Shown here: positions 1-64,000 of the stretch, in pieces
How the letters are laid out: the number at the start of each line of letters is the position of its first letter
Position numbering within the stretch: the first letter of the stretch is position 1
From: Anaeromyxobacter diazotrophicus
GTDB lineage: Bacteria > Myxococcota > Myxococcia > Myxococcales > Anaeromyxobacteraceae
Direction: 5' to 3'
Assembly: GCF_013340205.1 (NCBI RefSeq)
Contig: NZ_BJTG01000006.1
Location: forward strand, 124,001 to 188,000
DNA: 64,000 nt
Position numbers and translations under genes: made by a program
Notes under the pieces: model-generated
The model's database searches: none
What the model was told of the DNA's origin: nothing
What the model saw: the letters and a program-made list of their open reading frames with translations, nothing else

Positions 1-1650
1 TTCATCCGGCGCGTGAAGGCGCGCGGGCTCTGCTGCCGGCTCTCGTCCAACCTCGTCCGGCCGAGGGACCTGCGCGGTGTCGTCGCCGCGCGCCCAGACT
101 GGCTGAGGGTCTCGGTGTCCGGCTTCACGCAGCCGGTCTATGGCCAGACCCATCGCGGCGGCGACGTCGAGCGCGTGAAGGAGAACATGCGCCTCCTCCG
201 GTCGTACATGGACGAGCTCGGCGCCCCGATCGCGGTGGAGGTGAACTACCACGTGTACCGGCACAACTGCGGGCCGGAGTACACGGCGATGCAGGCGTTC
301 GCCCGCGAGCTGGGGTTCCACTTCGAGCCGATCTGGTCGGTCGCGGGATCGGCGGACAAGGTGCTCGCCTGGCTCGAGCACGGCGTTCCGGAGTCCGACC
401 GCCCGCACGTCGAGCGCCTGGTGCACCGGCCCGAGGAATCGCGCGACATCTCCAACCGGTACCGTCACTTGCTCTCCCCCGGTGAGTGCGCGTTGCGCAA
501 CTCCGTGCTGATCAACTCGGACGGGAGCGTCGACCTCTGCTGCGCAGTGTACGACGTGCCGCCCGTGGCGGAGAGCTTCCTCGAGACGACGGCCGAGGAC
601 CTCCAGGCCGCGAAGCGCCGGGCGCCCATCTGCGAGCGGTGCATGGAGCAGGGGCTGCACCTCACTTACCTGTACGCCGGCAAGGCGGAGCGCGATGCGC
701 GAGGGCTGGCCATTCTGGCCGCGGAGCAAGTCGCCGGGACCCACGCCAGCGTCGTGACACGGGAGGAAACGATGAGCACTACGCTTCCAGTCGAGCGTCG
801 CCAGGATTCGGTCGAAGCCGCGCGGGGCGGGGCGAAGGCCACCGAGGCGGACGAGCTCCTCCCCGCCGGGGCCGGCGTCGAGCGTACGGCGCGGTCGGTC
901 GCGGGCGGGCTCACGGCAGTCAGGGCTCGTTACCTCGATCTCATGAAGCGCTGCATCCTCAACCTGATCTACGAGGACGACGACATGCTCCGGAAGCAGT
1001 CGTTCTCCGCGGCGATGCGCCGCGACGGCCAGGACTGGCCGGCTGTCGCCCACTCCATGATCGGCCAGCGGAGGATGGACAACGTGCAGGCCTGCGTCGA
1101 GGACGTGATCCGGCGGGGCGTGCCAGGCGACCTCATCGAGACCGGGGTCTGGCGGGGCGGGACCACCATCCTCATGCGCTCCATCCTGGAGGCCTACGGC
1201 GTCTCGGATCGGCGCGTGTGGGTCGCCGATTCGTTCGCGGGGCTCCCCGAGCCGGACGCGGAGAAGTACCCGCACGACGCGGGCGACACGTTCCACACCT
1301 ATCCAGAGCTCGCGATCTCGGTGGAGAAGGTCCAGGAGAACTTCGCTCGCTACGGGCTGCTGGACGATCAGGTCCGATTCCTCGAGGGCTGGTTCAAGGA
1401 CACGCTGCCCACGGCGCCCATCGAGCGCATCGCGGTCGCCCGGCTGGACGGCGACATGTACGAGTCCACGATGGACGCGCTCCAGGCCCTCTACCCGAAG
1501 CTCTCGATCGGCGGGTACCTCATCGTCGACGACTACGGCGCGGTGCCCGGCTGCAAGGAGGCGGTGGACGGGTATCGCCGAGCGCACGCCATCACCGAGC
1601 CGATCGAGCGGGCGGACTGGACGGGGGTCTACTGGCGGCGCGAGCGCTGA
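1..1650 (+). CDS. Radical SAM/SPASM-like protein fused to TylF-type O-methyltransferase (5' truncated)
   Basis: The frame is already open at base 1, so the gene begins outside the window and the CxxxCxxC motif of a radical SAM core is not visible. The first ~230 residues look like the end of a radical SAM barrel followed by SPASM-like cysteines (C near base 487, 'DLCCAVYD' near 532, 'CERCMEQG' near 631). From about base 900 the protein is a TylF/macrocin-type SAM-dependent O-methyltransferase: 'ETGVWRGGT' (SAM site), 'LDGDMYESTMDAL' and 'VDDYG' (acidic metal ligands), ending in 'GVYWR'. An internal ATG at 772 with GGGAGGAAAC just upstream would give a free 292-residue methyltransferase. Such pairs occur in glycan or natural-product tailoring; the substrate is unknown. 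The methyltransferase call is firm; the fusion may be an indel artefact. Confidence 0.75.
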   Translation, partial: FIRRVKARGLCCRLSSNLVRPRDLRGVVAARPDWLRVSVSGFTQPVYGQTHRGGDVERVKENMRLLRSYMDELGAPIAVEVNYHVYRHNCGPEYTAMQAFARELGFHFEPIWSVAGSADKVLAWLEHGVPESDRPHVERLVHRPEESRDISNRYRHLLSPGECALRNSVLINSDGSVDLCCAVYDVPPVAESFLETTAEDLQAAKRRAPICERCMEQGLHLTYLYAGKAERDARGLAILAAEQVAGTHASVVTREETMSTTLPVERRQDSVEAARGGAKATEADELLPAGAGVERTARSVAGGLTAVRARYLDLMKRCILNLIYEDDDMLRKQSFSAAMRRDGQDWPAVAHSMIGQRRMDNVQACVEDVIRRGVPGDLIETGVWRGGTTILMRSILEAYGVSDRRVWVADSFAGLPEPDAEKYPHDAGDTFHTYPELAISVEKVQENFARYGLLDDQVRFLEGWFKDTLPTAPIERIAVARLDGDMYESTMDALQALYPKLSIGGYLIVDDYGAVPGCKEAVDGYRRAHAITEPIERADWTGVYWRRER

Positions 1651-1683
1651 CAGGTCGCGTGCGCCCTCTGCTATCGTGAGCCG

Positions 1684-2130
1684 GTGTCAGCCTCCCGCCC
1701 GCGCGCCCTCTCCTACCTCGCCTACCGCGCGCTGCTCGCTCACCCGCTGAAGCGCCTGCGCCAGCGGGGCACCGGGCTCGACCGGTTCCTCGCGAACTAC
1801 GCGGGCGAGGGCCTGGTCCCGACGCACCCGGACGACCGCGCCGTCGGGGAGGCGGCCAGCGCCTGCGTCGGGTGCGGGCTGTGCGAGGCCGGGTGCGAGC
1901 TCGCCACCGCGGTGCCGTCGATCCGCTCGCTCGGGCTCCACGCCGCCTTCCGGCTCTACGGGAAGAGCAGCGCCGAGCTCCCGCACGCGGCCGAGGCGCT
2001 GCGCGCCTGCGCGGCGTGCCAGGGGTGCGACCCGCTCTGCCCGACGGGCGTCCCCATCGCGCGCGTCGTGCGGCACCTGCTCGCGCGCGTGAGCGCGCCG
2101 CCCGGCCCGGGGTATGCTCCGGGGGGATGA
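1684..2130 (+). CDS. Small HdrC-like 4Fe-4S protein
   Basis: 148 residues with GTG start. It carries two ferredoxin-like cysteine sets: 'CVGCGLCEAGC' near residue 61 and 'CAACQGCDPLCP' near residue 113, enough for two 4Fe-4S clusters. This resembles the HdrC/SdhB-like electron-transfer module, but no CCG (HdrB) domain follows. In the first set the last Cys is followed by Glu instead of the usual Pro. The stop overlaps the next start (ATGA), so it is translationally coupled to the lipid kinase gene. A TATCGT hexamer ends 6 nt before the GTG and no Shine-Dalgarno is visible, suggesting a leaderless message. The redox partner is unknown. Confidence 0.72.
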   Translation: MSASRPRALSYLAYRALLAHPLKRLRQRGTGLDRFLANYAGEGLVPTHPDDRAVGEAASACVGCGLCEAGCELATAVPSIRSLGLHAAFRLYGKSSAELPHAAEALRACAACQGCDPLCPTGVPIARVVRHLLARVSAPPGPGYAPGG

Positions 2131-3068
2131 AGCCCCACCTCATCGTCAACCCGGCCAGCGCGTACGGCCGGACCGGCCGCCACTTCGACGACATCGCGCG
2201 CGCGGTGCGCGGCGCGGTCGGCGACTTCGACTGCAGCTTCACCGAGCGCCGCGGCCACGGGGTGCTCCTCGCCCGGGAGGTCTCCCGCGCGGGGGCGAAC
2301 CTGGTGGTGGCGGTCGGCGGGGACGGCACCGCCAGCGAGGTCGTCGACGGGCTGATGCTGGAGCGCGCGGCGGCGGGCGGCGGGGGCGCCGCGTTCGGCT
2401 TCATCTCGCGCGGGACGGGCGGCGACCTGCGCCGCTCGCTCGGGTGCCCCACCGACGCGGCCGGGGCGGCCCGCGTCCTCGCCGGTCCGGCGGAGCGCGT
2501 CATCGACCTCGGCCGGGTCGAGTTCGTCGGCCACGGGGGGAAGCCGGAGGCGCGCCACTTCGTCAACGTGGCGGGGTTCGGCGTCGCGGGCCGGGTGGTG
2601 CGCGACGTGGAGCGGATGGGGAAGCTCCTCGGCGGGAAGGCCACGTTCATGCTGGCCTCGGCCAAGGCCCTCATGGGCTGGCGCGACCAGCCGGTGCGCT
2701 GGCGCATCGACGGCGGGCCCTGGCGCGAGGACCGCGTCACCTCGCTCGCGGTGTGCAACGGACGGTTCTTCGGCGGCGGGATGATGGTCGCGCCGGCGGC
2801 GCGGCTCGACGACGGGCTGTTCGACGTCACGCTCTGGAAAGGCCTGGGCCTCGCGGACTTCGCGCTGAAGAAGGGCATGCTCTACGACGGCTCGCACCTG
2901 CGGCTCCCCAACACGAGCACGTTCCGGGGCCGGGTGGTGGAGGCGGAGCCGCTGGGGAAGGAGCCCGTCCTGCTGGACGTCGACGGCGAGCAGCCGGGCG
3001 TGCTCCCCGCGCGGTTCACCCTGCTCGCTGGGGTGTTGAGGGCGCGCGCACCGGGGGTGGATGCATAG
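2127..3068 (+). CDS. Diacylglycerol/sphingosine-type lipid kinase family protein
   Basis: 313 residues, typical length for the YegS/DgkB family. The N-terminal domain has 'HLIVNPASAYG' and the nucleotide-binding 'VVAVGGDGTASEVVDGL'. The usual GTxND motif appears as 'SRGTGGDLRRSLG'. The C-terminal domain has 'FVNVAGFG', 'VCNGRFFGGGMMVAPAARLDDG' (family metal/lipid-lobe signature) and 'LLDVDGEQPG'. Expected activity is ATP-dependent phosphorylation of a lipid alcohol at the membrane. The substrate cannot be told from sequence. The start ATG overlaps the preceding stop by 4 nt, so both are one operon. Confidence 0.85.
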   Translation: MKPHLIVNPASAYGRTGRHFDDIARAVRGAVGDFDCSFTERRGHGVLLAREVSRAGANLVVAVGGDGTASEVVDGLMLERAAAGGGGAAFGFISRGTGGDLRRSLGCPTDAAGAARVLAGPAERVIDLGRVEFVGHGGKPEARHFVNVAGFGVAGRVVRDVERMGKLLGGKATFMLASAKALMGWRDQPVRWRIDGGPWREDRVTSLAVCNGRFFGGGMMVAPAARLDDGLFDVTLWKGLGLADFALKKGMLYDGSHLRLPNTSTFRGRVVEAEPLGKEPVLLDVDGEQPGVLPARFTLLAGVLRARAPGVDA

Positions 3069-3077
3069 CTTGCGGGC

Positions 3078-4028
3078 ATGCTCCTGCTCGCTCTGACCCT
3101 CGCCCTGGCCGCGCCCCAGACGGCGCCGGGCGCGGCGGCGGTGGATGCCGCGCCCGTCACGAACGGTCAAACCCCGCCGGTGCAGGTGGTGGCCGACCCG
3201 CCCCAGGCGCGCGCCTTCTGCGAGTCCCTCACGCCCGGGGAGCGGCTCCGCGGGGGGAGCGACGTGGTGGCGCAGGCGCGGGCGGAGGCGCAGCAGGACG
3301 CGCGCCGCGAGGCGGCGCTGCTCGGCCGGTACCGCGTCACCGTCCCGGGGGCGGCGCTCAAGTTCGCGCCGTACGACCGCGAGGAGCAGGAGCTGTCGCT
3401 CTCGGAGCGCACCTTCCTCGCCGGCGCGGGCGGCACGCTCCACCTGTGGCTGGTGAGCCGCGCGGGCCTCCCGGTCGCCGCCGACGAGGCGGCGGCCTCG
3501 CGCATCGTGCAGGCGGCGGCCCAGAAGAAGCTGGCGCTCGTCCTCACCTTCACGCTCCCGGACGACGAGGACGAGGCTGTCTGCGCCAACGCGACCGGCT
3601 CGCGGCACTACGCGCTGGGCGTCGAGCCGTTCTCCTGGGAGTACGTGGCGGACGAGCAGGTGCTGGCGCGCGGCGGCGAGGGCGGCGACCGGCCGCTCGT
3701 GACCGCGGCGCAGGGCGCGCGGCCGCGCGTCGAGGTGAGCGATCCCTACGGCGCGGGCGGGCGCGAGGCGCGGCAGGCGCTCGAGGGGCGCCTCCAGGAG
3801 CTCCAGGGCTGCTACGAGCAGGCGCTCCGGCAGAACCCGGGGCTCGACGGCACGCTGGTGGCCGAGGTCGAGCCGGGCCGGGGGGTGCGCCTCGCGGCCG
3901 ACTCGGTGGGGGACGAGGGGCTCGGCGCGTGCGTGCAGGGGATCGTCTCGCGCGTCCGCTTCGCGGGCGGCGGGCGGCTCGACCTCCCCATCCACTTCTT
4001 GCTCGAGCCGCCGACCGCCGCGCGGTAG
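3078..4028 (+). CDS. Secreted protein with AgmX/PglI-type C-terminal domain
   Basis: 316 residues. A hydrophobic N-terminus ('MLLLALTLALAAPQ') looks like a short signal peptide. The middle (~60-230) has no recognised domain. Residues ~235-312 match the AgmX/PglI C-terminal pattern of gliding-motility and TonB-like proteins: 'LQGCYEQALRQNPGLDGTLVAEVEPG', then 'LGACVQGIVSRVRFAGGG' and 'PIHFLLEPP'. In myxobacteria these domains occur on many cell-envelope proteins. Two Cys in the domain could form a disulfide. TAGCTT lies 6 nt before ATG, another leaderless-type start. The gene is 9 nt after the lipid kinase and ends 2 nt from the convergent helicase stop. Confidence 0.6.
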   Translation: MLLLALTLALAAPQTAPGAAAVDAAPVTNGQTPPVQVVADPPQARAFCESLTPGERLRGGSDVVAQARAEAQQDARREAALLGRYRVTVPGAALKFAPYDREEQELSLSERTFLAGAGGTLHLWLVSRAGLPVAADEAAASRIVQAAAQKKLALVLTFTLPDDEDEAVCANATGSRHYALGVEPFSWEYVADEQVLARGGEGGDRPLVTAAQGARPRVEVSDPYGAGGREARQALEGRLQELQGCYEQALRQNPGLDGTLVAEVEPGRGVRLAADSVGDEGLGACVQGIVSRVRFAGGGRLDLPIHFLLEPPTAAR

Positions 4029-4030
4029 GG

Positions 4031-6835
4031 CTACACGCAGCGCCAGTACGCGGTCGCGACCAGCGTCCGCTTCTCCTTCGGCTCGGCGCGCCTGCGCAGC
4101 TCCGTCACCGCCCGGTCGCGCTCGCCGTAGCGGAGCGCCTCGGTGGCGCGCAGGTCGTCGAGCCGGCGGCGGTACTCGCGCTCGGCGCGCTCGAGGAGCG
4201 CCCGCCGATCCCGCTGCGGCAGGTCCACCTTGTCGTGCAGCGCGGAGCGCGCCTTCGCCCACGCCTCGCGCGCCTCCTCGACGTGGCGCCGCGGGGCGGC
4301 GAGGACGTCCTCGACCGACCGGTCCCAGCGCTCGCGCTGCTCGTCGTAGCTCGCGCCGGCGCGCTCGGCGAACTCGGCCAGGAGCCGCGAGGAGAGCGCC
4401 GCCAGCGCCTCCTCCTGGGCGGTGCCCATGGAGATGGCCCCGCCGCGCGGGCCGCCCTTCGCCTCGCGCGCCGGGAGCTGGGCGAAGAGCTCGCTCGCCT
4501 CGGCGGGCAGGGCGCGGTACCGGTCGCCGTCCGCCCACAGGATGACGTGCGCCAGCTTGTCCTCGGAGGCGAGCGCGTCGAAGCCGAACTTGTAGGCGAA
4601 CCACCAGCCCTCGCAGCCCGCCAGCTCCTGAAGCTGCGGCGGGAGCGAGCGCGCGTCGAGCTCGACCAGCGACACCGCCTCCTGCGGCCGCGTCTTGACC
4701 GCCTCCGCGGCGGCCTTGGCGAGCCGCGCGCGGCGCGCCTTCGACCGCGCCTCGCCCGGCGGCGGCTCGGGGACGGGGAGGGGGGCCTCGCCCTCCTCGA
4801 AGACGCTGCGCACCAGCGCCTCCTCGTCCGCCTCGCGCCGCGCGACCGCCTCGCGCGCCGCCTTCTCCGCGATGCGGAGCTTGCCCCGGACCTCGCCGTC
4901 GAACTTCTCGAAGAGCAGCGCCCGCGCGGCCGCGAGGCGCGCCTCGATGCGCTCGTCGAGGTCCTTGCGGAGCGCGTTGAACGCGACGTCGATCTCCTCG
5001 CCCGAGCGGCACGACTGGTAGATGTCGAGGACGCGCGCCTCGAAGTCGATGCCGCTCCCCAGCGCGCCCAGGATCTCGTCGGACGATCCGAACACGCCGT
5101 CGAAGAGCGCCAGCTTCTGCGAGAGCAGGTCGTAGAGGCGCGCGTCGGCGGCGTTCTGCCGGTTGAGGAAGTTGAGGACCAGGACGTCGCGCTGCTGGCC
5201 GTAGCGGTGGCAGCGCCCGATGCGCTGCTCGACGCGCTGCGGGTTCCAGGGCAGGTCGAAGTTCACGACCAGGTTGCAGAACTGGAGGTTCAGTCCCTCC
5301 GCCCCCGCCTCGGTCATGAGCAGGATCTGGGTCTTGTGCCGGAACTCCTCCACCAGCGCCTGCCGCTTGTCGGGGCCGCCGGCGTCGCCGGAGAGGCTGG
5401 TGGTGGTGTAGCCGCGCGCCTCGAGGATCTTCTTCAGATAGTCCTGCGTGCGGCGGAACTCGGTGAAGACCACCGCCTTCTGCGGCCAGCCGCAGGCGCG
5501 CGCCACGGTGAAGGTCCGGTCGAGGCCGCGCACCAGCGCGTCGCCCTTCGCGTTCACCTGGATGGAGGCCGCCAGCTTGGCGCAGGCGCGCAGCTCGGCC
5601 AGCTCGTCGCGCATCTTGGAGACCGCGGCGGCGCCCTTCGGCCGCCCGTCGTCGCGCCCGCTCCCGCCGAGCTCCTCCGCCTCCTCCTCGAACCCGGAGA
5701 GATCGAGGAAGGCGTCGGCCTGCGCCGCGCACTCCGCCCCGGCCAGCTTGCCCTCGAGCGAGTCGGCCAGCTTCCCCAGCGTGTGCGCGAGGGCGAAGGT
5801 CGAGCTGGCGAGGATCTTCCGGTAGACGAGGACGAGCAGGGCGCGGCGCGACTGCGGGATGGCGACCGCGTCCTCGCGGCGCAGGTACTCCGAGACGCGG
5901 TCGTACAGCTCCTGCTCCTCGGGCGTCGGCGCGAAGTCCTCCACCAGCGAGCGCCGGGCGGTGAACTTCACGTACTCCTTCACCTGCCGGCGCAGGGTGC
6001 GGATGACCACCTGCCCGAGCCGCTCCTTGAGGTCGGCCGCCTTGTCCTCGGTGAGCTCGCCCGAGGCGAACTGCATCCGGAAGGCGTCCTCGGTGCCGAG
6101 CAGCGCGTCGTCGATGAAGGCGGTGAGCCCGAGCAGCTCCATCACGTCGTTCTGGAGCGGGGTGGCGGTGAGGAGGAGCTTCGGGCACTTCCGCAGGCCC
6201 TTGCGGAGCGCCTGGCCGGTCTTGTGGTCGCGGCGGTAGGCGTTGCGCAGCCGGTGCGCCTCGTCGATGACCGCGAGGTCCCAGGGCACCCGCGCCACCT
6301 CGTCCGCGCGCAGCGCCGCGAACGGGTGCGAGGCGATCACGATCCCGCCGGTGTCGAACGGGTTGAGCTTCAGCCCGTGCCTCTCCTGCGCGCGCGCGGT
6401 GTTGCCGTCCACCACCTCGGAGTCGAGGCCGAACTTGGAGCTGAGCTCGTCGCGCCACTGGTTCCGGAGCGACGCGGGGACGAGGATGAGGATGCGCCCG
6501 CGCCCCTCGGCGGCGAGCTGGGCGAGCACCAGGCCCGCCTCCACCGTCTTGCCGAGGCCGACCTCGTCGGCGAGGACGCAGCCGCCCGTGGCCATGGACG
6601 AGAGGGCGAAGGCCGCCGCCTCGATCTGGTGCGGGTTCAGGTCCACCGCCGACTGCGCCAGCGCCGGCGCCAGGCGCGTGGCGCCCTGGCCGCTGCGCGC
6701 GGTGAGGGCCTCGGCCGCGATGCGCTGGTGGAAGCGGGTGAGCGACGCCGCCTTGACCCTCGGCGCGTCCTGCTCCCCCACGGCCGTGCGCTCGCGCACG
6801 GCGACCCCGGTCCCCACGACGCCCATCCCCACCAC
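4031..6835 (-). CDS. SNF2/RapA-type DEAH helicase
   Basis: 934 residues. Superfamily 2 motifs are intact: motif I 'DEVGLGKT' (90-97), 'LVPASLRNQW' (Ia), motif II 'DEAH' (191-194), motif III 'TATPLQN' (223-229), then the helicase C domain with 'VVFTEFRRTQDYL', 'TEAGAEGLNLQFC' (V) and 'QRIGRCHRYGQ' (537-547, VI). The C-terminal ~350 residues are charged and coiled-coil prone, as in HepA/RapA-like and phage-defence (DrmD-like) helicases. Likely an ATP-dependent DNA or nucleoprotein translocase. Neighbours are housekeeping genes and no nuclease or methyltransferase partner is adjacent. A GGCGGAGG site precedes the chosen ATG; a start 9 nt downstream is also possible. Confidence 0.8.
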   Translation of the reverse strand: MVGMGVVGTGVAVRERTAVGEQDAPRVKAASLTRFHQRIAAEALTARSGQGATRLAPALAQSAVDLNPHQIEAAAFALSSMATGGCVLADEVGLGKTVEAGLVLAQLAAEGRGRILILVPASLRNQWRDELSSKFGLDSEVVDGNTARAQERHGLKLNPFDTGGIVIASHPFAALRADEVARVPWDLAVIDEAHRLRNAYRRDHKTGQALRKGLRKCPKLLLTATPLQNDVMELLGLTAFIDDALLGTEDAFRMQFASGELTEDKAADLKERLGQVVIRTLRRQVKEYVKFTARRSLVEDFAPTPEEQELYDRVSEYLRREDAVAIPQSRRALLVLVYRKILASSTFALAHTLGKLADSLEGKLAGAECAAQADAFLDLSGFEEEAEELGGSGRDDGRPKGAAAVSKMRDELAELRACAKLAASIQVNAKGDALVRGLDRTFTVARACGWPQKAVVFTEFRRTQDYLKKILEARGYTTTSLSGDAGGPDKRQALVEEFRHKTQILLMTEAGAEGLNLQFCNLVVNFDLPWNPQRVEQRIGRCHRYGQQRDVLVLNFLNRQNAADARLYDLLSQKLALFDGVFGSSDEILGALGSGIDFEARVLDIYQSCRSGEEIDVAFNALRKDLDERIEARLAAARALLFEKFDGEVRGKLRIAEKAAREAVARREADEEALVRSVFEEGEAPLPVPEPPPGEARSKARRARLAKAAAEAVKTRPQEAVSLVELDARSLPPQLQELAGCEGWWFAYKFGFDALASEDKLAHVILWADGDRYRALPAEASELFAQLPAREAKGGPRGGAISMGTAQEEALAALSSRLLAEFAERAGASYDEQRERWDRSVEDVLAAPRRHVEEAREAWAKARSALHDKVDLPQRDRRALLERAEREYRRRLDDLRATEALRYGERDRAVTELRRRAEPKEKRTLVATAYWRCV

Positions 6836-6963
6836 CTCCGCCTTCCCGCCCAGACGACTTCCGCCCGCGCCCCACGAATGGGCGCCCGAGGCGGAGCCGA
6901 TATCCTAGCGCAGATCGCCCCGCGCTGGCGATGGGCTGAGGCCTGCGCGGGCGCGCCGCGCCG

Positions 6964-6994
6964 TTTGACGCCACCGCGCCGCGGGGGCTACATA
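6964..6994 (+). promoter_or_regulatory. Probable promoter of thiSG
   Basis: TTGACG (6964-6969) and TACATA (6989-6994) are separated by 19 nt. The -10 ends 8 nt before the thiS ATG and no Shine-Dalgarno or TPP riboswitch motif is present, so the transcript would start at or next to the start codon. Inferred by eye. Confidence 0.45.
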
Positions 6995-7002
6995 CCCCCA
7001 CC

Positions 7003-7203
7003 ATGCAGGTCAAGCTCAACGGCGAGATCCGGGAGCTCCCGGACGGCACCACCGTCGCGGCGCTGCTCGCCCAGCTCGGGGTGAAGGCGCAGCGGGTGGC
7101 GGTCGAGGTGAACGAGGCGGTCGTGACGAAGGACCGCTACGACGCGCACGCGCTGCGAGGCGGGGACGCGGTCGAGATCGTCGCCTTCGTCGGAGGAGGG
7201 TAG
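7003..7203 (+). CDS. thiS: Sulfur carrier protein ThiS
   Basis: 66 residues with a ubiquitin-like fold and the obligatory C-terminal Gly-Gly ('VAFVGGG'). ThiS is adenylated and thiocarboxylated at this tail and donates sulfur for the thiazole ring of thiamine. It lies 2 nt before thiG with the Shine-Dalgarno GGAGGAGGG inside its last codons, so the two are coupled. Length is normal (about 65). No thiF, thiH or thiO is adjacent. Leaderless-type start. Confidence 0.93.
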
Positions 7204-7205
7204 CC

Positions 7206-7979
7206 ATGGCGGACACCTGGTCGCTCGGCAAGCACACGTTCACGAGCCGGCTCCTCGTCGGCACCGGCAAGTACAAGGACTTCCCCACCATGCAGCGCGC
7301 GCTCGCCGCCTCGGGCGCGGAGGTCGTGACGGTGGCCGTGCGGCGCCTCGACCTCTCCAAGAAGGGGGCCGAGTCGCTGCTGGAGTGGGTCCCGAAGGGG
7401 ATGACGCTGCTCCCCAACACCGCCGCCTGCTTCACCGCCGACGAGGCGGTGCGCACGGCGCGGCTCGGCCGCGAGCTCGACATGGGCGAGCTCGTGAAGC
7501 TCGAGGTCATCGGGGACAAGCGCACGCTCTTCCCGGACGTCGAGGGGCTGGTGCAGGCGGCCCGGATCCTGGTGAAGGAGGGCTTCACGGTCCTCCCCTA
7601 CACGAACGACGACCCGGTCACGGCGAAGAAGCTGGAGGACGTCGGCTGCGCGGCGGTGATGCCGCTCGGCGCGCCCATCGGCTCGGGGCTCGGCCTCAGG
7701 AACCCCTACAACCTCCGCATCATCATGGAGACGGTGAAGGTGCCGGTGCTGGTCGACGCCGGGGTCGGCACCGCCAGCGACGCCGCCCTGGCGATGGAGC
7801 TCGGCGCGGTGGCGGTGCTCATGAACACCGCCATCGCCGAGGCGAAGGAGCCGGTCCTCATGGCCGAGGCGATGCGCGACGCCGTCGCCGCCGGCCGCAA
7901 GGCGCTCCTGGCCGGCCGCATCCCGATGAAGCTGCACGCCTCCGCGTCGAGCCCGATGACGGGGCTGATAGGATCGTAG
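7206..7979 (+). CDS. thiG: Thiazole synthase ThiG
   Basis: 257 residues, full length for the family. ThiG condenses 1-deoxy-xylulose 5-phosphate, dehydroglycine and ThiS thiocarboxylate into the thiazole phosphate. Recognisable segments are '[19 protein letters not shown]', '[24 protein letters not shown]', the Schiff-base Lys region '[16 protein letters not shown]', '[15 protein letters not shown]' and '[21 protein letters not shown]' (phosphate-binding). It is translated from an ATG 2 nt after thiS and converges on the next gene 6 nt downstream. Confidence 0.96.
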
Positions 7980-7985
7980 GGGGCG

Positions 7986-8807
7986 CTACCTCTTCACCGC
8001 CGGCCCGGTGGGCGCGATGCGCTGCCAGGTCTCCGCGAGGAAGCGGAAGGTGCGCGACGGCTTGCCCCAGCTGCCCGCCGTGAAGCCCCCGCAGATCTTC
8101 TCGTAGGCCTCCGGGTGCTGGTGGGGCTGGAACTCCTCGACCGTCCCGCGCACCGCGTAGCCGGTGAAGTCGTCGAGGTCGAGGATGAGCCGCGTCTCCT
8201 GCCGGTTGGTCTTGAGGTTCATGTACGTCTTCAGCGCGAGCCCGTCGCCGTGGTAGAGCGCGAGCCGCCCGCCGACCACCTCGCTGTGGAAGATCCAGCG
8301 CGGGGAGAGGTTGGCGTGCTCGCCGACGGCGGTGAGGGCGTAGCGCAGCCCGCCCACGATCTCCTGCACCTCCTCGAACGGGATCTGCTCGAAGAACTTC
8401 ATGGTGTAGGGGCTGTGGTGGACGGTGAAGATCTGGCTGCCGTGGACGGTGAGCTCGTCCCCGCGCGACTCGAAGAGCGCGCTCGCGGACTCGGCGGACG
8501 CGAGCGGCCGCGTCTTCACCTGGAACCCCTGGTACTGCTCCACGCGGGTGAGGTGGACGGTCACGCACTCGCCGCGGGTGGGCTGGCGCGGCAAGGTCCC
8601 CCGCAGCTGGACCCGCAGCTCCCGGTCGCCGTCGGCCGGGTCGAGCCGGACCACCGGGCAGATCCCCACCGCCGCGTAGCTGCCGGCGAGGCTGGTCGTC
8701 CCCATGAAGCTCAGCACCTTTTCGTAGCGGACGGCGGGGAAGTGCGGCGCCTGCTTCGTCCGCTGCTCCGCCAGGAACGCCACGAGCTGCTGCAGGTCCG
8801 TGTCCAC
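7986..8807 (-). CDS. Conserved hypothetical protein
   Basis: 273 residues if the GTG at 8807 is used; it has GGAG 8 nt upstream. An ATG at 8882 would add 25 residues and would overlap the thiE start in a shared CATG. No firm family. The protein is soluble, has no signal peptide, and is rich in beta-type segments ('LRVQLRGTLPRQPTRGECVTVHLTRVEQ' region, 'GRLALYHGDGLALKTYMNLKTN', 'RLILDLDDFTGYAVRGTVEEF'), loosely like split-barrel flavoproteins, but no signature motif supports that. It sits between thiSG and thiE on the opposite strand, so a link with thiamine synthesis is only positional. Confidence 0.55.
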   Translation of the reverse strand: MDTDLQQLVAFLAEQRTKQAPHFPAVRYEKVLSFMGTTSLAGSYAAVGICPVVRLDPADGDRELRVQLRGTLPRQPTRGECVTVHLTRVEQYQGFQVKTRPLASAESASALFESRGDELTVHGSQIFTVHHSPYTMKFFEQIPFEEVQEIVGGLRYALTAVGEHANLSPRWIFHSEVVGGRLALYHGDGLALKTYMNLKTNRQETRLILDLDDFTGYAVRGTVEEFQPHQHPEAYEKICGGFTAGSWGKPSRTFRFLAETWQRIAPTGPAVKR

Positions 8808-8880
8808 GATCTTCTCCGAGGTGCGAGGGTCACCGAGGTGGCGGAAGGACACCCACCTCTGCGAGACTCGAATGCCGACC

Positions 8881-9501
8881 ATGCTAACGCCGCTCGTCCA
8901 CCTCGTCACGGACCGCCGGCTGGTGCCCGAACTGGGCGCCGCGGTCGCGGCCGCCCTGAGGCGGGCACCTCCGGGGACCGTGGCGGTCCACCTCCGGGAG
9001 AAGGACCTCGGCGGCCGGGAGCTCCTGGCCCTCGCCCGCGCCCTCGGCGCGACCTGCCGGTCCGCCGGGCAGCGCCTCCTCGTCAACGACCGCCTGGACG
9101 TGGCGCTCGCCGCCGGCGCGGACGGCGTGCACCTGCCCTCGTCCGGCGTGCCGCCGGCGGAGGCCAGGCGGCTGCTCGGCCCGGGGCGCCTCGTCGGCGT
9201 CTCGTGCCACGGCGAGGAGGACGTGGCCCGCGCCCGGGGTGGGGGGGCCGACTTCGCCACCTTCGGCCCGGTCTTCGCGACACCCTCCAAGGCCGCCTAC
9301 GGCCCGCCGGTGGGGCTCGCCGCGCTGGCGCGCGCGGCGCGGCTGGGGCTCCCGCTCGTGGCGCTGGGCGGGATCGAGTTGGAGACGGCGGGCGCGGCGC
9401 GGGAGCACGGCGCGCGCGGGGTGGGGGTCATCCGGGCCTGGCTCGGCGCGCCCGACCCGGGCGCCGCGGTGCTGGCGCTCTGGCAGGCGATCCGCGCTTG
9501 A
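8881..9501 (+). CDS. thiE: Thiamine-phosphate synthase ThiE
   Basis: 206 residues. ThiE joins hydroxymethylpyrimidine diphosphate and thiazole phosphate to thiamine phosphate. TIM-barrel motifs: 'HLVTDRRL', 'VAVHLREKDLGGREL' (Arg/Lys binding diphosphate), 'LLVNDRLDVALAAGADGVHLPSSG', 'GVSCHGEEDVARA', 'ADFATFGPVFATPSK', 'PLVALGGI'. An in-frame ATG at 8872 is a possible alternative start; neither has a clear Shine-Dalgarno. It is separated from thiSG by one opposite-strand gene, so it has its own promoter, not identified. Confidence 0.93.
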   Translation: MLTPLVHLVTDRRLVPELGAAVAAALRRAPPGTVAVHLREKDLGGRELLALARALGATCRSAGQRLLVNDRLDVALAAGADGVHLPSSGVPPAEARRLLGPGRLVGVSCHGEEDVARARGGGADFATFGPVFATPSKAAYGPPVGLAALARAARLGLPLVALGGIELETAGAAREHGARGVGVIRAWLGAPDPGAAVLALWQAIRA

Positions 9502-9560
9502 GGCGGCGCGCGCACGGCGCTACACCGCCCCCCGTCCCGCCGCCTCGAGGAGCGCCGCGC

Positions 9561-10223
9561 ATGCACGACCGCCACGACCACGACCGCGACCACGGCCACG
9601 ACCTCGACCGCGGCCACGGCGGGCCGGCGCACGGGCGGCGGGCCCACGGCAACCCGGACGACCTCGACGCCTACGTCGCGCGCCTCACCGGACCGGAGCG
9701 GGACGCGTGGCAGCGGCCGGACGAGGTGCTGGCCGCGCTCGGCGTCGAGCCGGGCCAGACGGTGGCCGACGTCGGCGCCGGGCCCGGGTACTTCACGCTG
9801 CGCCTGGCGCGGGCGGTGGGGCCGCGGGGCCGGGTGTACGCGGTCGAGGTGGTGCCCGAGCTGCTGGGCGTGCTGCGGGCGCGGCTCGACGGCGCCGGGG
9901 TCTCGAACGTGGTGCCGCTCCTCGCGCGCGAGCGCGACTCGCTCCTGCCACCCGCCTCGTGCGACCGCATCCTGGTGGCGGACACCTTCCACCACTTCCC
10001 GGACGGCGTCGCGTACCTGCGCCACCTCGCGGCGGCGCTCCGGCGCGGCGGGTTGCTGGCGAACGTCGACTTCCACCGGCGCGAGACGCCGGTGGGGCCG
10101 CCGCTCGAGCACCGCGTCTCGCGCGAGGACTTCCTCGTCGCCGCCGACCGCGCCGGGCTGGCGGTGATCGGCGAGCCGACCTTCCTGCCCCATCAGTACC
10201 TGGTGCTGATGCGGCCGAGGTGA
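9561..10223 (+). CDS. Class I SAM-dependent methyltransferase with His/Asp-rich N-terminus
   Basis: 220 residues. Motif I 'VADVGAGPGYFTLRLAR' (near 74), 'VYAVEVVPELL' and the post-core 'DRILVADTFHHFPDGVAYLRHLAAALRRGGLLANVDFH' region mark a Rossmann methyltransferase of the UbiE/ArsM-like type. Substrate is unknown. The first ~30 residues are an unusual His-Asp-Arg-Gly run produced by CGACCN hexamers; it could bind metal or be a repeat expansion. The ATG follows GAGGAG with 9 nt spacing. The 3' end overlaps the convergent MauE gene by 31 nt. Confidence 0.78.
   Translation: MHDRHDHDRDHGHDLDRGHGGPAHGRRAHGNPDDLDAYVARLTGPERDAWQRPDEVLAALGVEPGQTVADVGAGPGYFTLRLARAVGPRGRVYAVEVVPELLGVLRARLDGAGVSNVVPLLARERDSLLPPASCDRILVADTFHHFPDGVAYLRHLAAALRRGGLLANVDFHRRETPVGPPLEHRVSREDFLVAADRAGLAVIGEPTFLPHQYLVLMRPR
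9574..9620 (+). repeat. Degenerate CGACCN hexamer tract in methyltransferase N-terminus
   Basis: About seven imperfect copies of the hexamer CGACCN (CGACCA, CGACCG, CGGCCA, CGACCT variants), read in frame as His-Asp/Arg-Asp/His-Gly. The same hexamer appears in addA and the DUF3108 gene but in a different reading frame. Confidence 0.5.
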
Positions 10224-10681
10224 GCGCCGCCGGCCGAGGGCGACGAGGCCTCCGCCGCGGGGCGTCGAGCGCGGCCCAGCGCGAGCACGATCCCGGCCGG
10301 CACCAGCATGAAGAGGTCGCGCACCACCGTCCACCAGTCGGCCGGCTCGTCGCCGCCGAAGCAGCCGCAGCGCAGGTCGATGCCCCGCAACAGCGCCTGC
10401 GACAGCCCGGCGATGAAGACGACCAGCATGCCCGCCGCCACCAGGGCGGCGGCGCGGGCGTAGAAGCCGGTGAGGAGCGCCAGCCCGACCACGATCTCGA
10501 TGCCGACCACCGCCGCCGCCGCCCACGGCACCAGCGCCGCGGGCACGAGCCGGTAGTTCGCGACGTCGGTGGCGAAGGCGGCCAGGTCGGGCACCTTGGT
10601 CGCGGCGGCGTAGAGGAAGATGGCGGCCAGCGCGAGCCGGCTCGCGAGGACGAGCCCCGCGCGCGCGAGCGAGCGGCTCAC
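10193..10681 (-). CDS. DoxX/MauE-type redox-associated membrane protein
   Basis: 162 residues with four hydrophobic segments (about 8-28, 46-68, 72-92, 122-142 by eye). The motif 'LRCGCFGGDEP' after the third segment is the CGCFG signature of MauE/DoxX-like membrane proteins, which are thought to handle thiol redox chemistry. The GTG start overlaps the stop of the upstream rhodanese-like gene by 4 nt, so the pair forms an operon and probably works together in periplasmic sulfur or disulfide metabolism. The C-terminus overlaps the opposite methyltransferase gene. Confidence 0.75.
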   Translation of the reverse strand: MSRSLARAGLVLASRLALAAIFLYAAATKVPDLAAFATDVANYRLVPAALVPWAAAAVVGIEIVVGLALLTGFYARAAALVAAGMLVVFIAGLSQALLRGIDLRCGCFGGDEPADWWTVVRDLFMLVPAGIVLALGRARRPAAEASSPSAGGAHLGRISTRY

Positions 10682-11217
10682 GGCGACCCCTTGGCCGCCG
10701 TCGCCGGGGGGCCGCAGGAAGCGCAGCTTCCGGCCGCGTTGGGCGCGCGGGCGGCCGTCCAGGCGGGCCAGGCGCCGGTGAGCACCCGGACGTCCTGCAC
10801 GCCGTGCTCGAGGAGCTTCTTCGCCACCTGGTCGGCCACCGAGCAGTTCGGATCGCGGTCGTAGACCACCACCGTCTTGTAGACCCCGAGCCGCCACAGG
10901 ACGGGGTCCACCGCCTCGCCCGGCGCGAGGTGCAGCGCGCCGGTGATGTGGCCCGCCTCGTACTCGGCGCTGCTGCGCGCGTCCACGAACAGCGCGGAGC
11001 AGGCGACGCAGAGGGGCGTCGCCTCCTCGACCGAGATGCGGGGGATGGCCGCCTGGAGGCCCTGGATCTGGCAGGCCGCCCCGGGCGCGTCCGCGGCCGC
11101 CGCCACCTCGTGCCCGAGCGGCGCCGGGCGCGGCGTGAGGGCGTTGGCGCCGAGCCCGAGCAGGGATCCGGCGGCGCAGAGCGCGAGCGCGTGGCGAACG
11201 AGGGCCATCGCTCCCAT
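10678..11217 (-). CDS. Secreted/anchored rhodanese-like protein lacking the usual catalytic Cys
   Basis: 179 residues from the ATG at 11217 (ATG at 11208 also possible). A hydrophobic segment 'ALALCAAGSLLGLGANAL' is a signal peptide or anchor. A single rhodanese domain follows: 'ISVEEATPL', 'LFVDARSSAEYEAGHITGALHLAPGE', 'KTVVVYDRDPNCSVADQVAKKLLEHG', 'VRVLTGAWPAW'. In active rhodaneses the strand after VVVY begins with the catalytic Cys; here it is Asp, with a Cys four residues later. The tail holds 'CASCG'. Coupled to the MauE-like gene by a GTGA overlap. Confidence 0.75.
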   Translation of the reverse strand: MGAMALVRHALALCAAGSLLGLGANALTPRPAPLGHEVAAAADAPGAACQIQGLQAAIPRISVEEATPLCVACSALFVDARSSAEYEAGHITGALHLAPGEAVDPVLWRLGVYKTVVVYDRDPNCSVADQVAKKLLEHGVQDVRVLTGAWPAWTAARAPNAAGSCASCGPPATAAKGSP

Positions 11218-11324
11218 GGTAACCCGAAGGCGCCCGCGAGAAAGCGCGAACGCCCGCGACACGGCGCCAGCGGGGTGGACCGGCCGGCGGCGGCCCCGGG
11301 GGTGCGCCCCGCCGGGCCGGCGGG

Positions 11325-11330
11325 TATATT
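11325..11330 (+). promoter_or_regulatory. -10-like element before queD
   Basis: TATATT, an AT-only hexamer in G+C-rich surroundings, ends 9 nt before the queD ATG. No clear -35 and no Shine-Dalgarno are seen. Fits the leaderless start layout found repeatedly in this window. Confidence 0.35.
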
Positions 11331-11339
11331 GCGCGCCCC

Positions 11340-11732
11340 ATGGGCGTCCCGGTCTACGAGGTCTCCAAGGAGTTCGTCTTCAGCGCCGCGCACCAGATCC
11401 GCATGCACGGCGGGAAGTGCGAGCGGCTGCACGGCCACAACTGGCGGATCCGGGTGCACGCCCGCGCCGGCGCGCTCGACCGCATCGGCATGGTGATCGA
11501 CTTCGCCGACCTGCAGAAGATCGCCGCCGAGCTGTGCGCGCGCTTCGACCACCAGAACATGAACGAGGTGCCGCCGTTCACGGAGGTGAACACCACCGCC
11601 GAGAACCTGGCGCGCTTCTTCTACGTCGAGGGCAACCGCAGGCTCGCCGGGGTGGACGGCGGGCGGGTGACCGTGTCCAAGGTCGAGGTGTGGGAGAACG
11701 AGGGCTCGCTCGCCGTGTACCGCGAGGAGTAG
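11340..11732 (+). CDS. queD: 6-carboxy-tetrahydropterin synthase (QueD/PTPS family)
   Basis: 130 residues, normal for QueD. It converts 7,8-dihydroneopterin triphosphate to 6-carboxytetrahydropterin in queuosine (7-deazaguanine) biosynthesis. Zinc-ligand histidines are in 'FSAAHQI' and 'LHGHNW', and the catalytic Cys is in 'GGKCERLHGHNW'; 'DFADLQ', 'FDHQNMNE' and 'PTAENLA'-like 'TTAENLARF' are conserved. The Glu of 'KVEVWENEGSLAVY' binds the pterin. No queC/E/F neighbours, so the pathway is scattered. 6-pyruvoyl-tetrahydropterin synthase activity is the alternative. Confidence 0.9.
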   Translation: MGVPVYEVSKEFVFSAAHQIRMHGGKCERLHGHNWRIRVHARAGALDRIGMVIDFADLQKIAAELCARFDHQNMNEVPPFTEVNTTAENLARFFYVEGNRRLAGVDGGRVTVSKVEVWENEGSLAVYREE

Positions 11733-11768
11733 GCGAGCGCGCGGGCCGGGGGCGTCAGGCCGTCCGCG

Positions 11769-11774
11769 TATCAT
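11769..11774 (+). promoter_or_regulatory. -10-like element before addB
   Basis: TATCAT ends 6 nt before the GTG start of addB; no Shine-Dalgarno in between and no convincing -35. Confidence 0.3.
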
Positions 11775-11780
11775 CCGGCC

Positions 11781-14700
11781 GTGCCGGCCCTCTGCCTCGT
11801 CCCGACGCCGCTGCGGGCGGCGCGCGCCGCCCGCCGGCTGTGCGACGCGCAGGGAGGGGTGCTCCTCGGCGCCCACCTCACCACCCTCGACCGGCTCGCC
11901 CCGGCGGTGCTCGCGGCGGCGCGCGACCCCCGGCCCGTGCTCTCCCCGCTGGCGGAGCGGCTCCTGGCGGCCGAGGTGGGCGAGGCGACCGGCGGCCCGC
12001 TCGCGGGCGCTGGGCCGGGGAGCGGCCTCGCCGACGCCCTGGCCGCCGCGCTGGGCGAGCTGCGCCGGGCCGAGGCGAGCCCCGGCACGCTCCGCGCGGC
12101 CGCCGGCGCGCTCGGAGGCGCCGCCGGCGCGCGGCTGGCGCTCCTGGCGGGCGCGCTCGAGGCCTACGAGGCGCGCCTCGAGGCGGCGGGCGCCCTCGAC
12201 CGCGCCGGAGCGCTCCGCGCGGCCGCCGGCGCGCTCCAGCGCGGCGCCGCCCCCGAGGAGCTCCGCGAGCTCGACGTGCTGGTGGTCGAGGGCTTCCGCG
12301 CGCTCGCCCCCGCGGCGCTCGACGCCGTCGGGGCGCTGGCGCGGCGCGCCCGGAGGACCGAGCTGCGGCTGCCCTTCTTCCCGCTGCGCCCGGAGCTCTG
12401 CGCGCCGGTCGAGCCGCTCCTGCGGCGGCTCGAGGGCTGGCACGAGCTCGCCGGCGAGCGCGACGTGACGCTCGCCCTGGAGGACCTGGAGCTGGCCGGG
12501 CGCGCCCCGCGGCTCACCGCCGCGCTGGCCGCCCTCGCCGGCGGGGCGGCGGGCGCGGCGGGCGGCGACGGCGTCCTCCTGGCGGCCGCCGGGGCGGGGG
12601 AGGAGGGCGAGGCCGAGGTCGCGGCCGAGCTGGCGGCGCAGCTCGTCGAGCGCGGCTTCGCGCCGGACGAGATCGCGGTCGTGGCCCCGTCCGCCGAGCG
12701 CGCCGCGCCCGCGCTCGCCCGCGCCTTCGCCGCCGCCGGCCTGCCGTTCGCGCCCGGCTGCGGGCCCGCGCTGGCCGAGGCGGCGCCGGTGCGGGCGGCG
12801 CTCCAGGCGCTCGCGGCGGCGGTGCGCCCGGGCCGCGCCGCGCTCGAGGCCGTGGCGGCCTCGCCCTACCTCGGCGCCGCGCGCCTCCCGGCGCGGCTCG
12901 GCTACTGGCTGGACCGCGCCGGCGCGCTCGACGGGCGCGGGGATCCCGAGGCGGCGCTCCGCGCCCGGGCCGCCGCGCTGGGCTCGCCGGCGGCGGCGCG
13001 CGAGCGCGCCGAGCTCCTCCGGTCGGCGGACGCGCTGCAGGGGCTCTCCGCCTCGCTGCGGCCGCTCGGCGCGCCCGGGCTGCCGCGCGAGCACGCGGCC
13101 CGCCTCCGCGGCTACCTGGCGGCGGCGGGCGCCCGGCGCCGCGCCGCGCGCGCCCCCGCCGAGGTGGCCGCGCGCGACCTGGCGGCGCTGGGCCGGCTCG
13201 AGGACGCGGCCGACGAGCTCGCCCGCGCGCTCTCCGCGCTCGGCCGCGGGGAGCGGCGGCTCGAGGCCGCCGCGTGGGAGGCGCTCCTCGGCGCGGCCGT
13301 GGCGGGCGCCGCGGCGCCGCCGCCCGAGCCGGCGGCCGGAGCGGTGGAGCTGTGGCCGCTCTCGGAGGCGCCGGGGCTTTCGGCGCGCGCCGTCCTCGTG
13401 ACCGGCTGCAACCGGGGGGCGTTCCCGGCGGCCGGCCGGGCGGATCCCTTCCTGCGCGACCCGGAGCGCGCCGCCGTGAACCGCGCGCTGGGGAGCGCCG
13501 CGCTCGCCCCCGGGCCGCTCCGCCGCGCCGAGGGGCTGCACGCGGCGTTCTGCGCGCTCGCCGCCGGGCGGGAGGCGCTGGCGCTCACCTGGGCCGCGCC
13601 GGGGCCGGACGGCTCCGGCGGGCCGGCCTCGCCGCTCGCGCTCGAGCTGCTGGCGCTGGCCGGGGTCGCGCCGCCGGGCGCGCCCGCGGGCGAGCCGGCG
13701 CTGGCGGCCTGCCGGACCCCGGCCGGCGCGCTGCGCGCCGCGGCGCGCCTGTGGCGCGAGGGCCAGGGCGCCTCCGCGCTGGCGGCGCTCGCCGGCGCGG
13801 GCGACCTCGGGGCGCGGGCCGCCGCGGCCGGCGCCCGCGGAGCGCTGGAGCGCGAGCGGGGCGAGGCCATCGCCGGCCGCCGCGCCCACCCCTACGCCGG
13901 CGCGCTCCCGCCCGCGCTGCGGGCCGAGCTCGCGCGCGCGCTGCCCGCCGAGTGGACGCCCTCGCAGCTGGAGAGGCACGCGCGCTGCCCGTTCCAGCTC
14001 CTCGCCGCGCTGGTGCTCGGCCTGGCGGACCCCGAGGCGGCGGAGCTCGACATCGACCCGCGGGACGAGGGGCGGCTGGCGCACGCGGTCCTGGAGCGGT
14101 TCCTGCGCGCGCGGCTCGCCCGCGGCAGCGGGCCGCTGCGAGGCGGCGAGGACGAGCGCGCCGAGCTGCGCGCGGCCGCGGCCGCGCTCTTCGGGAGCTT
14201 CGAGCGCGACGGCCGGACCGGCGACCCGGCGCTGTGGGCCGGGCGGCGCGCGGCGGTGCTGGCGCGGCTCGAGCGCGTGGTGCAGGCCGAGGCGGAGGCC
14301 GCCGGGGGCGCGGCGCCGGCGCTGCTCGAGTACCGGTTCGGCGGCGACTCCGGGGTGCCGCCGCTCGCCTTCCAGGGCCCCGACGGCGAGGTGCTGCTGC
14401 AGGGCCGCCTCGACCGCGTGGACGCCGCCCCCGACCGGCTCGTCCTCATCGACTACAAGAACTCGGCGAGCCCGCTCTGGAAGCAGAAGCTCGAGCCGGA
14501 GGCGCTCGGCGAGACGAACTTCCAGGTCCCCGCCTACCTCCTCGCCGCCGCGCGCGCGCTCCCCGGCCGCGTCCGCCTGGAGGCCACCTACCTGCTCCTG
14601 CGCTCGGCGGTGCGGCTCGCCCCGTTCGCGGGCGGCGCCGACGAGCCGCTGCTCGCGGCCAGCCCCGCCGCGCGCGAGGCGGCCCGCGCGCTGGGGGTGC

Positions 14701-14837
14701 GGCCCTTCGGCGACGCGGTGGTGGAGGCGGTGGGGCGCATCCGGGCCGGCGAGCTCCCGATCGCGCCGCGCGACTGCGCCGGGTGTGCGTTCGGGGCCGT
14801 GTGCCGGGCCGAGGCGGTGGCGGAGGAGGCGCCGTGA
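11781..14837 (+). CDS. addB: AddB-like subunit with PD-(D/E)XK nuclease
   Basis: 1018 residues, GTG start. Partner of AddA in double-strand-break resection. The N-terminus ('LCLVPTPLRAARAARRL') is aligned like AddB/RexB but has no Walker A motif. The C-terminal RecB-like nuclease shows 'EGRLAHAVLERFL', 'LLQGRLDRVDA' and 'LVLIDYKNS' (D..D-x-K catalytic set). Cys in 'RHARCPFQLL' plus 'CAGCAFGAVC' form the CxnCx2Cx5C iron-sulfur staple of AddB nucleases. Central region is Ala-rich and diverged. GTGA overlap with addA and GGAGGAGG inside its end show translational coupling. Confidence 0.82.
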   Translation: MPALCLVPTPLRAARAARRLCDAQGGVLLGAHLTTLDRLAPAVLAAARDPRPVLSPLAERLLAAEVGEATGGPLAGAGPGSGLADALAAALGELRRAEASPGTLRAAAGALGGAAGARLALLAGALEAYEARLEAAGALDRAGALRAAAGALQRGAAPEELRELDVLVVEGFRALAPAALDAVGALARRARRTELRLPFFPLRPELCAPVEPLLRRLEGWHELAGERDVTLALEDLELAGRAPRLTAALAALAGGAAGAAGGDGVLLAAAGAGEEGEAEVAAELAAQLVERGFAPDEIAVVAPSAERAAPALARAFAAAGLPFAPGCGPALAEAAPVRAALQALAAAVRPGRAALEAVAASPYLGAARLPARLGYWLDRAGALDGRGDPEAALRARAAALGSPAAARERAELLRSADALQGLSASLRPLGAPGLPREHAARLRGYLAAAGARRRAARAPAEVAARDLAALGRLEDAADELARALSALGRGERRLEAAAWEALLGAAVAGAAAPPPEPAAGAVELWPLSEAPGLSARAVLVTGCNRGAFPAAGRADPFLRDPERAAVNRALGSAALAPGPLRRAEGLHAAFCALAAGREALALTWAAPGPDGSGGPASPLALELLALAGVAPPGAPAGEPALAACRTPAGALRAAARLWREGQGASALAALAGAGDLGARAAAAGARGALERERGEAIAGRRAHPYAGALPPALRAELARALPAEWTPSQLERHARCPFQLLAALVLGLADPEAAELDIDPRDEGRLAHAVLERFLRARLARGSGPLRGGEDERAELRAAAAALFGSFERDGRTGDPALWAGRRAAVLARLERVVQAEAEAAGGAAPALLEYRFGGDSGVPPLAFQGPDGEVLLQGRLDRVDAAPDRLVLIDYKNSASPLWKQKLEPEALGETNFQVPAYLLAAARALPGRVRLEATYLLLRSAVRLAPFAGGADEPLLAASPAAREAARALGVRPFGDAVVEAVGRIRAGELPIAPRDCAGCAFGAVCRAEAVAEEAP

Positions 14838-17800
14838 GCCGCATCGTCTGGGGCGAGGCGGCGCTGGCGCTGTTCCAGCTGACCGGTCCGACCGCGGTGT
14901 CGGCCGGCGCCGGCTCGGGCAAGACCACCTGCCTCGTCGAGCTCTGCCTGCGCCTCCTCTCGGGCGAGGCGACCGGCACGCCCTGCGAGCCGGGCGAGCT
15001 CGTCGCCATCACCTTCACCGAGAAGGCGGCCGCCGAGCTGGAGGAGCGGCTGCGCGAGGCGCTGGCGGCCCGCGCCGCCGCGGCCCCGGCCGGCTCCGAG
15101 GAGGCGCGCGCGTGGCGGCTCCGGCTCGCAGGCCTGGAGCGGATGGCGGTGGGCACCATCCACGCCTTCGCCGGCCGGCTCTTGCGGGAGCACGCGCTCG
15201 AGGCGGGGGTGGACCCGGCGCTGGAGGTCCTGGACGAGGAGACCTCGCAGCTCTGGCGCCGCGAGGCCGCGCGCGCGGCGCTCGTGGCGGCGCTCGACGC
15301 GGGTCGCCCCGAGGCGCGGCGGCTCGCCACCGCGCACGGCGCGGGCGGCCGCCGCGGCGGCCTCGCCGAGCTGGTGGCGGAGCTCGCGCGCGAGCGCGCC
15401 ACGCTGGGCGAGGAGGGCCCGGCGCGCCCGGCCGCGAGCGACGAGGGGGCGGCGCGCGCCGCGCGCGCGGCGGCGATCGCGGCGGCGGAGGCGCTGCTCG
15501 CGGCGCGGTCCGAGGTGAAGACCGCCACCGGCGCCCGCGCGCTGGGCGCGCTGCGGGAGGCGCTGGACGCGCTCGGCGAGGACCGGTCCGGCGCGCTCCG
15601 GGCGGAGGCCCTGAGCCGCTTCGATGCGCTCGCCGGCGCCGTCCGGCCCTGGCGGGTGGGCGCGAGCGACGGGCCCGACGCCCGGGGCCGGAAGGCGGCC
15701 CTGATCGACGCCTGCGAGGCGTTCGGGCCGCTCGCGGCCGAGGTGCTGGCCGACCCGCAGAAGCTGGAGCTGGCGGCGCTCGTGACCGAGGCCGAGGCGC
15801 GCTACGCGGCGCGCAAGGGGGCCGGAGGCGCGCTCGACTTCGACGACCTCCTCGCCCGCGCGCGCGCGCTGCTCCGGGGGGACGCGGCGCTCCGCGCCGA
15901 GCTGCGCGGCCGCGTGCGCGCGCTGCTGGTGGACGAGTACCAGGACGTCAACGCGCTGCAGGAGGAGCTCTTCCAGCTCCTCTCGCGCGACGAGCCCGGG
16001 CTCGCGCCGGGCCCGGTGCTGGTGGCGGTGGGGGATCTCAAGCAGTCCATCTACCGGTTCCGCGGCGCCGACGTGGCCGTCTTCCGCGGCGTGCTGGAGC
16101 GCCTGGCCGCGACCCCGCCCGGGCGGGCGCTGCACCTCTCGGTGAACCACCGCTCCGGCCCCGGGGTGCTGGCGCTCGTCAACGAGGTGTTCGCGCGCTG
16201 CATGCAGCCCGCCGCCTCGGACCCGCGCCCGTACGAGCTGGCCTTCTCCGAGGCCGATCGGCTCGTCCCGGTGCGGCCTCCCGGGCAGGCGCCGGCGTGC
16301 GAGCTGCTGGAGGACGGGGAGGGCGGCCCGAGCGCCGAGCGCCGGGTGCGCGAGGCGCGCGCGGTGGCGGCCCGGGTGCAGGCGCTGGTCTCGGGCGCCG
16401 CCGGGGTGGAGGTCCGCGAGCGCGGGGAGAGCGGCGCGGAGCGCGGGCGGACGCCGCGCCACGGCGACGTCGCCATCCTGTTTCGCCGCCTGACCGAGGT
16501 CGAGACCTACGTCCGGGCGCTGCGCGAGGCGGGGGTGCCGTTCCGCCTCGGCCGCGGCGGAGGCTTCTACCAGGCGCCCGAGGTGCGCGACCTGGGCGAG
16601 CTGGCGGCCGCGCTCACCGCGCCCGACGACGCGCTGGCCTGGGCCGCGCTGCTGCGCTCGCCGCTCTGCGGCGTGTCGGACGGGGTCCTGTTCGCGCTGT
16701 CCAGGCTGGGGCTCGGGACGCTCGCGCGGCGCGAGCCGGAGGCGGTCGTGGAGGCGGTCTGGGCGATGTTTGCGACCGCGAACTCGACCGCGACCTCGGC
16801 CGCGACCTCGACCGCGATGGCGACCGCGACGGCGACCGCGACCTCGACCTCGACCGAGGCGGAGCGCGCAGCCGAGGGCGAGCGGCTGCTCCGGTTCCTG
16901 CGCGCCTGGCACGCGCTGCGGGCGCTCGTCGACCGCGTCCCGGTGGACGAGCTGCTCCGGCGGGCGCTCGCGCTGCTCGACCTCGAGGCGGCGCACCTCG
17001 CGAGCCCCGACGGCGAGCGGCGGTGCGCGAACGTGCGCAAGGCGGTGGCGCTCGCGCGCCGCTTCGCCCAGCGCGGCGGCGGCGCGGCCGGCTTCGCGGC
17101 GCGCCTGCGAACCCTGGCGGCGCGGGAGGCGCGGGAGCCCGAGGCGGAGGTCGAGGCGCCGGACGCGGTCGCGCTGCTCTCGGTGCACCAGGCGAAGGGG
17201 CTCGAGTGGCCGATCGTGTTCGTGCCCGATCTCGGCGCGACCCCGCCGCGCGACGGCCGCCGGGCGGCGCGCCACCCCACGGGCGCGCTGGCGCTGGCGT
17301 TCGCCGACCCGGAGGCCGATCGCCACCACCCCACCGCCGCCCTCGAGGCGGCGCGGGAGGAGGGGCGAAGGGCGGCCGCCGCCGAGTCGCGCCGCCTCCT
17401 CTACGTGGCGCTCACCCGGGCCCGCGATCGGCTCGTGCTCTCCGGCGAGGCGGGGAGGGCGGGCGACACCTGGCGCGCGCTGGTGGAGGCGGGGCTGGCC
17501 GCCCGGCCCGAGCTGGCGTCGCGCGTGCCGCTCGCGGAGGCGGGGGCGTTCCGGGTCGGCGCGGGCGCGACCGCGACCGCGACCGCGAACGTGACCTCGA
17601 CCTCGAGCTCGACGGCGACCGCGACCTCGAACGCGACCTCGACCTCGACCGCGACCTCGACCGCGACCTCGAATGCGACCGCGATCGGAGCGCGGGGCGC
17701 GGGGGACGTGGCGCCTCCTCGCCTGGCGAGGCCCGCGCCGCCGCCCGCCGTGCGCGTCGCGGTGACCGCGCTCGCCGAGCACGCGCGCTGCCCGAGGCGC

Positions 17801-18553
17801 GTCCACTTCTCGCGGCAGCTCGGGCTGCCCGAGCTGGCCGGCGAGCGCGGCCCGTCGCAGGACGACCCGGACCGCGCCACCGCCCGCGGGACGCTGGCCC
17901 ACGCCATGCTGGCCGAGGTCGATCTGGCGGCGCCGCCGCTGGAGCGGCGGGTGCTGCTCGCGGCGGCGGCGTCGCGGCGCGGATACGACCCGCGCTCGCC
18001 GGGTGTCCGCCGCATCGCCGCGGACGTCTCGCGCTTCCTCGACGCGCCGTCGGCGCGGCGGCTGGCCCGCGCGGCGGCGGAGGGGCGCCTCCGGCGCGAG
18101 GTGCCGTTCCTGCTCCGGCTCGGCGGAGACGGCGCGCCCCTCTGCTATCTCACCGGGGCTATCGACGCGCTGCTGGAGGAGCGCGGGGGCCTGGCGGTGG
18201 TCGACTTCAAGTACGCGCTGTGCCGCCCCGGCGCGGCGGAGCGGTACCGGCTGCAGCTCGTCGCGTACGCGCTGGCCGCGGCCCGCGCCTTCCCCGGCCA
18301 GCGGGTCACGGCCAGCCTCCAGTTCCTGCGCGGCCCCTGCGCGGCGGTGGACGTCACCCCCACCCAGGCGGAGCTGCGACAGTTCGCGCGCGAGGCGCCG
18401 CGGCTGGCGCAGGCCGTCCAGGCCGGCGAGGGGTACGCGAGCACGCCGGCCGCGCTCGGCCGCGACGCGGCGCGCTGCCGGTCGGAGGGGTGCGGCTACC
18501 TCGCGCGCTGCTTCCCGGGCGACCCGTCTCCGGCGGACGCTCCGCGCGGCTAG
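14834..18553 (+). CDS. addA: AddA-like UvrD/RecB helicase-nuclease
   Basis: 1239 residues. All SF1A helicase motifs are intact: 'SAGAGSGKT' (23-31), 'VAITFTEKAAAELEERL', 'LVDEYQDVN', 'GDLKQSIYRFRGAD', 'LSVNHRSGPGV', 'LLSVHQAKGLEWPIVF', 'RRLLYVALTRARDR'. The C-terminal nuclease has 'TARGTLAHAML', 'LTGAIDALL' and 'LAVVDFKYAL'. The heterodimer with AddB loads RecA at broken ends. Two odd Thr/Ala/Ser runs (about residues 647-674 and 912-951) come from hexamer DNA repeats; the first sits in the 2B-side region, the second in the helicase-nuclease linker. Extra Cys ('HARCPRR', 'CRSEGCGYLARC') resemble the AddB iron-sulfur staple. Its TAG stop shares CTAG with the opposite gene. Confidence 0.88.
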   Translation: MSRIVWGEAALALFQLTGPTAVSAGAGSGKTTCLVELCLRLLSGEATGTPCEPGELVAITFTEKAAAELEERLREALAARAAAAPAGSEEARAWRLRLAGLERMAVGTIHAFAGRLLREHALEAGVDPALEVLDEETSQLWRREAARAALVAALDAGRPEARRLATAHGAGGRRGGLAELVAELARERATLGEEGPARPAASDEGAARAARAAAIAAAEALLAARSEVKTATGARALGALREALDALGEDRSGALRAEALSRFDALAGAVRPWRVGASDGPDARGRKAALIDACEAFGPLAAEVLADPQKLELAALVTEAEARYAARKGAGGALDFDDLLARARALLRGDAALRAELRGRVRALLVDEYQDVNALQEELFQLLSRDEPGLAPGPVLVAVGDLKQSIYRFRGADVAVFRGVLERLAATPPGRALHLSVNHRSGPGVLALVNEVFARCMQPAASDPRPYELAFSEADRLVPVRPPGQAPACELLEDGEGGPSAERRVREARAVAARVQALVSGAAGVEVRERGESGAERGRTPRHGDVAILFRRLTEVETYVRALREAGVPFRLGRGGGFYQAPEVRDLGELAAALTAPDDALAWAALLRSPLCGVSDGVLFALSRLGLGTLARREPEAVVEAVWAMFATANSTATSAATSTAMATATATATSTSTEAERAAEGERLLRFLRAWHALRALVDRVPVDELLRRALALLDLEAAHLASPDGERRCANVRKAVALARRFAQRGGGAAGFAARLRTLAAREAREPEAEVEAPDAVALLSVHQAKGLEWPIVFVPDLGATPPRDGRRAARHPTGALALAFADPEADRHHPTAALEAAREEGRRAAAAESRRLLYVALTRARDRLVLSGEAGRAGDTWRALVEAGLAARPELASRVPLAEAGAFRVGAGATATATANVTSTSSSTATATSNATSTSTATSTATSNATAIGARGAGDVAPPRLARPAPPPAVRVAVTALAEHARCPRRVHFSRQLGLPELAGERGPSQDDPDRATARGTLAHAMLAEVDLAAPPLERRVLLAAAASRRGYDPRSPGVRRIAADVSRFLDAPSARRLARAAAEGRLRREVPFLLRLGGDGAPLCYLTGAIDALLEERGGLAVVDFKYALCRPGAAERYRLQLVAYALAAARAFPGQRVTASLQFLRGPCAAVDVTPTQAELRQFAREAPRLAQAVQAGEGYASTPAALGRDAARCRSEGCGYLARCFPGDPSPADAPRG
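16772..16855 (+). repeat. Hexamer tract 1 in addA (14 units of GCGACC type)
   Basis: Fourteen consecutive hexamers, GCGACC or TCGACC with a few substitutions (GCGAAC, TCGGCC, GCGATG, GCGACG). Read in frame as Ala-Thr/Ser-Thr, an insertion between conserved helicase blocks. Confidence 0.85.
17567..17686 (+). repeat. Hexamer tract 2 in addA (20 units)
   Basis: Twenty consecutive hexamers of the same GCGACC/TCGACC family with variants (GCGAAC, GTGACC, TCGAGC, TCGAAT). Encodes about 40 residues of Thr alternating with Ala or Ser in the linker before the nuclease domain. Confidence 0.85.
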
Positions 18554-18849
18554 GGGTGGCGGGTGGGGTTGTCCCCGGTCTCGACCGCGTCGCGCCCCAG
18601 GTCGCCGCGGTGGCGGACGTCCCGCGTGCCCATGCCGAACCGCGCCTCCGCCTCCCCGAACTCGCGCAGCACGTCGGCCGGGCTCTGGTAGATCCCGTCG
18701 GGCAGCGACTTCAGGAAGTTGATCGCGTCGCGCTCGTACCCGGCCTCGGCCGCGGCGTTCGCGAGCTCGTCGCGGCTGATCGGATACTCCACCTGGCCCA
18801 GCAAGGCCGAGGGGCTCCTCTCCAGGGGTTCGCCCGTTCCACGCGCCAT
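18550..18849 (-). CDS. DUF2795 family small protein
   Basis: 99 residues. The core 'LLGQVEYPISRDELANAAAEAG' followed by 'AINFLKSLPDGIYQSPADVLREFG' matches DUF2795, a short helical domain of unknown function. The tail 'RFGMGTRDVRHRGDLGRDAVETG' is polar and probably disordered. The ATG has AAGGAAGG 6 nt upstream. Its stop codon shares the CTAG at 18550-18553 with addA. Divergent from the aldolase gene; the 108-nt spacer holds the aldolase promoter. Confidence 0.7.
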   Translation of the reverse strand: MARGTGEPLERSPSALLGQVEYPISRDELANAAAEAGYERDAINFLKSLPDGIYQSPADVLREFGEAEARFGMGTRDVRHRGDLGRDAVETGDNPTRHP

Positions 18850-18861
18850 GAAAAACCTTCC

Positions 18862-18889
18862 TTGAGAGCGTTCTCGGAGAGGATATACA
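18862..18889 (+). promoter_or_regulatory. Sigma-70-like promoter of the aldolase gene
   Basis: TTGAGA (18862-18867), 16-nt spacer, TATACA (18884-18889). Transcription would begin near 18896, giving a ~60-nt leader with GGAG before the ATG at 18958. Confidence 0.6.
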
Positions 18890-18957
18890 TTCCGCGGCGG
18901 CGGGCCCCGACGCGGAGGGCTCGCCTTCCCGCCACCACCCTCGACCCGGAGCCGTCC

Positions 18958-19887
18958 ATGGAACCGAAGATGACGGAGCGCGTGAAGCAGATCCTCTCCT
19001 GGTACGCCTCCGACAACCCCGGCACCCTCACGAACCTGGCCCGCCTGCTCATGCACGGCAAGCTGGCCGGCACGGGCAAGCTCGTCATCCTGCCCGTCGA
19101 CCAGGGGTTCGAGCACGGTCCAGCCCGCTCCTTCGCGCCGAACCCGGACGGCTACGATCCGCGCTACCACTTCCAGCTCGCGATCGACGCCGGGTGCAAC
19201 GCCTACGCGGCGCCGCTCGGCTTCCTCGAGGCGGGCGCGGCCGAGTTCGCCGGCCAGGTCCCGCTCATCCTCAAGCTCAACAACTCCGACTCGCTCTCGA
19301 AGCTGGGCGGCGCCCCCATCTCCGCGGTGACCGCCTCGGTGAAGGACGCCGTGCGGCTCGGTTGCGTCGCGGTGGGCTACACCATCTACCCGGCGTCCGA
19401 CGCGCGGAACCTCCAGTACCAGGCGCTCCGCGAGATCACCCTCGAGGCGAAGGAGCACGGCCTGGCGGTGGTGGTGTGGAGCTACCCGCGCGGCTCCGGG
19501 GTGTCGAAGGAGGGCGAGACGGCGGTCGACATCGCCGCCTACGCCGCCCAGATCGCGGCGCAGCTCGGGGCGCACGTCATCAAGGTGAAGCCGCCGAAGG
19601 ACGGGGTGGAGCTCGCCGAGGCCAAGAAGGTGTACGAGAAGCACGCCATCCCGACGAAGACGCTCGCGGAGCGCGTCCGGCACGTCGTGCAGTCCGCCTT
19701 CAACGGGCGGCGCATCGTCATCTTCTCGGGCGGCGAGGCGAAGGGCACGGACGAGATCCTGAAGGAGATCCAGGCCATCAAGGAGGGCGGCGGCTTCGGG
19801 TCGATCATGGGCCGCAACTCCTTCCAGCGGCCGCGGGGCGAGGCCCTGAAGCTCCTCTCCGACGTGATGGCTATCTACGCCAAGTAG
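18958..19887 (+). CDS. fbaB: Class I fructose-bisphosphate aldolase (DhnA/FbaB type)
   Basis: 309 residues. Cleaves fructose 1,6-bisphosphate to dihydroxyacetone phosphate and glyceraldehyde 3-phosphate through a Lys Schiff base. Family motifs: 'VILPVDQGFEHGPARSFAPNPDGYDP', 'APLGFLEAG', 'LILKLNNSDSLSK', 'VGYTIYPASDARNLQ', 'VVVWSYPRGSGVSKEGETA', the Schiff-base region 'HVIKVKPPKDGVEL', and phosphate-binding 'IVIFSGGEAKGTDEIL' and 'GSIMGRNSFQRP'. Archaeal-type class I aldolase common in deltaproteobacteria; serves glycolysis and gluconeogenesis. Followed by a strong hairpin. Confidence 0.94.
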   Translation: MEPKMTERVKQILSWYASDNPGTLTNLARLLMHGKLAGTGKLVILPVDQGFEHGPARSFAPNPDGYDPRYHFQLAIDAGCNAYAAPLGFLEAGAAEFAGQVPLILKLNNSDSLSKLGGAPISAVTASVKDAVRLGCVAVGYTIYPASDARNLQYQALREITLEAKEHGLAVVVWSYPRGSGVSKEGETAVDIAAYAAQIAAQLGAHVIKVKPPKDGVELAEAKKVYEKHAIPTKTLAERVRHVVQSAFNGRRIVIFSGGEAKGTDEILKEIQAIKEGGGFGSIMGRNSFQRPRGEALKLLSDVMAIYAK

Positions 19888-19924
19888 CGGGCGCGCGGGC
19901 GGGGCACCGCCCGCGGGCCATTTT

Positions 19925-19952
19925 GAGCGGCTGCCCGAAAGGGCAGCCGCTC
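19925..19952 (+). terminator. Strong hairpin after fbaB
   Basis: Perfect 12-bp stem GAGCGGCTGCCC / GGGCAGCCGCTC with a GAAA tetraloop. TTTT lies on its left side and only CGCTTTCG on its right, so it has no true U-tract on the plus strand; the AAAA on the minus strand side means it would read as stem plus T-tract only for minus transcripts. Most likely an intrinsic terminator or 3'-end stabiliser of fbaB. Confidence 0.6.
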
Positions 19953-20115
19953 CGCTTTCGCGGCGCTGAGCAGATTCCGACCGCCATGTGGCGAACCGAG
20001 CCTGGCGGGCCAGCCCGCGTCTCGTCCCTGCGCGGGAGCCCGCCCGAGCACCGACACGCAACGTCAAACCGTCCCGACGGACCGCGGATTTTCGAGTCGC
20101 GGGGGCCTTTTTCCC

Positions 20116-20145
20116 TTGCCACCCCCGGCGGGCGGGGTTTATACG
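20116..20145 (+). promoter_or_regulatory. Probable promoter of the DUF507 gene
   Basis: TTGCCA (20116-20121), 18-nt spacer, TATACG (20140-20145) in the most AT-rich patch of the region. Leader would be about 85 nt with GAGGAAAAC before the ATG at 20238. Confidence 0.5.
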
Positions 20146-20237
20146 ATTTTACCTTTTGATTCGCGGAAGTGCGCGTTTCGAGCTGGTCGCGCCCGCCGCC
20201 GCCGAAGGCCCCGTCACGGGGCCGAGGAAAACCGGAA

Positions 20238-20756
20238 ATGCGCCTCTACCCCAAGGTGATCCCGACCATCGCACGCGAGGTCATCCAGACCTTGATGCAG
20301 GACGGTGACGTCGAGATCGAGACCCTGCGCATCTCGGACGCCGAGATGGACATGGCGGCGATCATGAAGGAGTACCTCGCGGCGGAGGAGCGGGTGAACG
20401 CCGCCACGCGCGAGGCGCTGGAGCGCCGGGGCTACGACCACTCCCGCTTCAACCAGGTGAAGCGCGAGATGGCGGACGTCCGCGGCTTCAAGATGGGCGA
20501 CGAGGGGATGGAGTACGTCATCGGGCAGATGATCGAGTTCCTCCTCATCTCGCGCAACGTGGAGGAGGTCTACGCCGAGGACACCTCCCTCCGGAAGAAG
20601 ATCTTCGGGATCTTCAAGAAGCACCTCGACGTCGACGAGGAGATCGACCGCGAGGCGCGCGCCCGCCTGAAGCACCTCCAGGAGGGCACGAGCGCCTGGG
20701 AGGTCGAGTACAACAAGACCGTCGACCTGCTGCGCCGCTCCCGCGGGTTGATTTAA
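20238..20756 (+). CDS. DUF507 family protein
   Basis: 172 residues, start ATG preceded by GAGGAAAACCGGAA. DUF507 proteins are small helical cytosolic proteins, sometimes tandem in deltaproteobacteria; function unknown. Here the two halves look internally related: both have an acidic helix pattern followed by 'R..DH/YNK' segments ('REVIQTLMQDGDVEI', 'IEFLLISRNVEEVYAED'; 'EEIDREARARLKHLQEG'). No signal peptide or membrane segment. Own promoter. Confidence 0.75.
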   Translation: MRLYPKVIPTIAREVIQTLMQDGDVEIETLRISDAEMDMAAIMKEYLAAEERVNAATREALERRGYDHSRFNQVKREMADVRGFKMGDEGMEYVIGQMIEFLLISRNVEEVYAEDTSLRKKIFGIFKKHLDVDEEIDREARARLKHLQEGTSAWEVEYNKTVDLLRRSRGLI

Positions 20757-20800
20757 CGCCCGCCGCGGGGAGCGCCCGCGCGCCTTCGCCCGCCGTTTTC

Positions 20801-20828
20801 TTGACCCGCGATAGCGACCGCTTACGCT
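20801..20828 (+). promoter_or_regulatory. Promoter with start codon at +1 (leaderless)
   Basis: TTGACC (20801-20806), 16-nt spacer, TACGCT (20823-20828). The GTG of the next gene begins 7 nt after the -10, where transcription should start. Confidence 0.55.
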
Positions 20829-20835
20829 CTCGGGC

Positions 20836-21189
20836 GTGAAGCGGACCGCGCTCGCGCTGGCGCACGCCCCGGCCCAGGCCACCCGCCGACCGGAGGGCGC
20901 CCTCGATCCGCTGCGGCGCCGGCTCGCGGCCGCGGGCGGCTCCGCGCGCGAGGCGGTCCTCGCCGACCTGCTCGAGGACGATCTCGACGAGACGGCCGCC
21001 GCGCTGGCCGCGCTCGACCGGTACCTCGGGATCGTCCGGGCCGAGCTGGGCGCGGCGCGGGCGGACGGCCGGCGCCTGCTCGCGCTGAGCGCCCTCGCCG
21101 ACCCCGCGCCCGCCGTCGACCGGCTCGACACGACGCTCTCCGCGCTGCGGCGCCGGATGGCCCAGCTGTCGCGCCGCCTGCCGGGCTGA
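20836..21189 (+). CDS. Small helical hypothetical protein
   Basis: 117 residues, GTG start directly behind a good promoter. Almost entirely helical, rich in Ala, Leu, Arg ('LDPLRRRLAAAGG', 'AVLADLLEDDLDETAAALAALDRYLGIVRAELG', 'DRLDTTLSALRRRMAQLSRRL'). No recognised family, membrane segment or signal. It ends 39 nt from the convergent DUF3108 gene. Reality rests on the promoter and on the charged-helix pattern. Confidence 0.5.
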   Translation: MKRTALALAHAPAQATRRPEGALDPLRRRLAAAGGSAREAVLADLLEDDLDETAAALAALDRYLGIVRAELGAARADGRRLLALSALADPAPAVDRLDTTLSALRRRMAQLSRRLPG

Positions 21190-21228
21190 CGCTGCGCCGC
21201 CGGTGCGGCGCTCCGCAGGCCTGCGCCG

Positions 21229-21993
21229 TCAGTCGGCCGGGGTCACCTGCGGCGCCGTCACCCGCGCCAGCATGGCGCGCGCCGGGCCCAGGTCGATCTC
21301 GCTCACCGCGGCCACCGGGAGGTGCCGCGCGCCGCGGTCGTACCAGAAGTGCACCGGCCGGCGGGGGCCCGCGCCGTCGGCCCGGGTGAGGACGGCGTCC
21401 ACGCGCACGGTGTCGAAGGTGCCGGCCGCCGACTCCACCTTCTCGCGCCCGGGCGCGACCTCGCCCTCCAGCCGCCAGATGCGGCGGTTGGCGACGAGGT
21501 CGAAGCAGAGCCGCGTGCCGGGCTCGAGCCGGACGGCGCGCAGGTAGTAGATGGTGGAGAGGAGGTCCATCACCTCCGCCGCGCGCGGGGCGCTGGTGGT
21601 CCCGCGGCGGTCGCCGAGGCGCCACTCCATCAGGATCGGCCCCGGGCGGTCGAGGCGGGTGTCGGTGCTCTTGCGCACCCCGTCCTCGTCCACCTCGTCC
21701 CGGTAGCGCTGCGGGCGGAGCGTGGACGCGTCGACCCAGGAGAGCGCGTACCCCTTCACCCGCCGCGCCTTGGCGAACACCGAGGTGTTCCGGACCCGCG
21801 CGCGGAGCGGCAGGAGCGTGCCGCGGGCGATGGGCGGCTCGACCGAGAGCGTCACGGTCCCCGCCTTCACCACGCCCATGACGTCGAGGTCGTAGGCGAG
21901 CGACTCGCCGACGACGAAGGGGGCCTGGCCGGCGACCGGCGGGAGCCCGCAGCCGGCCGCGGCGAGCGCCAGCGCGAGGGCGGCCGAGATCAT
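21229..21993 (-). CDS. DUF3108 lipoprotein (copy 1)
   Basis: 254 residues. The N-terminus 'ALALALAAAGCGLPP' is a lipoprotein signal with the lipidated Cys near residue 15. The rest is a DUF3108 beta-rich domain: 'FVVGESLAYDLDVMGVVKAGTVTLSVE', 'RPQRYRDEVDEDGVRKSTDTRLDR', 'GTFDTVRVDAVLT', 'VHFWYDRGARHLPVAAVSEIDLG'. Proteins of this family are envelope proteins of unknown role. It lies 9 nt behind a paralogue but also has its own TAGACT element 6 nt before the ATG, overlapping the paralogue's stop. Confidence 0.82.
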   Translation of the reverse strand: MISAALALALAAAGCGLPPVAGQAPFVVGESLAYDLDVMGVVKAGTVTLSVEPPIARGTLLPLRARVRNTSVFAKARRVKGYALSWVDASTLRPQRYRDEVDEDGVRKSTDTRLDRPGPILMEWRLGDRRGTTSAPRAAEVMDLLSTIYYLRAVRLEPGTRLCFDLVANRRIWRLEGEVAPGREKVESAAGTFDTVRVDAVLTRADGAGPRRPVHFWYDRGARHLPVAAVSEIDLGPARAMLARVTAPQVTPAD

Positions 21994-21999
21994 CCCGCG

Positions 22000-22005
22000 A
22001 GTCTA
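22000..22005 (-). promoter_or_regulatory. -10-like element before DUF3108 copy 1
   Basis: On the minus strand TAGACT ends 6 nt before the ATG at 21993; no Shine-Dalgarno between. It overlaps the stop codon of DUF3108 copy 2. Confidence 0.33.
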
Positions 22006-22812
22006 CCGCGAGGCCGCCTGCGCGCCACCGGGGCGATAGCCGCTCACCGTGACCACCACGCTCCCCACCGCGAAGTCGGCGGTCATGCGCACCGGGATGT
22101 GCCGCGGGTCGCGCGAGAGCCACAGGTGCGCGTCGCGCTGGCTGCGGAACTGGTCCTTCAGGCCGAGCTGGACCTTCAGGCGGGTGGTGTCGAAGCGCCC
22201 GGCCGGCGTCTCGAGCGTCTCGTCCCCTTCCACCTCGGCGCGGAGCGTGAAGACCTCCTTCCCCGAGAAGACGGGCAGCTCGTAGCGATCGCCGGGCCGC
22301 AGCGGCGCGAGGCGCAGGGCGAGGAGCACGCTCGCCAGATCCTGGATGTCGCCCGGTACGTCCTGCGTGGTCCGGGTCAGGCGTCCCTTGCGGAGCACCT
22401 GCACGAGCGCCTTCCCGCTCTCCCGGTCGAAGCGCGCGCGGTCGGTGTGCCGGTCTCCAGGCTCGATGGCGTTGAGGTCGGTCCCGCGGGAGGCCCGGCG
22501 CTCGGCGTCCCAGTAGGAGACGTAGTGCTCCCGGATGTCGAGCAGCGAGGCGAGCCCCCCGGTCTTGCCCTGGCAGAAGATCGGCCACACCGGGCCCTCG
22601 GGCTGGCCCACCGAGAGGCGCGCCTCGCCGGCGCGCACGTGCAGGAAGTCGATGACGAGGTCGATCTGCTCACCCGGCGCGAACGGAAGCTCTCCGGTCG
22701 CGGTCGCGGTCGCCGTCGCGTTCGAGGTCGAGTTCGAGTTCGAGTTCGAGGTCGAGGTCGCGGGGCCCGCGGTCGCGAGCGCAGCTGCCAGGAGGGCGGC
22801 GGTGATCGTCAT
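22003..22812 (-). CDS. DUF3108 exported protein (copy 2) with hexamer-repeat insertion
   Basis: 269 residues. Signal peptide 'ITAALLAAALATAGPA', then about 22 residues of Thr/Ser/Asn/Ala (18-39) from a hexamer DNA repeat, then a DUF3108 domain: 'LPFAPGEQIDLVIDFLHVRAGEARLSVG', 'YVSYWDAERRASRGTDLNAIEPGD', 'YELPVFSGKEVFTLRAEVEGDETL', 'GRFDTTRLKVQLGLKDQF', 'AHLWLSRDPRHIPVRMTADFAVGSVVVTVSGYRPG'. Paralogue of the next gene and in the same orientation. The insertion sits exactly where a signal peptidase would cut, a place tolerant of added residues. Confidence 0.83.
   Translation of the reverse strand: MTITAALLAAALATAGPATSTSNSNSNSTSNATATATATGELPFAPGEQIDLVIDFLHVRAGEARLSVGQPEGPVWPIFCQGKTGGLASLLDIREHYVSYWDAERRASRGTDLNAIEPGDRHTDRARFDRESGKALVQVLRKGRLTRTTQDVPGDIQDLASVLLALRLAPLRPGDRYELPVFSGKEVFTLRAEVEGDETLETPAGRFDTTRLKVQLGLKDQFRSQRDAHLWLSRDPRHIPVRMTADFAVGSVVVTVSGYRPGGAQAASR
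22696..22761 (-). repeat. Hexamer tract in DUF3108 gene (11 units)
   Basis: Eleven hexamers; on the coding strand they read GCGACC, TCGACC, TCGAAC and GCGACG, same family and same reading frame as the addA tracts. Confidence 0.85.
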
Positions 22813-22946
22813 GGGCTCGTGGCGCAGACGGCGCCGACTCGGGCATATTCGACCGGGCCGGTCCGCGCCAGGCCGCGGCGCACCAGGCCCCACACCGGGA
22901 GGCGTGGTGGGGAGCGCTCGCCCGAGCGCCCGCCGCCGGCCCGTCG

Positions 22947-22952
22947 TAACAT
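22947..22952 (+). promoter_or_regulatory. -10-like element before zinc-ribbon gene
   Basis: TAACAT ends 6 nt before the GTG at 22959; no Shine-Dalgarno. Same layout as the other leaderless-type starts. Confidence 0.35.
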
Positions 22953-22958
22953 CGCCTC

Positions 22959-23174
22959 GTGCCGACGAACCCCTACGACTTCGACGAGGACGACGAGCCC
23001 CGCGAGCACGACCGCCGGCGCCGCTTCACCGAGCTCGAGTGCCCCTCCTGCGACGCCGTCACGCCCTGCGACGAGGGCTTCGGCGACGGCGACGACGTGC
23101 TGTGCTGCTACTGCGGCCAGGAGTACCGGGCCAAGGTGTCGGACGACGGGCGGCTGAAGCTGGTCGAGAGCTAG
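22959..23174 (+). CDS. Small zinc-ribbon protein
   Basis: 71 residues. An acidic N-terminus ('YDFDEDDEPREHDRRRR') precedes a CxxC...CxxC ribbon: 'LECPSCDAVTPC' and 'DVLCCYCGQEYRAKV'. Probably structural zinc; function unknown. Similar single-ribbon proteins accompany RNA or translation factors, but nothing here identifies a partner. Its 3' end is 28 nt from the convergent yggS stop. Confidence 0.68.
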   Translation: MPTNPYDFDEDDEPREHDRRRRFTELECPSCDAVTPCDEGFGDGDDVLCCYCGQEYRAKVSDDGRLKLVES

Positions 23175-23202
23175 CCGCGCTCGCGGGGACGAGCGCGGCG
23201 GG

Positions 23203-23880
23203 CTACGGCTGCGGCCGGCGCTCGCCGAAGATGGCGGTGCCGACGCGGACCAGGGTCGCGCCCTCCTCGATCGCGGCCGGGTAGTCGCCGCTCATCCCCA
23301 TGGAGAGGTCGGGCAGCGCCAGCCCGAGCGCGTCGCGCAGCGCGCGCAGCCGGGCGAAGTGCGGGCGCGGGTCCTCGGCCGCCGGGGGGATGCACATGAG
23401 CCCCCGCAGCTCCAGCGCCGGGAGCCGCGCCACCGCCTCGGCGAGTCGCGGGAGCTCGCCCGGCGCGCAGCCGGACTTCGAGCCCTCCTGGCCCACGTTC
23501 ACCTCGAGCAGCACCCGCGCCGCGCCGCCGCGCGCCGCCGCGCGGCGCGAGAGCTCCTGGGCGAGCGCCAGGCGGTCGACGGTGTGCACCCACCCCACCG
23601 CCGGCGGCGCCGCGGCGCCGGGGCGCGGGGCGGGGAGGACGTACTTCACCTTGTTCGTCTGCAAGCCGCCGATGAAGTGCCAGACGAGGTCCGGCAGCGC
23701 TGCCAGCTCCGCTGCCTTGGCGCGCCACTCCTGGGCGTAGTTCTCGCCGAAGTCGCGCTGGCCCGCCTGGTAGGCTTCGCGGATGGCGCTCGCCGGCTGC
23801 GTCTTCGAGACCGCGACCAGCGTCACGCCGGGCCTGAGCCGGGCGCGCACGGCGGCCAGCCGGTCGGCCAGGCCGCTCAC
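23203..23880 (-). CDS. YggS/PROSC-type PLP homeostasis protein
   Basis: 225 residues. Single-domain alanine-racemase-like barrel that binds pyridoxal phosphate without known catalysis and keeps free PLP and amino-acid pools in balance. PLP-Lys in '[11 protein letters not shown]'; further motifs 'FGENYAQE', '[14 protein letters not shown]' (usually IGHLQ or IGRLQ), '[16 protein letters not shown]', 'LRGLMCIPP', '[28 protein letters not shown]'. Start overlaps the maf stop by 4 nt; third gene of ppiD-maf-yggS. Confidence 0.92.
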
Positions 23881-24455
23881 CCCGCCGCCTCGCGGTCCCA
23901 GGGCAGGGGAAACCCGAAGCCCCGCAGGAGCTCGAGCGTCTCGGCGAGCGGCAGCCCGATGACGTTCGAGACGCTGCCGCGCACCGCCGTCACGAAGGCG
24001 GAGGCGACCCCCTGCACGGCGTAGGCGCCGGCCTTGTCGCGCGGCTCGCCGGTCGCCACGTACCAGGCGATCTGGCGCTCCGAGAGCGCCGCCAGCTCGA
24101 CGGCGCTCGTCACGGCCACGAGCTCCTGCCGCCCGGCCCCGCGGGCGCAGACGCCCGTCATGACCTCGTGGGCGCGCCCGGAGAGCGCCCGCAGCATGGC
24201 GGCCGCCTCGGCGTCGTCGCGCGGCTTGCCCAGGATCCGGCCGTCCAGGACCACCGCCGTGTCCGCGGCGAGCACCACCCCCGGCGCGTCGACCGCCCGC
24301 GCCTTGGCCTCGGCCACCCGCAGCACGTAGGCGCGCGCCTCCTCGCCCGGGCGCGTGCCCTCGTCCACGTCCGCCGGGCGGACGTCGAGGGCGAGCCCGA
24401 GCCGCGCGAGCAGCTCGCGCCGGCGCGGGCTCTGCGAGGCGAGGGTGAGCGTCAT
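23877..24455 (-). CDS. maf: Maf family nucleotide pyrophosphatase
   Basis: 192 residues. Maf proteins hydrolyse non-canonical or canonical NTPs (dTTP/UTP type or m7GTP type) to the monophosphate. Motifs: '[16 protein letters not shown]', '[12 protein letters not shown]', '[12 protein letters not shown]', '[29 protein letters not shown]', '[19 protein letters not shown]' and '[14 protein letters not shown]'. GGAAGGG directly before the ATG. Spaced 23 nt from the ppiD stop. Confidence 0.93.
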
Positions 24456-24478
24456 CCCTTCCGCCGGCGCGACCCGCG

Positions 24479-26050
24479 CTAGTCCAGCTCCACCGGGGCG
24501 GCGCGGGCGGTGCCCTGCACGAAGGCCTCGTTCGTCTGCACCTTGGCCTTCTTGCGGAGGCTCTCCACCCAGGCGCGCTCCAGCTCGGACTCCCGGCGCA
24601 GCCTGAGCCGCGTCTCGACCTCGGCCTGGTGCTCGGCCAGCTTGGAGAGGTCGGCGCGCTGGCGCTCCTTCACCCGCGCCACCACCGGCCCGCCCGCGGT
24701 CTCGTACACGCGCGGCAGCACCTGCCCGGCGGCCGCCTTGACGGCGTCGGCGAAGAGCTCCGGCGCCGGCCCCAGCCTCGGCACGCTGGGCGCGCTGGAG
24801 ACGGGGAAGGTGCCGGTGTCCTCCGCGACGATGGGCTGCCCGCCCAGCTTCACCTGCGCGCCCTTCGCGGGGAGCACCTCGGCGAAGCTCTTGCCGGACT
24901 GGAGCTTCTTGAGCGTCTCCTCCGCGCGCTGCCCGGCGAGCTTCTTGGCGGCCTCGGTCTCGAGGAGCTCGCGCGCGATCTCGGGCTTCGCCTCGTCGAG
25001 CGTCTCCTTCTTGGCCGGCTCGATCCCCTCGAGCTTCACGAGGTGCCAGCCGAACTCCGTGCGGACCGGCTCCGAGACCTGGCCCGGCGAGAGCTTGCCG
25101 GCGGCGTCCTCGAACGGCTTCGCCATCACGCCCGGCCCGAAGAAGCCGAGGTCGCCGCCCTGGGCCTTGGAGCCCGGGTCGTCGGAGGCCTCCTGCGCCA
25201 GCTTGCCGAAGTCCTCGCCCTTCTTCACGCGCTCCGCCAGGGCGTCGATCTTCTTCTTGGCCGCCTCCTGCGCGTCCTGCGGCGCGCCCGGCGCCACCGC
25301 CACCAGGAGGTGCCGGGCGTGCAGCCGCCGCGGCCGGTCGAAGCGGGCGGGGTGATCCTTGAAGTACTGCTCCACCTGCGCGCCGTTCTTGGCCAGGAAG
25401 GCCTTCACCTCGGCGTCGGTCACCTTCACCTCGGCGCGCGCCAGCGCGAAGGGGAAGCGGGCCAGCTCGAGCGCGAGGCGGTCGTTCTCGGCCGCCCAGG
25501 CGTCCTTCACCTCGTCCGGGGTCACCTTCGCGGTGCCGCGCAGGAGCGCCACCATCTTCTGGTAGGCGAGGTCCTTGCGCATGCGCTCCTCGAACTTCCC
25601 GGGCGAGCCGTAGGTGCTCGTCACCGCGCGCCGGTACAGCTCCATGTCGAACCGGCCCTCGCTCTGGAAGGAGGGGATGTTCTTGATGGCGTTCGAGAGC
25701 TCGTCGTCGCTCACGACGATGCCCTGCCGCTGCGCCTCCTGGTCGATGAGCTCGCGCTGGACGAGCTGGTCCATCGCCATCTGGCGGAGCCGCGTCTGGA
25801 GGAGGGCGTTCAGGTCGGGCGCGCCCTGCTGCTGGTAGATGCGGAGCAGCTGGCCGTACTGCTGGTCGAACTCGGTGGGCGAGACCGCTTCACCGTTCAC
25901 CTTCGCCGCCCACGCCTGGGTGGTGCCGATGTCGCCTCCGCTGCACCCCTTCGAGCCAGGCCCGAACGAGACGACGAAGACGATGATGATGATGCCGAAC
26001 AGGACGTAGGTGAGGACGCTGCGCGAGTTCGCCCTCAAGGTGTCGAGCAT
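24479..26050 (-). CDS. ppiD: PpiD/SurA-like membrane-anchored peptidyl-prolyl isomerase
   Basis: 523 residues. One N-terminal transmembrane helix ('[21 protein letters not shown]') anchors it to the inner membrane. A SurA-N-like chaperone domain follows ('[22 protein letters not shown]', '[25 protein letters not shown]'), then a parvulin domain at about 265-365 ('[10 protein letters not shown]', '[25 protein letters not shown]', '[17 protein letters not shown]'). It assists folding of envelope proteins leaving the Sec channel. Lies divergent from the mre operon; the start was set at the ATG just before the anchor. Confidence 0.88.
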
Positions 26051-26111
26051 GGAACGGCGCTCCGGATTGTTGAACGCGGCGAAACCGCGGGTGCGGGCCG
26101 CTTTTGGAAGG

Positions 26112-26139
26112 TTGCACCCTAGCCGAGATCGGCTAAAAT
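26112..26139 (+). promoter_or_regulatory. Sigma-70-like promoter of the mreCD-mrdA-rodA operon
   Basis: TTGCAC (26112-26117), 16-nt spacer, TAAAAT (26134-26139), the closest match to consensus in the window. Transcription would start near 26146, 48 nt before mreC. Confidence 0.65.
26120..26135. promoter_or_regulatory. Inverted repeat (possible operator) inside the mreC promoter
   Basis: TAGCCGA-GA-TCGGCTA, a perfect 7-bp dyad with a 2-nt centre. It fills the spacer and covers the first two bases of the -10, the classic position for a repressor. Confidence 0.45.
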
Positions 26140-26193
26140 GCAAGGGTTTTTGGAACCGCGGGGGGCGGCGGACGGCCTCGCCTGGGAGCCGGA

Positions 26194-27225
26194 GTGGTCG
26201 GACTGCTGAAGCGTCACCGCGAGATCATCCTCGTCGTCCTGCTGCTCGTCCTGCCGCTGGGCGTGTACTTCGCGCACGCCAAGCACCCGAGCGAGCGCAC
26301 GCGCCTCGACCGGGTCATCCTGGCCGTGACCGGCCCCATCGAGAAGGCCATCGGCTGGACCGTCACCGGCGCCCTCCAGGCCTGGAACGGCTACGTGGGG
26401 CTCCGCGGGGCGCACGCCCGGGCGGTGGCGCTGCAGCACGAGGTCACCGCCCTGAAGCTCGATCAGCTCGAGCTCGTCCGGACGCGGGACGAGAACGAGC
26501 GGCTGCGGCGGCTGCTCGGGTTCGCCCGCGCGGAGCCCGAGCGGCGCGTGGTGGGCGGGCGCGTCATCGGCGTGCGCCTCGATCCCAAGGGGCTGCAGCT
26601 CCTCACCCTCGACCGCGGCGCGCGCGACGGCGTGGCGCGGATGATGCCGGTGGTGGTGGCGCACGGAGTGGTGGGCCGCGTCCACGCCGTCACCGACACC
26701 ACCGCCGACGTGCTGCTCCTGTCCGACCGCAACAGCTCGATCGCGGTGCGCGTCGACCGCTCGCGCGCCCGCGCCAACGTGCGCGGGACCGGCGCGCCGG
26801 ACGCCTGCCGCCTCGAGTACGCGCTGCGGTCCGACGACATCCAGGACGGCGACGCGCTCGTCACCTCGGGCACGGACGGCGTCTTCCCGCGCGGCCTGCC
26901 GGTGGGACGGATCACCTCGCTGAAGCGCAGCGGGCAGGGGCTCTACCAGCGCGCGGACGTGGCGCCGGCGGTCGACATCACCAAGGTCGAGGAGGCGCTG
27001 GTCATCACCTCCTTCGACGCCCACCTCGACGAGGCGCCGCTCGCGGCCGCCGCGCCGGCGCCCGCGCCCGCGAGCGCGCCGACGCCCGCGCCGCGGCGGC
27101 CGGCCGCCGCCAAGCCGGCGCCCCCGCCCGCCGCCCCGGCGCCGGCCGCGCCCGAGGAGGACGACGCGCCCGCGGAGGCGCCGCCCGCGCCCGGCGCGAC
27201 CGCCGCGGTGGAGGTGAGCCCGTGA
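26194..27225 (+). CDS. mreC: Rod shape-determining protein MreC
   Basis: 343 residues, GTG start. Cytoplasmic tail, one transmembrane helix ('IILVVLLLVLPLGVYFA'), a coiled coil ('LQHEVTALKLDQLELVRTRDENERLRRLL') and the beta-rich periplasmic MreC domain ('GGRVIGVRLDPKGLQLLTLDRGARDGV', 'MPVVVAHGVVGRV', 'VLLLSDRNSSIAVRVDRS', 'DALVTSGTDGVFPRGLPVGRI'). It organises the elongasome with PBP2 and RodA. The last ~55 residues are a low-complexity Ala/Pro/Glu tail. No mreB is next to it: the slot normally holding mreB is the divergent ppiD. Confidence 0.93.
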   Translation: MVGLLKRHREIILVVLLLVLPLGVYFAHAKHPSERTRLDRVILAVTGPIEKAIGWTVTGALQAWNGYVGLRGAHARAVALQHEVTALKLDQLELVRTRDENERLRRLLGFARAEPERRVVGGRVIGVRLDPKGLQLLTLDRGARDGVARMMPVVVAHGVVGRVHAVTDTTADVLLLSDRNSSIAVRVDRSRARANVRGTGAPDACRLEYALRSDDIQDGDALVTSGTDGVFPRGLPVGRITSLKRSGQGLYQRADVAPAVDITKVEEALVITSFDAHLDEAPLAAAAPAPAPASAPTPAPRRPAAAKPAPPPAAPAPAAPEEDDAPAEAPPAPGATAAVEVSP

Positions 27226-27731
27226 GGCCCGTCGCCGCGTTCGCGGCCGCGCTGCTGCTCGTCTCGGTGCAGGCCGCGCTCCTTCGATACGTCGGCGGGG
27301 GCGCCTTCTCGCTCTCGCTGGCGCTCCCGGTCGTGGTCTACCTCGGGCTGTCGGCCGGCAACGTCGACGGCGCGGTGGGCGCGGCTGCGGTGGGGTACGT
27401 CCTCGACCTCACGGCGGGCGGGCCCAAGGGGCTCATGACGTTCCTCGCGGTGGCGCTCTTCCTCGGCAGCCGGCTCGCCGGCGCGGCGCTCTCCATCCAC
27501 GGCAAGAGCGGCTTCGCGGCGCTCTCCGCGGTGGGCGTGTTCCTGTTCGGCCTGGGCGCGCTGCTCCTCACCCGCGCCGTCTCGCCGGTCGAGACCGCGC
27601 CGGGGCTCCGCCTGCTCGGCCGCGTGCTGGTCGACGCGCTCCTCACCGGGGCCCTCTCCCCGCTCGTCCTCCTCGGGATGCGGCGCCTCGACGGCCTGTT
27701 CGCGCGCGAGGAGCCTGGCCTCCTGCGATGA
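27222..27731 (+). CDS. mreD: Rod shape-determining protein MreD
   Basis: 169 residues; GTG overlaps the mreC stop by 4 nt. Five or six hydrophobic helices fill the protein ('AAFAAALLLVSVQAALL', 'LALPVVVYLGLSAG', 'AAAVGYVLDLTAGGPKGLMTFLAVALFLGSRLAG', 'ALSAVGVFLFGLGALLLT', 'VDALLTGALSPLVLLGM'). Position between mreC and mrdA plus this topology identify it. Integral inner-membrane elongasome part. Confidence 0.88.
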   Translation: MRPVAAFAAALLLVSVQAALLRYVGGGAFSLSLALPVVVYLGLSAGNVDGAVGAAAVGYVLDLTAGGPKGLMTFLAVALFLGSRLAGAALSIHGKSGFAALSAVGVFLFGLGALLLTRAVSPVETAPGLRLLGRVLVDALLTGALSPLVLLGMRRLDGLFAREEPGLLR

Positions 27732-27787
27732 GCCGGGTCCCCGGAGAATCGCCGGCCGCCGCCCGTTGTTGGAGAGCCTGACTCGAG

Positions 27788-29884
27788 ATGGTCCGCGTCC
27801 CCACCGCCACCGCCCCCAACACCTCGCAGGCCGAGCTCCGGCCGCGCACCGCGCTCATGACGGTGGTGGCGTCGCTCGCCTTCCTGGTGCTAGCCGTCCG
27901 CCTGTACCAGCTCCAGATCCTGCGCGGCGACCAGTACAAGGAGCGCGCCGACGAGAACTTCGTGAAGGAGCTGCGCGTCCCCGCCGACCGCGGCTTCATC
28001 CTCGACCGCAACCACAAGGTGCTGGTCGACTCGCGCCCCTCGTACGACGTCACCCTCACGCCCTACTTCTGCGGCAAGCAGTGCGACGAGCTCCTGGGCC
28101 AGCTCGGGAAGCTCCTCTCGCTGTCCGACGAGGAGCTCGAGCGCGCCCAGCAGCGCCTCCACGCCGCGCGCGGCCTGGAGCGCTTCCGCCCGTTCACCGT
28201 GAAGGTGGACATCGCGCGAGAGGAGCTCGACATCGTCGAGGCGAACCGCGTGCCCGGCGCGCTCTCCGGGGTCGACGTCATCCCCGCCCCGCACCGCAGC
28301 TACCGCTACGGCCCCTGGGCCGGCCACCTCTTCGGCTACATGAACGAGATCGGGGCCGAGGAGCTCAAGCGCGCCAACGCCGACATCGAGAAGCGCAACG
28401 ACGGCGAGCTCCTCTACCAGCTCGGGGACTACGTCGGCCGCCGCGGCCTGGAGCGGCGCTGGGAGTCCACCCTGCGCGGCCTCGACGGGCGGCGGCGGGT
28501 GGTGGTGGACGCGAAGGGCAACGCCAAGGGCGGCGATCTCGAGGAGCTCATCCCGGAGGACCAGCGCTTCGAGGCCTCGCGGCCCGGGCGGAACCTCGTC
28601 CTCTCCATCGACTGGCGTCTCCAGGAGTTCGCCGAGAAGATGTTCCCGGCCACCGCCGGCTCGGTCCTCGCGATGGACGCGCGCACCGGGTTCCTGCTGG
28701 CGCTCGTCGACCGCCCCTCGCCCGATCCGAACAAGCTCTCCGGCCGCATCAGCCGGTCCGAGCTCAAGGCCATCCGCGACGACCCGCTCCGCCCCGAGCT
28801 GTTCCGCGCCATCCAGGAGCACTACCACCCGGGGTCGACGTTCAAGGTCGTGACCTCGATCGCCGCCCTGGAGGAGGGCGCGCTCAAGCCGGGCGGCACC
28901 ATCAACTGCCCCGGGCACTACACGCTCGGCGGCCACCGCTGGCGCTGCGACAAGGAGAAGGGGCACGGGAACGTCGACCTCGAGCACGCGCTCGGCGCCT
29001 CCTGCGACGTCTTCTACTACGCGCTGGGCGACCGGCTCGGCACCGACGCCATCGCGAAGTGGGCGCACCTGCTGGGCCTCGGCAGCCCGACCGGCTTCGA
29101 CCTGGGCGGCGAGATCTCCGGCGTCATGCCGGACGAGGCGTGGCACGACCGCCACCTCGCCGGCGGCTACCAGCACGGCATGTCGCTCAACATCGCCATT
29201 GGCCAGGGCGACGTGAACGTGACCCCAATGCAGCAGGTGGTGCTCTACGGCGCGCTCGCGACCGGCAAGGTGTGGAAGCCGCAGGTCGTGCAGCGGATCG
29301 AGGACCCGGGCGGCGAGACCGTCCAGGAGTTCGGGCCGGTGGTGAAGGGACAGCTCCCCATCAAGCCCGAGACGCGGGCGGCCGTGCTGAAGGGCATGGA
29401 GGCGACCGTCAACGAGCCGTTCGGCACCGGCTACGGCTCGCGCCTCAAGGACGTCGTGGTGGACGGCAAGCCGGTGCTGATGGCCGGCAAGACCGGCACC
29501 GCCCAGGTGGTGAAGCTGGGGGCGAAGCGGCTCAAGGCCTCGCAGGTCACCTACTTCGAGCGCGACCACGCCTGGTTCGCCTCGTTCGCGCCGGCGGACG
29601 ACCCCGAGCTGGTGGTGGTGGTGCTGAACGAGCACTCCGGCTTCGGCGCGTCGAACGCGGCCCCGACCGCGGCCGCCGTCATGCGCTACTACTTCCAGCT
29701 GAAGCGGACCGACGCCCTGGAGCGCGCGGGCGTCCAGCTCGGCCCGCCGCCGCCGCCCGGCCTCGAGGTGCCGGGCGCGAAGCCGGCCGCCGCGCCGGTC
29801 CGGACCGGGGCGCCGGGCGCCCCCACCATCGAGGCGCCGGCCACCGTGCCGGCCGCCGTCCAGGGGGAGAAGCGTGGCGCTTGA
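27788..29884 (+). CDS. mrdA: Penicillin-binding protein 2 (elongasome transpeptidase)
   Basis: 698 residues. N-terminal anchor 'MTVVASLAFLVLAVRLYQLQI', pedestal domain with 'ERADENFVKELRVPADRGFILDRN', then the transpeptidase: SxxK 'HPGSTFKVVTS' (catalytic Ser), SxN-like 'GASCDVFYYALG', and 'MAGKTGTAQVV' (KTG). The C-terminus is a Pro/Ala-rich tail. Cross-links peptidoglycan during side-wall growth, working with RodA, whose start lies inside its last codons. Length slightly above E. coli PBP2 because of the tail. Confidence 0.95.
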   Translation: MVRVPTATAPNTSQAELRPRTALMTVVASLAFLVLAVRLYQLQILRGDQYKERADENFVKELRVPADRGFILDRNHKVLVDSRPSYDVTLTPYFCGKQCDELLGQLGKLLSLSDEELERAQQRLHAARGLERFRPFTVKVDIAREELDIVEANRVPGALSGVDVIPAPHRSYRYGPWAGHLFGYMNEIGAEELKRANADIEKRNDGELLYQLGDYVGRRGLERRWESTLRGLDGRRRVVVDAKGNAKGGDLEELIPEDQRFEASRPGRNLVLSIDWRLQEFAEKMFPATAGSVLAMDARTGFLLALVDRPSPDPNKLSGRISRSELKAIRDDPLRPELFRAIQEHYHPGSTFKVVTSIAALEEGALKPGGTINCPGHYTLGGHRWRCDKEKGHGNVDLEHALGASCDVFYYALGDRLGTDAIAKWAHLLGLGSPTGFDLGGEISGVMPDEAWHDRHLAGGYQHGMSLNIAIGQGDVNVTPMQQVVLYGALATGKVWKPQVVQRIEDPGGETVQEFGPVVKGQLPIKPETRAAVLKGMEATVNEPFGTGYGSRLKDVVVDGKPVLMAGKTGTAQVVKLGAKRLKASQVTYFERDHAWFASFAPADDPELVVVVLNEHSGFGASNAAPTAAAVMRYYFQLKRTDALERAGVQLGPPPPPGLEVPGAKPAAAPVRTGAPGAPTIEAPATVPAAVQGEKRGA

Positions 29885-31004
29885 CCTGTCCTTGCCGCGC
29901 GCCGGGGTGCCGTCGCAGCGGCGCGCCTTCACGCACTACCCGTGGCACGTGGCCTTCCTCGTGCTCGGCATCGCCGCGCTCGGCGTCTGGAACCTCGCCT
30001 CGGCCTCGCGCAGCGCGCACGCGCCGGTCTGGATCTCGCAGCTCTCCTGGATGGGCGCCGGCGCCGCCGTCGCGCTCGCCCTCGGGCTCGTCGACTACCG
30101 CCGCTTCATGCGCGGCGCGTACGTCTTCTACGCCGTCGTGGTGCTCCTGCTCGTGGCGACCGCGCTCAAGGGGCGCGTGGTCATGGGCGCCCGCCGCTGG
30201 CTCGCCATCGGCCCGATGAACCTCCAGCCCTCGGAGCTGGCCAAGATCGCGGTCATGGTGGCGCTGGCGCGCTGGTTCCACATGGACGCCGCCAAGCGCA
30301 AGGACGGCTACGGCCTGTTCGGCCTCGTCGTCCCGGGCGTCATCACCCTGGTGCCGGCGCTGCTCATCCTGAAGCAGCCCGACCTCGGGACGGCCCTCAT
30401 CGTGGTGGCGGTGGGCGCGACCATGATCCTGTTCGCGAAGGTGCGCTGGCAGACCCTGGTGGCGGTGGGCGCGGTGGTGGTGGTGGGCGCGGTCTTCGCG
30501 TACCCGCACCTCAAGCCGTACCAGAAGAAGCGCGTCGAGACCTTCCTCAACCCGGAGGGCGACGTCCTCGGCGCCGGGTACCACGCGACGCAGTCGATGA
30601 TCGCGGTCGGCTCGGGGCAGGCGCTCGGCAAGGGCTGGGCGCAGGGGACGCAGACCCTGCTCTCGTTCCTGCCCGAGCAGCACACCGACTTCATCTTCTC
30701 GGTGTGGGCCGAGGAGCACGGGTTCGTCGGCTGCCTGCTCCTGCTCGCGCTCTACTACGCGCTCGTGGTGTCGGCGCTGGGCATCGCCGGCAACGCCCGC
30801 GACCGCTTCGGCCACTTCCTGGCGGTGGGGGTGACGGCGATGCTCTTCTGGCACGCCTTCATCAACATGGGGATGGTGACCGGCGTCATGCCGGTGGTGG
30901 GCGTCACGCTCCCGCTCATGAGCTACGGCGGCTCGTCGGTGATGGCCGTGCTCATCGGCATCGGCCTGCTCAACAACGTCGCGAGCCGGCGCTTCGTGAA
31001 CTGA
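29874..31004 (+). CDS. rodA: Rod shape-determining glycosyltransferase RodA
   Basis: 376 residues, GTG start overlapping mrdA by 11 nt. SEDS-family polytopic protein with about ten helices. Signature segments: 'RRWLAIGPMNLQPSELAKIAVMVALA', 'LKQPDLGTALIVVAVGATM', 'YHATQSMIAVGSGQALGKGWAQGTQTLLSFLPEQHTDFIFSVWAEEHGFVG' region (catalytic Asp in EQHTDF), and 'MGMVTGVMPVVGVTLPLMSYGGSSVMA'. Polymerises lipid II in the elongasome. The operon ends at the hairpin just downstream. Confidence 0.95.
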   Translation: MALDLSLPRAGVPSQRRAFTHYPWHVAFLVLGIAALGVWNLASASRSAHAPVWISQLSWMGAGAAVALALGLVDYRRFMRGAYVFYAVVVLLLVATALKGRVVMGARRWLAIGPMNLQPSELAKIAVMVALARWFHMDAAKRKDGYGLFGLVVPGVITLVPALLILKQPDLGTALIVVAVGATMILFAKVRWQTLVAVGAVVVVGAVFAYPHLKPYQKKRVETFLNPEGDVLGAGYHATQSMIAVGSGQALGKGWAQGTQTLLSFLPEQHTDFIFSVWAEEHGFVGCLLLLALYYALVVSALGIAGNARDRFGHFLAVGVTAMLFWHAFINMGMVTGVMPVVGVTLPLMSYGGSSVMAVLIGIGLLNNVASRRFVN

Positions 31005-31036
31005 AACGCCCGCCGGCGGAGGCGCGGGCGGGCGTT
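31005..31036. terminator. Hairpin between convergent rodA and trxA
   Basis: AACGCCCGC (31005-31013) pairs perfectly with GCGGGCGTT (31028-31036) around a 14-nt loop. Adjacent to the rodA stop and 43 nt from the trxA stop, so it can end both transcripts. The T-rich end is only TT. Confidence 0.55.
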
Positions 31037-31079
31037 CCTGCTGAGGGGGGGGCCGCGCGCCGGCGGGCGCGCTCGACGG

Positions 31080-31409
31080 TCAGACGACCTTCTTCACCGC
31101 GTCGACGAGCTTCGCCTTGGGCACGGCGCCGATGATGGTGTCCACCACCCGGCCGCCCTTGAACACGAGCAGGGTGGGGATGGAGCGGATGCCGTACTTC
31201 TGCGGCACCTGCTGGTGGTGGTCGATGTCGAGCTTCGCCACCTTGAGCTTGCCCTTGTACTCCTTCGCCAGCTCCTCCACGGCCGGGGCGATGGCCTTGC
31301 AGGGGCCGCACCAGGTCGCCCAGAAGTCGACCAGCACGGGGGTGTCGCTCTTCAGCACTTCCTGATCGAAGGTGCCGTCCTCGAGGGTGACCACGTCATT
31401 CGATGCCAT
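31080..31409 (-). CDS. trxA: Thioredoxin
   Basis: 109 residues with the active site 'FWATWCGPCKAIAP' and conserved cis-Pro in 'GIRSIPTLLVFKGGRVV'. General cytosolic dithiol reductant for ribonucleotide reductase, methionine sulfoxide reductase and others. Monocistronic. It has the clearest leaderless promoter in the window (next entry), with the ATG 7 nt after the -10. Confidence 0.97.
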   Translation of the reverse strand: MASNDVVTLEDGTFDQEVLKSDTPVLVDFWATWCGPCKAIAPAVEELAKEYKGKLKVAKLDIDHHQQVPQKYGIRSIPTLLVFKGGRVVDTIIGAVPKAKLVDAVKKVV

Positions 31410-31416
31410 GCGGCTT

Positions 31417-31445
31417 TGTTTAGCGGACGCGCGACGGGGTGGCAA
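31417..31445 (-). promoter_or_regulatory. Promoter of trxA with start codon at +1
   Basis: On the minus strand TTGCCA (31440-31445), 17-nt spacer, TAAACA (31417-31422), then 7 nt and the ATG. The message would begin at or within a base or two of the start codon; no Shine-Dalgarno. Confidence 0.65.
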
Positions 31446-31510
31446 GCGGCGCGGCGAGCGTGCTAACCTCGCGGGCTCACGCGGTGTTTCGTCGCACTTG
31501 GGCCGATCGC

Positions 31511-31888
31511 ATGGCGGGTCTCCTCTTCGTGAGTCAGGCGATGCTCGAGGCCTGGTCCGGGCAGGGGCGGATCGCGTTCGCCGGCCAGACCATGAGCCTG
31601 CGCGCGGGGCCGGGCTCCGGGCGCGCGTACGCGCTCGATCCGGCGGTGCGCTTCCTGCGGGTCGTCGGCGCCGAGTGCGACCCGCACGGGCTGGTGGCCA
31701 AGGTGAAGACCGACGCGCAGCTGCGCGCGCTCGGCGGCCAGCGGATGGGCGACTCGGTCCTCCTGGGAGACGTCGCCTACGAGGTCGAGCCGGGCTTCCT
31801 CGCGGCGGCGAGCGCGCCGCCCGCGGCCCCGGAGCAGCGCGACCCGGCGGCGGTCCTGGCGCGGTTCCTCTCGGAGAATCTCTCGTGA
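31511..31888 (+). CDS. Conserved hypothetical protein
   Basis: 125 residues from the ATG at 31511; the frame extends upstream but without plausible protein. Pattern is alpha/beta: 'LLFVSQAMLEAWSGQGRIAFAGQTMSLRAG', 'AYALDPAVRFLRVVGAECDPHGLVAKVKTDAQLRALGGQRMGDSVLLGDVAYEVEPGFLA'. No family recognised. It precedes the hem operon by 163 nt and faces away from trxA. Codon pattern (G/C at third positions) agrees with a real gene. Confidence 0.6.
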   Translation: MAGLLFVSQAMLEAWSGQGRIAFAGQTMSLRAGPGSGRAYALDPAVRFLRVVGAECDPHGLVAKVKTDAQLRALGGQRMGDSVLLGDVAYEVEPGFLAAASAPPAAPEQRDPAAVLARFLSENLS

Positions 31889-31981
31889 CCGTCCGGTGTT
31901 ACTGTGAGCGCGCGCGGAGCTCGTCCCGCGCCGCCGGCGCGGGCGCGAGGGCGCGCCGCGGGGGTGCTGGTGCCGAAAGGG

Positions 31982-32011
31982 TTGCGCCCGCCGGGCTGGC
32001 TGACGTAAGGC
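31982..32011 (+). promoter_or_regulatory. Weak promoter candidate for the hem operon
   Basis: TTGCGC (31982-31987), 18-nt spacer, TAAGGC (32006-32011). GAGGGGGAAGG lies before the hemX ATG. The match is poor. Confidence 0.28.
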
Positions 32012-32051
32012 CGTGCGCCGGCTCGACGTCGCGAGGGGGAAGGCCACGCCG

Positions 32052-32882
32052 ATGAGCATCCACGTCCTGAGGCTCGCCGCCGCGCTCTACGCCGCCGGCG
32101 CCGCGGCCTACATCCTCTTCTTCGCGCGCCCGCGCCACCTCCGGGCCGCCAGCACCGGCTACGCGCTCGTCGCGGTCGCGTTCGCGGTGCACGCCGTCTC
32201 GATCGGCCTCGCCTGCGGCGAGTTCGGCGGGAGGGAGTTCTTCAACCTGCGCGGCGGCTTCGGCCTCCTCGGCTGGCTCGCCGCCGGCGCCTTCCTGCTC
32301 CTGCAGCGCTTCTGGCGGCTGCCGTCGGTGGGGGCGTTCATCACGCCGCTCGTGCTCATGTCGGTGCTGCCCGGGGTCTTCGGGCTCGGTCCCAACGCGC
32401 GCGGGCCCGTGCCGGCGATCATCCGGCTGCCGTCGCTCAAGGTGCACATCTTCAGCGCCGCCGGCGGCGTGGTCCTGTTCGCCTTCGCCTTCGCGGTGGC
32501 GCTCATGTACCTGCTCCAGGAGCGCGAGGTGAAGGGCAAGCGGTTCGGGGCGCTCTTCTCGCGCCTCCCGTCGCTCGACGCGCTCGACCGCCTCAACCAG
32601 CGGCTGGTCCGCGGCGGGTTCGCGGTCTACTCGGTCGCGCTCGTCACCGGCGCCCTGGTGGCGAAGAACGCGTGGGGCAGCTTCTGGACCTGGGACCCGC
32701 AGCAGGTCGCGGCGCTGGTGGTGTGGCTGCTCTACGGCGGCATGGTGCAGCTGCGCCACCTCGGCGTCCACGGCCGCCGCTACGCCCTCCTCACGCTGGC
32801 CGGCTTCGCGCTGGTGATCGGCTCGATGATCGCCATGGGCGCGGTCCCGAACGTCACCCGGCACGGGGGCAACTTCCAGTGA
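32052..32882 (+). CDS. hemX: HemX/CcsA-type cytochrome c assembly membrane protein
   Basis: 276 residues with about eight hydrophobic helices. The heme-handling WWD-like loop is present as '[24 protein letters not shown]', as in CcsA/HemX proteins. Its place directly before hemA, with a GTGA overlap, is the standard HemX position; these proteins are thought to move heme or regulate HemA level. A role in cytochrome c maturation is equally possible and fits an organism rich in multiheme cytochromes. Confidence 0.8.
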
Positions 32883-34201
32883 GCGAGGTCTTCCTCGTCG
32901 GCCTGTCGCACCACTCGGCGCCCATCGCGGTGCGCGAGCAGGTGGCGCTCAAGGACGAGGTGCTCAAGGCCGCGCTGCGCGGCGTGCGCGAGGTGAGCGG
33001 CGTCCAGGAGGCGATGGCGATCTCCACCTGCAACCGGGTGGAGGTGTACGTGCTCGCCGACTCGGCCGAGCCCGCGCGCCGCTTCTTCCTCGACCGCGCC
33101 GCCGCCGCCGACGGGCACCTCTACGAGCGGCAGGGATCGCAGGCGGTGCGCCACCTGTTCCGGGTGGCGGCCAGCCTCGACTCGATGGTGCTCGGCGAGC
33201 AGCAGATCCTGGGCCAGGTGAAGGAGGCCTACGGGCTCGCCAGCGCCGCCCAGACCGCCGGCTCCTTCCTGTCGCGCCTGTGCAACCGCGCCTTCGCCAC
33301 CGCCAAGCGCGTCCGCACCGAGACCGACATCGGGCGCGGGGCGAGCTCGGTGTCGCAGGTGGCGGTCGAGCTGGTGGCCAAGATCTTCGGCGACCTCAAG
33401 GGCCGCGCCATCCTGCTCGCCGGCGCCGGGAAGATGGGCGCGCTCTCCGCGAAGGCGCTCGCCTCGCTCGGCGCCGACCGCGTGCTGGTCGCGAACCGGT
33501 CGCGCGAGCGGGCGGTCGCGCTGGCCGAGCAGACCGGCGGCCACCCGCGCGACTGGGCGGAGCTGCCCGAGCTGCTCGTCGAGGCGGACGTCGTCATCGT
33601 CTCGACCGGCGCGCCCACCTTCGTGGTCGGCGCCGAGCTGGTGCAGGCCGCCATGAAGGCGCGGCGGCGACGCTCGCTCTGCCTCATCGACCTCTCGGTG
33701 CCGCGCAACGTGGACCCGTGCTGCAGCGACGTCACCGACGTCTACGCCTACGACATGGACGACCTGCAGAAGGTCGTCCTGACGACGAAGTCGGCCCGCG
33801 CCGAGGAGGCGCTCCGGGCCGAGGCGATCGTCGAGGCGGAGGTGATGGCGTTCACCGCCGAGCGCGAGGCGCGCGCGGCGCTGCCGGTGCTGGCGGCGCT
33901 GCGCCGGCAGGCGGAGGAGATCGCGCTCGCCGAGGCGGAGCGCACCCTGGCGCAGGTGGGCCAGAAGCTGGACGAGAAGGGGCGGCGGAGCGTGGAGGCG
34001 ATGGCGCGCGCCATCGTCAACAAGCTCCTCCACGGCCCGACCTCGCGCCTCAAGCAGGCCGCTTCGAACGGCGACAGCGCGCTGCCCGGCGCCGCCGCCG
34101 AGCTCTTTGGCATCGAGGAGGAGCGCGGCGAGCCGCCGGCTCCTCCCGCGGAGGCCGCCGAGGCCCCCGTCCACATGGTGGCACTCCCGGAGAAGAGATG
34201 A
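32879..34201 (+). CDS. hemA: Glutamyl-tRNA reductase
   Basis: 440 residues. First committed step of C5-pathway tetrapyrrole synthesis: reduces glutamyl-tRNA(Glu) to glutamate 1-semialdehyde with NADPH. Catalytic Cys in '[13 protein letters not shown]', substrate region '[18 protein letters not shown]', NADPH fold '[17 protein letters not shown]', then '[13 protein letters not shown]', '[11 protein letters not shown]'. The dimerisation helix follows. The C-terminal ~40 residues are variable and Pro/Ala-rich. ATGA overlap with hemC. Confidence 0.96.
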
Positions 34202-35130
34202 TCCGCATCGCGACCCGCCGCAGCCCCCTCGCCAAGTGGCAGGCGAACCACGTCGCCGGCCTGCTCCGCGCCGGCGAGCCCGGGCTCGACGTCCGGCTGC
34301 ACGAGCTCGTCACCAAGGGCGACAAGATCCTCGACGTGGCGCTGGCCCGGGTGGGCGGGAAGGGCCTGTTCGTGAAGGAGATCGAGGACGCGCTCCTCGC
34401 CGGCGACGCCGAGATCGCCGTCCACTCCATGAAGGACCTGCCGGCGGTGCTGGCCGAGGGCCTGGTGGTGGGGGCGGTGCCGGTGCGCGAGGACCCCCGC
34501 GACGCGCTCTGCTCCCCGAAGCACCAGACCTGGGACCGGCTCCCCCGCGGCGGGACGGTGGGCACCTCCAGCCTCCGCCGCGCCGCCCAGCTCAAGGCGC
34601 TCCGCCCCGACCTCCACATCGAGGTCATCCGCGGGAACGTCGAGACGCGGCTCCGGAAGGCCTCCGAGGGCCTCGACGCGGTGGTGCTGGCCTACGCCGG
34701 CCTGCGGCGCCTCGGCCTCGCCGAGCACGCCACCCAGGTCTTCTCGCCGGAGGAGATGCTCCCGGCCGTGGCGCAGGGGGCGCTGGCGCTCGAGGCGCGC
34801 GCGAGCGACGCCGCCACGCTGGCCCGCCTGGCGCCCCTCGACCACCCCGAGACGCGCCACCGCGTCGAGGCCGAGCGCGGGCTCCTGCGCCGGCTCGAGG
34901 GCGGCTGCCAGGTGCCGATCGCCGCCCACGCCACCGTGGCGGGGGGCCAGGTGACGCTGCGCGCGCTGGTCGCGTCGCTCGACGGCGCGCGGGTCGTGCG
35001 CGGCGAGCGCACCGGGCCGGTCGCCGGCGCGAGCGCGCTGGGCGAGGCGCTCGGGGAGGAGCTGCTGTCGCGCGGCGCGGCCGAGATCCTGAAGGAGCTC
35101 GAGGGCACCGCCGAGCCCGTGCCGCACTAG
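34198..35130 (+). CDS. hemC: Hydroxymethylbilane synthase (porphobilinogen deaminase)
   Basis: 310 residues. Polymerises four porphobilinogens into hydroxymethylbilane using a dipyrromethane cofactor attached to Cys in '[15 protein letters not shown]'. Other motifs: '[13 protein letters not shown]', '[30 protein letters not shown]', '[11 protein letters not shown]', '[11 protein letters not shown]'. Third gene of hemX-hemA-hemC-hemD, coupled to hemA by ATGA and 4 nt from hemD. Confidence 0.96.
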
Positions 35131-35134
35131 CCCC

Positions 35135-35923
35135 ATGGCCCCCTCCCTCGCCGGCCGCCGCGTCGCCGTCACCCGCGGCGCGGGCGGGGACGACCCGCTG
35201 GCCCGCCGCCTGCGGCAGCTCGGGGCGGAGGTCCTCGAGGCGCCGGCGATCGCGCTCGCGCCGCCGGGCTCCTTCGCGGAGCTCGACGCCGCGCTGCGGG
35301 ACCTCGGCGCCACCGACTGGATCGCGTTCGCCAGCGCGAACTGCGTGGAGCGGACCCTGGCGCGGGCCGCCGAGCTCGGCGTCGCGGCCGCGGCGCTGGC
35401 CCGGCCGCGCCTGGCGGCGGTCGGGCGCGCCACCGCCGCGCAGCTGGCGCGGCTCGTCCGGCCCCCCGACCTCGTCCCGGGCGAGGCGCGCGGCGAGGCG
35501 CTGGCGGCGGCGCTCGCGCCCCAGGTCCGCGGGCTCCGGGTGCTCGTCCCGCGCGCGGAGGAGGGGCGCCCCGAGCTCGTCGAGGGTCTCGTCGCCGCCG
35601 GGGCGACGGTCGTCGCGCCGCCGGCCTACCGCACCGTGCCCGCCCCCCCGGAGGCGCTCGCGGAGCTCGCGGCCGCGCTCGCCCAGGGCGCCGTGGACGC
35701 GGTCGCCTTCGCCTCGCCGTCGGCGGTGCGGAGCGTGGCCGCCGCGCTGGGGGCCGGCCGGGACCTGCTCGGCCGGGCGGCGCTCGCCGCCATCGGCCCG
35801 ACCACTGCGGCCGAGCTGCAACTCCTGGGCTTCACGCGCGTGGTCCAGCCGCTCCGCGCCTCCGCCGAGGCGCTGGCCGAGGCCATCGCGGAGCAGCTGG
35901 GGCCCGGCCGGCAGCAGCCCTGA
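35135..35923 (+). CDS. hemD: Uroporphyrinogen-III synthase
   Basis: 262 residues. Cyclises hydroxymethylbilane with inversion of ring D. The family is poorly conserved; support comes from 'LAGRRVAVTRG', 'TDWIAFASANCVERTLA', 'LRVLVPRAEEGRPELVEGLVAAGATVVAPPAYRT', 'DAVAFASPSAVRSVA', 'LAAIGPTTAAELQ' and from lying 4 nt after hemC. A 7-bp hairpin follows, probably ending the operon. Confidence 0.9.
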   Translation: MAPSLAGRRVAVTRGAGGDDPLARRLRQLGAEVLEAPAIALAPPGSFAELDAALRDLGATDWIAFASANCVERTLARAAELGVAAAALARPRLAAVGRATAAQLARLVRPPDLVPGEARGEALAAALAPQVRGLRVLVPRAEEGRPELVEGLVAAGATVVAPPAYRTVPAPPEALAELAAALAQGAVDAVAFASPSAVRSVAAALGAGRDLLGRAALAAIGPTTAAELQLLGFTRVVQPLRASAEALAEAIAEQLGPGRQQP

Positions 35924-35964
35924 GGAGCTGGCCCCGTCCGGGGGTCGTCCTGCGATCCTCTGCC

Positions 35965-35984
35965 GCAGGTCTTCGGTGACCTGC
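35965..35984 (+). terminator. Hairpin after hemD
   Basis: GCAGGTC / GACCTGC, 7 bp, loop TTCGGT. No U-tract, so either a weak terminator, a stabilising 3' structure, or an operator for the downstream kinase. Confidence 0.4.
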
Positions 35985-36100
35985 TAGGCCGGGCGGCGTA
36001 TGCTGAGCGCCACCTCGCTGCCCCAGGAGGCCTCCTGCGCACGGCGCACGCCATCGGAGAGGGCGACGGCCGCCGTGCCCGGCGCGCCTGGCGTCTCCTG

Positions 36101-38242
36101 GTGGGCCAGGGGGAGGATCCGGCGCTCTGGCGGTACGCCGTGGCGCTGGGGCTCGCCGCTGCCGCGGTCGCCGCGGGCGCCGCGCTCCAGGGCGAGCTGC
36201 GAGGCTACGCGAGCTTCCTCTCGTTCGGCGCGGTGCTCCTGGCGGGGCTGCGCGGCGGCGCCGGGCCGGGCTTCCTCGCGCTGGGGGTGTGCGCGGCCGC
36301 CTTCGCCTGGCAGATGGGCGGGCCCCGCAGCGCCACCTGGGTGGAGGAGCCCGACCCGCTCCACCGGCTCGCCTTCTTCGTGGGCTTCACCGCCCTCGGG
36401 GTGTGGGCGGCGAGCGCGGTGCGGGAGGGGTACCGCTACTCGCACGCGCGCCGCCGCCGGGCCGAGGCGCGCGCGGAGGGGCAGCGCATCGCCGCCGAGC
36501 TGGGGGCGCGGGCGCTCGCCGAGACCGACCTCGACGCGCTGCTGGCCGCGACCGTGGCGGCGGTCGAGCGCGCGCTGCGGTGCGACGCGGTGACCTTGCT
36601 GGAGCTGCAACCGGACGGAGAGTCCGTGCGGCTCCGGGAGGCCGCCGGGCTGGCGCGGACCGCCGCGGGCCAGGTCTTCCCGCGCGCCGAGGCGCTGCTC
36701 GCCTTCCGGGTGCTGGCGGCCCGCGAGCCCCTGGCGGTGGACGACCTGGCGGCGGAGCCGGAGGTCGCCTCGCCGGCGCTGCTCCGCGCGGGGGTGACCT
36801 CGAGCCTGGTGGCACCCATCGTCGCAGCGGGTCCCGGCGGGCGGTCCTTCGGCACGCTGGGCGCCCACAGCCGCGCGCGGCGCCCCTTCGGCCCCGACGA
36901 GGCGAGCTTCCTGCAGGCCGCCGCCAACGTGATCGGGACGGTGGTGGTGCGGGCCCGCGCCGAGGAGCGGGTGCGCCGCACGCTCGAGGTCGAGCGGTTC
37001 CTGGCCGAGGCAAGCCGGCAGCTCGCGCTCTCCATCGACTGGCAGGAGACGCTCACGCGGATCGCGAAGCTGGCGGTCCCGTTCCTGGGCGATTGGTCGC
37101 TGGTGGTGGTGCTGGACGGCGAGGGGCGGCCGCGCAGCCTGGCGGCCGAGGCGAGCGACCCGGCCCGCGCCGCCGAGGCCCGCGAGCTGCTCGACCGCTA
37201 CCCCATCGACCTCGCCGCCCGGCACGGGGTGGGGCGGATCCTGCGCACCGGCGAGCCGGAGCTGCTCCCGGAGGCGGCGGGCGACGCGTTCGTGGAGGAC
37301 GACCCGGGCGAGGGGACGCCGCTGCGCCGGGACATCCTGAGGCGCCTCGGGATGCGCTCCTACCTGGGCGCGCCGCTCGTGTCGGCGGGGCGCGTGCTGG
37401 GCGCGATCGCATTCGGGGTGGCCGACGGCCCGCGCCGCTACGGCCCGGACGACCTGGCCGTGGCGCAGGCGCTGGCGCAGCGCTGCGCCGCGGCGATCGA
37501 GAACGCGCGGCTCTACCGGGAGGCGCAGGAGGCGACCCGCGCGCGCGAGGAGGTGCTCGCCATCGTCTCGCACGATCTCAAGACGCCGCTGGGCGCGCTG
37601 CACATGGGGGCGCAGATGGTGACGCGCCTCGCCCCGCCGGGCGCGCCGGGCGACGAGCTGCGCAAGGCGGCCACCACGGTGCGCCGCACCGCCGAGCGCA
37701 TGGGGCGCCTCATCCACGACCTCGTCGACGTGGCCAGCCTGGAGGCGGGCCGGCCCTCGCTGGCCCCCGCCGAGCAGGAGGCGGCCGCCGTCGCCCGCGA
37801 GGCGGCCGAGGCGCTGCAAGCGCTCGCCGCCGACCGCGGCGTCGCGCTCACCGTGGAGGCGCCCGAGGCGGTGCCGCTGCGGTGCGACCGCGACCGCCTG
37901 CTGCAGGTCCTCACGAACCTGCTCGCGAACGCGCTCCAGGTCACGCCGGCCGGCGGCCGGGTCCGGCTCTCGGCGCGGCGGGGAGGGGAGGGGGTCCTGT
38001 TCACGGTGGCGGACGACGGCCCCGGCATCCCGGCGGAGGACCTGCCGCATCTCTTCGAGCGCTGGTACCGCGGGCGGCGCGCGCGTTACCCCGGGTCGGG
38101 CCTGGGGCTCGCCATCGCGCGCGCCATCGTGGAGGCGCACGGCGGGCGCATCTGGGTCGAGAGCGTCGAGGGCCAGGGGAGCGCGTTCTCGTTCGCGCTC
38201 CCGTGCGCGGGCGCGGGCGGCGCGGCCCGGGCCGGGCGGTGA
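36101..38242 (+). CDS. Membrane sensor histidine kinase with two GAF domains
   Basis: 713 residues from a GTG; the frame is open ~100 nt further upstream, so the true start may be earlier. Four N-terminal helices (about 10-120) look like the DUF4118 sensor module. Two GAF-type domains follow (about 135-290 and 305-460). HisKA H-box 'VLAIVSHDLKTPLGALH' (phospho-His), then HATPase with N-box 'LLANALQ', G1 'VADDGPGIP', F 'LFERWYRG' and G2 'GSGLGLAIARAIVEAHGG'. No response regulator adjacent, so it is an orphan kinase. Confidence 0.88.
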   Translation: MGQGEDPALWRYAVALGLAAAAVAAGAALQGELRGYASFLSFGAVLLAGLRGGAGPGFLALGVCAAAFAWQMGGPRSATWVEEPDPLHRLAFFVGFTALGVWAASAVREGYRYSHARRRRAEARAEGQRIAAELGARALAETDLDALLAATVAAVERALRCDAVTLLELQPDGESVRLREAAGLARTAAGQVFPRAEALLAFRVLAAREPLAVDDLAAEPEVASPALLRAGVTSSLVAPIVAAGPGGRSFGTLGAHSRARRPFGPDEASFLQAAANVIGTVVVRARAEERVRRTLEVERFLAEASRQLALSIDWQETLTRIAKLAVPFLGDWSLVVVLDGEGRPRSLAAEASDPARAAEARELLDRYPIDLAARHGVGRILRTGEPELLPEAAGDAFVEDDPGEGTPLRRDILRRLGMRSYLGAPLVSAGRVLGAIAFGVADGPRRYGPDDLAVAQALAQRCAAAIENARLYREAQEATRAREEVLAIVSHDLKTPLGALHMGAQMVTRLAPPGAPGDELRKAATTVRRTAERMGRLIHDLVDVASLEAGRPSLAPAEQEAAAVAREAAEALQALAADRGVALTVEAPEAVPLRCDRDRLLQVLTNLLANALQVTPAGGRVRLSARRGGEGVLFTVADDGPGIPAEDLPHLFERWYRGRRARYPGSGLGLAIARAIVEAHGGRIWVESVEGQGSAFSFALPCAGAGGAARAGR

Positions 38243-38314
38243 GGTGGTGCCCCGGCGGGGATGTGCCCCGCCCGGCCGGCGGGAGCAAGTTGTGAGGCGA
38301 CCGCGGGAGGTGCG

Positions 38315-38788
38315 ATGACGGAGAACGAGGCTCCGGGCGGGTACGTGCGGCTCCTCGTCTCGCTCGAGCGCGAGGCGGAAGCGGAGGTCGAGGGCCCCGA
38401 GGACGAGTGGCTGTGGGCCGAGCCGCTCGGGTCGGAGCGTTTCCGCGTCGAGAGCACGCCCTTCTTCGCGTACGGCCTGTCGCACGGCGACGTCGTCCGC
38501 GGTCGGGAGGACGGGGAGACGGCGCGCTTCAGCGACGTCGAGCGCAAGAGCGGGCACCGCACCCTGCGGGTCGCGCTCGACCTCGACCTCGACGTGGAGC
38601 GCCCCGAGATCCAGCGCTTCCTGGACGACCTCCTGGCGCTCGGGTGCACCTACGAGGCCATGCCGCCCAAGATCGTCGCGCTCGACGTCCCGCCCGAGGT
38701 GGAGGTGGGCGAGGTGGTCACGCGGCTCCAGACGCAGCGCCGCGACGGGGTGCTGGTCTGGGAGTGGGCGGACCCGCGGCCGAGCTAG
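38315..38788 (+). CDS. DUF4265 family protein
   Basis: 157 residues, ATG preceded by GGGAGG. DUF4265 features are visible: 'DEWLWAEPLGSERFRVESTPFFAYGLSHGDVVRG', 'GHRTLRVAL', 'LDDLLALGCTYEAMPPKIVALDVPP'. Members are small cytosolic proteins of unknown function, many in actinomycetes and myxobacteria. A short Asp-Leu run near residue 90 is encoded by three CTCGAC hexamers. Converges on truD with a 26-nt gap. Confidence 0.72.
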   Translation: MTENEAPGGYVRLLVSLEREAEAEVEGPEDEWLWAEPLGSERFRVESTPFFAYGLSHGDVVRGREDGETARFSDVERKSGHRTLRVALDLDLDVERPEIQRFLDDLLALGCTYEAMPPKIVALDVPPEVEVGEVVTRLQTQRRDGVLVWEWADPRPS

Positions 38789-38814
38789 CGGCGGCGCCCG
38801 GCCGGGAGCCTCGC

Positions 38815-40119
38815 TCAGCGCGCGGGCTTGGCGCGCGCCGCCTTGCGGGCGCGCTTCTTCGCCAGGAAGCCGGTCTCGCGGCGCTTCGCGTGCAGCTCCT
38901 CGGCGGTGGGGCGCGGGGGCTTGGCCGGCTTCTTCGCCTCGGGGCCGGGGGTGAGCGTCCACCAGAAGAGGCGCTTCACCACCAGGGTGGCGTAGGCGCC
39001 GGGCGGCAGGGTGAAGGCGACGTTCACCCGCAGGCGCCCCTTGTTGAGCTCGTCGCGGGAGGGCTCGCTCACCACCAGCTTGCCCGGGACGACGAGCAGC
39101 GGGCGCTCCTCGTGGTCGAAGTGGATCTGCGGCGCGCCGGGCACCGCCAGGCTCGCGAGCGTCATGTCCTCGCGCCCCAGCACCGACAGGGCCGCCTTCT
39201 CCACCGCCGGGTCGTCGAAGCGCGAGTCCGGGGCGAGCAGCGGGAAGGTGCGCCGGTGCAGCAGCCGCGCCTGGGCGGGCTCGAGCGCGCGCGGGAAGAG
39301 GAGCGTGCCGGCCTGGTACCGGATGGAGACGAGCCGGGAGACCCCGACCACGTCGCGCAGGTACTGCTTCACGCCCTCGTTCCAGAGCCAGCTCTGGTAG
39401 GCGAAGACCTGCAGCCCGCGCCAGCGCGGCTCGGTGCGGAGGAACGCGCCGAGGAAGTCCTGGGGGTGGAGCCTGAGCCAGCGCAGCACCGGCGCGTAGC
39501 GCTCGGCGCCCGGGTAGGGGTTCTTGAGCTGCCACTCCCCCCAGTGCTCCTTCCAGAAGGTCTTCACCCGCGCGTCGGCGGTGCGGTCGAGCTCGCTCGG
39601 CCGGGCGAGGTGGTTCCGGAGCGCGGCCTCGGCGTCGCCGCGCATGAGGTCCTTCACCAGGAACCCCTGCCCGTGCTTGAGCGAGCCGAAGCGCTGGGAG
39701 TCGAAGTAGTCGACCACCCCGATGCGCTGCACCTCGGCCACCGCGGCGGGCAGCCGCGCCACGTCCTCCTCCGAGAGGTCGCGGACGGTCACGGCGAACC
39801 GGTTGGAGGTGGTGTTCACGGCCGACAGCGGCGCGCCCGTCCGGCCGAGCGGCTTGAGCCGCAGGTCGGGGTCCTGCAGGTCCACCGGCTTGCGGCGCAC
39901 CGCGACGAGCTGGGTCGTCCGCCCCTGCTTGTCCTTGAGCCCGCAGTAGCTCACCTCGGCCGGCTGCACGCCCGCCCGGGCGCAGATGCGCTCCACCGCC
40001 TCGAAGGTGGAGAGCTTCTGCTTGTCCATGAGGTAGACGAACCACGCGCCGCGCGGGTCCTGGTCGAAACGCCACGATTCGGTGACGGAGAAGTCCTCCG
40101 GCCGCTGCTTGAGCTTCAT
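38815..40119 (-). CDS. truD: tRNA pseudouridine synthase TruD
   Basis: 434 residues. Isomerises U13 of tRNA(Glu) and others. Motifs: N-terminal 'KLKQRPEDFSVTE', catalytic Asp in 'SYCGLKDKQGRTTQLVAV', 'NRFAVTVRDL', 'GVVDYFDSQRFGSLKHG' and the TRUD insertion domain with 'FAYQSWLWNEGVKQYLR'. Longer than E. coli TruD (349) because of a C-terminal extension ending in a Lys/Arg-rich tail ('FLAKKRARKAARAKPAR') that may help bind RNA. Confidence 0.92.
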   Translation of the reverse strand: MKLKQRPEDFSVTESWRFDQDPRGAWFVYLMDKQKLSTFEAVERICARAGVQPAEVSYCGLKDKQGRTTQLVAVRRKPVDLQDPDLRLKPLGRTGAPLSAVNTTSNRFAVTVRDLSEEDVARLPAAVAEVQRIGVVDYFDSQRFGSLKHGQGFLVKDLMRGDAEAALRNHLARPSELDRTADARVKTFWKEHWGEWQLKNPYPGAERYAPVLRWLRLHPQDFLGAFLRTEPRWRGLQVFAYQSWLWNEGVKQYLRDVVGVSRLVSIRYQAGTLLFPRALEPAQARLLHRRTFPLLAPDSRFDDPAVEKAALSVLGREDMTLASLAVPGAPQIHFDHEERPLLVVPGKLVVSEPSRDELNKGRLRVNVAFTLPPGAYATLVVKRLFWWTLTPGPEAKKPAKPPRPTAEELHAKRRETGFLAKKRARKAARAKPAR

Positions 40120-40159
40120 GGAATCCCTGGGCTCGGCCCGCGGGCCGGCGGCGCGGCCG

Positions 40160-40381
40160 CTAGGCGGCGCCCCGCTCCCGGTAGAAGAGCACGATGGTGA
40201 GGCAGTGGAACTCGTTGTCGGAGGACTGCCTGACGACGCGGTCCACCACCTCGAGGTCCGCGTTCGAGCGGAGCCAGCGGGTGACGTGGTCGCCGAGCTC
40301 CTCGCGCTCCTTGGCCTTCGTGGCCGAGAAGACCTTCACGCCGGTGAAATGCACGCCGCTCCCCTGCTCCGACCCACTCAC
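40160..40381 (-). CDS. Small conserved-looking protein of unknown function
   Basis: 73 residues, GTG start behind GGGGGTGAGG and a near-consensus promoter. Sequence 'VHFTGVKVFSATKAKEREELGDHVTRWL', 'NADLEVVDRVVRQSSDNEFHCLTIVLFYRER' has a beta-alpha-beta-beta look; no family recognised. Lies 40 nt upstream of truD in the same direction, so probably co-transcribed. Well-formed promoter and codon pattern support it. Confidence 0.6.
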   Translation of the reverse strand: MSGSEQGSGVHFTGVKVFSATKAKEREELGDHVTRWLRSNADLEVVDRVVRQSSDNEFHCLTIVLFYRERGAA

Positions 40382-40412
40382 GCCTCACCCCCGGCGGGAA
40401 AGCACCGGGTCG

Positions 40413-40442
40413 AGTATGGCACGCGGTTTTTCCAGCTGTCAA
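40413..40442 (-). promoter_or_regulatory. Promoter of small ORF/truD
   Basis: On the minus strand TTGACA (40437-40442), a perfect -35, 18-nt spacer, CATACT (40413-40418). Start codon of the small gene is 31 nt downstream. Confidence 0.58.
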
Positions 40443-40513
40443 AGGAATGATGTGCGCAAGCGCCGGCGCCGCCAGGAGAAATCGGCCGCGTCCGACTCGC
40501 TGGGGCCGGGGGG

Positions 40514-40542
40514 TTCGTACCCGGCCCGCCGCTGCCTACATT
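40514..40542 (+). promoter_or_regulatory. Promoter candidate for the 92-residue ORF
   Basis: TTCGTA (40514-40519), 17-nt spacer, TACATT (40537-40542). The ATG at 40576 follows GGCGGAGGA, so this is a leadered message. Confidence 0.45.
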
Positions 40543-40575
40543 GCGACCATCGTGCCGCCGCGCGGCGGAGGAAAG

Positions 40576-40854
40576 ATGCACACGCTCACCAGTCCGGCCG
40601 TCCCCGACGGGAAGAAGAGCTTCGCCGTCGAGTTCATCAACCGCATCCGCTCGATGGACTCGTCGGTGCTGAACGCCCTCATCCAGCGCGAGGCCGGCGA
40701 GGAGTTGGCGCAGTTCTTCCTGTCGTACAGCGCGCGGCTCATCTCGCGCGATCCGGAGCGCGTGCTCGAGAACACCTCCAGCCTCATGCTGATGGGTTAC
40801 CTCATCCGCGCGGCCGAGGAGGAGATCGAGCGCCGCCAGATGGCCCGCGCCTAG
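40576..40854 (+). CDS. Small hypothetical helical protein
   Basis: 92 residues, ATG with GGCGGAGGA at the right spacing. All-helical: 'FAVEFINRIRSMDSSVLNALIQREAGEELAQFFLSYSARLISRDPERVLENTSSLMLMGYLIRAAEEEIERR' region. No recognised family, signal peptide or membrane segment. Located before a PHP hydrolase in the same direction but the latter seems to have its own start site. Confidence 0.62.
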   Translation: MHTLTSPAVPDGKKSFAVEFINRIRSMDSSVLNALIQREAGEELAQFFLSYSARLISRDPERVLENTSSLMLMGYLIRAAEEEIERRQMARA

Positions 40855-40905
40855 CGGCCGCCCCGCGCTGGCGGGCGCGCGCGCGGCGTGCTAATCCGCC
40901 TCGCC

Positions 40906-41610
40906 ATGCTCATCGACCTGCACGTCCACAGCCACCACTCGCCCGGCGGCGCGCTCGCGCCCCGCGACATCGTCCGCCGCGCCAAGGCGGCCGGGCTGGA
41001 CGGCGTGGTGGTGACGGACGTGAACTCGCTCGACGGGCTGGACGAGGTGCGCGCCGCTGGCCGCGAGGAGGGCCTGCTCGCGCTGGTGGGGGCGGAGCTC
41101 GTCACCGATCACGGCCACTACCTCTGCTACTTCCCGGACCCGGCGCGCGTCCCGGCCCCGCCGCAGATGTTCGGGACGACCCCCTGGCGCGTGCGCGACG
41201 TGGTCGAGCGGGTGCGCCAGCTCGGCGGGGCGGTGGTGGCCGCGCACCCGTACGACAAGAGCATCGAGCGGCCGAGCGGCGACTTCATCTTCTCGCTCGA
41301 GGGGCTCACCGCGGTCGAGGGGCTGTGCGCGCGCCGCAAGGGGCCGGCCAACGATCTCGCGGTGGAGGCCGCCGACCACATGAGCCTGCCGTGCGTGGGG
41401 GGCTCCGGCGCCCACGACACCCTCGACGACGTCGGCAAGGCGGCGACGCTCTTCCGCGAGCCGGTGGCCACCGAGGCCGACCTGGTGCGGCAGCTCCTCG
41501 CCGGGCACGTCTTCTGCGTCGCGGTCGGGGTCACGCCCCAGGAGCCGGCGCGCGGCGGGCGAGACCGCGGCGGCGAGCGCCGGCGCGGCGGCGGCCGCGA
41601 GCGCCGCTGA
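40906..41610 (+). CDS. PHP-domain metal-dependent phosphoesterase
   Basis: 234 residues. PHP motifs: 'IDLHVHSHHSPGGALAPRDIVRRAKAAGLDGVVVTD' (HxH and Asp metal ligands), 'GAELVTDHGHYLCYF', 'GGAVVAAHPYD' and 'SGAHDTLDDVG'. Small stand-alone PHP proteins hydrolyse phosphoesters such as 3'-phospho-AMP or oligonucleotides; substrate unknown. The Arg/Gly tail ('GGRDRGGERRRGGGRERR') may be disordered. TAATCC lies 8 nt before the ATG with no Shine-Dalgarno. Confidence 0.82.
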   Translation: MLIDLHVHSHHSPGGALAPRDIVRRAKAAGLDGVVVTDVNSLDGLDEVRAAGREEGLLALVGAELVTDHGHYLCYFPDPARVPAPPQMFGTTPWRVRDVVERVRQLGGAVVAAHPYDKSIERPSGDFIFSLEGLTAVEGLCARRKGPANDLAVEAADHMSLPCVGGSGAHDTLDDVGKAATLFREPVATEADLVRQLLAGHVFCVAVGVTPQEPARGGRDRGGERRRGGGRERR

Positions 41611-41637
41611 GCGGCGGCTCGCGGGCCCAGCTCCGCG

Positions 41638-42330
41638 TCACCGGAGCGGCTCCCACCGCTCGAGCTTGTCGTCCTGCAGGTAGGCCTTGCGGTCGCCCCC
41701 GGACCAGGACCACGCCTCGGTGTGCGCCGGCCGGTCGATCACCTTCTTCTCGGGGTAGCCCCAGGCCATCTCCACGGCGCGGGCGCTCATCCCCTCGACC
41801 AGCCGCTTCCGCTCGACGGCGGCGCGCTGCGGGTCGGGCAGCGCCTGGAAGGCGGTGAGCGCCTCCGGCCCGCCGAGGTACCGCTCGAGCTCGACGCGCA
41901 CGTCCTCGGCCGAGGCGAGGGTCTGGGGGAGGACCAGCACCAGTGGCCGCGGCTCGCCCTCGAGCGAGAGGAACACCCACGGGTGGTAGCGCGGCGTCAT
42001 GACCACGCGTCGGGCGATGATCCAGCCGGTGGGGAACTCCACCTTCTCGATGCGCAGGGGCGTCCCGGGCGCGAGGACGCGCTCGGCGGGCGGCGGCGCG
42101 ATGGCGTCGCCGGCGGTGTCCTGGAGCAGATCGAGCTCGTCGAACGGCTGGTCCGAGACGAGCATCCGGCCGGCGTCGCCGTAGAACGGCCCGGCGTAGA
42201 GCGCCACCTTCGCGAACCGCCGCTGCCCCTCGAGCTCGCGCGACTTCTCGCGCTCGGTGTCGGGGACGGAGGCGCGCGGGTAGCACCCGGCGAGGGCGAG
42301 GGCGAGAACGGCAGCGAGGGCGCGGCGCAT
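41638..42330 (-). CDS. Putative lipoprotein, unknown function
   Basis: 230 residues. Signal 'ALAAVLALALAGCYPRA' with lipobox Cys near residue 16. The rest is a soluble domain: 'FAKVALYAGPFYG', 'GTPLRIEKVEFPTGWIIARRVVMTPRYHPWVFLSLEG', 'VERKRLVEGMSARAVEMAWGYPEKKVIDRPAHTEAWSWSGGDRKAYLQDDKLERWEP'. The C-terminal part resembles the SmpA/BamE-like pattern in which 'G-M-s...v..awG.P' precedes strands, a loose similarity only. Same strand as, and downstream of, the KGG gene. Confidence 0.68.
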   Translation of the reverse strand: MRRALAAVLALALAGCYPRASVPDTEREKSRELEGQRRFAKVALYAGPFYGDAGRMLVSDQPFDELDLLQDTAGDAIAPPPAERVLAPGTPLRIEKVEFPTGWIIARRVVMTPRYHPWVFLSLEGEPRPLVLVLPQTLASAEDVRVELERYLGGPEALTAFQALPDPQRAAVERKRLVEGMSARAVEMAWGYPEKKVIDRPAHTEAWSWSGGDRKAYLQDDKLERWEPLR

Positions 42331-42374
42331 GGGCGAGTGGTATCGCACCGGCGCCGCCGCGCGACAAGCGGTCG

Positions 42375-42587
42375 CTATTCGCGCTTCGTCCCGCCGCGCT
42401 CCTCGGACGGCGGGGCGGCCCGCCCGGCGGCCTTCCCCTCCTCGATGAGCTCGCGGACGCGCTGGCCGCCCTTGTGGCCGAGCTCGGAGTACCCCTCGCT
42501 CCCGAGCTGCTGCTTGCGCGCCTCGCCGCCCAACCGGCCGGCCTCGCGCACCGTCATCTGGCTGTGACCCTTCTCCTTGTGCGGCAT
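42375..42587 (-). CDS. KGG-motif stress-type small protein
   Basis: 70 residues, GGAAGGAG before the ATG. Two Gly-Gly repeats typical of the hydrophilic KGG/Em-like family: '[17 protein letters not shown]' and '[19 protein letters not shown]'. Such proteins are induced by general stress or desiccation in bacteria and resemble plant group 1 LEA proteins. Entirely hydrophilic, probably disordered. Lies 44 nt before the lipoprotein gene, divergent from the RNR gene. Confidence 0.75.
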
Positions 42588-42733
42588 GACGACTCCTTCC
42601 CTCCACGAACTAACCTGGGAGCGGACCTCGCGCAGGGCAAGGGCGCACTCTGCCGCCGCGCGCTGCGCGAGCGCTCGCATGGCCGGCCGCCGTGGGCGCG
42701 GCGGGCCCGGCGGCGCGGCGCGGCCCGGGCCGC

Positions 42734-42739
42734 TAGAAA
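42734..42739 (+). promoter_or_regulatory. -10-like element before nrdJ
   Basis: TAGAAA ends 6 nt before the GTG start. No -35, no Shine-Dalgarno, and no cobalamin riboswitch motif in the 158-nt spacer. Confidence 0.3.
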
Positions 42740-42745
42740 ACGGGG

Positions 42746-44533
<1,788 letters not shown>

Positions 44534-44579
44534 CCCAACTGCCCTCGCCCGGCATCGCGGGGACAGGAGTCACCCCGCC

Positions 44580-44821
44580 GCCCCGCGCCCGCGCGCGCGT
44601 CGGCGCCCGTGCTCCGCGCCGCGCCGGAGGTCCCAGCGGCCGGAACGCGCACCGCGGAGCTCGTGACGCGGCTGCGGAATCTTGCACCGCGGCGCCTGCG
44701 CGCCGCGGTGCTTCGGTCAGTCCTCGCCGCGGGCACGGCCCACCTGGCGCGTTCCGGCGAACCCGGCGCCCGTGGCGGCGCTCCGCAATGGCGCCTCGTG
44801 CGCGCGCGGGCTCGGGGCGGC
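44580..44821 (+). repeat. Dispersed intergenic repeat, copy A
   Basis: About 242 nt, estimated by eye at 85-90% identity to 57471-57711, same orientation. Long identical blocks include the one around 44598-44625 and CTTCGGTCAGTCCTCGCCGC. The centre holds a perfect 12-bp hairpin (44684-44695 with 44700-44711, loop CTGC). Confidence 0.85.
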
Positions 44822-44874
44822 TGTCAGCCGCGGGCGAGGCGACCCGGTTCACGCTCGCCCCTCGCGCGCGCTCC

Positions 44875-44898
44875 GGCGTGGCGCGGTCACGCCACGCC
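44875..44898 (+). terminator. Hairpin downstream of copy A
   Basis: GGCGTGGCG / CGCCACGCC, 9 bp, loop CGGTCA. No U-tract. May end transcripts coming from nrdJ. Confidence 0.4.
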
Positions 44899-44978
44899 CG
44901 CCGTAGCGTGACGGGTGCGCCGCTAAGGCTCGGCGTGAGCTTCCCCTGCGCCCATGCGCGATGTGGGAGCAACCCGGC

Positions 44979-44984
44979 TACAAT
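44979..44984 (+). promoter_or_regulatory. -10-like element before HAD gene
   Basis: TACAAT ends 7 nt before the GTG at 44992 (an ATG at 44983 overlaps the element itself). No Shine-Dalgarno. Confidence 0.38.
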
Positions 44985-44991
44985 GCGCCCC

Positions 44992-45903
44992 GTGCCGCTC
45001 CGCGCCGTCGTCACCGACCTCGACAACACCCTGTACCCCTGGGTCGACTACATCGTGCCGAGCCTGGAGGCGATGGTGGCCTCGCTCGAGCAGACGACGC
45101 GGCGGCCGCGGATCGACATCATCCAGTCGCTCAAGGCGGTGTACGCCCGCCACGGCTCGAACGAGTACCCGTTCGCCATCCAGGAGTCGTCGCTCTTCCA
45201 CCCGTACGACTCGGACTTCGACTCGTTCGACGCGCTGGTGGTGCGGCCGGCGCAGCGCGCCTTCGCGGAGGCGCGGCGGCGCTACCTCGCGCCGTACCCC
45301 GCCGTGCGCGCGACGCTCCTCGCGCTCAAGGACCGGGGCATCCCCGTCGTCGCGCTGACCGACGCGCCCCGGAACGCCGTCGAGTACCGGGTGCGGCTGC
45401 TCGAGCTCGACGGGCTGCTCGACGCGGTGTACGCGCTGCGCTCGTACCGGCTGCCGCGCAACGTGAACCCGGAGATCCGCCGCCGGGACGCGGCCGGCTA
45501 CTACCGCCTCAAGCAGACGAAGGTGATCGAGCTGCCCCGGGCAGCCGAGAAGCCGGCGCCCATGGGGCTCCGCCGCGTGCTGGCCGACCTCGGGCTCGAG
45601 GCCTCCGAGGTGCTGTACGTCGGCGACAACGCGAAGAAGGACATGGCCCTCGCGAAGGCGTGCGGCGCCGTCGGGGTCTGGGCCGAGTACGGGACCTACA
45701 TCTCCGCCGAGTACCGCGACCGCCTGGCGGTCATCTCGGCCAAGAGCGTCACCCGCCGGCACGTCTCGGACGAGGTGGCCGACCCGGGCCTCCGCGCGCC
45801 ACCGCCGCGCTGGCCGCTCGCCATCTCCTCCTTCGCGCAGGTGCTCGAGGTGCTCGAGGGCGCGCGCTGGACGCGCCCCGGCCGCGCCGCGCCGGCGAGG
45901 TGA
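44992..45903 (+). CDS. HAD-superfamily hydrolase
   Basis: 303 residues from the GTG (306 from an ATG at 44983, which would lie inside the -10). HAD motif I 'VVTDLDNTLYPW' (nucleophile and acid Asp), motif II 'PVVALTDAPRNA', motif III Lys in 'RLKQTKVIELPRAAEKPAP', motif IV 'VLYVGDNAKKDMALAKACGAVGVWAEYG'. The long cap (about 35-110) is helical. Probably a phosphatase; substrate unknown. Stands alone between the repeat and a convergent kinase gene. Confidence 0.85.
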   Translation: MPLRAVVTDLDNTLYPWVDYIVPSLEAMVASLEQTTRRPRIDIIQSLKAVYARHGSNEYPFAIQESSLFHPYDSDFDSFDALVVRPAQRAFAEARRRYLAPYPAVRATLLALKDRGIPVVALTDAPRNAVEYRVRLLELDGLLDAVYALRSYRLPRNVNPEIRRRDAAGYYRLKQTKVIELPRAAEKPAPMGLRRVLADLGLEASEVLYVGDNAKKDMALAKACGAVGVWAEYGTYISAEYRDRLAVISAKSVTRRHVSDEVADPGLRAPPPRWPLAISSFAQVLEVLEGARWTRPGRAAPAR

Positions 45904-45941
45904 AGCGCTTCGACGGCGGGAGCGAGGACCTCGCCTCGCGC

Positions 45942-47906
45942 TCAGGAGCCGTCCTGGGCCGAGCTGGCCCAGTCGGCCGCGACCATCTTCATGAGGTCGT
46001 CCGGATCCGGCGGCTTCGCGACGTGCGCGTCGAACCCCGCCTCGCGCGCGCGCAGGCGGTCCTCGGGCTGGGCGTAGCCGCTCAGGGCGATGAGGCGCGT
46101 GGAGCTCAGGGCCTCGTCGCCGCGCAGCGCCCGCGCGACGGCGTAGCCGTCGATGTCGGGGAGGCCGATGTCGCACAGCACGACGTCGGGCCGCACCCGG
46201 CGCGCGAGCTCCAGCCCCGAGCGGCCGTCGCGAGAGACGTGCACGCGGTGCCCGCCCCACGCGAGGAGCTCGGCCAGCGAGTCCCCGGCGTCCAGGCTGT
46301 CCTCGATGACGACCACCACGCGCGCCCGGGCGGCGGCCGCCACGGCCCTCCGCGCCGAAGCCGCGCCGCCGGGGGCGAGCGGCAGGGTGACGACGAACTC
46401 CGCTCCCCGGCCCGGCCCCTCGCTGCGCGCGCGCACCGACCCGCCGTGAAGCTCGACCAGGCCCTTCACCAGCGCGAGCCCGAGCCCGAGGCCGCCCTTG
46501 GTCCTGGCGAGCGACTGCGCCCCCTGGGCGAACGGCTCGAACATCCGGTCCACCTGCGCCGGCTCCATCCCGACGCCGTCGTCGCGCACCCGCAGCTCCG
46601 CCCGGCCGTCCGCCGCGCCCAGGCACACGACCACCGTCCCCCCGGCCGGCGTGAACTTGACGGCGTTCTGGAGCAGGTTCCCGAGCACCTGCGTGATGCG
46701 CGTCGGATCGACGTCGACCCACGGCGGGCGGGCCGAGTGCTCGACGCGGAGCGCGACCCCGCTCTGGTCGAACAGCGAGCGCAGGTCGTCGGTGGTCTTG
46801 TTGACGACGTCGCGGAGGTTGACGTGGCTGCGGTGCAGCTCGACCTTCCCGCGCGAGATGCGGGTGACGTCCAGCAGGTCGTCCACCAGCCGCGTCAGGT
46901 GCTCGGTCTGGCGGCGGATGACCTCCTTGGCCCGCGCCGCCTGCTCGCTCCCCGGCGCGGCGCGCTCCAGGAGGTAGATCGAGTTCCGGATCGGGGCGAG
47001 CGGGTTCCGGAGCTCGTGCGAGAGGACGCCGAGGAACTCGCTCTTGCGCTTGTCGGAGGCGAGGAGCGCCGCCTCGGCGTGCTTCCGGTCCGTGATGTCC
47101 TGCCAGACGTTCAGGAACCGCCGCTCCCCGCCGAGGTCGACGGGGCGGGTCCGCACCAGCACGTCGCGGACCTCCCCCGACTTCGTGTGGTGATGGACCT
47201 CGTACTCGCTGCCGCCCCCGGCCGCGATGTCCGCGATGTGCCGCCGCACGTCCTCCGGCCGTTCGTCGGCGTCCACGTCGGCGAGGCGGAGCTGCGCGAA
47301 CTCCTCGCGGGTGTAGCCGAGCTGCCGGTGCGCCTGGTCGTTGAAGGTGAGGATGCGCCCCTCGGCGTCGTTGACCACCACCCCGCTCGGCGCCAGCGTG
47401 AAGACCGAACGGTACAGGTCACGGCTCTCGCGCAGCGCCTGGTCGGCGGTCATGCGCTCGGTCACGTCCATGACGAACCCGTGCCAGAGGGTGCTCCCCC
47501 CGGGTTCGCGGAGCGGCATCGACCAGCCCTCGATCCAGCGCGGTCCCTTCGTGGGGTGGTCGTAGCGGAACTGGTCGTGCCACGGCGTCATCGCGCGCTC
47601 CGCGGCGGCGACGGACGCCGTCAGCCGGTCGCGGTCGTCGCGGTGCACACGCGCGAAGCAGGGCGCCATGCTCTCGGCCAGGACCGCCTGCGGGATGCCG
47701 TACAGGTCCTCGATGGCGGGCGTGCTGAGCGGCATCGAGGCGCTGCCGTCGGCGTTCAGGCGGTACGAGCACACCACCCCCGGGACGCTGGCCGCGATCT
47801 TCTCGAGCCGGTCCTTCAGCGCCGCCAGCTCCAGGGCGGCGGCGTCTTCGCGCGGGTGCGCGCCGCCACCTGTCGCCAGGTCTGACTTGAGCCGCTGCTC
47901 GGCCAT
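45942..47906 (-). CDS. Soluble PAS hybrid histidine kinase with receiver
   Basis: 654 residues, no membrane segment. A coiled start (22-38), PAS 1 (about 40-155, 'ASVPGVVCSYRLNADG', 'WHGFVMDVTERMTADQAL'), PAS 2 (about 160-285, 'VFTLAPSGVVVNDAEGRILTFN', 'RFLNVWQDITDRK'), HisKA 'FLGVLSHELRNPLAPIRN', HATPase ('NLLQNAVKFTPAGG', 'VRDDGVGM', 'GLGLGLALVKGLVELHGG'), and a C-terminal receiver with 'VVVIEDSLDAGDSL', phosphoacceptor 'VVLCDIGLPDIDG', 'ALSGYAQPED', 'VAKPPDPDDL'. Cytosolic redox or small-molecule sensing is likely. No adjacent output gene. Confidence 0.9.
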   Translation of the reverse strand: MAEQRLKSDLATGGGAHPREDAAALELAALKDRLEKIAASVPGVVCSYRLNADGSASMPLSTPAIEDLYGIPQAVLAESMAPCFARVHRDDRDRLTASVAAAERAMTPWHDQFRYDHPTKGPRWIEGWSMPLREPGGSTLWHGFVMDVTERMTADQALRESRDLYRSVFTLAPSGVVVNDAEGRILTFNDQAHRQLGYTREEFAQLRLADVDADERPEDVRRHIADIAAGGGSEYEVHHHTKSGEVRDVLVRTRPVDLGGERRFLNVWQDITDRKHAEAALLASDKRKSEFLGVLSHELRNPLAPIRNSIYLLERAAPGSEQAARAKEVIRRQTEHLTRLVDDLLDVTRISRGKVELHRSHVNLRDVVNKTTDDLRSLFDQSGVALRVEHSARPPWVDVDPTRITQVLGNLLQNAVKFTPAGGTVVVCLGAADGRAELRVRDDGVGMEPAQVDRMFEPFAQGAQSLARTKGGLGLGLALVKGLVELHGGSVRARSEGPGRGAEFVVTLPLAPGGAASARRAVAAAARARVVVVIEDSLDAGDSLAELLAWGGHRVHVSRDGRSGLELARRVRPDVVLCDIGLPDIDGYAVARALRGDEALSSTRLIALSGYAQPEDRLRAREAGFDAHVAKPPDPDDLMKMVAADWASSAQDGS

Positions 47907-48029
47907 CGCGCACCGCCCCGCAATCGGAGGCGGTCACGATATCATTGCCGGGCGCGCGCTGGACGGAGCCGGCCCCGCCCCGCCGTCAGGCGGCGGCGCG
48001 GCCAGCGACCGCGAGCGTCGCGCCAGGCC

Positions 48030-48749
48030 TCAGTGACACCCGAAGCAGCTGCTCCTCCACCGGGGAGCCACCTCGACCGTTCCGTTGCGGTGCAGCGCAG
48101 CGCACGGGCCGAAGGTGCCGCCGGGCCCGCAATTCGTCGCCTGGCTGAGCGTCAGCACGCCGCCCGAGCTGGTCACGTCGGGATGGCAGAACGAGCACTC
48201 GTTCATCGCCGCGTCGCCGCCGTGCGTGCCGCTGTGCCAGGTCTTGGTGCGCGCGTCCGGCGGATTGTCATGGCAGGAGACGCAGCCCCCCGCGACCGCC
48301 GAGTACCAGGGGGGCGTCGTCACCGGCGTACCGCCGAAGCTCGCTCTCTCGAGCGTGGCCTCGCTGTCCACTCCGCACGCATAGTACGTGAAAGTGCCCG
48401 CCGGGACCATGTGGCACGCGACGTTGGAGCAGGTCTGGGAAGCGATGTCGTAGCTCGGACGGGGCAGGCCGCTGGCGGTGGCCACGGGCGCGAACGAGAT
48501 GAGCTTGACGCCCACCGGGCCGCACTCTCCCACGGTGCAGTGACAATCGTTGCACTGCGCCCCCGCGGAGTTCTTGTGCAGCTGGTGCGGGTCGATCGGG
48601 GTGAGCGCCCCCGAGCGCCGCGAGGTTGGAGGGGAGCTCGCCGCCGCACCGTTCTCCGGTGTCGAACCGCCACATCCCGATGCGGCCGACAGGACCAGGG
48701 TCGCAAGCAACCAGGCTGCGGCGCCCTCGCGCAACTTCGCTGTCGCCAT
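48030..48749 (-). CDS. Multiheme c-type cytochrome lipoprotein (CxxxxCH/CxxCH family)
   Basis: 239 residues. Lipoprotein signal 'LLATLVLSAASGCGGS'. Heme sites: 'CNDCH', 'CSNVACH' (the CxxxxCH variant), 'CVSCH', 'CSFCH' and 'CFGCH', the last His being the final residue. The alternation of CxxxxCH and CxxCH is the pattern of Geobacter/Anaeromyxobacter outer-surface cytochromes used in extracellular or metal respiration. Expected in the outer-membrane face or periplasm with up to five hemes. A run of ten G sits 6 nt before the ATG; an upstream TTG at 48818 would read through that run. Confidence 0.82.
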   Translation of the reverse strand: MATAKLREGAAAWLLATLVLSAASGCGGSTPENGAAASSPPTSRRSGALTPIDPHQLHKNSAGAQCNDCHCTVGECGPVGVKLISFAPVATASGLPRPSYDIASQTCSNVACHMVPAGTFTYYACGVDSEATLERASFGGTPVTTPPWYSAVAGGCVSCHDNPPDARTKTWHSGTHGGDAAMNECSFCHPDVTSSGGVLTLSQATNCGPGGTFGPCAALHRNGTVEVAPRWRSSCFGCH

Positions 48750-48755
48750 GATGGT

Positions 48756-48765
48756 CCCCCCCCCC
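48756..48765 (-). repeat. Ten-G homopolymer before cytochrome start
   Basis: Coding-strand run of 10 G ending 6 nt upstream of the ATG, where a Shine-Dalgarno would sit. Such runs are prone to slippage. Confidence 0.8.
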
Positions 48766-48974
48766 GACTGCCACGGGCGGCGTCGGAAGGCTGACACCCC
48801 GAGTGCGCGTCCCTGCAACGCGCATACCCGTGCTGACCGTGGCTCCTCGGCGAGGATTTCCGAGACAATACAAAGCCCTGGCGTTTATCCCAGGGTGAAT
48901 ACCGCGCGCGCGACAGGGCGAGAAGACGCTACGCTGGGTGAAGCCGCGCAGGGCTCAGCCGCCGCGACGCCCGT

Positions 48975-49478
48975 CTACTCGTGGTGGTGGTCGTGCTCGT
49001 GGGCGTCGCCGGCCCCGTGCACGTGCCCGTGCTCGAGCTCCTCCTCGGTGGCGGCGCGGACCTCGCGCACGGTCACCGCGAAGTGGAGCGTCTTGCCGGC
49101 GAGCGGGTGGTTGAGGTCGATGACGATCGACTCCGGCTTGACCTCCCGCACGACGAACGGCACCGCCTCGCCGTCCTCGCCCTGCGCCAGGAGCTCCATC
49201 CCGATCGCCGGCTGCATGTCGGCGGGGAAGGCGTTCTTCGGTACCTCCTGCACGCCGCGCGCGTCGTGCTCGCCGTAGCCATCCTGCGGCGCCACCACCA
49301 CCTGCTTCGCTTCGCCGGCGGACAGTCCCTCGAGCGCCCGCTCGAGCCCGGGGACGATCTGCCCCTCGCCGTGGATGTAGGCCATGGGCTCGCCGGGCGC
49401 GGACGCGTCCACCACCTTGCCGTCGCCCAGGTGGAGCTCGTAGTCCACCGACACCACGCTGCCCTTGCCGACCTTCAT
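48975..49478 (-). CDS. slyD: SlyD-type FKBP peptidyl-prolyl isomerase with metal-binding tail
   Basis: 167 residues. FKBP fold with inserted chaperone flap: 'VGKGSVVSVDYELHLGDGKVVDAS', 'AYIHGEGQIVPGLERALEGLSAGEAKQVVV', 'GYGEHDARGVQEVPKNAFP', 'VIDLNHPLAGKTLHFAVTVREVRAATEEELEHGHVHG'. The His-rich end ('HVHGAGDAHEHDHHHE') is the nickel-binding tail used in metallochaperone work, for example hydrogenase maturation. Start ATG behind GGAGGC. A TATGAC element further upstream may be its -10. Confidence 0.93.
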   Translation of the reverse strand: MKVGKGSVVSVDYELHLGDGKVVDASAPGEPMAYIHGEGQIVPGLERALEGLSAGEAKQVVVAPQDGYGEHDARGVQEVPKNAFPADMQPAIGMELLAQGEDGEAVPFVVREVKPESIVIDLNHPLAGKTLHFAVTVREVRAATEEELEHGHVHGAGDAHEHDHHHE

Positions 49479-49551
49479 GACGCCTCCGAACGGGGTTGGC
49501 CGGCGGTCATAGCAGAGCGCGCGCCGGAGCGCACGGCGGACGGGGCTGGGG

Positions 49552-51885
49552 CTACCAGTAGCCCCAGCGGCGGCGCAGGGTCCACTCGGCGCCGAGGGAG
49601 GCGACCAGCGCGGCGAGGAACCAGCCGCGGTCCCAGATCGGCACGTCCTTCCGCCGCCCCACCTCCACCACCTCCGCCTCGGCCAGGTGCACCGGCGGCA
49701 GGCCCCGATCGGCGCTGGAGAAGGCGCCGCCGGTCGCCTCGGCGATGGCCCGGAGCAGCTCGGGTCGGGGCGCCGCGTCCGCGTCCTCGGGCCCGGAGGC
49801 GCGCACCGCGACCGCGCCGGTGGCGGTCTCCACCGGAGCGTCGGGCGGGCAGGGCTCCTGGCGGCAGCGCGGCCGGGCGGTCGCCACCACCTTGTAGGCG
49901 CCGGGGCCGGGCGGCACGAGCTCGAGCCGCGCGGTGCCGTCGGGCCCCGCGACCGCGTCGCCGCGCGCCACGGTCTTGCCGTCCTCCCCCACGAGCTCGC
50001 CGTGGACCGGCAGCCCGGCGCCGGGCCCGTAGTCCGGGGTCCGCACCGCGACCGAGAGGCCCACCGGCTCGCCCGGCTCGACCGAGGGGCGGTCCGGCTC
50101 GACCTGCACCGGGGTCAGGGACGGATCGCGCACCAGCCAGCGCAGGGCGTTGTTCCAGAAGCGCTGGTAGGCGCGCGAGGACCCGCTCTCCTCGGCCGCG
50201 ACGAAGCCCCAGGTCCACGAGGCGTCGGTCGCGAGCGCGAGCGCGCGCCCCGAGCCTGCCTCGCGCACCGCCACGAGGGGCGCCGCGCGGCCCTCCACCT
50301 GGACCGCCGGCGCCTCGAGCAGCACGCGCGCCCCCTGGCCGGGCGGCAGCGGCCGGGTGCGGTTCAGGTCGGGCAGGGGCGGGAGCGCCGCCCAGGCGGC
50401 CTCGTTCGGCGCCTCGCCGGCGGCGAGGCTGGTGACGGGGTGGCGGCGCCCCTCGGCGGTGAGGCGCGGCCTCGCCTGCGTCTCGGCGATGCCGAGCCCG
50501 TCGGCGGCGTCGACCGGGAGCACCTCGGCGAGCGCCGTCTGGCCGTAGCGCGCGTCGCCGAAGCTCTGCTCGCCGCCCACCATGGCGAACCCGCCGCCCC
50601 CCTTCACGTAGTCGCGCAGCGCCGGCAGGAAGCGCTCGATGTCGAGCGAGCGGTAGGGCTGGTAGGCGAAGTTCAAGAAGATGACCGCGTCGAAGGTGCG
50701 GAGCTGCTCGCCGAAGATCTCCGCCACCGGGAAGGGGATGAGCGACAGCTCGTCCTGGCTGCCGGGCTGATCGCTGGCGGTGCGCAGGATGAAGAAGCTG
50801 ATGAGGTCGACGTTCGGGTCCTGCTTGAGGAGCGTCCGCAGGAACCGCTCGTCCCAGCTCGGCCGGCCGGCCACGAGCAGCACCCGCACCCGATCGCGGA
50901 TGACGCGCAGCACGAACGAGCGCGCGTTGTTCTCCGCCACCGCCTCGCCGGGGTAGACCGGGGCCGCCACCGTGAAGACGAAGGTGCCGGTGGTGTCGGG
51001 CGCGAACGAGAGGGGCAGGGTGTAGCGCTCCTTGCCGGGCTCGAGGCGCACCGCCCCGCGCGCCACCACCGCGCCTTCGCGGCGGAGCACCACCGGCACC
51101 TCCTCGCGGCCGAACCCCCGCGCCGTGAGCGTCACCTCCACGGTGACCGTGTTGCGGACGAAGGCGAAGTCGTCCACCGCCACCCGCTCCACGGCCAGGT
51201 CCTTCGGCGCGGCGCTGCCCACCGCCACCGCCGTGATCGGCACCCCGAGCGCGCGCAGCTCGGCGCGCGCCGCCGGGGTGAGCCCCTCCGCCAGTGCGGC
51301 GTTGTCGGCGCCGTCCGAGATCACGACCGCGCCGGCGAGCTTGCGGCCGCCCCCGCCGCCTGCCGCCGCCTTGAGCGCGCCGAGCAGGTCGGTGCGGCCG
51401 CCGTCGGCCGGGCCGCCCCGCGCCAGGGCCGCCGGATCGGCGGGCGTGAGCTCCCGGTCGAAGGTGTGCCACTCCAGCGCGACCCGGTCGCCGAGCCGCT
51501 CCAGCTCGCCCCGGTGCCGCCGGAGGAGCTCGGCGGCCGCGGCGGCGCGGCTCGGGCCCCCCGGCTCGACCGGGAAGCGCATCGAGCGGGAGCCGTCGAC
51601 GAGCACCGCCAGCCGGCTCTTCACCCGGGAGGTCTGGAGGAGGCGCAGCGCGGGCTCGAGCAGCAGCGCCAGGGCCAGCAGGGCCGACGCGGCGCGGAGC
51701 GCGACGAGCGCGGCGCGCCGGCCCGGGCGCGGCTCGCCGGCGAGGCCGCGCCAGGCGAGCGCGACCGCGAGCACCGCCGCCGCCGCGAAGAGCGCGAGCG
51801 CCCAGCCCGGCCAGGGCGCGAGCGAGGTGAGGCGCCAGTCGTTGTAGCCGGCCTCGAGGAGCGGGCCGGGCCGCAGGCCGAACAT
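49552..51885 (-). CDS. Membrane VWA/glutamine-amidotransferase-like protein
   Basis: 777 residues. Two N-terminal helices ('WALALFAAAAVLAVALAW', 'LVALRAASALLALALLL') as in the BatA-like/'von Willebrand factor A domain' proteins with DUF4159 partners. A VWA-like domain at about 95-240: 'RLAVLVDGSRSMRFP' (MIDAS DxSxS as D-G-S-R-S), 'LAGAVVISDGADN'. A GATase1-like domain with 'VRVLLVAGRPSWDERFLRTLL', 'VDLISFFILRT', 'YVKGGGGFAMVGGEQSFG' lacks the usual catalytic Cys-His pair. One helix at the C-terminus. Probably an envelope assembly partner of the overlapping DUF4159 gene. Confidence 0.75.
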   Translation of the reverse strand: MFGLRPGPLLEAGYNDWRLTSLAPWPGWALALFAAAAVLAVALAWRGLAGEPRPGRRAALVALRAASALLALALLLEPALRLLQTSRVKSRLAVLVDGSRSMRFPVEPGGPSRAAAAAELLRRHRGELERLGDRVALEWHTFDRELTPADPAALARGGPADGGRTDLLGALKAAAGGGGGRKLAGAVVISDGADNAALAEGLTPAARAELRALGVPITAVAVGSAAPKDLAVERVAVDDFAFVRNTVTVEVTLTARGFGREEVPVVLRREGAVVARGAVRLEPGKERYTLPLSFAPDTTGTFVFTVAAPVYPGEAVAENNARSFVLRVIRDRVRVLLVAGRPSWDERFLRTLLKQDPNVDLISFFILRTASDQPGSQDELSLIPFPVAEIFGEQLRTFDAVIFLNFAYQPYRSLDIERFLPALRDYVKGGGGFAMVGGEQSFGDARYGQTALAEVLPVDAADGLGIAETQARPRLTAEGRRHPVTSLAAGEAPNEAAWAALPPLPDLNRTRPLPPGQGARVLLEAPAVQVEGRAAPLVAVREAGSGRALALATDASWTWGFVAAEESGSSRAYQRFWNNALRWLVRDPSLTPVQVEPDRPSVEPGEPVGLSVAVRTPDYGPGAGLPVHGELVGEDGKTVARGDAVAGPDGTARLELVPPGPGAYKVVATARPRCRQEPCPPDAPVETATGAVAVRASGPEDADAAPRPELLRAIAEATGGAFSSADRGLPPVHLAEAEVVEVGRRKDVPIWDRGWFLAALVASLGAEWTLRRRWGYW

Positions 51886-52637
51886 CAGCTCCTCCGCCGC
51901 AGGATGAAGGGGAGGTGGACGGCGTCGTCCTTGTAGTCGGTGCAGAGCGCGTACATCGCGACGTTCACGCCCAGCCGGAAGGCGGTCTCGCGCTGCGCCT
52001 CGCCGCCGGGGGTGCAGGCGTACTCCCACTCGCCGAGCGCGCCGCGGGCCCAGGCGCCGCCGAGGTCGTTCTGCGAGTAGAGGACGGCGAGGCGCCCGTC
52101 GAGCAGCTGCGCCTCCAGCCACGGCTTCACGAGCAGCCGGCCGCCCTGGTGATCGAGCAGGTAGAAGCTCTTGTACAGGACGTGCTCGCGCGCGACGCGC
52201 AGGAGCGGCGAGGCGGGGAGGAGCGCGGCCAGCTCGCGGCGCGCGGAGGCGTCGAACCCGCCGCCGTCGGAGCCGTCCGCGGAGTCCACCAGCAGGAACC
52301 CGCCGTGCTGCAGGTGCCGCCGCAGCGCCGCCCGCTCGGGCTCGGTGAACGGCGGGAACGCGCCGTCCCCCGCCAGGTACAGGAAGGGCAGCCGGTGCAG
52401 CCCGGGCCGGCCGGCGCGGACCGGGACCGCCTCGGGCGCCGTCTCGATGCTGGTGCGCTGCGCCAGCTCCCACTGCAGGCGCCGCAGCGCGGTGGGGCGG
52501 GGGTTCCAGCGGCCGCCGTGCTCGAGCTGTCCGATGGCGAGCTGCGAGGCGGCGGGCACGGCGGCGCGCGCCGGCCGCGGCAGGGCCAGCGCCGCCGTTC
52601 CCAGGGTGAGCAGCTCGAGGAAGTCGCGTCGCCGCAT
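51885..52637 (-). CDS. DUF4159 protein with Tat-type signal
   Basis: 250 residues. N-terminus 'MRRRDFLELLTLGTAALALPRPARAA' is a twin-arginine signal (RRRDFLEL). The mature part is DUF4159: 'LAIGQLEHGGRWNPRPTALRRLQWELAQRTSI', 'PFLYLAGDGAFPPFTEPERAALRRHLQHGGFLLVDSADG', 'FDASARRELAALLP', 'SQNDLGGAWARG', 'REKAF'-like 'RETAFRLGVNVAMYALCTDYKDDAVHLPFIL'. ATGA overlap with the VWA gene. Usually linked to MoxR and DUF58 genes, which are missing here. Confidence 0.82.
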   Translation of the reverse strand: MRRRDFLELLTLGTAALALPRPARAAVPAASQLAIGQLEHGGRWNPRPTALRRLQWELAQRTSIETAPEAVPVRAGRPGLHRLPFLYLAGDGAFPPFTEPERAALRRHLQHGGFLLVDSADGSDGGGFDASARRELAALLPASPLLRVAREHVLYKSFYLLDHQGGRLLVKPWLEAQLLDGRLAVLYSQNDLGGAWARGALGEWEYACTPGGEAQRETAFRLGVNVAMYALCTDYKDDAVHLPFILRRRS

Positions 52638-52734
52638 GGCTCGAGGAAGGTCCGCGCCGCGGCGCCGGGACGCCAGCGCCGGGAGGGTTCGAGACTACTA
52701 CGGAATCGCGCTTCCGGCGGCGAGGAGCCGCTGC

Positions 52735-52740
52735 TACATT
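52735..52740 (+). promoter_or_regulatory. -10-like element before MKVPPP leader ORF
   Basis: TACATT ends 8 nt before the ATG at 52749; TTCCGG at 52712-52717 could be a poor -35 with 17-nt spacing. Confidence 0.38.
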
Positions 52741-52748
52741 CCGCCCGC

Positions 52749-52769
52749 ATGAAGGTGCCTCCGCCATGA
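52749..52769 (+). CDS. Possible leader peptide MKVPPP
   Basis: Six-residue ORF (ATG AAG GTG CCT CCG CCA TGA) beginning 8 nt after a -10-like hexamer. Its TGA overlaps the ATG of the membrane-protein gene (ATGA). Three consecutive prolines before a stop are a ribosome-stalling context normally relieved by EF-P. Could be a translational attenuator or only a chance ORF. Confidence 0.35.
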   Translation: MKVPPP

Positions 52770-53437
52770 ACGGGATGCTCGCGCTCCTGCAGGCGTGGCT
52801 CGCCCGGGCGGAGCAGCTGGCCGGGAAGCTCCCGCAGGTGGCCACCGACCTCACCCGCGGCGCGTGGCCCGCCGCGGTGGTCGCGCTCGCGCTCGGGATC
52901 GCGCTGCTCGTCGCGGGCGTGCGCCTCGGCCGCGTCCTGGCCGCCGCTGGGGCGGCGGCGGTGGGCTGGCTCGCCGGCTCGACGTTCATCCCGTCGTTCG
53001 AGCTGTGGAACCTCCCTCCGGCGACGCCCGCCTGGGCGTCGGCGCTGGTGCTCGGCGTGGTGGCGCTCGGCGCCCCGGAGATCTACCCGGTGCTGGTCCT
53101 CGGCATCCCCGGCTTCCTGCTCGGCCGGCAGGTGGCGGTGGCGGGCAAGGCCTGGCTGGGCGGCCTGGCCGGGGCGGTCGTGCTGGGGCTCCTCGCGCTC
53201 TGGCTCCGGCGCGCGGTGCTCGCGGCGACGGCGGCCGCGGCCGGCGCGGTGCTGACGGTGGCGGCGCTCCTCGCCCTGACCGCCGGGGTCCCCCGGCTCG
53301 CGGCGCTCGCCCACCGCCCGCTGGTGCTGGCGGCCGTGACGGGGGTGCTGGCCGTGGCCGGGACCGCCTACCAGCTCGGCACGACGCGCCGGACGCGCCC
53401 GAGCTGGGGCGAGGGCCGCCCGTCTCTGCGCGACTGA
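52766..53437 (+). CDS. Polytopic membrane protein, unknown function
   Basis: 223 residues with six to seven hydrophobic stretches ('AAVVALALGIALLVAGVRLG', 'VLAAAGAAAVGWLAG', 'ASALVLGVVALG', 'YPVLVLGIPGFLLG', 'LGGLAGAVVLGLLALWL', 'AVLAATAAAAGAVLTVAALLAL', 'LVLAAVTGVLAVAGTAY') and a polar tail. Pattern is like DUF4203/TM7S3-type small membrane proteins but I cannot assign a family. Stop is 10 nt from the convergent beta-sandwich gene. Confidence 0.68.
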   Translation: MNGMLALLQAWLARAEQLAGKLPQVATDLTRGAWPAAVVALALGIALLVAGVRLGRVLAAAGAAAVGWLAGSTFIPSFELWNLPPATPAWASALVLGVVALGAPEIYPVLVLGIPGFLLGRQVAVAGKAWLGGLAGAVVLGLLALWLRRAVLAATAAAAGAVLTVAALLALTAGVPRLAALAHRPLVLAAVTGVLAVAGTAYQLGTTRRTRPSWGEGRPSLRD

Positions 53438-53447
53438 CCGCCGGCGC

Positions 53448-54152
53448 CTAGAGCGGCTCGATCTTCAGGTTGTCGAAGAAGAGGTCGGCCGCCCATCCGG
53501 AGAAGCCGAACCGGTCGTGGCCGGGGCCCTCGAGCGGCTCCTCGTCCTCGTACTCGAGGAAGAGCGCGCCGTCGACGAGCCAGCGCAGGGTGTCGCCGCG
53601 CCGCTCCAGCCGCATGTGGTAGGTGCGCCCCGGCTCCACCTTGCGGTCGGTGCGCTCCTCGCGGTCCTCGCCGTGCTCGTCGAGCCGGGCGATGACGCTC
53701 ACCGTGTTGCCCCAGCCCCCGAAGATGCAGACGTAGCCCGAGGCGTGGCTGCGGCCGTCGCCGAAGACCTCGAACTTGATGTCGCCGGCGCGGTCGCCGG
53801 AGCCGGTCTCGCTCCGGGCGTCGAACTCGATCGCGACTTCGCGCGGCAGGCGCATGGCGAGCCAGAGCGGGTTGTTCTTCGCCTCCGGCGCCCACAGCTC
53901 CCCGCGGGCGAGGCGCCAGTGCGCACCGGTGGTGAAGTAGTCGCGGCCGATCGCGGCCCGCTCGAAGCGGTCCTCGAAGCGGGGCCCGGCCACGGTCACC
54001 GGGGCCTCCCCCCGGAGCGCCCCGTGGAGGAGGGCGGCGTTCCCCGCGAGGACGCAGGCGCCGAGCGCCGCCCAGCCGCGCCACGACAGCGGCCGGTCCG
54101 GGGCGCCCGCGGGCTCCCGCTCCGGCGCCGGGGGGGAGGGGACGGGCCTCAT
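53448..54152 (-). CDS. Membrane-anchored beta-sandwich (concanavalin-like) protein
   Basis: 234 residues. Short Pro-rich cytosolic end, one anchor helix ('WAALGACVLAGNAALLHGAL'), then a lectin/LamG-like jelly roll: 'RFEDRFERAAIGRDYF', 'HWRLARGELWAPEAKNNPLWL', 'EVAIEFDARSETGSGDRAGDIKFEVFGDGRSHASGYVCIFGGWGNT', 'YHMRLERRGDTLRWLVDGALFLEYEDEEP', 'FGFSGWAADLFFDNLKIEPL'. Similar to the DUF1080/LamG carbohydrate-binding fold; no catalytic residues evident. Its ATG overlaps the stop of the sigma-factor gene (ATGA), an unexpected pairing. Confidence 0.7.
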   Translation of the reverse strand: MRPVPSPPAPEREPAGAPDRPLSWRGWAALGACVLAGNAALLHGALRGEAPVTVAGPRFEDRFERAAIGRDYFTTGAHWRLARGELWAPEAKNNPLWLAMRLPREVAIEFDARSETGSGDRAGDIKFEVFGDGRSHASGYVCIFGGWGNTVSVIARLDEHGEDREERTDRKVEPGRTYHMRLERRGDTLRWLVDGALFLEYEDEEPLEGPGHDRFGFSGWAADLFFDNLKIEPL

Positions 54153-55102
54153 TCCGGGGGCGTCATGAGCTCGAAGTCGGGGATCTCGTCCCGGAGCTCG
54201 TCGCGCAGGCGCTTCACCAGCTTGGCCTCGATCTGCCGCGCCCGCTCGCGAGTGAGCTTGAAGTGGTCGCCCACCTGCTGCAGCGTCAGCGGCTCGGCGC
54301 CGTCCCGCGGGAGCAGCCGGCGCTCGAAGATGAAGCGCTCCTTCTCGTCGGTGAGGGAGCGGGCGAAGCTGTCGAGCTTCTCGCGGAAGAGCCGCTTCAG
54401 CTCTTCGTCGCCGAGCGCCTCGTCCGCCCCGGGCTCGTCCCCGGCGTACCGCTCGAGGCGCGTCTGCCGCGCGGCGTCCTCCGACCCGCCCGCCGGCGCG
54501 TCGAGCGAGAGGTCGTCGCTGCCCATCCGCGCGGTCATCTCCTCGATGTCGCTCGCGTCGACGCGCAGGTTCTTGGCGAGCAGCTGCGGGGTGGGGTCGA
54601 TGCCGCGCGCGAGGAGCTTCTCCCGCTCCTTGGCCAGGTTGAAGAAGAGCTTGCGCTGCGCCTGGGTGGTCCCGAGCTTCACCATCCTCCAGTTGTCCAT
54701 GATGAACCGGATGATGTAGGCGCGGATCCACCAGGCGGCGTACGAGGAGAGCTTGACGCCCTTGAGGGGGTCGTACTTCTTCACCGCCTGCATGAGCCCG
54801 ATGTTGCCCTCCTGGACCAGGTCGAGCAGGCTGAAGGCGCTGCGGCGGTACTCGTGCGCGATCTTCACCACCAGGCGCAGGTTGGAGGCGACGAGCTTGT
54901 AGGCCGCCGCCACGTCGCCGGTCTCGCGGTACTGGACCGCCAGCGCGTGCTCCTCGTCCCGGGACAGGAGCGGGTGGCGCGACACCTCCGCCATGTAGGC
55001 GCGCAGCGGGTCGTAGCGGACGAGCCCGCCGCCGGACGGGCGCCGGGGGGCCGGGAGCGACCTCTTCGCGGCCGCGGGCGGCTTCTCGGGAGACGTGGCC
55101 AT
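54149..55102 (-). CDS. rpoH: RpoH-like sigma-32 factor
   Basis: 317 residues. Sigma-70 regions: 1.2/2 'DPLRAYMAEVSRHPLLSRDEEHALA', 'NLRLVVKIAHEYRRSAFSLLDLVQEGNIGLMQAVKKYDPLKGVKLSSYAAWWIRAYIIRFIMDN' block (2.1-2.4), the RpoH box 'QRKLFFNLAKE' unique to heat-shock sigma factors, region 3, and the 4.2 helix-turn-helix 'LTLQQVGDHFKLTRERARQIEAKLVKRLRDEL'. Directs stress-gene transcription. Divergent from a DEAD-box helicase; myxobacteria have several RpoH paralogues, so this may be a specialised one. Confidence 0.9.
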   Translation of the reverse strand: MATSPEKPPAAAKRSLPAPRRPSGGGLVRYDPLRAYMAEVSRHPLLSRDEEHALAVQYRETGDVAAAYKLVASNLRLVVKIAHEYRRSAFSLLDLVQEGNIGLMQAVKKYDPLKGVKLSSYAAWWIRAYIIRFIMDNWRMVKLGTTQAQRKLFFNLAKEREKLLARGIDPTPQLLAKNLRVDASDIEEMTARMGSDDLSLDAPAGGSEDAARQTRLERYAGDEPGADEALGDEELKRLFREKLDSFARSLTDEKERFIFERRLLPRDGAEPLTLQQVGDHFKLTRERARQIEAKLVKRLRDELRDEIPDFELMTPPE

Positions 55103-55173
55103 CGCTGGGAGAGGAGACGCGGCGAGGGTCGCGCCCGCGCCTTACATACGGAGGTGTTGTGATATAAGCGTCG

Positions 55174-55191
55174 CGCCTTGCGATCAAGGCG
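55174..55191. promoter_or_regulatory. Inverted repeat between rpoH and DEAD helicase
   Basis: CGCCTTG-CGAT-CAAGGCG, perfect 7-bp arms. It lies in the shared 223-nt divergent control region, next to TATAAG on the plus strand and a TTGATC/TATATC pair on the minus strand. Possible operator, or a hairpin in the helicase 5'-UTR. Confidence 0.4.
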
Positions 55192-55325
55192 TCTCTTGGC
55201 GCATGGCGCGTTCGCGGGATGCGCGCGAGCCTCCGTCGCGACGGGGGCTCACGCGTTCGAGCGAGCCGCCATGCGCCGCTGAAGCGGCGGTGCATCCCTG
55301 CGCCGCCCTGGAAAGCGAGCTGCAC

Positions 55326-57329
55326 GTGGACAGCAAGACGAATGGGGAGGGCGCCGTGGCGCCCTCCTCCGACTACGTCGCCGAGCGGACCTTCGACGAC
55401 CTTCACCTCTCCGACGAGCTGCGGCGCGGCATCGCCGATCGCGGCTACACCCGCCCGACCCCGGTCCAGGCGGCCACCTTCGGCCCGATCGTGGCCGGCA
55501 AGGACGTGATCGTCCGCTCCAAGACCGGCACCGGCAAGACGGCCGCCTTCGGCATCCCCATCCTGGAGAAGATCCCGGGCGGGCGCCGGCGCCCGTCGGC
55601 GCTCGTCATGTGCCCCACCCGTGAGCTGGCGCTGCAGGTGGCGGAGGAAATCGCCGCCCTCGCCAAGCACAAGGACCTGTCGGTGGTCGCCATCTACGGC
55701 GGCGCCTCGATGGGCGACCAGCTCGACGCGCTGAAGCGCGGGGCCGAGATCGTGGTCGGCACCCCGGGCCGGATCCTGGACCACATCCGGCGCCGCACCC
55801 TCGACCTGGGGCAGATGCAGGTGTGCTGCCTGGACGAGGCGGACGAGATGCTCAACATGGGGTTCTTCGAGGAGGTGACGCACATCCTCGACCACCTCCC
55901 CGACGCCTGCCAGCAGCTGCTCTTCTCGGCCACGGTCCCGGCCGACATCGAGCACCTCATCTCGAAGTACCTCACCGAGCCGGAGACCATCCTGCTCTCC
56001 GGGGACGAGTACCGCGTCGACAACATCCGCAACGTCTTCTTCCACACGGTCGAGGACTACCCGAAGCCGCGGAACCTCCTCTACATGATCGAGATGGAGG
56101 AGCCGGAGAGCGGCATCGTGTTCTGCAACACCCGCAGCGACACCGGGCTCGTCACGGCGGTGCTGAACCGCAACGGCTACGACGCCGAGCTCCTCAACGG
56201 CGAGCTGCCGCAGAAGGAGCGCGAGCGGGTCATGGCCAAGGCGAAGCGCGGCGAGGTGCGCTTCATGGTCGCGACCGACATCGCCGCCCGCGGCATCGAC
56301 ATCTCGGACCTGACCCACATCATCAACTACTCGCTGCCCGAGGACCCGGCGGTCTACCTGCACCGCGCCGGGCGCACCGGCCGCATCGGCAAGAAGGGCA
56401 CCGCGCTCTCGCTCGTCTCCGGCGCGGAGATGATGACCCTCAAGGCGCTGCAGACGAAGTACGGCGTCACCTTCGAGGAGAAGACGCTGCCGCCGGCGGA
56501 GGAGGCGCGGCGCATCTGGACCGAGCGGCGCGTCGACGAGCTCAAGGAGGCGATGAGCTCCACCGTGTTCGAGGCGTTCATCCCCCTGGCGCAGCGGCTC
56601 AAGGCGCGCCCGGACGGCGACTGGCTCATCGCCTTCGCGCTCAAGTACTTCTTCTCGCACCTCCGGATGGAGAAGGTGCAGGAGCAGGCGAAGGCCCAGC
56701 ACAAGCGGGAGGAGCACGAGCAGCGCACGGAGCGCGCCGAGGCGCCGCGGGCGGAGCTCCCGGCGCGCGGCCGGCGCGGCGCCGATCGCGCGCCGCGCGG
56801 GGTCGAGCACCGCGAGCGGGGCGAGGCGGAGTCCGAGGGCCGCGGCCGGCGCGAGCGGGCGGTGGGCGAGGCCGAGGGCGGCGGCCGGCGCGGGCGCCGC
56901 GGCGGCAACCGCGCCGTGCGCGGGCTGGAGGAGCAGGGCGCCGCCACCCCCACCTCGATGGCCGCGGGCACGTCGAACGGGCACGCGGAGGCGAGCTCCA
57001 CCCCGACGAGCGAGATCAGCGTCGAGCGCGGCCGGGGCGTGGCCCCGGCGCCCGAGCCGAGCGCCGGCGAGTCCGCGCCGCAGCGCCCGCCCCGGGGCCG
57101 CGTCTTCCTGACCTACGGCGAGAAGGACGCCGGCGACGAGGCGAAGGTGCGGGCGGCCGTGGCGGCGCTCGCCCCGGGCGTCGAGCTGCTCGGCGTCGAG
57201 GTGCGCCAGAACCACAGCTTCCTCGAGGTGGCCCCCGAGGCGGTCGAGCAGACCGTGGCGGCGCTGAACGCCAAGGAGTGGGAGGGCAAGCCCCTCGCCG
57301 CCGAGAAGGCGCGGCGGCGCCGGCGGTAG
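55326..57329 (+). CDS. DEAD-box RNA helicase with DbpA-type C-terminal domain
   Basis: 667 residues from a GTG at 55326; upstream in-frame codons look non-coding. Q motif 'GYTRPTPVQ', I 'SKTGTGKT', Ia 'PTRELALQ', II 'DEADEMLNMGF', III 'SAT', IV-VI 'GIVFCNTR', 'TDIAARGID', 'YLHRAGRTGR'. After an Arg/Gly/Glu-rich linker (~455-580) the last ~75 residues form a DbpA-like RNA-binding domain ('RVFLTYGEKDAGDEAKVRAAV', 'LLGVEVRQNHSFLEVAPEAVEQTVAALN'). CsdA/DeaD-like role in ribosome assembly or mRNA unwinding. The ~150-nt untranslated leader is compatible with cold-shock regulation. Confidence 0.92.
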   Translation: MDSKTNGEGAVAPSSDYVAERTFDDLHLSDELRRGIADRGYTRPTPVQAATFGPIVAGKDVIVRSKTGTGKTAAFGIPILEKIPGGRRRPSALVMCPTRELALQVAEEIAALAKHKDLSVVAIYGGASMGDQLDALKRGAEIVVGTPGRILDHIRRRTLDLGQMQVCCLDEADEMLNMGFFEEVTHILDHLPDACQQLLFSATVPADIEHLISKYLTEPETILLSGDEYRVDNIRNVFFHTVEDYPKPRNLLYMIEMEEPESGIVFCNTRSDTGLVTAVLNRNGYDAELLNGELPQKERERVMAKAKRGEVRFMVATDIAARGIDISDLTHIINYSLPEDPAVYLHRAGRTGRIGKKGTALSLVSGAEMMTLKALQTKYGVTFEEKTLPPAEEARRIWTERRVDELKEAMSSTVFEAFIPLAQRLKARPDGDWLIAFALKYFFSHLRMEKVQEQAKAQHKREEHEQRTERAEAPRAELPARGRRGADRAPRGVEHRERGEAESEGRGRRERAVGEAEGGGRRGRRGGNRAVRGLEEQGAATPTSMAAGTSNGHAEASSTPTSEISVERGRGVAPAPEPSAGESAPQRPPRGRVFLTYGEKDAGDEAKVRAAVAALAPGVELLGVEVRQNHSFLEVAPEAVEQTVAALNAKEWEGKPLAAEKARRRRR

Positions 57330-57796
57330 CCTCGGGGCCCGCGAGCGCTGCTCCCCTCGGCCCGCATCGCGGGAGGGAGTCCGGCGAGACCGCATCTCCC
57401 CTCGCATCGCGGGGAGAGGGGCTCACGGCGACGCCGACTTCACGCCAGGCGCGTGGCGGGGAGCCCCTGCCGCCCCTCGCCCGCGCGCGCGTCGGCGCCC
57501 GTGCTCCGCGCCGCGCCAAGGCTCCCTCGGCCGGAACGCGCAACGAGGTGCTCGCGACGCGGCTGCGGAATCTTGCGCCGCGCCGCTGCGCGCCGCGGCG
57601 CTTCGGTCAGTCCTCGCCGCGGGCGAGGTCCCCTGGGCGCGTTCCGGCGAACCTGGCGCCTGTGGCGGCGCTGCGCAATGGCGCCTCGTGCGCGCGCGGA
57701 CTCGGGGCGGCGCGAGAGCGGCCGGAGCTCGCTCTCGGATCCGCCGGGCGGAGAGGGCGACGGGGCTCGCCCGGGCACCGCACCAACAGTGATGGA
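57330..57796. other. 467-nt spacer between DEAD helicase and M23 peptidase
   Basis: No gene. Two GCATCGCGGG-containing hairpin-like segments (57364-57420; stem CTCCCC/GGGGAG around 57395-57412) are followed by repeat copy B (57471-57711). Since both flanking genes point into it, the region must hold terminators for both. Confidence 0.6.
57471..57711 (+). repeat. Dispersed intergenic repeat, copy B
   Basis: About 241 nt, direct repeat of 44580-44821. The central hairpin is kept as GCGCCGCG (57575-57582) / CGCGGCGC (57594-57601) although one base is deleted and one stem pair has changed from A-T to G-C relative to copy A. Confidence 0.85.
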
Positions 57797-59110
57797 CTAA
57801 GCGACCGGCGCGCCGTCCAGCCTCGCCCGCAGCGGCGCCACCTTCGCCTCGAAGTCGGCGCGGTGCTTCTCGGCGATGGGCGCCTCGCGCGGCACCTTGA
57901 GGCTGAGCGGGTTCACGAAGGCGCCGCCGCGGCGCACCGCGTAGTGCAGGTGGGGCCCGGTGGAGCGGCCGGTGGTGCCGACCGCCCCGATGAGCTGCTT
58001 CTGCGAGACGCGCGCGCCGGCGTGCACCGCCACCGCGGAGAGGTGGCAGTAGACCGTGTCGAGGCCGTTGCGGTGGTGCAGGGTCACGGACTTGCCGCAG
58101 GCGCCGTTCCAGCCCGCCTGCGCCACGGTGCCGTCGCCGACCGCCCACACCGGCGTGCCGGCGGGCGCGCCGTAGTCCACGCCCTGGTGAGCCTTCACGT
58201 AGCCGAGCACCGGGTGCATGCGGGAGCCGAAGCCCGAGGTGAGGTGGGCGTACTTGAGCGGCGACTTGAGGAAGCCGCGCCGCGCGCTGTGCCCCTGGTC
58301 GTCGTAGTAGCTCGTCTGGCCGGTGGGGTCGGTGTAGCGGAACAGCCGCTTGGCGCCGGTGACGGCGCCCTCGTAGCCGGCGGCCAGCACCTCGCCGTAG
58401 CGGAGCAGCTTGCCGTCGGCGAAGACCTTCTCCACCAGCACCTTCATGCGGTCGCCGCCGCGCACGTCCTGGTAGAAGTCGACGTCCCAGGCCAGCACGT
58501 CGGCGGCCAGGACGGCCAGCGCCGGGTCCTCGCCCGCCTTCTGCAGGCTCTCCCAGACCGACCCGCGGATCTCCACGTCGACCCGCGCCACCTCGGTGGT
58601 GAGCGCGACGGTGCGCTTCTCGCCGCGCAGCGCGCCGCCCTCGCCTGGCAGGACCGTCCACTCCTCGGCGGCGCTCTGGCGGTAGGTGAAGCGGCGCAGG
58701 CCCGCCTCGCCCTCGACCCGCTCGACCTGGATCTGGTCGCCCGGGCGGGAGCGGCGGAAGGGGAACTTGTCCGCCAGGGCGGCCAGGATCGCCTTCGCCT
58801 GGCCGGGGGCGAGCTGCAGGCGCGAGAGCGCCTGCGAGAGGGTCTGGTTCCGGGCGAGCCGGACGGTCAGGACCGACATGCGCAGCGGCGGCCGGGCGGG
58901 GGGCGCGAGGGCCACCGCGGGGGACGCCGGGGCGACCGCCGGCGCGGCCGTGGGCGCGGACGCGAGCGACGCCACCTCCGCCGGCACCGGGGCGCGCAGG
59001 CGCCCCAGGGCGCCGAGCAGCGAGACCGCGAGGATGGCGGCGAGGGCGGCGGAAGCGGCGAGGAGCCTGCCACGGCCGGGCTGCGGGGCGCTGTCACGGC
59101 GGTCGGTCAC
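57797..59110 (-). CDS. M23 family (LytM-type) metallopeptidase
   Basis: 437 residues, GTG start. N-terminal anchor 'LLAASAALAAILAVSLLGAL', Ala/Pro linker, an OapA/LysM-like module ('TVRLARNQTLSQALSRLQLAPGQAKAILAAL', 'FRRSRPGDQIQVER'), and a C-terminal M23 domain (about 300-410): 'LTSGFGSRMHPVLGYVKAHQGVDYGAPAGTPVWAVGDGTV' (zinc His and Asp), 'HHRNGLDTVYCHLSAV', 'GTTGRSTGPHLHYAVRRGG' (HxH). A peptidoglycan endopeptidase or its activator, periplasmic. TAGATT lies 9 nt before the GTG. Confidence 0.92.
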   Translation of the reverse strand: MTDRRDSAPQPGRGRLLAASAALAAILAVSLLGALGRLRAPVPAEVASLASAPTAAPAVAPASPAVALAPPARPPLRMSVLTVRLARNQTLSQALSRLQLAPGQAKAILAALADKFPFRRSRPGDQIQVERVEGEAGLRRFTYRQSAAEEWTVLPGEGGALRGEKRTVALTTEVARVDVEIRGSVWESLQKAGEDPALAVLAADVLAWDVDFYQDVRGGDRMKVLVEKVFADGKLLRYGEVLAAGYEGAVTGAKRLFRYTDPTGQTSYYDDQGHSARRGFLKSPLKYAHLTSGFGSRMHPVLGYVKAHQGVDYGAPAGTPVWAVGDGTVAQAGWNGACGKSVTLHHRNGLDTVYCHLSAVAVHAGARVSQKQLIGAVGTTGRSTGPHLHYAVRRGGAFVNPLSLKVPREAPIAEKHRADFEAKVAPLRARLDGAPVA

Positions 59111-59119
59111 GCGCCCGGC

Positions 59120-59125
59120 AATCTA
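59120..59125 (-). promoter_or_regulatory. -10-like element before M23 peptidase gene
   Basis: TAGATT on the minus strand, 9 nt before the GTG; no Shine-Dalgarno. Confidence 0.35.
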
Positions 59126-59223
59126 GCAGCTGGCGCGGGTGATCCCAAGGTCCGGGGACACGGAAAATTCCGGCCCAGGTGAGCCGGTGTGGTCCGGGGT
59201 GGCGGGGTGATCGACGGGTGGGG

Positions 59224-59366
59224 CCCCCGCAGGCGGGGAGGGCGGAGCCCTCCAGGCCGGGGCAGGCGAGCGATAGCGGCGAAGCCGCGCGCGAGCCTGC
59301 ACGGGACCCGGCGAGCGGGGTGGGGCCCCGGCCAGCTTTGCTGGACGGGGCGGGGCGCAGCCCCGC
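59224..59366. repeat. Array of five small hairpins in intergenic space
   Basis: Successive stems: CCCCG/CGGGG (59224-59238), GGAGGG/CCCTCC (59236-59252), GCGGC-GAA-GCCGC (59276-59288), CCAGC-TTT-GCTGG (59332-59344), GCGGGGC-GCA-GCCCCGC (59350-59366). Three of them share the core GGCGNAGCC. The last abuts the spoVR stop codon and is probably its terminator. Confidence 0.55.
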
Positions 59367-60862
59367 TACAAGTCGATCTTCTTGTCGGAGTGGTCGCGCC
59401 CGTCGAAGCGGAAGATCACGCCCCGGCCGTCGAGCTTGCTGATCAGGTTCGCGGGGCGGCGCCAGAGGGACTGGAGGTTGCGCAGGGTGTCGCGGGCGTA
59501 GTCGACCTTGAGGTCGACGCCGTCGTGCTTGTGGATGAGCAGCAGCTCGCCGCGGTTCTCGTAGTTGCCGTCCTCGACCGCGATGATGGGCTGGCCGAAG
59601 TTCGTCAGCATGTGGAGGAGCTTGTCCTTCACCTTCCTGAACTCGCGCTCCACGATCTCCCAGCGCTGGTGCTTCTCGTTGTAGCCGAACGTGAAGAGCT
59701 GCTGGTCGACGCAGAACTCGAGGGTGAGGAACTCGTCGATGAAGGTCACGTCGTTGTAGTGCTTGCGGACCTCGAAGATCTTCTGCCGCCCCGCCCCGAG
59801 CTTGCGGTCCCAGCGGCGGCGCTCCTCGAAGGAGTCGCAGTCGTCGTACTCCTTCCCGAAGCGCCCCTTGTTCCAGCGGTCCTCGATGTCGCGCCACAGC
59901 TCGACGCCGAGCTTGTAGGGGTTGAGCTGGCCGGGGTGGGTGGCGAGCGTGCCGGAGTGGTGGTCGGCGTAGTCGATCAGCTCGGCGGCGGTGAGCGCCT
60001 TCTGCGTCATGATGGTGGAGTGCCAGTAGGTGGCCCACCCCTCGTTCATGATCTTGGTCTGCCCCTGCGGCGCGAAGTAGTAGGCCTCCTCGCGGATGAT
60101 GGAGAGGACGTCGTGCTCCCAGCGCTCGAGCGGCGCCCACTCGAGCAGGAACTGGAGCACGTCGCGCTCCGGCCGCTCGGGGACCTTCTTCTGGCGCTGG
60201 AGGTCCTGCTCGATGCGCTCTTGCTGCGCGCGCATGAACTCGGGCGGGTTGATGTACTCCCGCATGTACTCGCGGCCGGTCTTGAACCCCTTCGCCACGT
60301 GCGGCTGCTGCTCGGCCTCGAGCTTCTTGTCGGCGTGCCGGCGCACGTACGGCGACTGGTAGTCGATGAGGTTCTCGATCGACAGGCAGCGGTCGATGAA
60401 GTCCTCGACCTTCTCCACCCCCAGCTCGTCCTGGTAGCGGCGCACGCGCGTGGCGTGGTTCGCCATCTGGTCCATCATCTTCCGGTTGGTGTGCCGGAAC
60501 ATGAAGTTGTTCTTGAAGAAGTCGACGTGGCCGAAGACGTGGGCCATGACGAGCTTCTGGTCCACGTCCATGTTGGACTCGAGCAGGTACGCGTACGAGG
60601 GGTCGTTGTTGATGACCATCTCGTAGATCTTCGAGAGGCCGTACTCGTACCCCTTCGAGAGCCGCTCGTAGTCCATCCCGAACCGCCAGTGCGGGTAGCG
60701 GTTGGGGAAGCCGCCGTACGCGGCCACCATGTTGATCTCGTCGAAGCCGAGCACCTCGAAGACGGTGTCGTAGAAGTCGAGGCCGTAGCCGCGCGCGTAG
60801 CCCTCGACCTGCTGGCGGATGTCGTGCAGGTGGGCGGGGAGGTGCGTGTTCTTCTGGCTCAT
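59366..60862 (-). CDS. spoVR: SpoVR family protein (YcgB homologue)
   Basis: 498 residues, typical length. Motifs: '[72 protein letters not shown]', '[12 protein letters not shown]', '[15 protein letters not shown]', '[20 protein letters not shown]'. His/Glu clusters suggest a metal site. Third gene of the PrkA-YeaH-SpoVR set; in E. coli the YeaG-YeaH-YcgB trio acts in stationary phase and nitrogen stress, and in sporulating bacteria SpoVR affects the spore coat. Transcribed after yeaH with a 35-nt gap. Confidence 0.95.
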
Positions 60863-60897
60863 GGGGTGCCCGTGGCGGTGGCGCTCGCGCCGCCGCC

Positions 60898-62004
60898 CTA
60901 CTTCCCCTTCCCGAGGAACTGCTTGATGCTGCCGTAGATCGCCTCCTTGTCGGCGATCTCGGAGAGCGCCACGTTCTCGGCCGCGCCCACCGTCTCCTTG
61001 AGGTCCTTGATGAACTGGCCGGAGCCGTACGGGCTCTCCACCTGGCCGTAGCAGAAGAGGTTCACCGCCGGGAGGATGGAGGTCTTGAGCAGATCGACGC
61101 AGACGCGCGTGTCGTCCGCGCTCCAGTTGTCGCCGTCGGAGAAGTGGAACGGGTAGACGTTCCAGGCGCTCGGCGCGTACTCCGCGTCGATGATCTCCTT
61201 GCACAGCTTGTAGGCGGACGAGATCATCGTCCCGCCCGACTCGCGGGTGTGGAAGAAGGTCTCGCGATCCACCTCGCGCGCCACCGCGTCGTGGATGATG
61301 TAGCGGGTCTCGAGGCCCTTGTAGTGCTTGCGCAGCCAGGTGTCGATCCAGAAGGACTCGATCCGGACGATCTCCTTCTGCTCGTCCCCCATCGACCCGG
61401 ACACGTCCATCATGTAGAGGACGACCGCGTTCGTCTCCGGGAGCGGCACCTGCTTCCAGGTCCGGTAGCGGCGGTCCTCTCGCACCGGCACGATCACCGG
61501 GCGCCGGTAGTTGTATGCGCCGCTCGCGATCTGCCGCCGCAGCGCCTGCTTGTAGGTGCGCTTGAAGTGGCGCAGCGACTCGGGGCCGGAGGGCGCCACC
61601 CCGGTGTACTTGATGCGGCTCGCGACGATGCGGTCCCGGCCGCGGGGCTGGATGCGCGGGAGCTGCAGCTCCTCGCCCAGGATGTCGGCCAGCTCCTCGA
61701 GCGAGACGTCCACCTCGAGGAGGTGCTGCCCCTCGCCCTGGCCGGCGGCGCCGGCGCCGTCGCCCGGCTGCGACGGGGAGAGCGGATCGCCCGGATCGCC
61801 CGCGCCCTGGCCGACCCCGCCCTGCTGCTTCTCGCCGAAGCGGAAGTGGGGGATGTCGATGGTCGGGACGGGGATGGTGATGAAGTCCTTCCCCTTCTTG
61901 CCGATCATCTCTCCCTTCTGGACGTACTTCTTCAGGTTGTTCTTGATCCGCCCGCGGACGATGTCGCGGAACCGGGCGTGATCCTGCTTGATCTTCAGGG
62001 ACAC
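60898..62004 (-). CDS. yeaH: YeaH/DUF444 protein
   Basis: 368 residues, GTG start. DUF444 features: N-terminal '[24 protein letters not shown]', Gly/Gln-rich linker (~60-95), '[26 protein letters not shown]', then a VWA-like domain with MIDAS '[22 protein letters not shown]', '[19 protein letters not shown]', '[18 protein letters not shown]'. Sits 4 nt after prkA. Probable scaffold or substrate of the PrkA kinase; VWA plus AAA+ ATPase pairs often act as remodelling complexes. Confidence 0.95.
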
Positions 62005-62008
62005 CGCG

Positions 62009-64000
<1,992 letters not shown>

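Follow-up and report, generated by a model that had tools for sequence, protein, structure and literature searches.

The window, by which we mean the whole 64-kb stretch of DNA analysed here, comes from contig C6 of a 4.83-Mb genome (G000) of the Anaeromyxobacteraceae, a family of soil bacteria; the closest named relatives of its AddA belong to an Anaeromyxobacter MAG and to A. soli. Two of its genes are interrupted by tandem arrays of a hexamer with five fixed letters and one free, written CGACCN on one strand and GGTCGN on the other, and a third gene begins with a stretch that resembles it:

9561..10223, plus strand: methyltransferase gene, His/Asp-rich at its N-terminus (9561-9630)
9574..9620, plus strand: hexamer-like stretch at the methyltransferase N-terminus, a conserved protein feature judged to lie outside the array family
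14834..18553, plus strand: addA, host of arrays 1 and 2 (frame 2; start codon assumed)
16772..16855, plus strand: CGACCN array 1 in addA, 14 hexamers in frame encoding Thr-(Ala/Ser), in a hypervariable linker
17567..17686, plus strand: CGACCN array 2 in addA, 20 hexamers, in the linker joining the helicase part to the nuclease part
about 22003..22812, minus strand: DUF3108 gene, host of array 3 (start codon assumed)
22696..22761, minus strand: CGACCN array 3, 11 hexamers, between a predicted signal peptide and the mature DUF3108 domain

The tracts in the window are real, with a three-unit pattern matching nine times as compared to no match in 100 dinucleotide-preserving shuffles. Array 1, described in the original prediction as fourteen in-frame GCGACC/TCGACC units, does consist of 14 hexamers in frame (period 6 and 14.2 copies by TRF), but only 10 of these are exact by direct count, the other four differing by one or two letters. 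The hexamers that had also been reported at the positions of arrays 2 and 3 are present as well, 13 of 20 and 6 of 11 being exact, respectively. We saw no evidence of function for the arrays in addA and the DUF3108 gene.

Propagation across some 13 kb, as originally proposed, is the wrong scale for this repeat, which is found genome-wide and family-wide. G000 has 329 four-unit CGACCN windows (135 forward and 194 reverse) versus one for a reversed control, and a scan with at least five units gives 250. Five-unit matches occur in 17 of the 145 genomes of the order, with 1,271 such windows in G019 (5,277,990 bases), 1,048 in G022, 257 in G029, the 250 of G000, 146 in G021, 84 in G030, 55 in G018 (whose AddA is the same as that of A. 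soli SG29), 44 in G017, 26 in G038, 25 in G050, 23 in G040, 21 in G031, 14 in G025, 10 in G016, 2 in G035, and 1 each in G093 and G106. None was found in G001, the only congener of G000 (92% complete), or in G014, G015 and G020, all in the genus of G019; the range among Anaeromyxobacteraceae is 0 to 1,271, even inside one genus. When the phylum was scanned with six units, 16 of 195 genomes matched, and the sole match outside the order was a single CGACCA run in G162. CGACCN is one repeat that has been multiplied in some genomes of the family and not in others. The genome of Anaeromyxobacter sp. Fw109-5 was Sanger-sequenced (PMC4319575), and library artefacts of newer methods are unlikely to account for the G019 arrays if G019 is that strain, an identity that we infer. 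The reversed control, CCAGCN, itself gave 18 five-unit matches in G075 and 6 six-unit matches in G147, and other lineages may carry other hexamer satellites.

Hardly any other short unit is expanded in the DNA that we sampled. Run on an initial 464 kb, made up of the window and 20 other stretches, TRF reported six period-6 loci scoring at least 60, those listed having the CGACCN unit, and no array of period 1-5 at that score. We further searched, naming no motif beforehand, for five-hexamer windows in which one column, and no other, varied, and in 1,481 of the 1,583 period-6 windows retrieved the variable column was the N of CGACCN (228/274 in 1.058 Mb of G000, 770/806 in 0.6 Mb of G019, 272/280 in 0.2 Mb of G029, and 211/223 in 0.4 Mb of G022). 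Such windows were absent from 200-kb regions of G014 and G023, and the few in a 200-kb region of G016 had other units. The set of alleles at N is restricted and specific to the genome: C, G and T in G019 (A in 0 of 199), C and T only in G022 (A or G in 0 of 64), and mainly G and T in G000.

The position of the repeat relative to genes was examined in 53 sampled arrays (24 from G000, 14 from G019, 10 from G029 and 5 from G022). The G000 sample includes the contig of the window, picked for the finding; the other 794 kb contributed 19 of the 24. Five arrays had both flanks coding in one frame, 25 had one coding flank and 23 had neither, these calls being based on 150-base flanks and conservative and weak, to the extent that array 2 of addA, which is certainly coding, scored "one flank". 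By these weak calls, the majority of arrays are intergenic or at the edge of a gene, and those within genes mainly occupy linkers.

The letters at N, read along an array, serve as a marker of its growth, and reveal tandem duplications of 1, 2, 3 and about 10 units. Strings such as CGCGCG... and CGCGCGCGCG record duplications of two units and GGCGGCGGC of three, CCTTTCGCCC occurring twice marks a duplication of about ten, and long runs of T mark duplications of one; in G019, the letters at N of units two steps apart agree at a rate of 0.68, versus 0.34 expected. Such block duplications are a mark of DNA-level slippage or unequal exchange. Several non-coding arrays also carry frame-shifting indels. 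As in microsatellites, tandem duplication within arrays is accompanied by length change between relatives (the addA linker and the genome counts). Ongoing expansion is inferred, the comparisons being between species with one genome per species. The view that this is a repeat expanding at the DNA level is therefore borne out by the low share of arrays within genes (5 of 53), the duplications, the indels, and the variation in length and presence between relatives. Taken as a whole, the tracts are best explained as a lineage-specific, genome-wide CGACCN satellite that grows by DNA-level duplication, an explanation that we regard as probable.

One property of the arrays speaks against plain slippage, which, with random mutation, does not predict that in non-coding arrays one column of the six is alone in varying. 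Some factor restrains CGACC or favours variation at N; tentatively, we would read the near-invariant core as the outcome of concerted evolution that draws on a small pool of alleles of the unit. The restricted, genome-specific set of letters at N is a further difficulty. Alternatively, the arrays may be a selfish or functional multi-site DNA element, and no passive microsatellite, whose CGACC is selected or made by a binding protein, a nuclease or a template-driven copying enzyme that reads it while the sixth base stays free, which we consider unlikely. The narrower idea, of a functional array under selection in which CGACC is the recognition site of a DNA-binding protein or nuclease and the sixth base is unread, seems unlikely to us as well. 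It would fit the observation that N alone varies in four genomes of three genera in which most arrays are not within genes, and that arrays occur in both orientations to their neighbours, as for a DNA rather than an RNA element. However, some congeners are wholly without arrays, the arrays share no position relative to genes, those in addA are degenerate at core positions, and the restricted alphabet at N is not expected of a truly unread base. The orientations themselves, scored for 39 arrays, were 15 (+,+), of which several lie inside genes, 7 (-,-), 10 convergent, 5 divergent and two at edges; with no clear bias among them, an RNA-level role as a Rho or 3'-UTR signal was rejected.

Inside genes, the arrays mostly encode Thr-(Ala/Ser/Pro). 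Both addA tracts and the DUF3108 tract are in the NCG.ACC frame by direct reading, as are 4 of the 5 arrays with two coding flanks, the fifth being in GAC.CNC. Their places are variable among relatives. The first AddA linker is hypervariable and contains arrays only in G000 and G029; G016 has a long Thr/Ser/Pro/Asn-rich stretch there, G001 and G031 have short ones (Thr/Ser in G031, a congener of G029, in place of the array), and the other relatives have none. The array of the second linker is unique to G000 among the 16 genomes that show this linker, being absent from 15 relatives, and the DUF3108 array is missing in 5 of 5 orthologues. By eye, a further array, in G019 (L223:17054-17184, minus strand), lies in frame between two copies of a REP-like palindrome in a dnaE2-like gene.

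The common frame, the other low-complexity linkers that relatives have at the same places, and the rarity of A at N (which would give Thr-Thr) could all be taken to mean that Thr-(Ala/Ser/Pro) linkers are favoured at the protein level and that the DNA pattern follows from codon choice. We consider this improbable, since 23 of the 53 arrays have no coding flank, synonymous third positions are nearly constant in near-perfect arrays, and indels break the frame in non-coding arrays, for which protein-level selection is largely refuted.

The original argument for a DNA-level repeat from a change of frame did not survive. It relied on the stretch at 9574-9620, which encodes MHDRHDHDRDHGHDLDRGHG at the start of the methyltransferase and had been taken for a degenerate member of the family. 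The stretch is indeed hexamer-like, but a His-rich N-terminus is found in 5 of 5 syntenic orthologues examined (G014, G016, G019, G023 and G029), and is kept in G014, G016 and G023 although the sampled 200-kb regions of these genomes have no array. It is an older, conserved protein feature, possibly a metal-binding leader, which we did not count and which gives no ground for supposing that one repeat changed frame; arrays within genes, as described above, mostly keep a single frame.

Several dispersed elements adjoin the arrays. In G019, 7 of 14 arrays directly abut the inverted-repeat ends of a multicopy element that encodes an HNH nuclease (presumably DUF222-like), and 2 of 14 abut the end of a REP-like palindrome. 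The element ends read like GTCATTCATCACAT, and some copies have arrays on both sides in direct orientation; copies lie on contig C1 of G019 at 1505661-1507867, 1470282-1472455 and 1618456-1620446 (in L155-L164) and in L220, and some are frameshifted. In G000, a dispersed non-coding repeat of ~320 bp (L144:11827-12140, L137:13722-14040, L136:6453-6720 and L144:7623-7927) is flanked on both sides by arrays at two places. A box, GGGCGAGGGG, lies upstream of 7 of the 24 G000 arrays, and an array or CGACC cluster follows 6 of the 13 occurrences of GGGC[GA]AGGGG[AG]G in this genome. No repeated array flank was found in a 200-kb sample of G029.

These neighbours raise the question of whether a mobile HNH element makes and spreads the arrays, its nuclease cutting within them. 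The adjacency in G019, where directly oriented arrays flank some copies on either side, would be in line with this, but array-free G014 and G015 contain the family, and it had no match at E 1e-10 in array-bearing G029, G031, G038 and G040. The element may therefore spread arrays but does not generally make them: its distribution rules out the nuclease as a general cause, making the idea very unlikely, though it may act locally, spreading arrays in G019 and closely related genomes. Least credible is a general failure of mismatch repair or replication fidelity expanding all microsatellites, which would account for patchy, lineage-specific bursts, but in our samples CGACCN is the only short-unit satellite with expansion on this scale, and they suggest that other satellites are equally rare in array-rich and array-free genomes.

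In the satellite explanation that we prefer, arrays would start from short CGACC-bearing seeds and grow as blocks of one to about ten units are duplicated in tandem, probably through replication slippage or unequal exchange. Some could then have spread further by way of the dispersed elements that they are observed to abut, namely the HNH element ends, the REP-like palindromes and the ~320-bp repeat. Arrays can also survive within genes because their unit leaves the reading frame intact and is free of stop codons whichever of the six frames is read. They would do so mainly in flexible inter-domain and post-signal linkers that tolerate them, mostly in the frame for Thr-(Ala/Ser/Pro), whose residues are small and polar. 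Two ideas about the choice of unit were rejected: self-folding (among 20 permutations, CGACC comes 13th in predicted DNA hairpin energy), and a staggered cut with a single base added (there is no rise at spacings of 5 and 7 over neighbouring spacings).

The CGACCN pattern also occurs in at least 120 stretches of IMG/VR viral contigs (80 loci among the matches listed), where it belongs to a different, coding context. Among the matches listed, the gene of a small protein ends beside the array in 41 of 63 viral contigs with strong arrays, and a search by this protein alone retrieved 80 loci (L515-L594), with a hexamer array downstream of its stop codon in 72 of the 78 testable, mostly within some 40 bases. 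A second gene starts at most 20 bases from the stop of the first in 60 of 63 examined, and its product reads MNxAxLRxGxD followed by (Ser-X)n, in which X is mostly Trp, Arg or Gly. The phage arrays are thus coding, and their repeat is often the CGACCN hexamer; each phage mostly keeps to one Ser codon (TCG, TCA, AGC or TCT), which differs between phages. The small protein is predicted to have an Sm/LSm fold: its model (mean pLDDT 86.7) has its best structural matches among Sm/LSm proteins (top E 2.7e-3, none at or below 1e-3), with archaeal SmAP at 1.3-1.4 A rmsd. PHROGs gave no match for three members and Pfam nothing above cut-off (best E 0.002), and in the named collection only two phages matched, both uncultivated (L595:2917-3383, MW202573.1, and L596, MW202825.1). 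This pair, of an LSm-fold protein (as predicted) and a translationally coupled (Ser-Trp/Arg/Gly)n protein, is undescribed. A phage origin of the bacterial arrays was rejected, since the reversed control pattern is likewise abundant in IMG/VR among the matches listed, and the tested phage arrays are coded in a different frame, TCG.NGG; the small protein had no match in 24 of 24 genomes of the family, in a search run without a positive control.

We found no paper on a CGACCN repeat in the open-access literature searched. The STRR heptanucleotide repeats of heterocystous cyanobacteria are dispersed short-unit tandem repeats, as CGACCN is, and differ from it in unit and lineage. CGACCN, with its near-invariant five-base core and free sixth base, goes from absent to more than 1,000 windows among congeners and enters conserved genes like addA. 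Two questions thereby become testable: what determines the hexamer that expands, and how new protein linkers arise from in-frame satellites.

A large survey concludes that short tandem repeats are not enriched in bacteria taken together (PMC12699852). The closest known kind are the GGGNATC heptamers of Xanthomonas and Nostoc, which are genome-wide, over-represented outside genes and highly variable in unit number (Rehm et al. 2015, PMC4692102). They share with CGACCN a short tandem unit with one degenerate base, a genome-wide spread, a widely varying unit number and a non-coding excess (on our weak coding calls), but theirs is a 7-base GGG-N-ATC unit whereas CGACCN is a frame-neutral hexamer of period 6. 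GGGNATC prefers four units, unlike CGACCN, in which perfect runs of exactly four show no excess (7 in G000, 1 in G019, 0 in G029 and 1 in G022). Another difference is the swing of CGACCN between 0 and more than 1,000 windows within a genus. The GGGNATC type is one of G-quadruplex repeats; a canonical G4 motif, scored as a sequence motif alone, is present in only 14 of our 53 arrays (1/24 in G000, 6/14 in G019, 3/10 in G029 and 4/5 in G022). The TAACTGA heptamers of Beggiatoaceae, Cyanobacteria and Bacteroidetes lie mostly just upstream of start codons in the BOGUAY genome (MacGregor 2015, PMC4679880). TAACTGA and CGACCN are both lineage-patchy, dispersed direct repeats of one unit whose related units are unexpanded, and CGACCN differs in having no fixed position and in its free base.

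Follow-up and report, generated by a model that had tools for sequence, protein, structure and literature searches.

What kind of sequence occupies the gene-free spacers behind two plus-strand genes, nrdJ and a helicase gene, in the window analysed here, a stretch of 64,000 nucleotides from Anaeromyxobacter diazotrophicus? The initial annotation had offered a non-autonomous mobile element, a REP/BIME-like family and a structured 3'-UTR or small RNA as candidates. Our best reading is that the repeat family is new and that its general sort is known, REPIN/ERIC-like in behaviour. With a probability of roughly two in three (0.68), we regard its members as non-autonomous mobile elements of ~245-280 bp that fold into hairpins and occur in one bacterial family (the Anaeromyxobacter lineage).

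Copies, anatomy and genomic location

BLAST aligns the copy at 44577-44821 (W1, 245 bp) with that at 57469-57711 (W2, 243 bp) in the same orientation and with 90% identity (E 6.9e-89), which confirms, with refined ends, the ~240-nt match initially made by eye. The spacers that hold W1 and W2 measure 449 and 467 nt when genes are called with a codon-usage caller trained on the window, in agreement with the ~460 nt first given, and the two copies begin 44 and 140 nt, respectively, past the stop codons of their plus-strand upstream genes. The expectation of many copies genome-wide is also borne out, because BLAST searches of the genome holding the window (G000; 4.83 Mb in 17 contigs) reveal 15 full copies of 241-247 bp rather than these two alone, together with one 126-bp half copy (C2:494160-494285) and several end fragments (C6:74683-74732, C8:72306-72364 and C2:617976-618009). 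Pairwise identity among the copies averages 82% and no pair exceeds 93%, so that the amplification is not recent. When the 15 copies are aligned, near-invariant blocks alternate with variable segments and the ends are conserved. The element is non-coding, as had been proposed, since indels among the copies break the frame, no coding frame is found, and none of the copies overlaps a gene supported by codon usage. We also observed that the strong partial copies in G000 (n=4, one being a tandem copy) are all 5'-truncated with the 3' end kept, matching query positions 139-262, 205-262, 213-262 and 229-262.

Every full copy is a single long imperfect palindrome that matches its own reverse complement at ~68% across the whole length. 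Reading from the outside in, the outer stem of 22 nt (GCCGCCCCGCGCCCGCGCGCGCG and its partner) leads to an internal loop of 2 nt, then to GGCGCC and TGC separated by a conserved CG/AT mismatch, to a TCC/TCC mismatch that is likewise conserved, and to GCGCCGC. Next come a variable spacer, the invariant inner stem GCCGGAACGCGC, a second variable spacer, and an asymmetric, conserved core with the layout TGCGGAAYCTTGC, hairpin, GCTTCGRKCAGTCCTCG. On the plus strand of W1, the outer stem is formed by GCCGCCCCGCGCCCGCGCGCGC at 44577-44598, which is 95% complementary to the 3' arm at 44800-44821, and the inner stem by GCCGGAACGCGC at 44639-44650, flanked by variable spacers on either side and paired with GCGCGTTCCGGC at 44747-44758. 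The W1 core (44667-44732) consists of CTGCGGAATCTTGC, a terminal hairpin at 44684-44711, and GCTTCGGTCAGTCCTCG, and is the part most conserved across genera. In W2, also read on the plus strand, the outer arms at 57469-57490 and 57690-57711 are 86% complementary, and the conserved core with its terminal hairpin lies at 57558-57622. The predicted fold of W1 has an energy of -182.9 kcal/mol, with z-scores of -5.8 on the plus strand and -7.2 on the minus strand.

Comparison of the flanks of the G000 copies shows that 13 of the 15 have CCC, frequently as ACCCC, no more than 7 nt 5' of the outer stem (background ~11%), and that there is no comparable motif on the 3' flank. In the window this 5' foot is ACCCC at 44572-44576, abutting the W1 hairpin, and GCCCCT at 57463-57468 beside W2, both on the plus strand. 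A separate short intergenic module, CTCCCCTCGCATCGCGGGGAGAGGGGCTCACGGCGACGC, is present to the left of W2 (57396-57434, plus strand) and outside the element proper. Similar sequence recurs in the left flanks of the copies at C8:54.9k, C7:192.9k and C15:42.3k, so that the module is another short repeat of intergenic DNA (CTCCCCTCGC..GGGGAGAGGGGCTCACGGCGACGCC) placed next to some copies. Another gene-free spacer of ~440 nt, at 48534-48974 between two minus-strand genes, is unlike the element, and a gene start may be miscalled there.

As for location, nine of the 15 copies lie in convergent spacers, six in tandem spacers (five sense, one antisense) and none in a divergent one, the convergent partner being an S23 gene or its remnant in three cases. 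With the spacer of W2 set aside, convergent spacers in the window amount to only ~250 bp in total over 11, compared to ~1.5 kb for divergent spacers, and the avoidance of promoters by the copies is therefore real. Copies behind genes or between convergent genes might survive because promoters are spared there, while those arriving in promoters would be lost. A gene on the same strand ends 44-245 nt upstream of 14 of the 15 copies, which is also what would be expected of a structured RNA with a host function, such as the 3' end of the upstream mRNA (where it would block 3'-exonucleases, be a site of processing or stop transcription) or a small RNA, the copies of which were spread by recombination and kept for their function. 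The sense orientation of five of the six tandem copies in G000 points the same way, although this bias is not significant, either in G000 or over four genera (7/9). Moreover, no T run follows the hairpin, and the upstream genes are unrelated to one another.

Structural constraint and distribution of the family

A search of relatives at the DNA level yielded diverged copies in two further genera of the same family, represented by G010 (three copies) and G003 (two copies). A covariance model built on the element core was run against two sets, 145 order genomes and 195 phylum genomes. Matches are found in four of the 145 and four of the 195 genomes, all in one family, and the carriers are G000 (16 matches), G010 (3), G003 (3) and G007 (2). 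These four represent four different genera, and each has its own subfamily. In G007, one copy forms a complete hairpin of ~240 nt, whereas truncation has removed part of the 3' side of the other; both were recovered by the covariance model only, the DNA search having missed them. The model finds no element in other species of the four carrier genera, nor elsewhere in the order or phylum genomes. The three G010 copies lie within a larger shared unit of ~640 bp (L082 4174-4817, L083 5441-6083 and L084 5665-6308), one outer end of which recurs, inverted, beside the L084 copy (5590-5653).

Several other candidate matches were set aside. Apart from the real matches in G010 and G003, most weak BLAST matches in genomes of the family and order (28-60 nt) look like GC-rich chance similarity, and a BLAST match in G007 (C258) was excluded from the count because it falls in apparent coding sequence. 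Fifteen pattern-scan matches in unrelated phyla were treated as chance, neither a core hairpin nor flanking arms being visible by eye. Searches of plasmid collections, phage collections and viral contigs gave no match. No published description of the family was found in a literature search that covered part of the literature, so that the lineage, for which none was found described, gains a repeat family under structural constraint.

Base pairing in the hairpin is under constraint. Across the four genera, 91.5% of cells are paired as against 80.6% in shuffled alignments, 28 of 63 pairs carry double (compensatory) changes as against 15, and covariation is 0.292 as against 0.113, none of these values being matched in 500 shuffles; the pairing signal is lost when the partner is shifted by 1-3 columns. 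Stem sequences differ between subfamilies with pairing retained, and four diverged, co-varying subfamilies make the family recognisable by covariance model. Within G000, in silico exchange of 5' and 3' arms between copies carries an average penalty of 4-9 kcal/mol, and the true arm pairings are not equalled in 5000 permutations (p 0.0002 within subtypes). Selection on the fold and hairpin-templated correction could each account for this signal within one genome; the former is the simpler reading because the signal also holds across genera. Strong conservation of the pairing and of the internal-loop sequence would suit a host RNA as well, as would a purely structural constraint. In addition, no model in Rfam 15 matches the element, and its distribution is patchy, with copies absent from other species of the genus and from the same genes in relatives. 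Taking these observations together, we consider a host-functional RNA unlikely.

Probable mobility and resemblance to known repeat families

The reading as a mobile element draws on comparison of the two window loci with their counterparts elsewhere. In G001, another species of the same genus, both loci are syntenic and the element is absent: nrdJ is separated from the next gene by ~1 nt, compared to 449 nt in G000, and the spacer between the helicase and peptidase genes is ~13 nt long, that in G003 being ~100 nt and also element-free. Boundaries at these absent sites are not clean, and no clear insertion footprint is seen, because neighbouring spacer sequence is missing too. Target duplications, which the initial annotation had suggested looking for, were not found at the G000 copies (17 matched bases, compared to 19.8 expected in shuffles). 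The evidence for mobility consists of dispersal together with patchy, subfamily-specific amplification, and the mechanism is inferred. The element was probably spread by an enzyme that acts in trans and recognises the folded single strand, whether DNA or RNA, and the core and internal loops may mark one strand, by analogy with what has been proposed for RAYTs acting on REPINs.

Candidates for such an enzyme were sought in G000. No insertion sequence bearing the ends of the element was found in this genome, all strong end matches being copies or lone end fragments. A single weak homologue of RAYT-like Y1 transposases is present (C5:427824-428045; L042 1315-2298), which falls below the Pfam cut-off and keeps the HxH motif. 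No significant element-like sequence was found around this gene or near the RAYTs of relatives, and 20 of the family's 24 genomes contain RAYT-like genes irrespective of whether the element is there. A link to RAYTs was accordingly rejected. An integron attC site was weighed on anatomy only, and no cassette arrays were seen. A more novel but improbable reading is that movement depends on recognition of the asymmetric folded core by some enzyme other than a RAYT, a reverse transcriptase or a classical insertion-sequence transposase, perhaps with the S23 four-helix-bundle protein as an RNA- or ssDNA-binding helper in some lineages. The coexistence of carriers and non-carriers within the same genera means that a comparison of gene content could reveal the mobilising enzyme.

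Typical REPINs are ~100 bp long, occur in hundreds of copies and have a GTAG foot, from which the present element differs in its length (~245-280 bp), its copy number (~15), its additional asymmetric core, its CCC foot and the lack of any cognate RAYT found here. In behaviour the element resembles REPINs: these are REP doublets that form hairpins in Pseudomonas, E. coli and Nostoc, with conserved inverted arms, a less conserved spacer, compensatory changes and an extragenic location (PMC3116915). The element likewise has folding inverted arms with compensatory changes that maintain pairing, variable spacers, a palindromic, non-coding sequence, a mostly extragenic, multi-copy distribution and a proposed movement in trans; a cognate RAYT flanked by copies of the repeat, as expected for a REPIN, was not found, and membership of the REPINs fails on this point.

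ERIC sequences are imperfect palindromes with no known transposase and a TA target duplication. Also called IRUs, they are described as enterobacterial 127-bp intergenic repeat units, short and MITE-like, in many intergenic regions (PMC2759123). The present element is also a non-coding imperfect palindrome in intergenic regions, but it belongs to other taxa, is about twice as long and has no TA target duplication, a distinction drawn from descriptions of the two repeats. Similarly, it shares with MITEs its short length, dispersal, non-autonomous nature and terminal inverted repeats (PMC10969869), yet is palindromic throughout rather than at its ends only, and it fails as a MITE because neither a target-site duplication nor a parent insertion sequence with the same ends was found. 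The initial proposal is partly supported: the data favour a dispersed, mobile-like hairpin repeat with REPIN/ERIC-like properties, a structured 3'-UTR fits less well, and the conditions named as refuting the proposal do not hold, the copies being many, their ends conserved and no frame coding. The element's palindrome, structural constraint, relatives in other genera and S23 neighbours all emerged on follow-up.

Association with S23 genes

Two G000 copies, at C2:617.7k and C8:125.6k, adjoin a minus-strand gene of the PF05635 family (S23, 23S rRNA IVP), and S23 remnants are seen beside the copies at C1:30k, C11:114k and C8:54.9k; the S23-linked copies share flanks and have GAGGTC-type arrays on their outer sides. 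These observations would fit an arrangement in which the hairpin is the terminal piece of an S23 element, with a unit composed of array, palindrome, S23 gene, hairpin and array, and in which isolated copies are debris. Against this, no PF05635 match was detected in the carriers G010 and G003, which have the palindrome, no palindrome was found near the S23 genes of other genera, the S23 unit at C5:411k in G000 has none either, and most full G000 copies bear no clear S23 trace. S23 is therefore a frequent neighbour in G000 rather than the owner of the hairpin, since G010 and G003 carry the palindrome without it, and we consider the S23-piece explanation improbable. A further comparison is with the 23S rRNA intervening sequence and its S23p gene, as in the Coxiella IVS (PMC4990558): both form hairpins and some G000 copies adjoin an S23-family gene, but S23 genes are missing from the relatives of other genera, and the two copies in the window are found between protein-coding genes rather than within 23S rRNA.

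Spread via an RNA intermediate has reportedly been suggested for repeats in Nannocystis, and a retron/msDNA-like or other reverse-transcribed repeat would agree with the long hairpin and the uniform 5' truncation of the strong G000 end fragments, but it is very improbable given that G000 has no match to the reverse transcriptase family PF00078 (RVT_1), that one of the two copies in G007 has lost the opposite end, and that there are only four such fragments, one of them a tandem copy.

The mobility of S23/IVS elements is poorly understood, and the proximity of the hairpin element to S23 genes offers a way into it. In G000, the S23/IVP four-helix-bundle genes at L088 (C2:618062-618358), L089 (C8:125287-125583) and L087 (C5:411202-411498) are embedded in composite units with a GAGGTC array on either side, and a near-perfect hairpin (CATTTCCGCCTCC...GGAGGCGGAAATG) lies at the start of the gene. 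The S23 genes of other genera form convergent, inverted pairs with ~55-bp hairpins and GAGGTC-type arrays on their flanks and several copies per genome, as seen at L106, L115 and L124 in G009, L112 and L121 in G020, and L117 and L125 in G002. These pairs look like members of a mobile S23 element family located outside rRNA.
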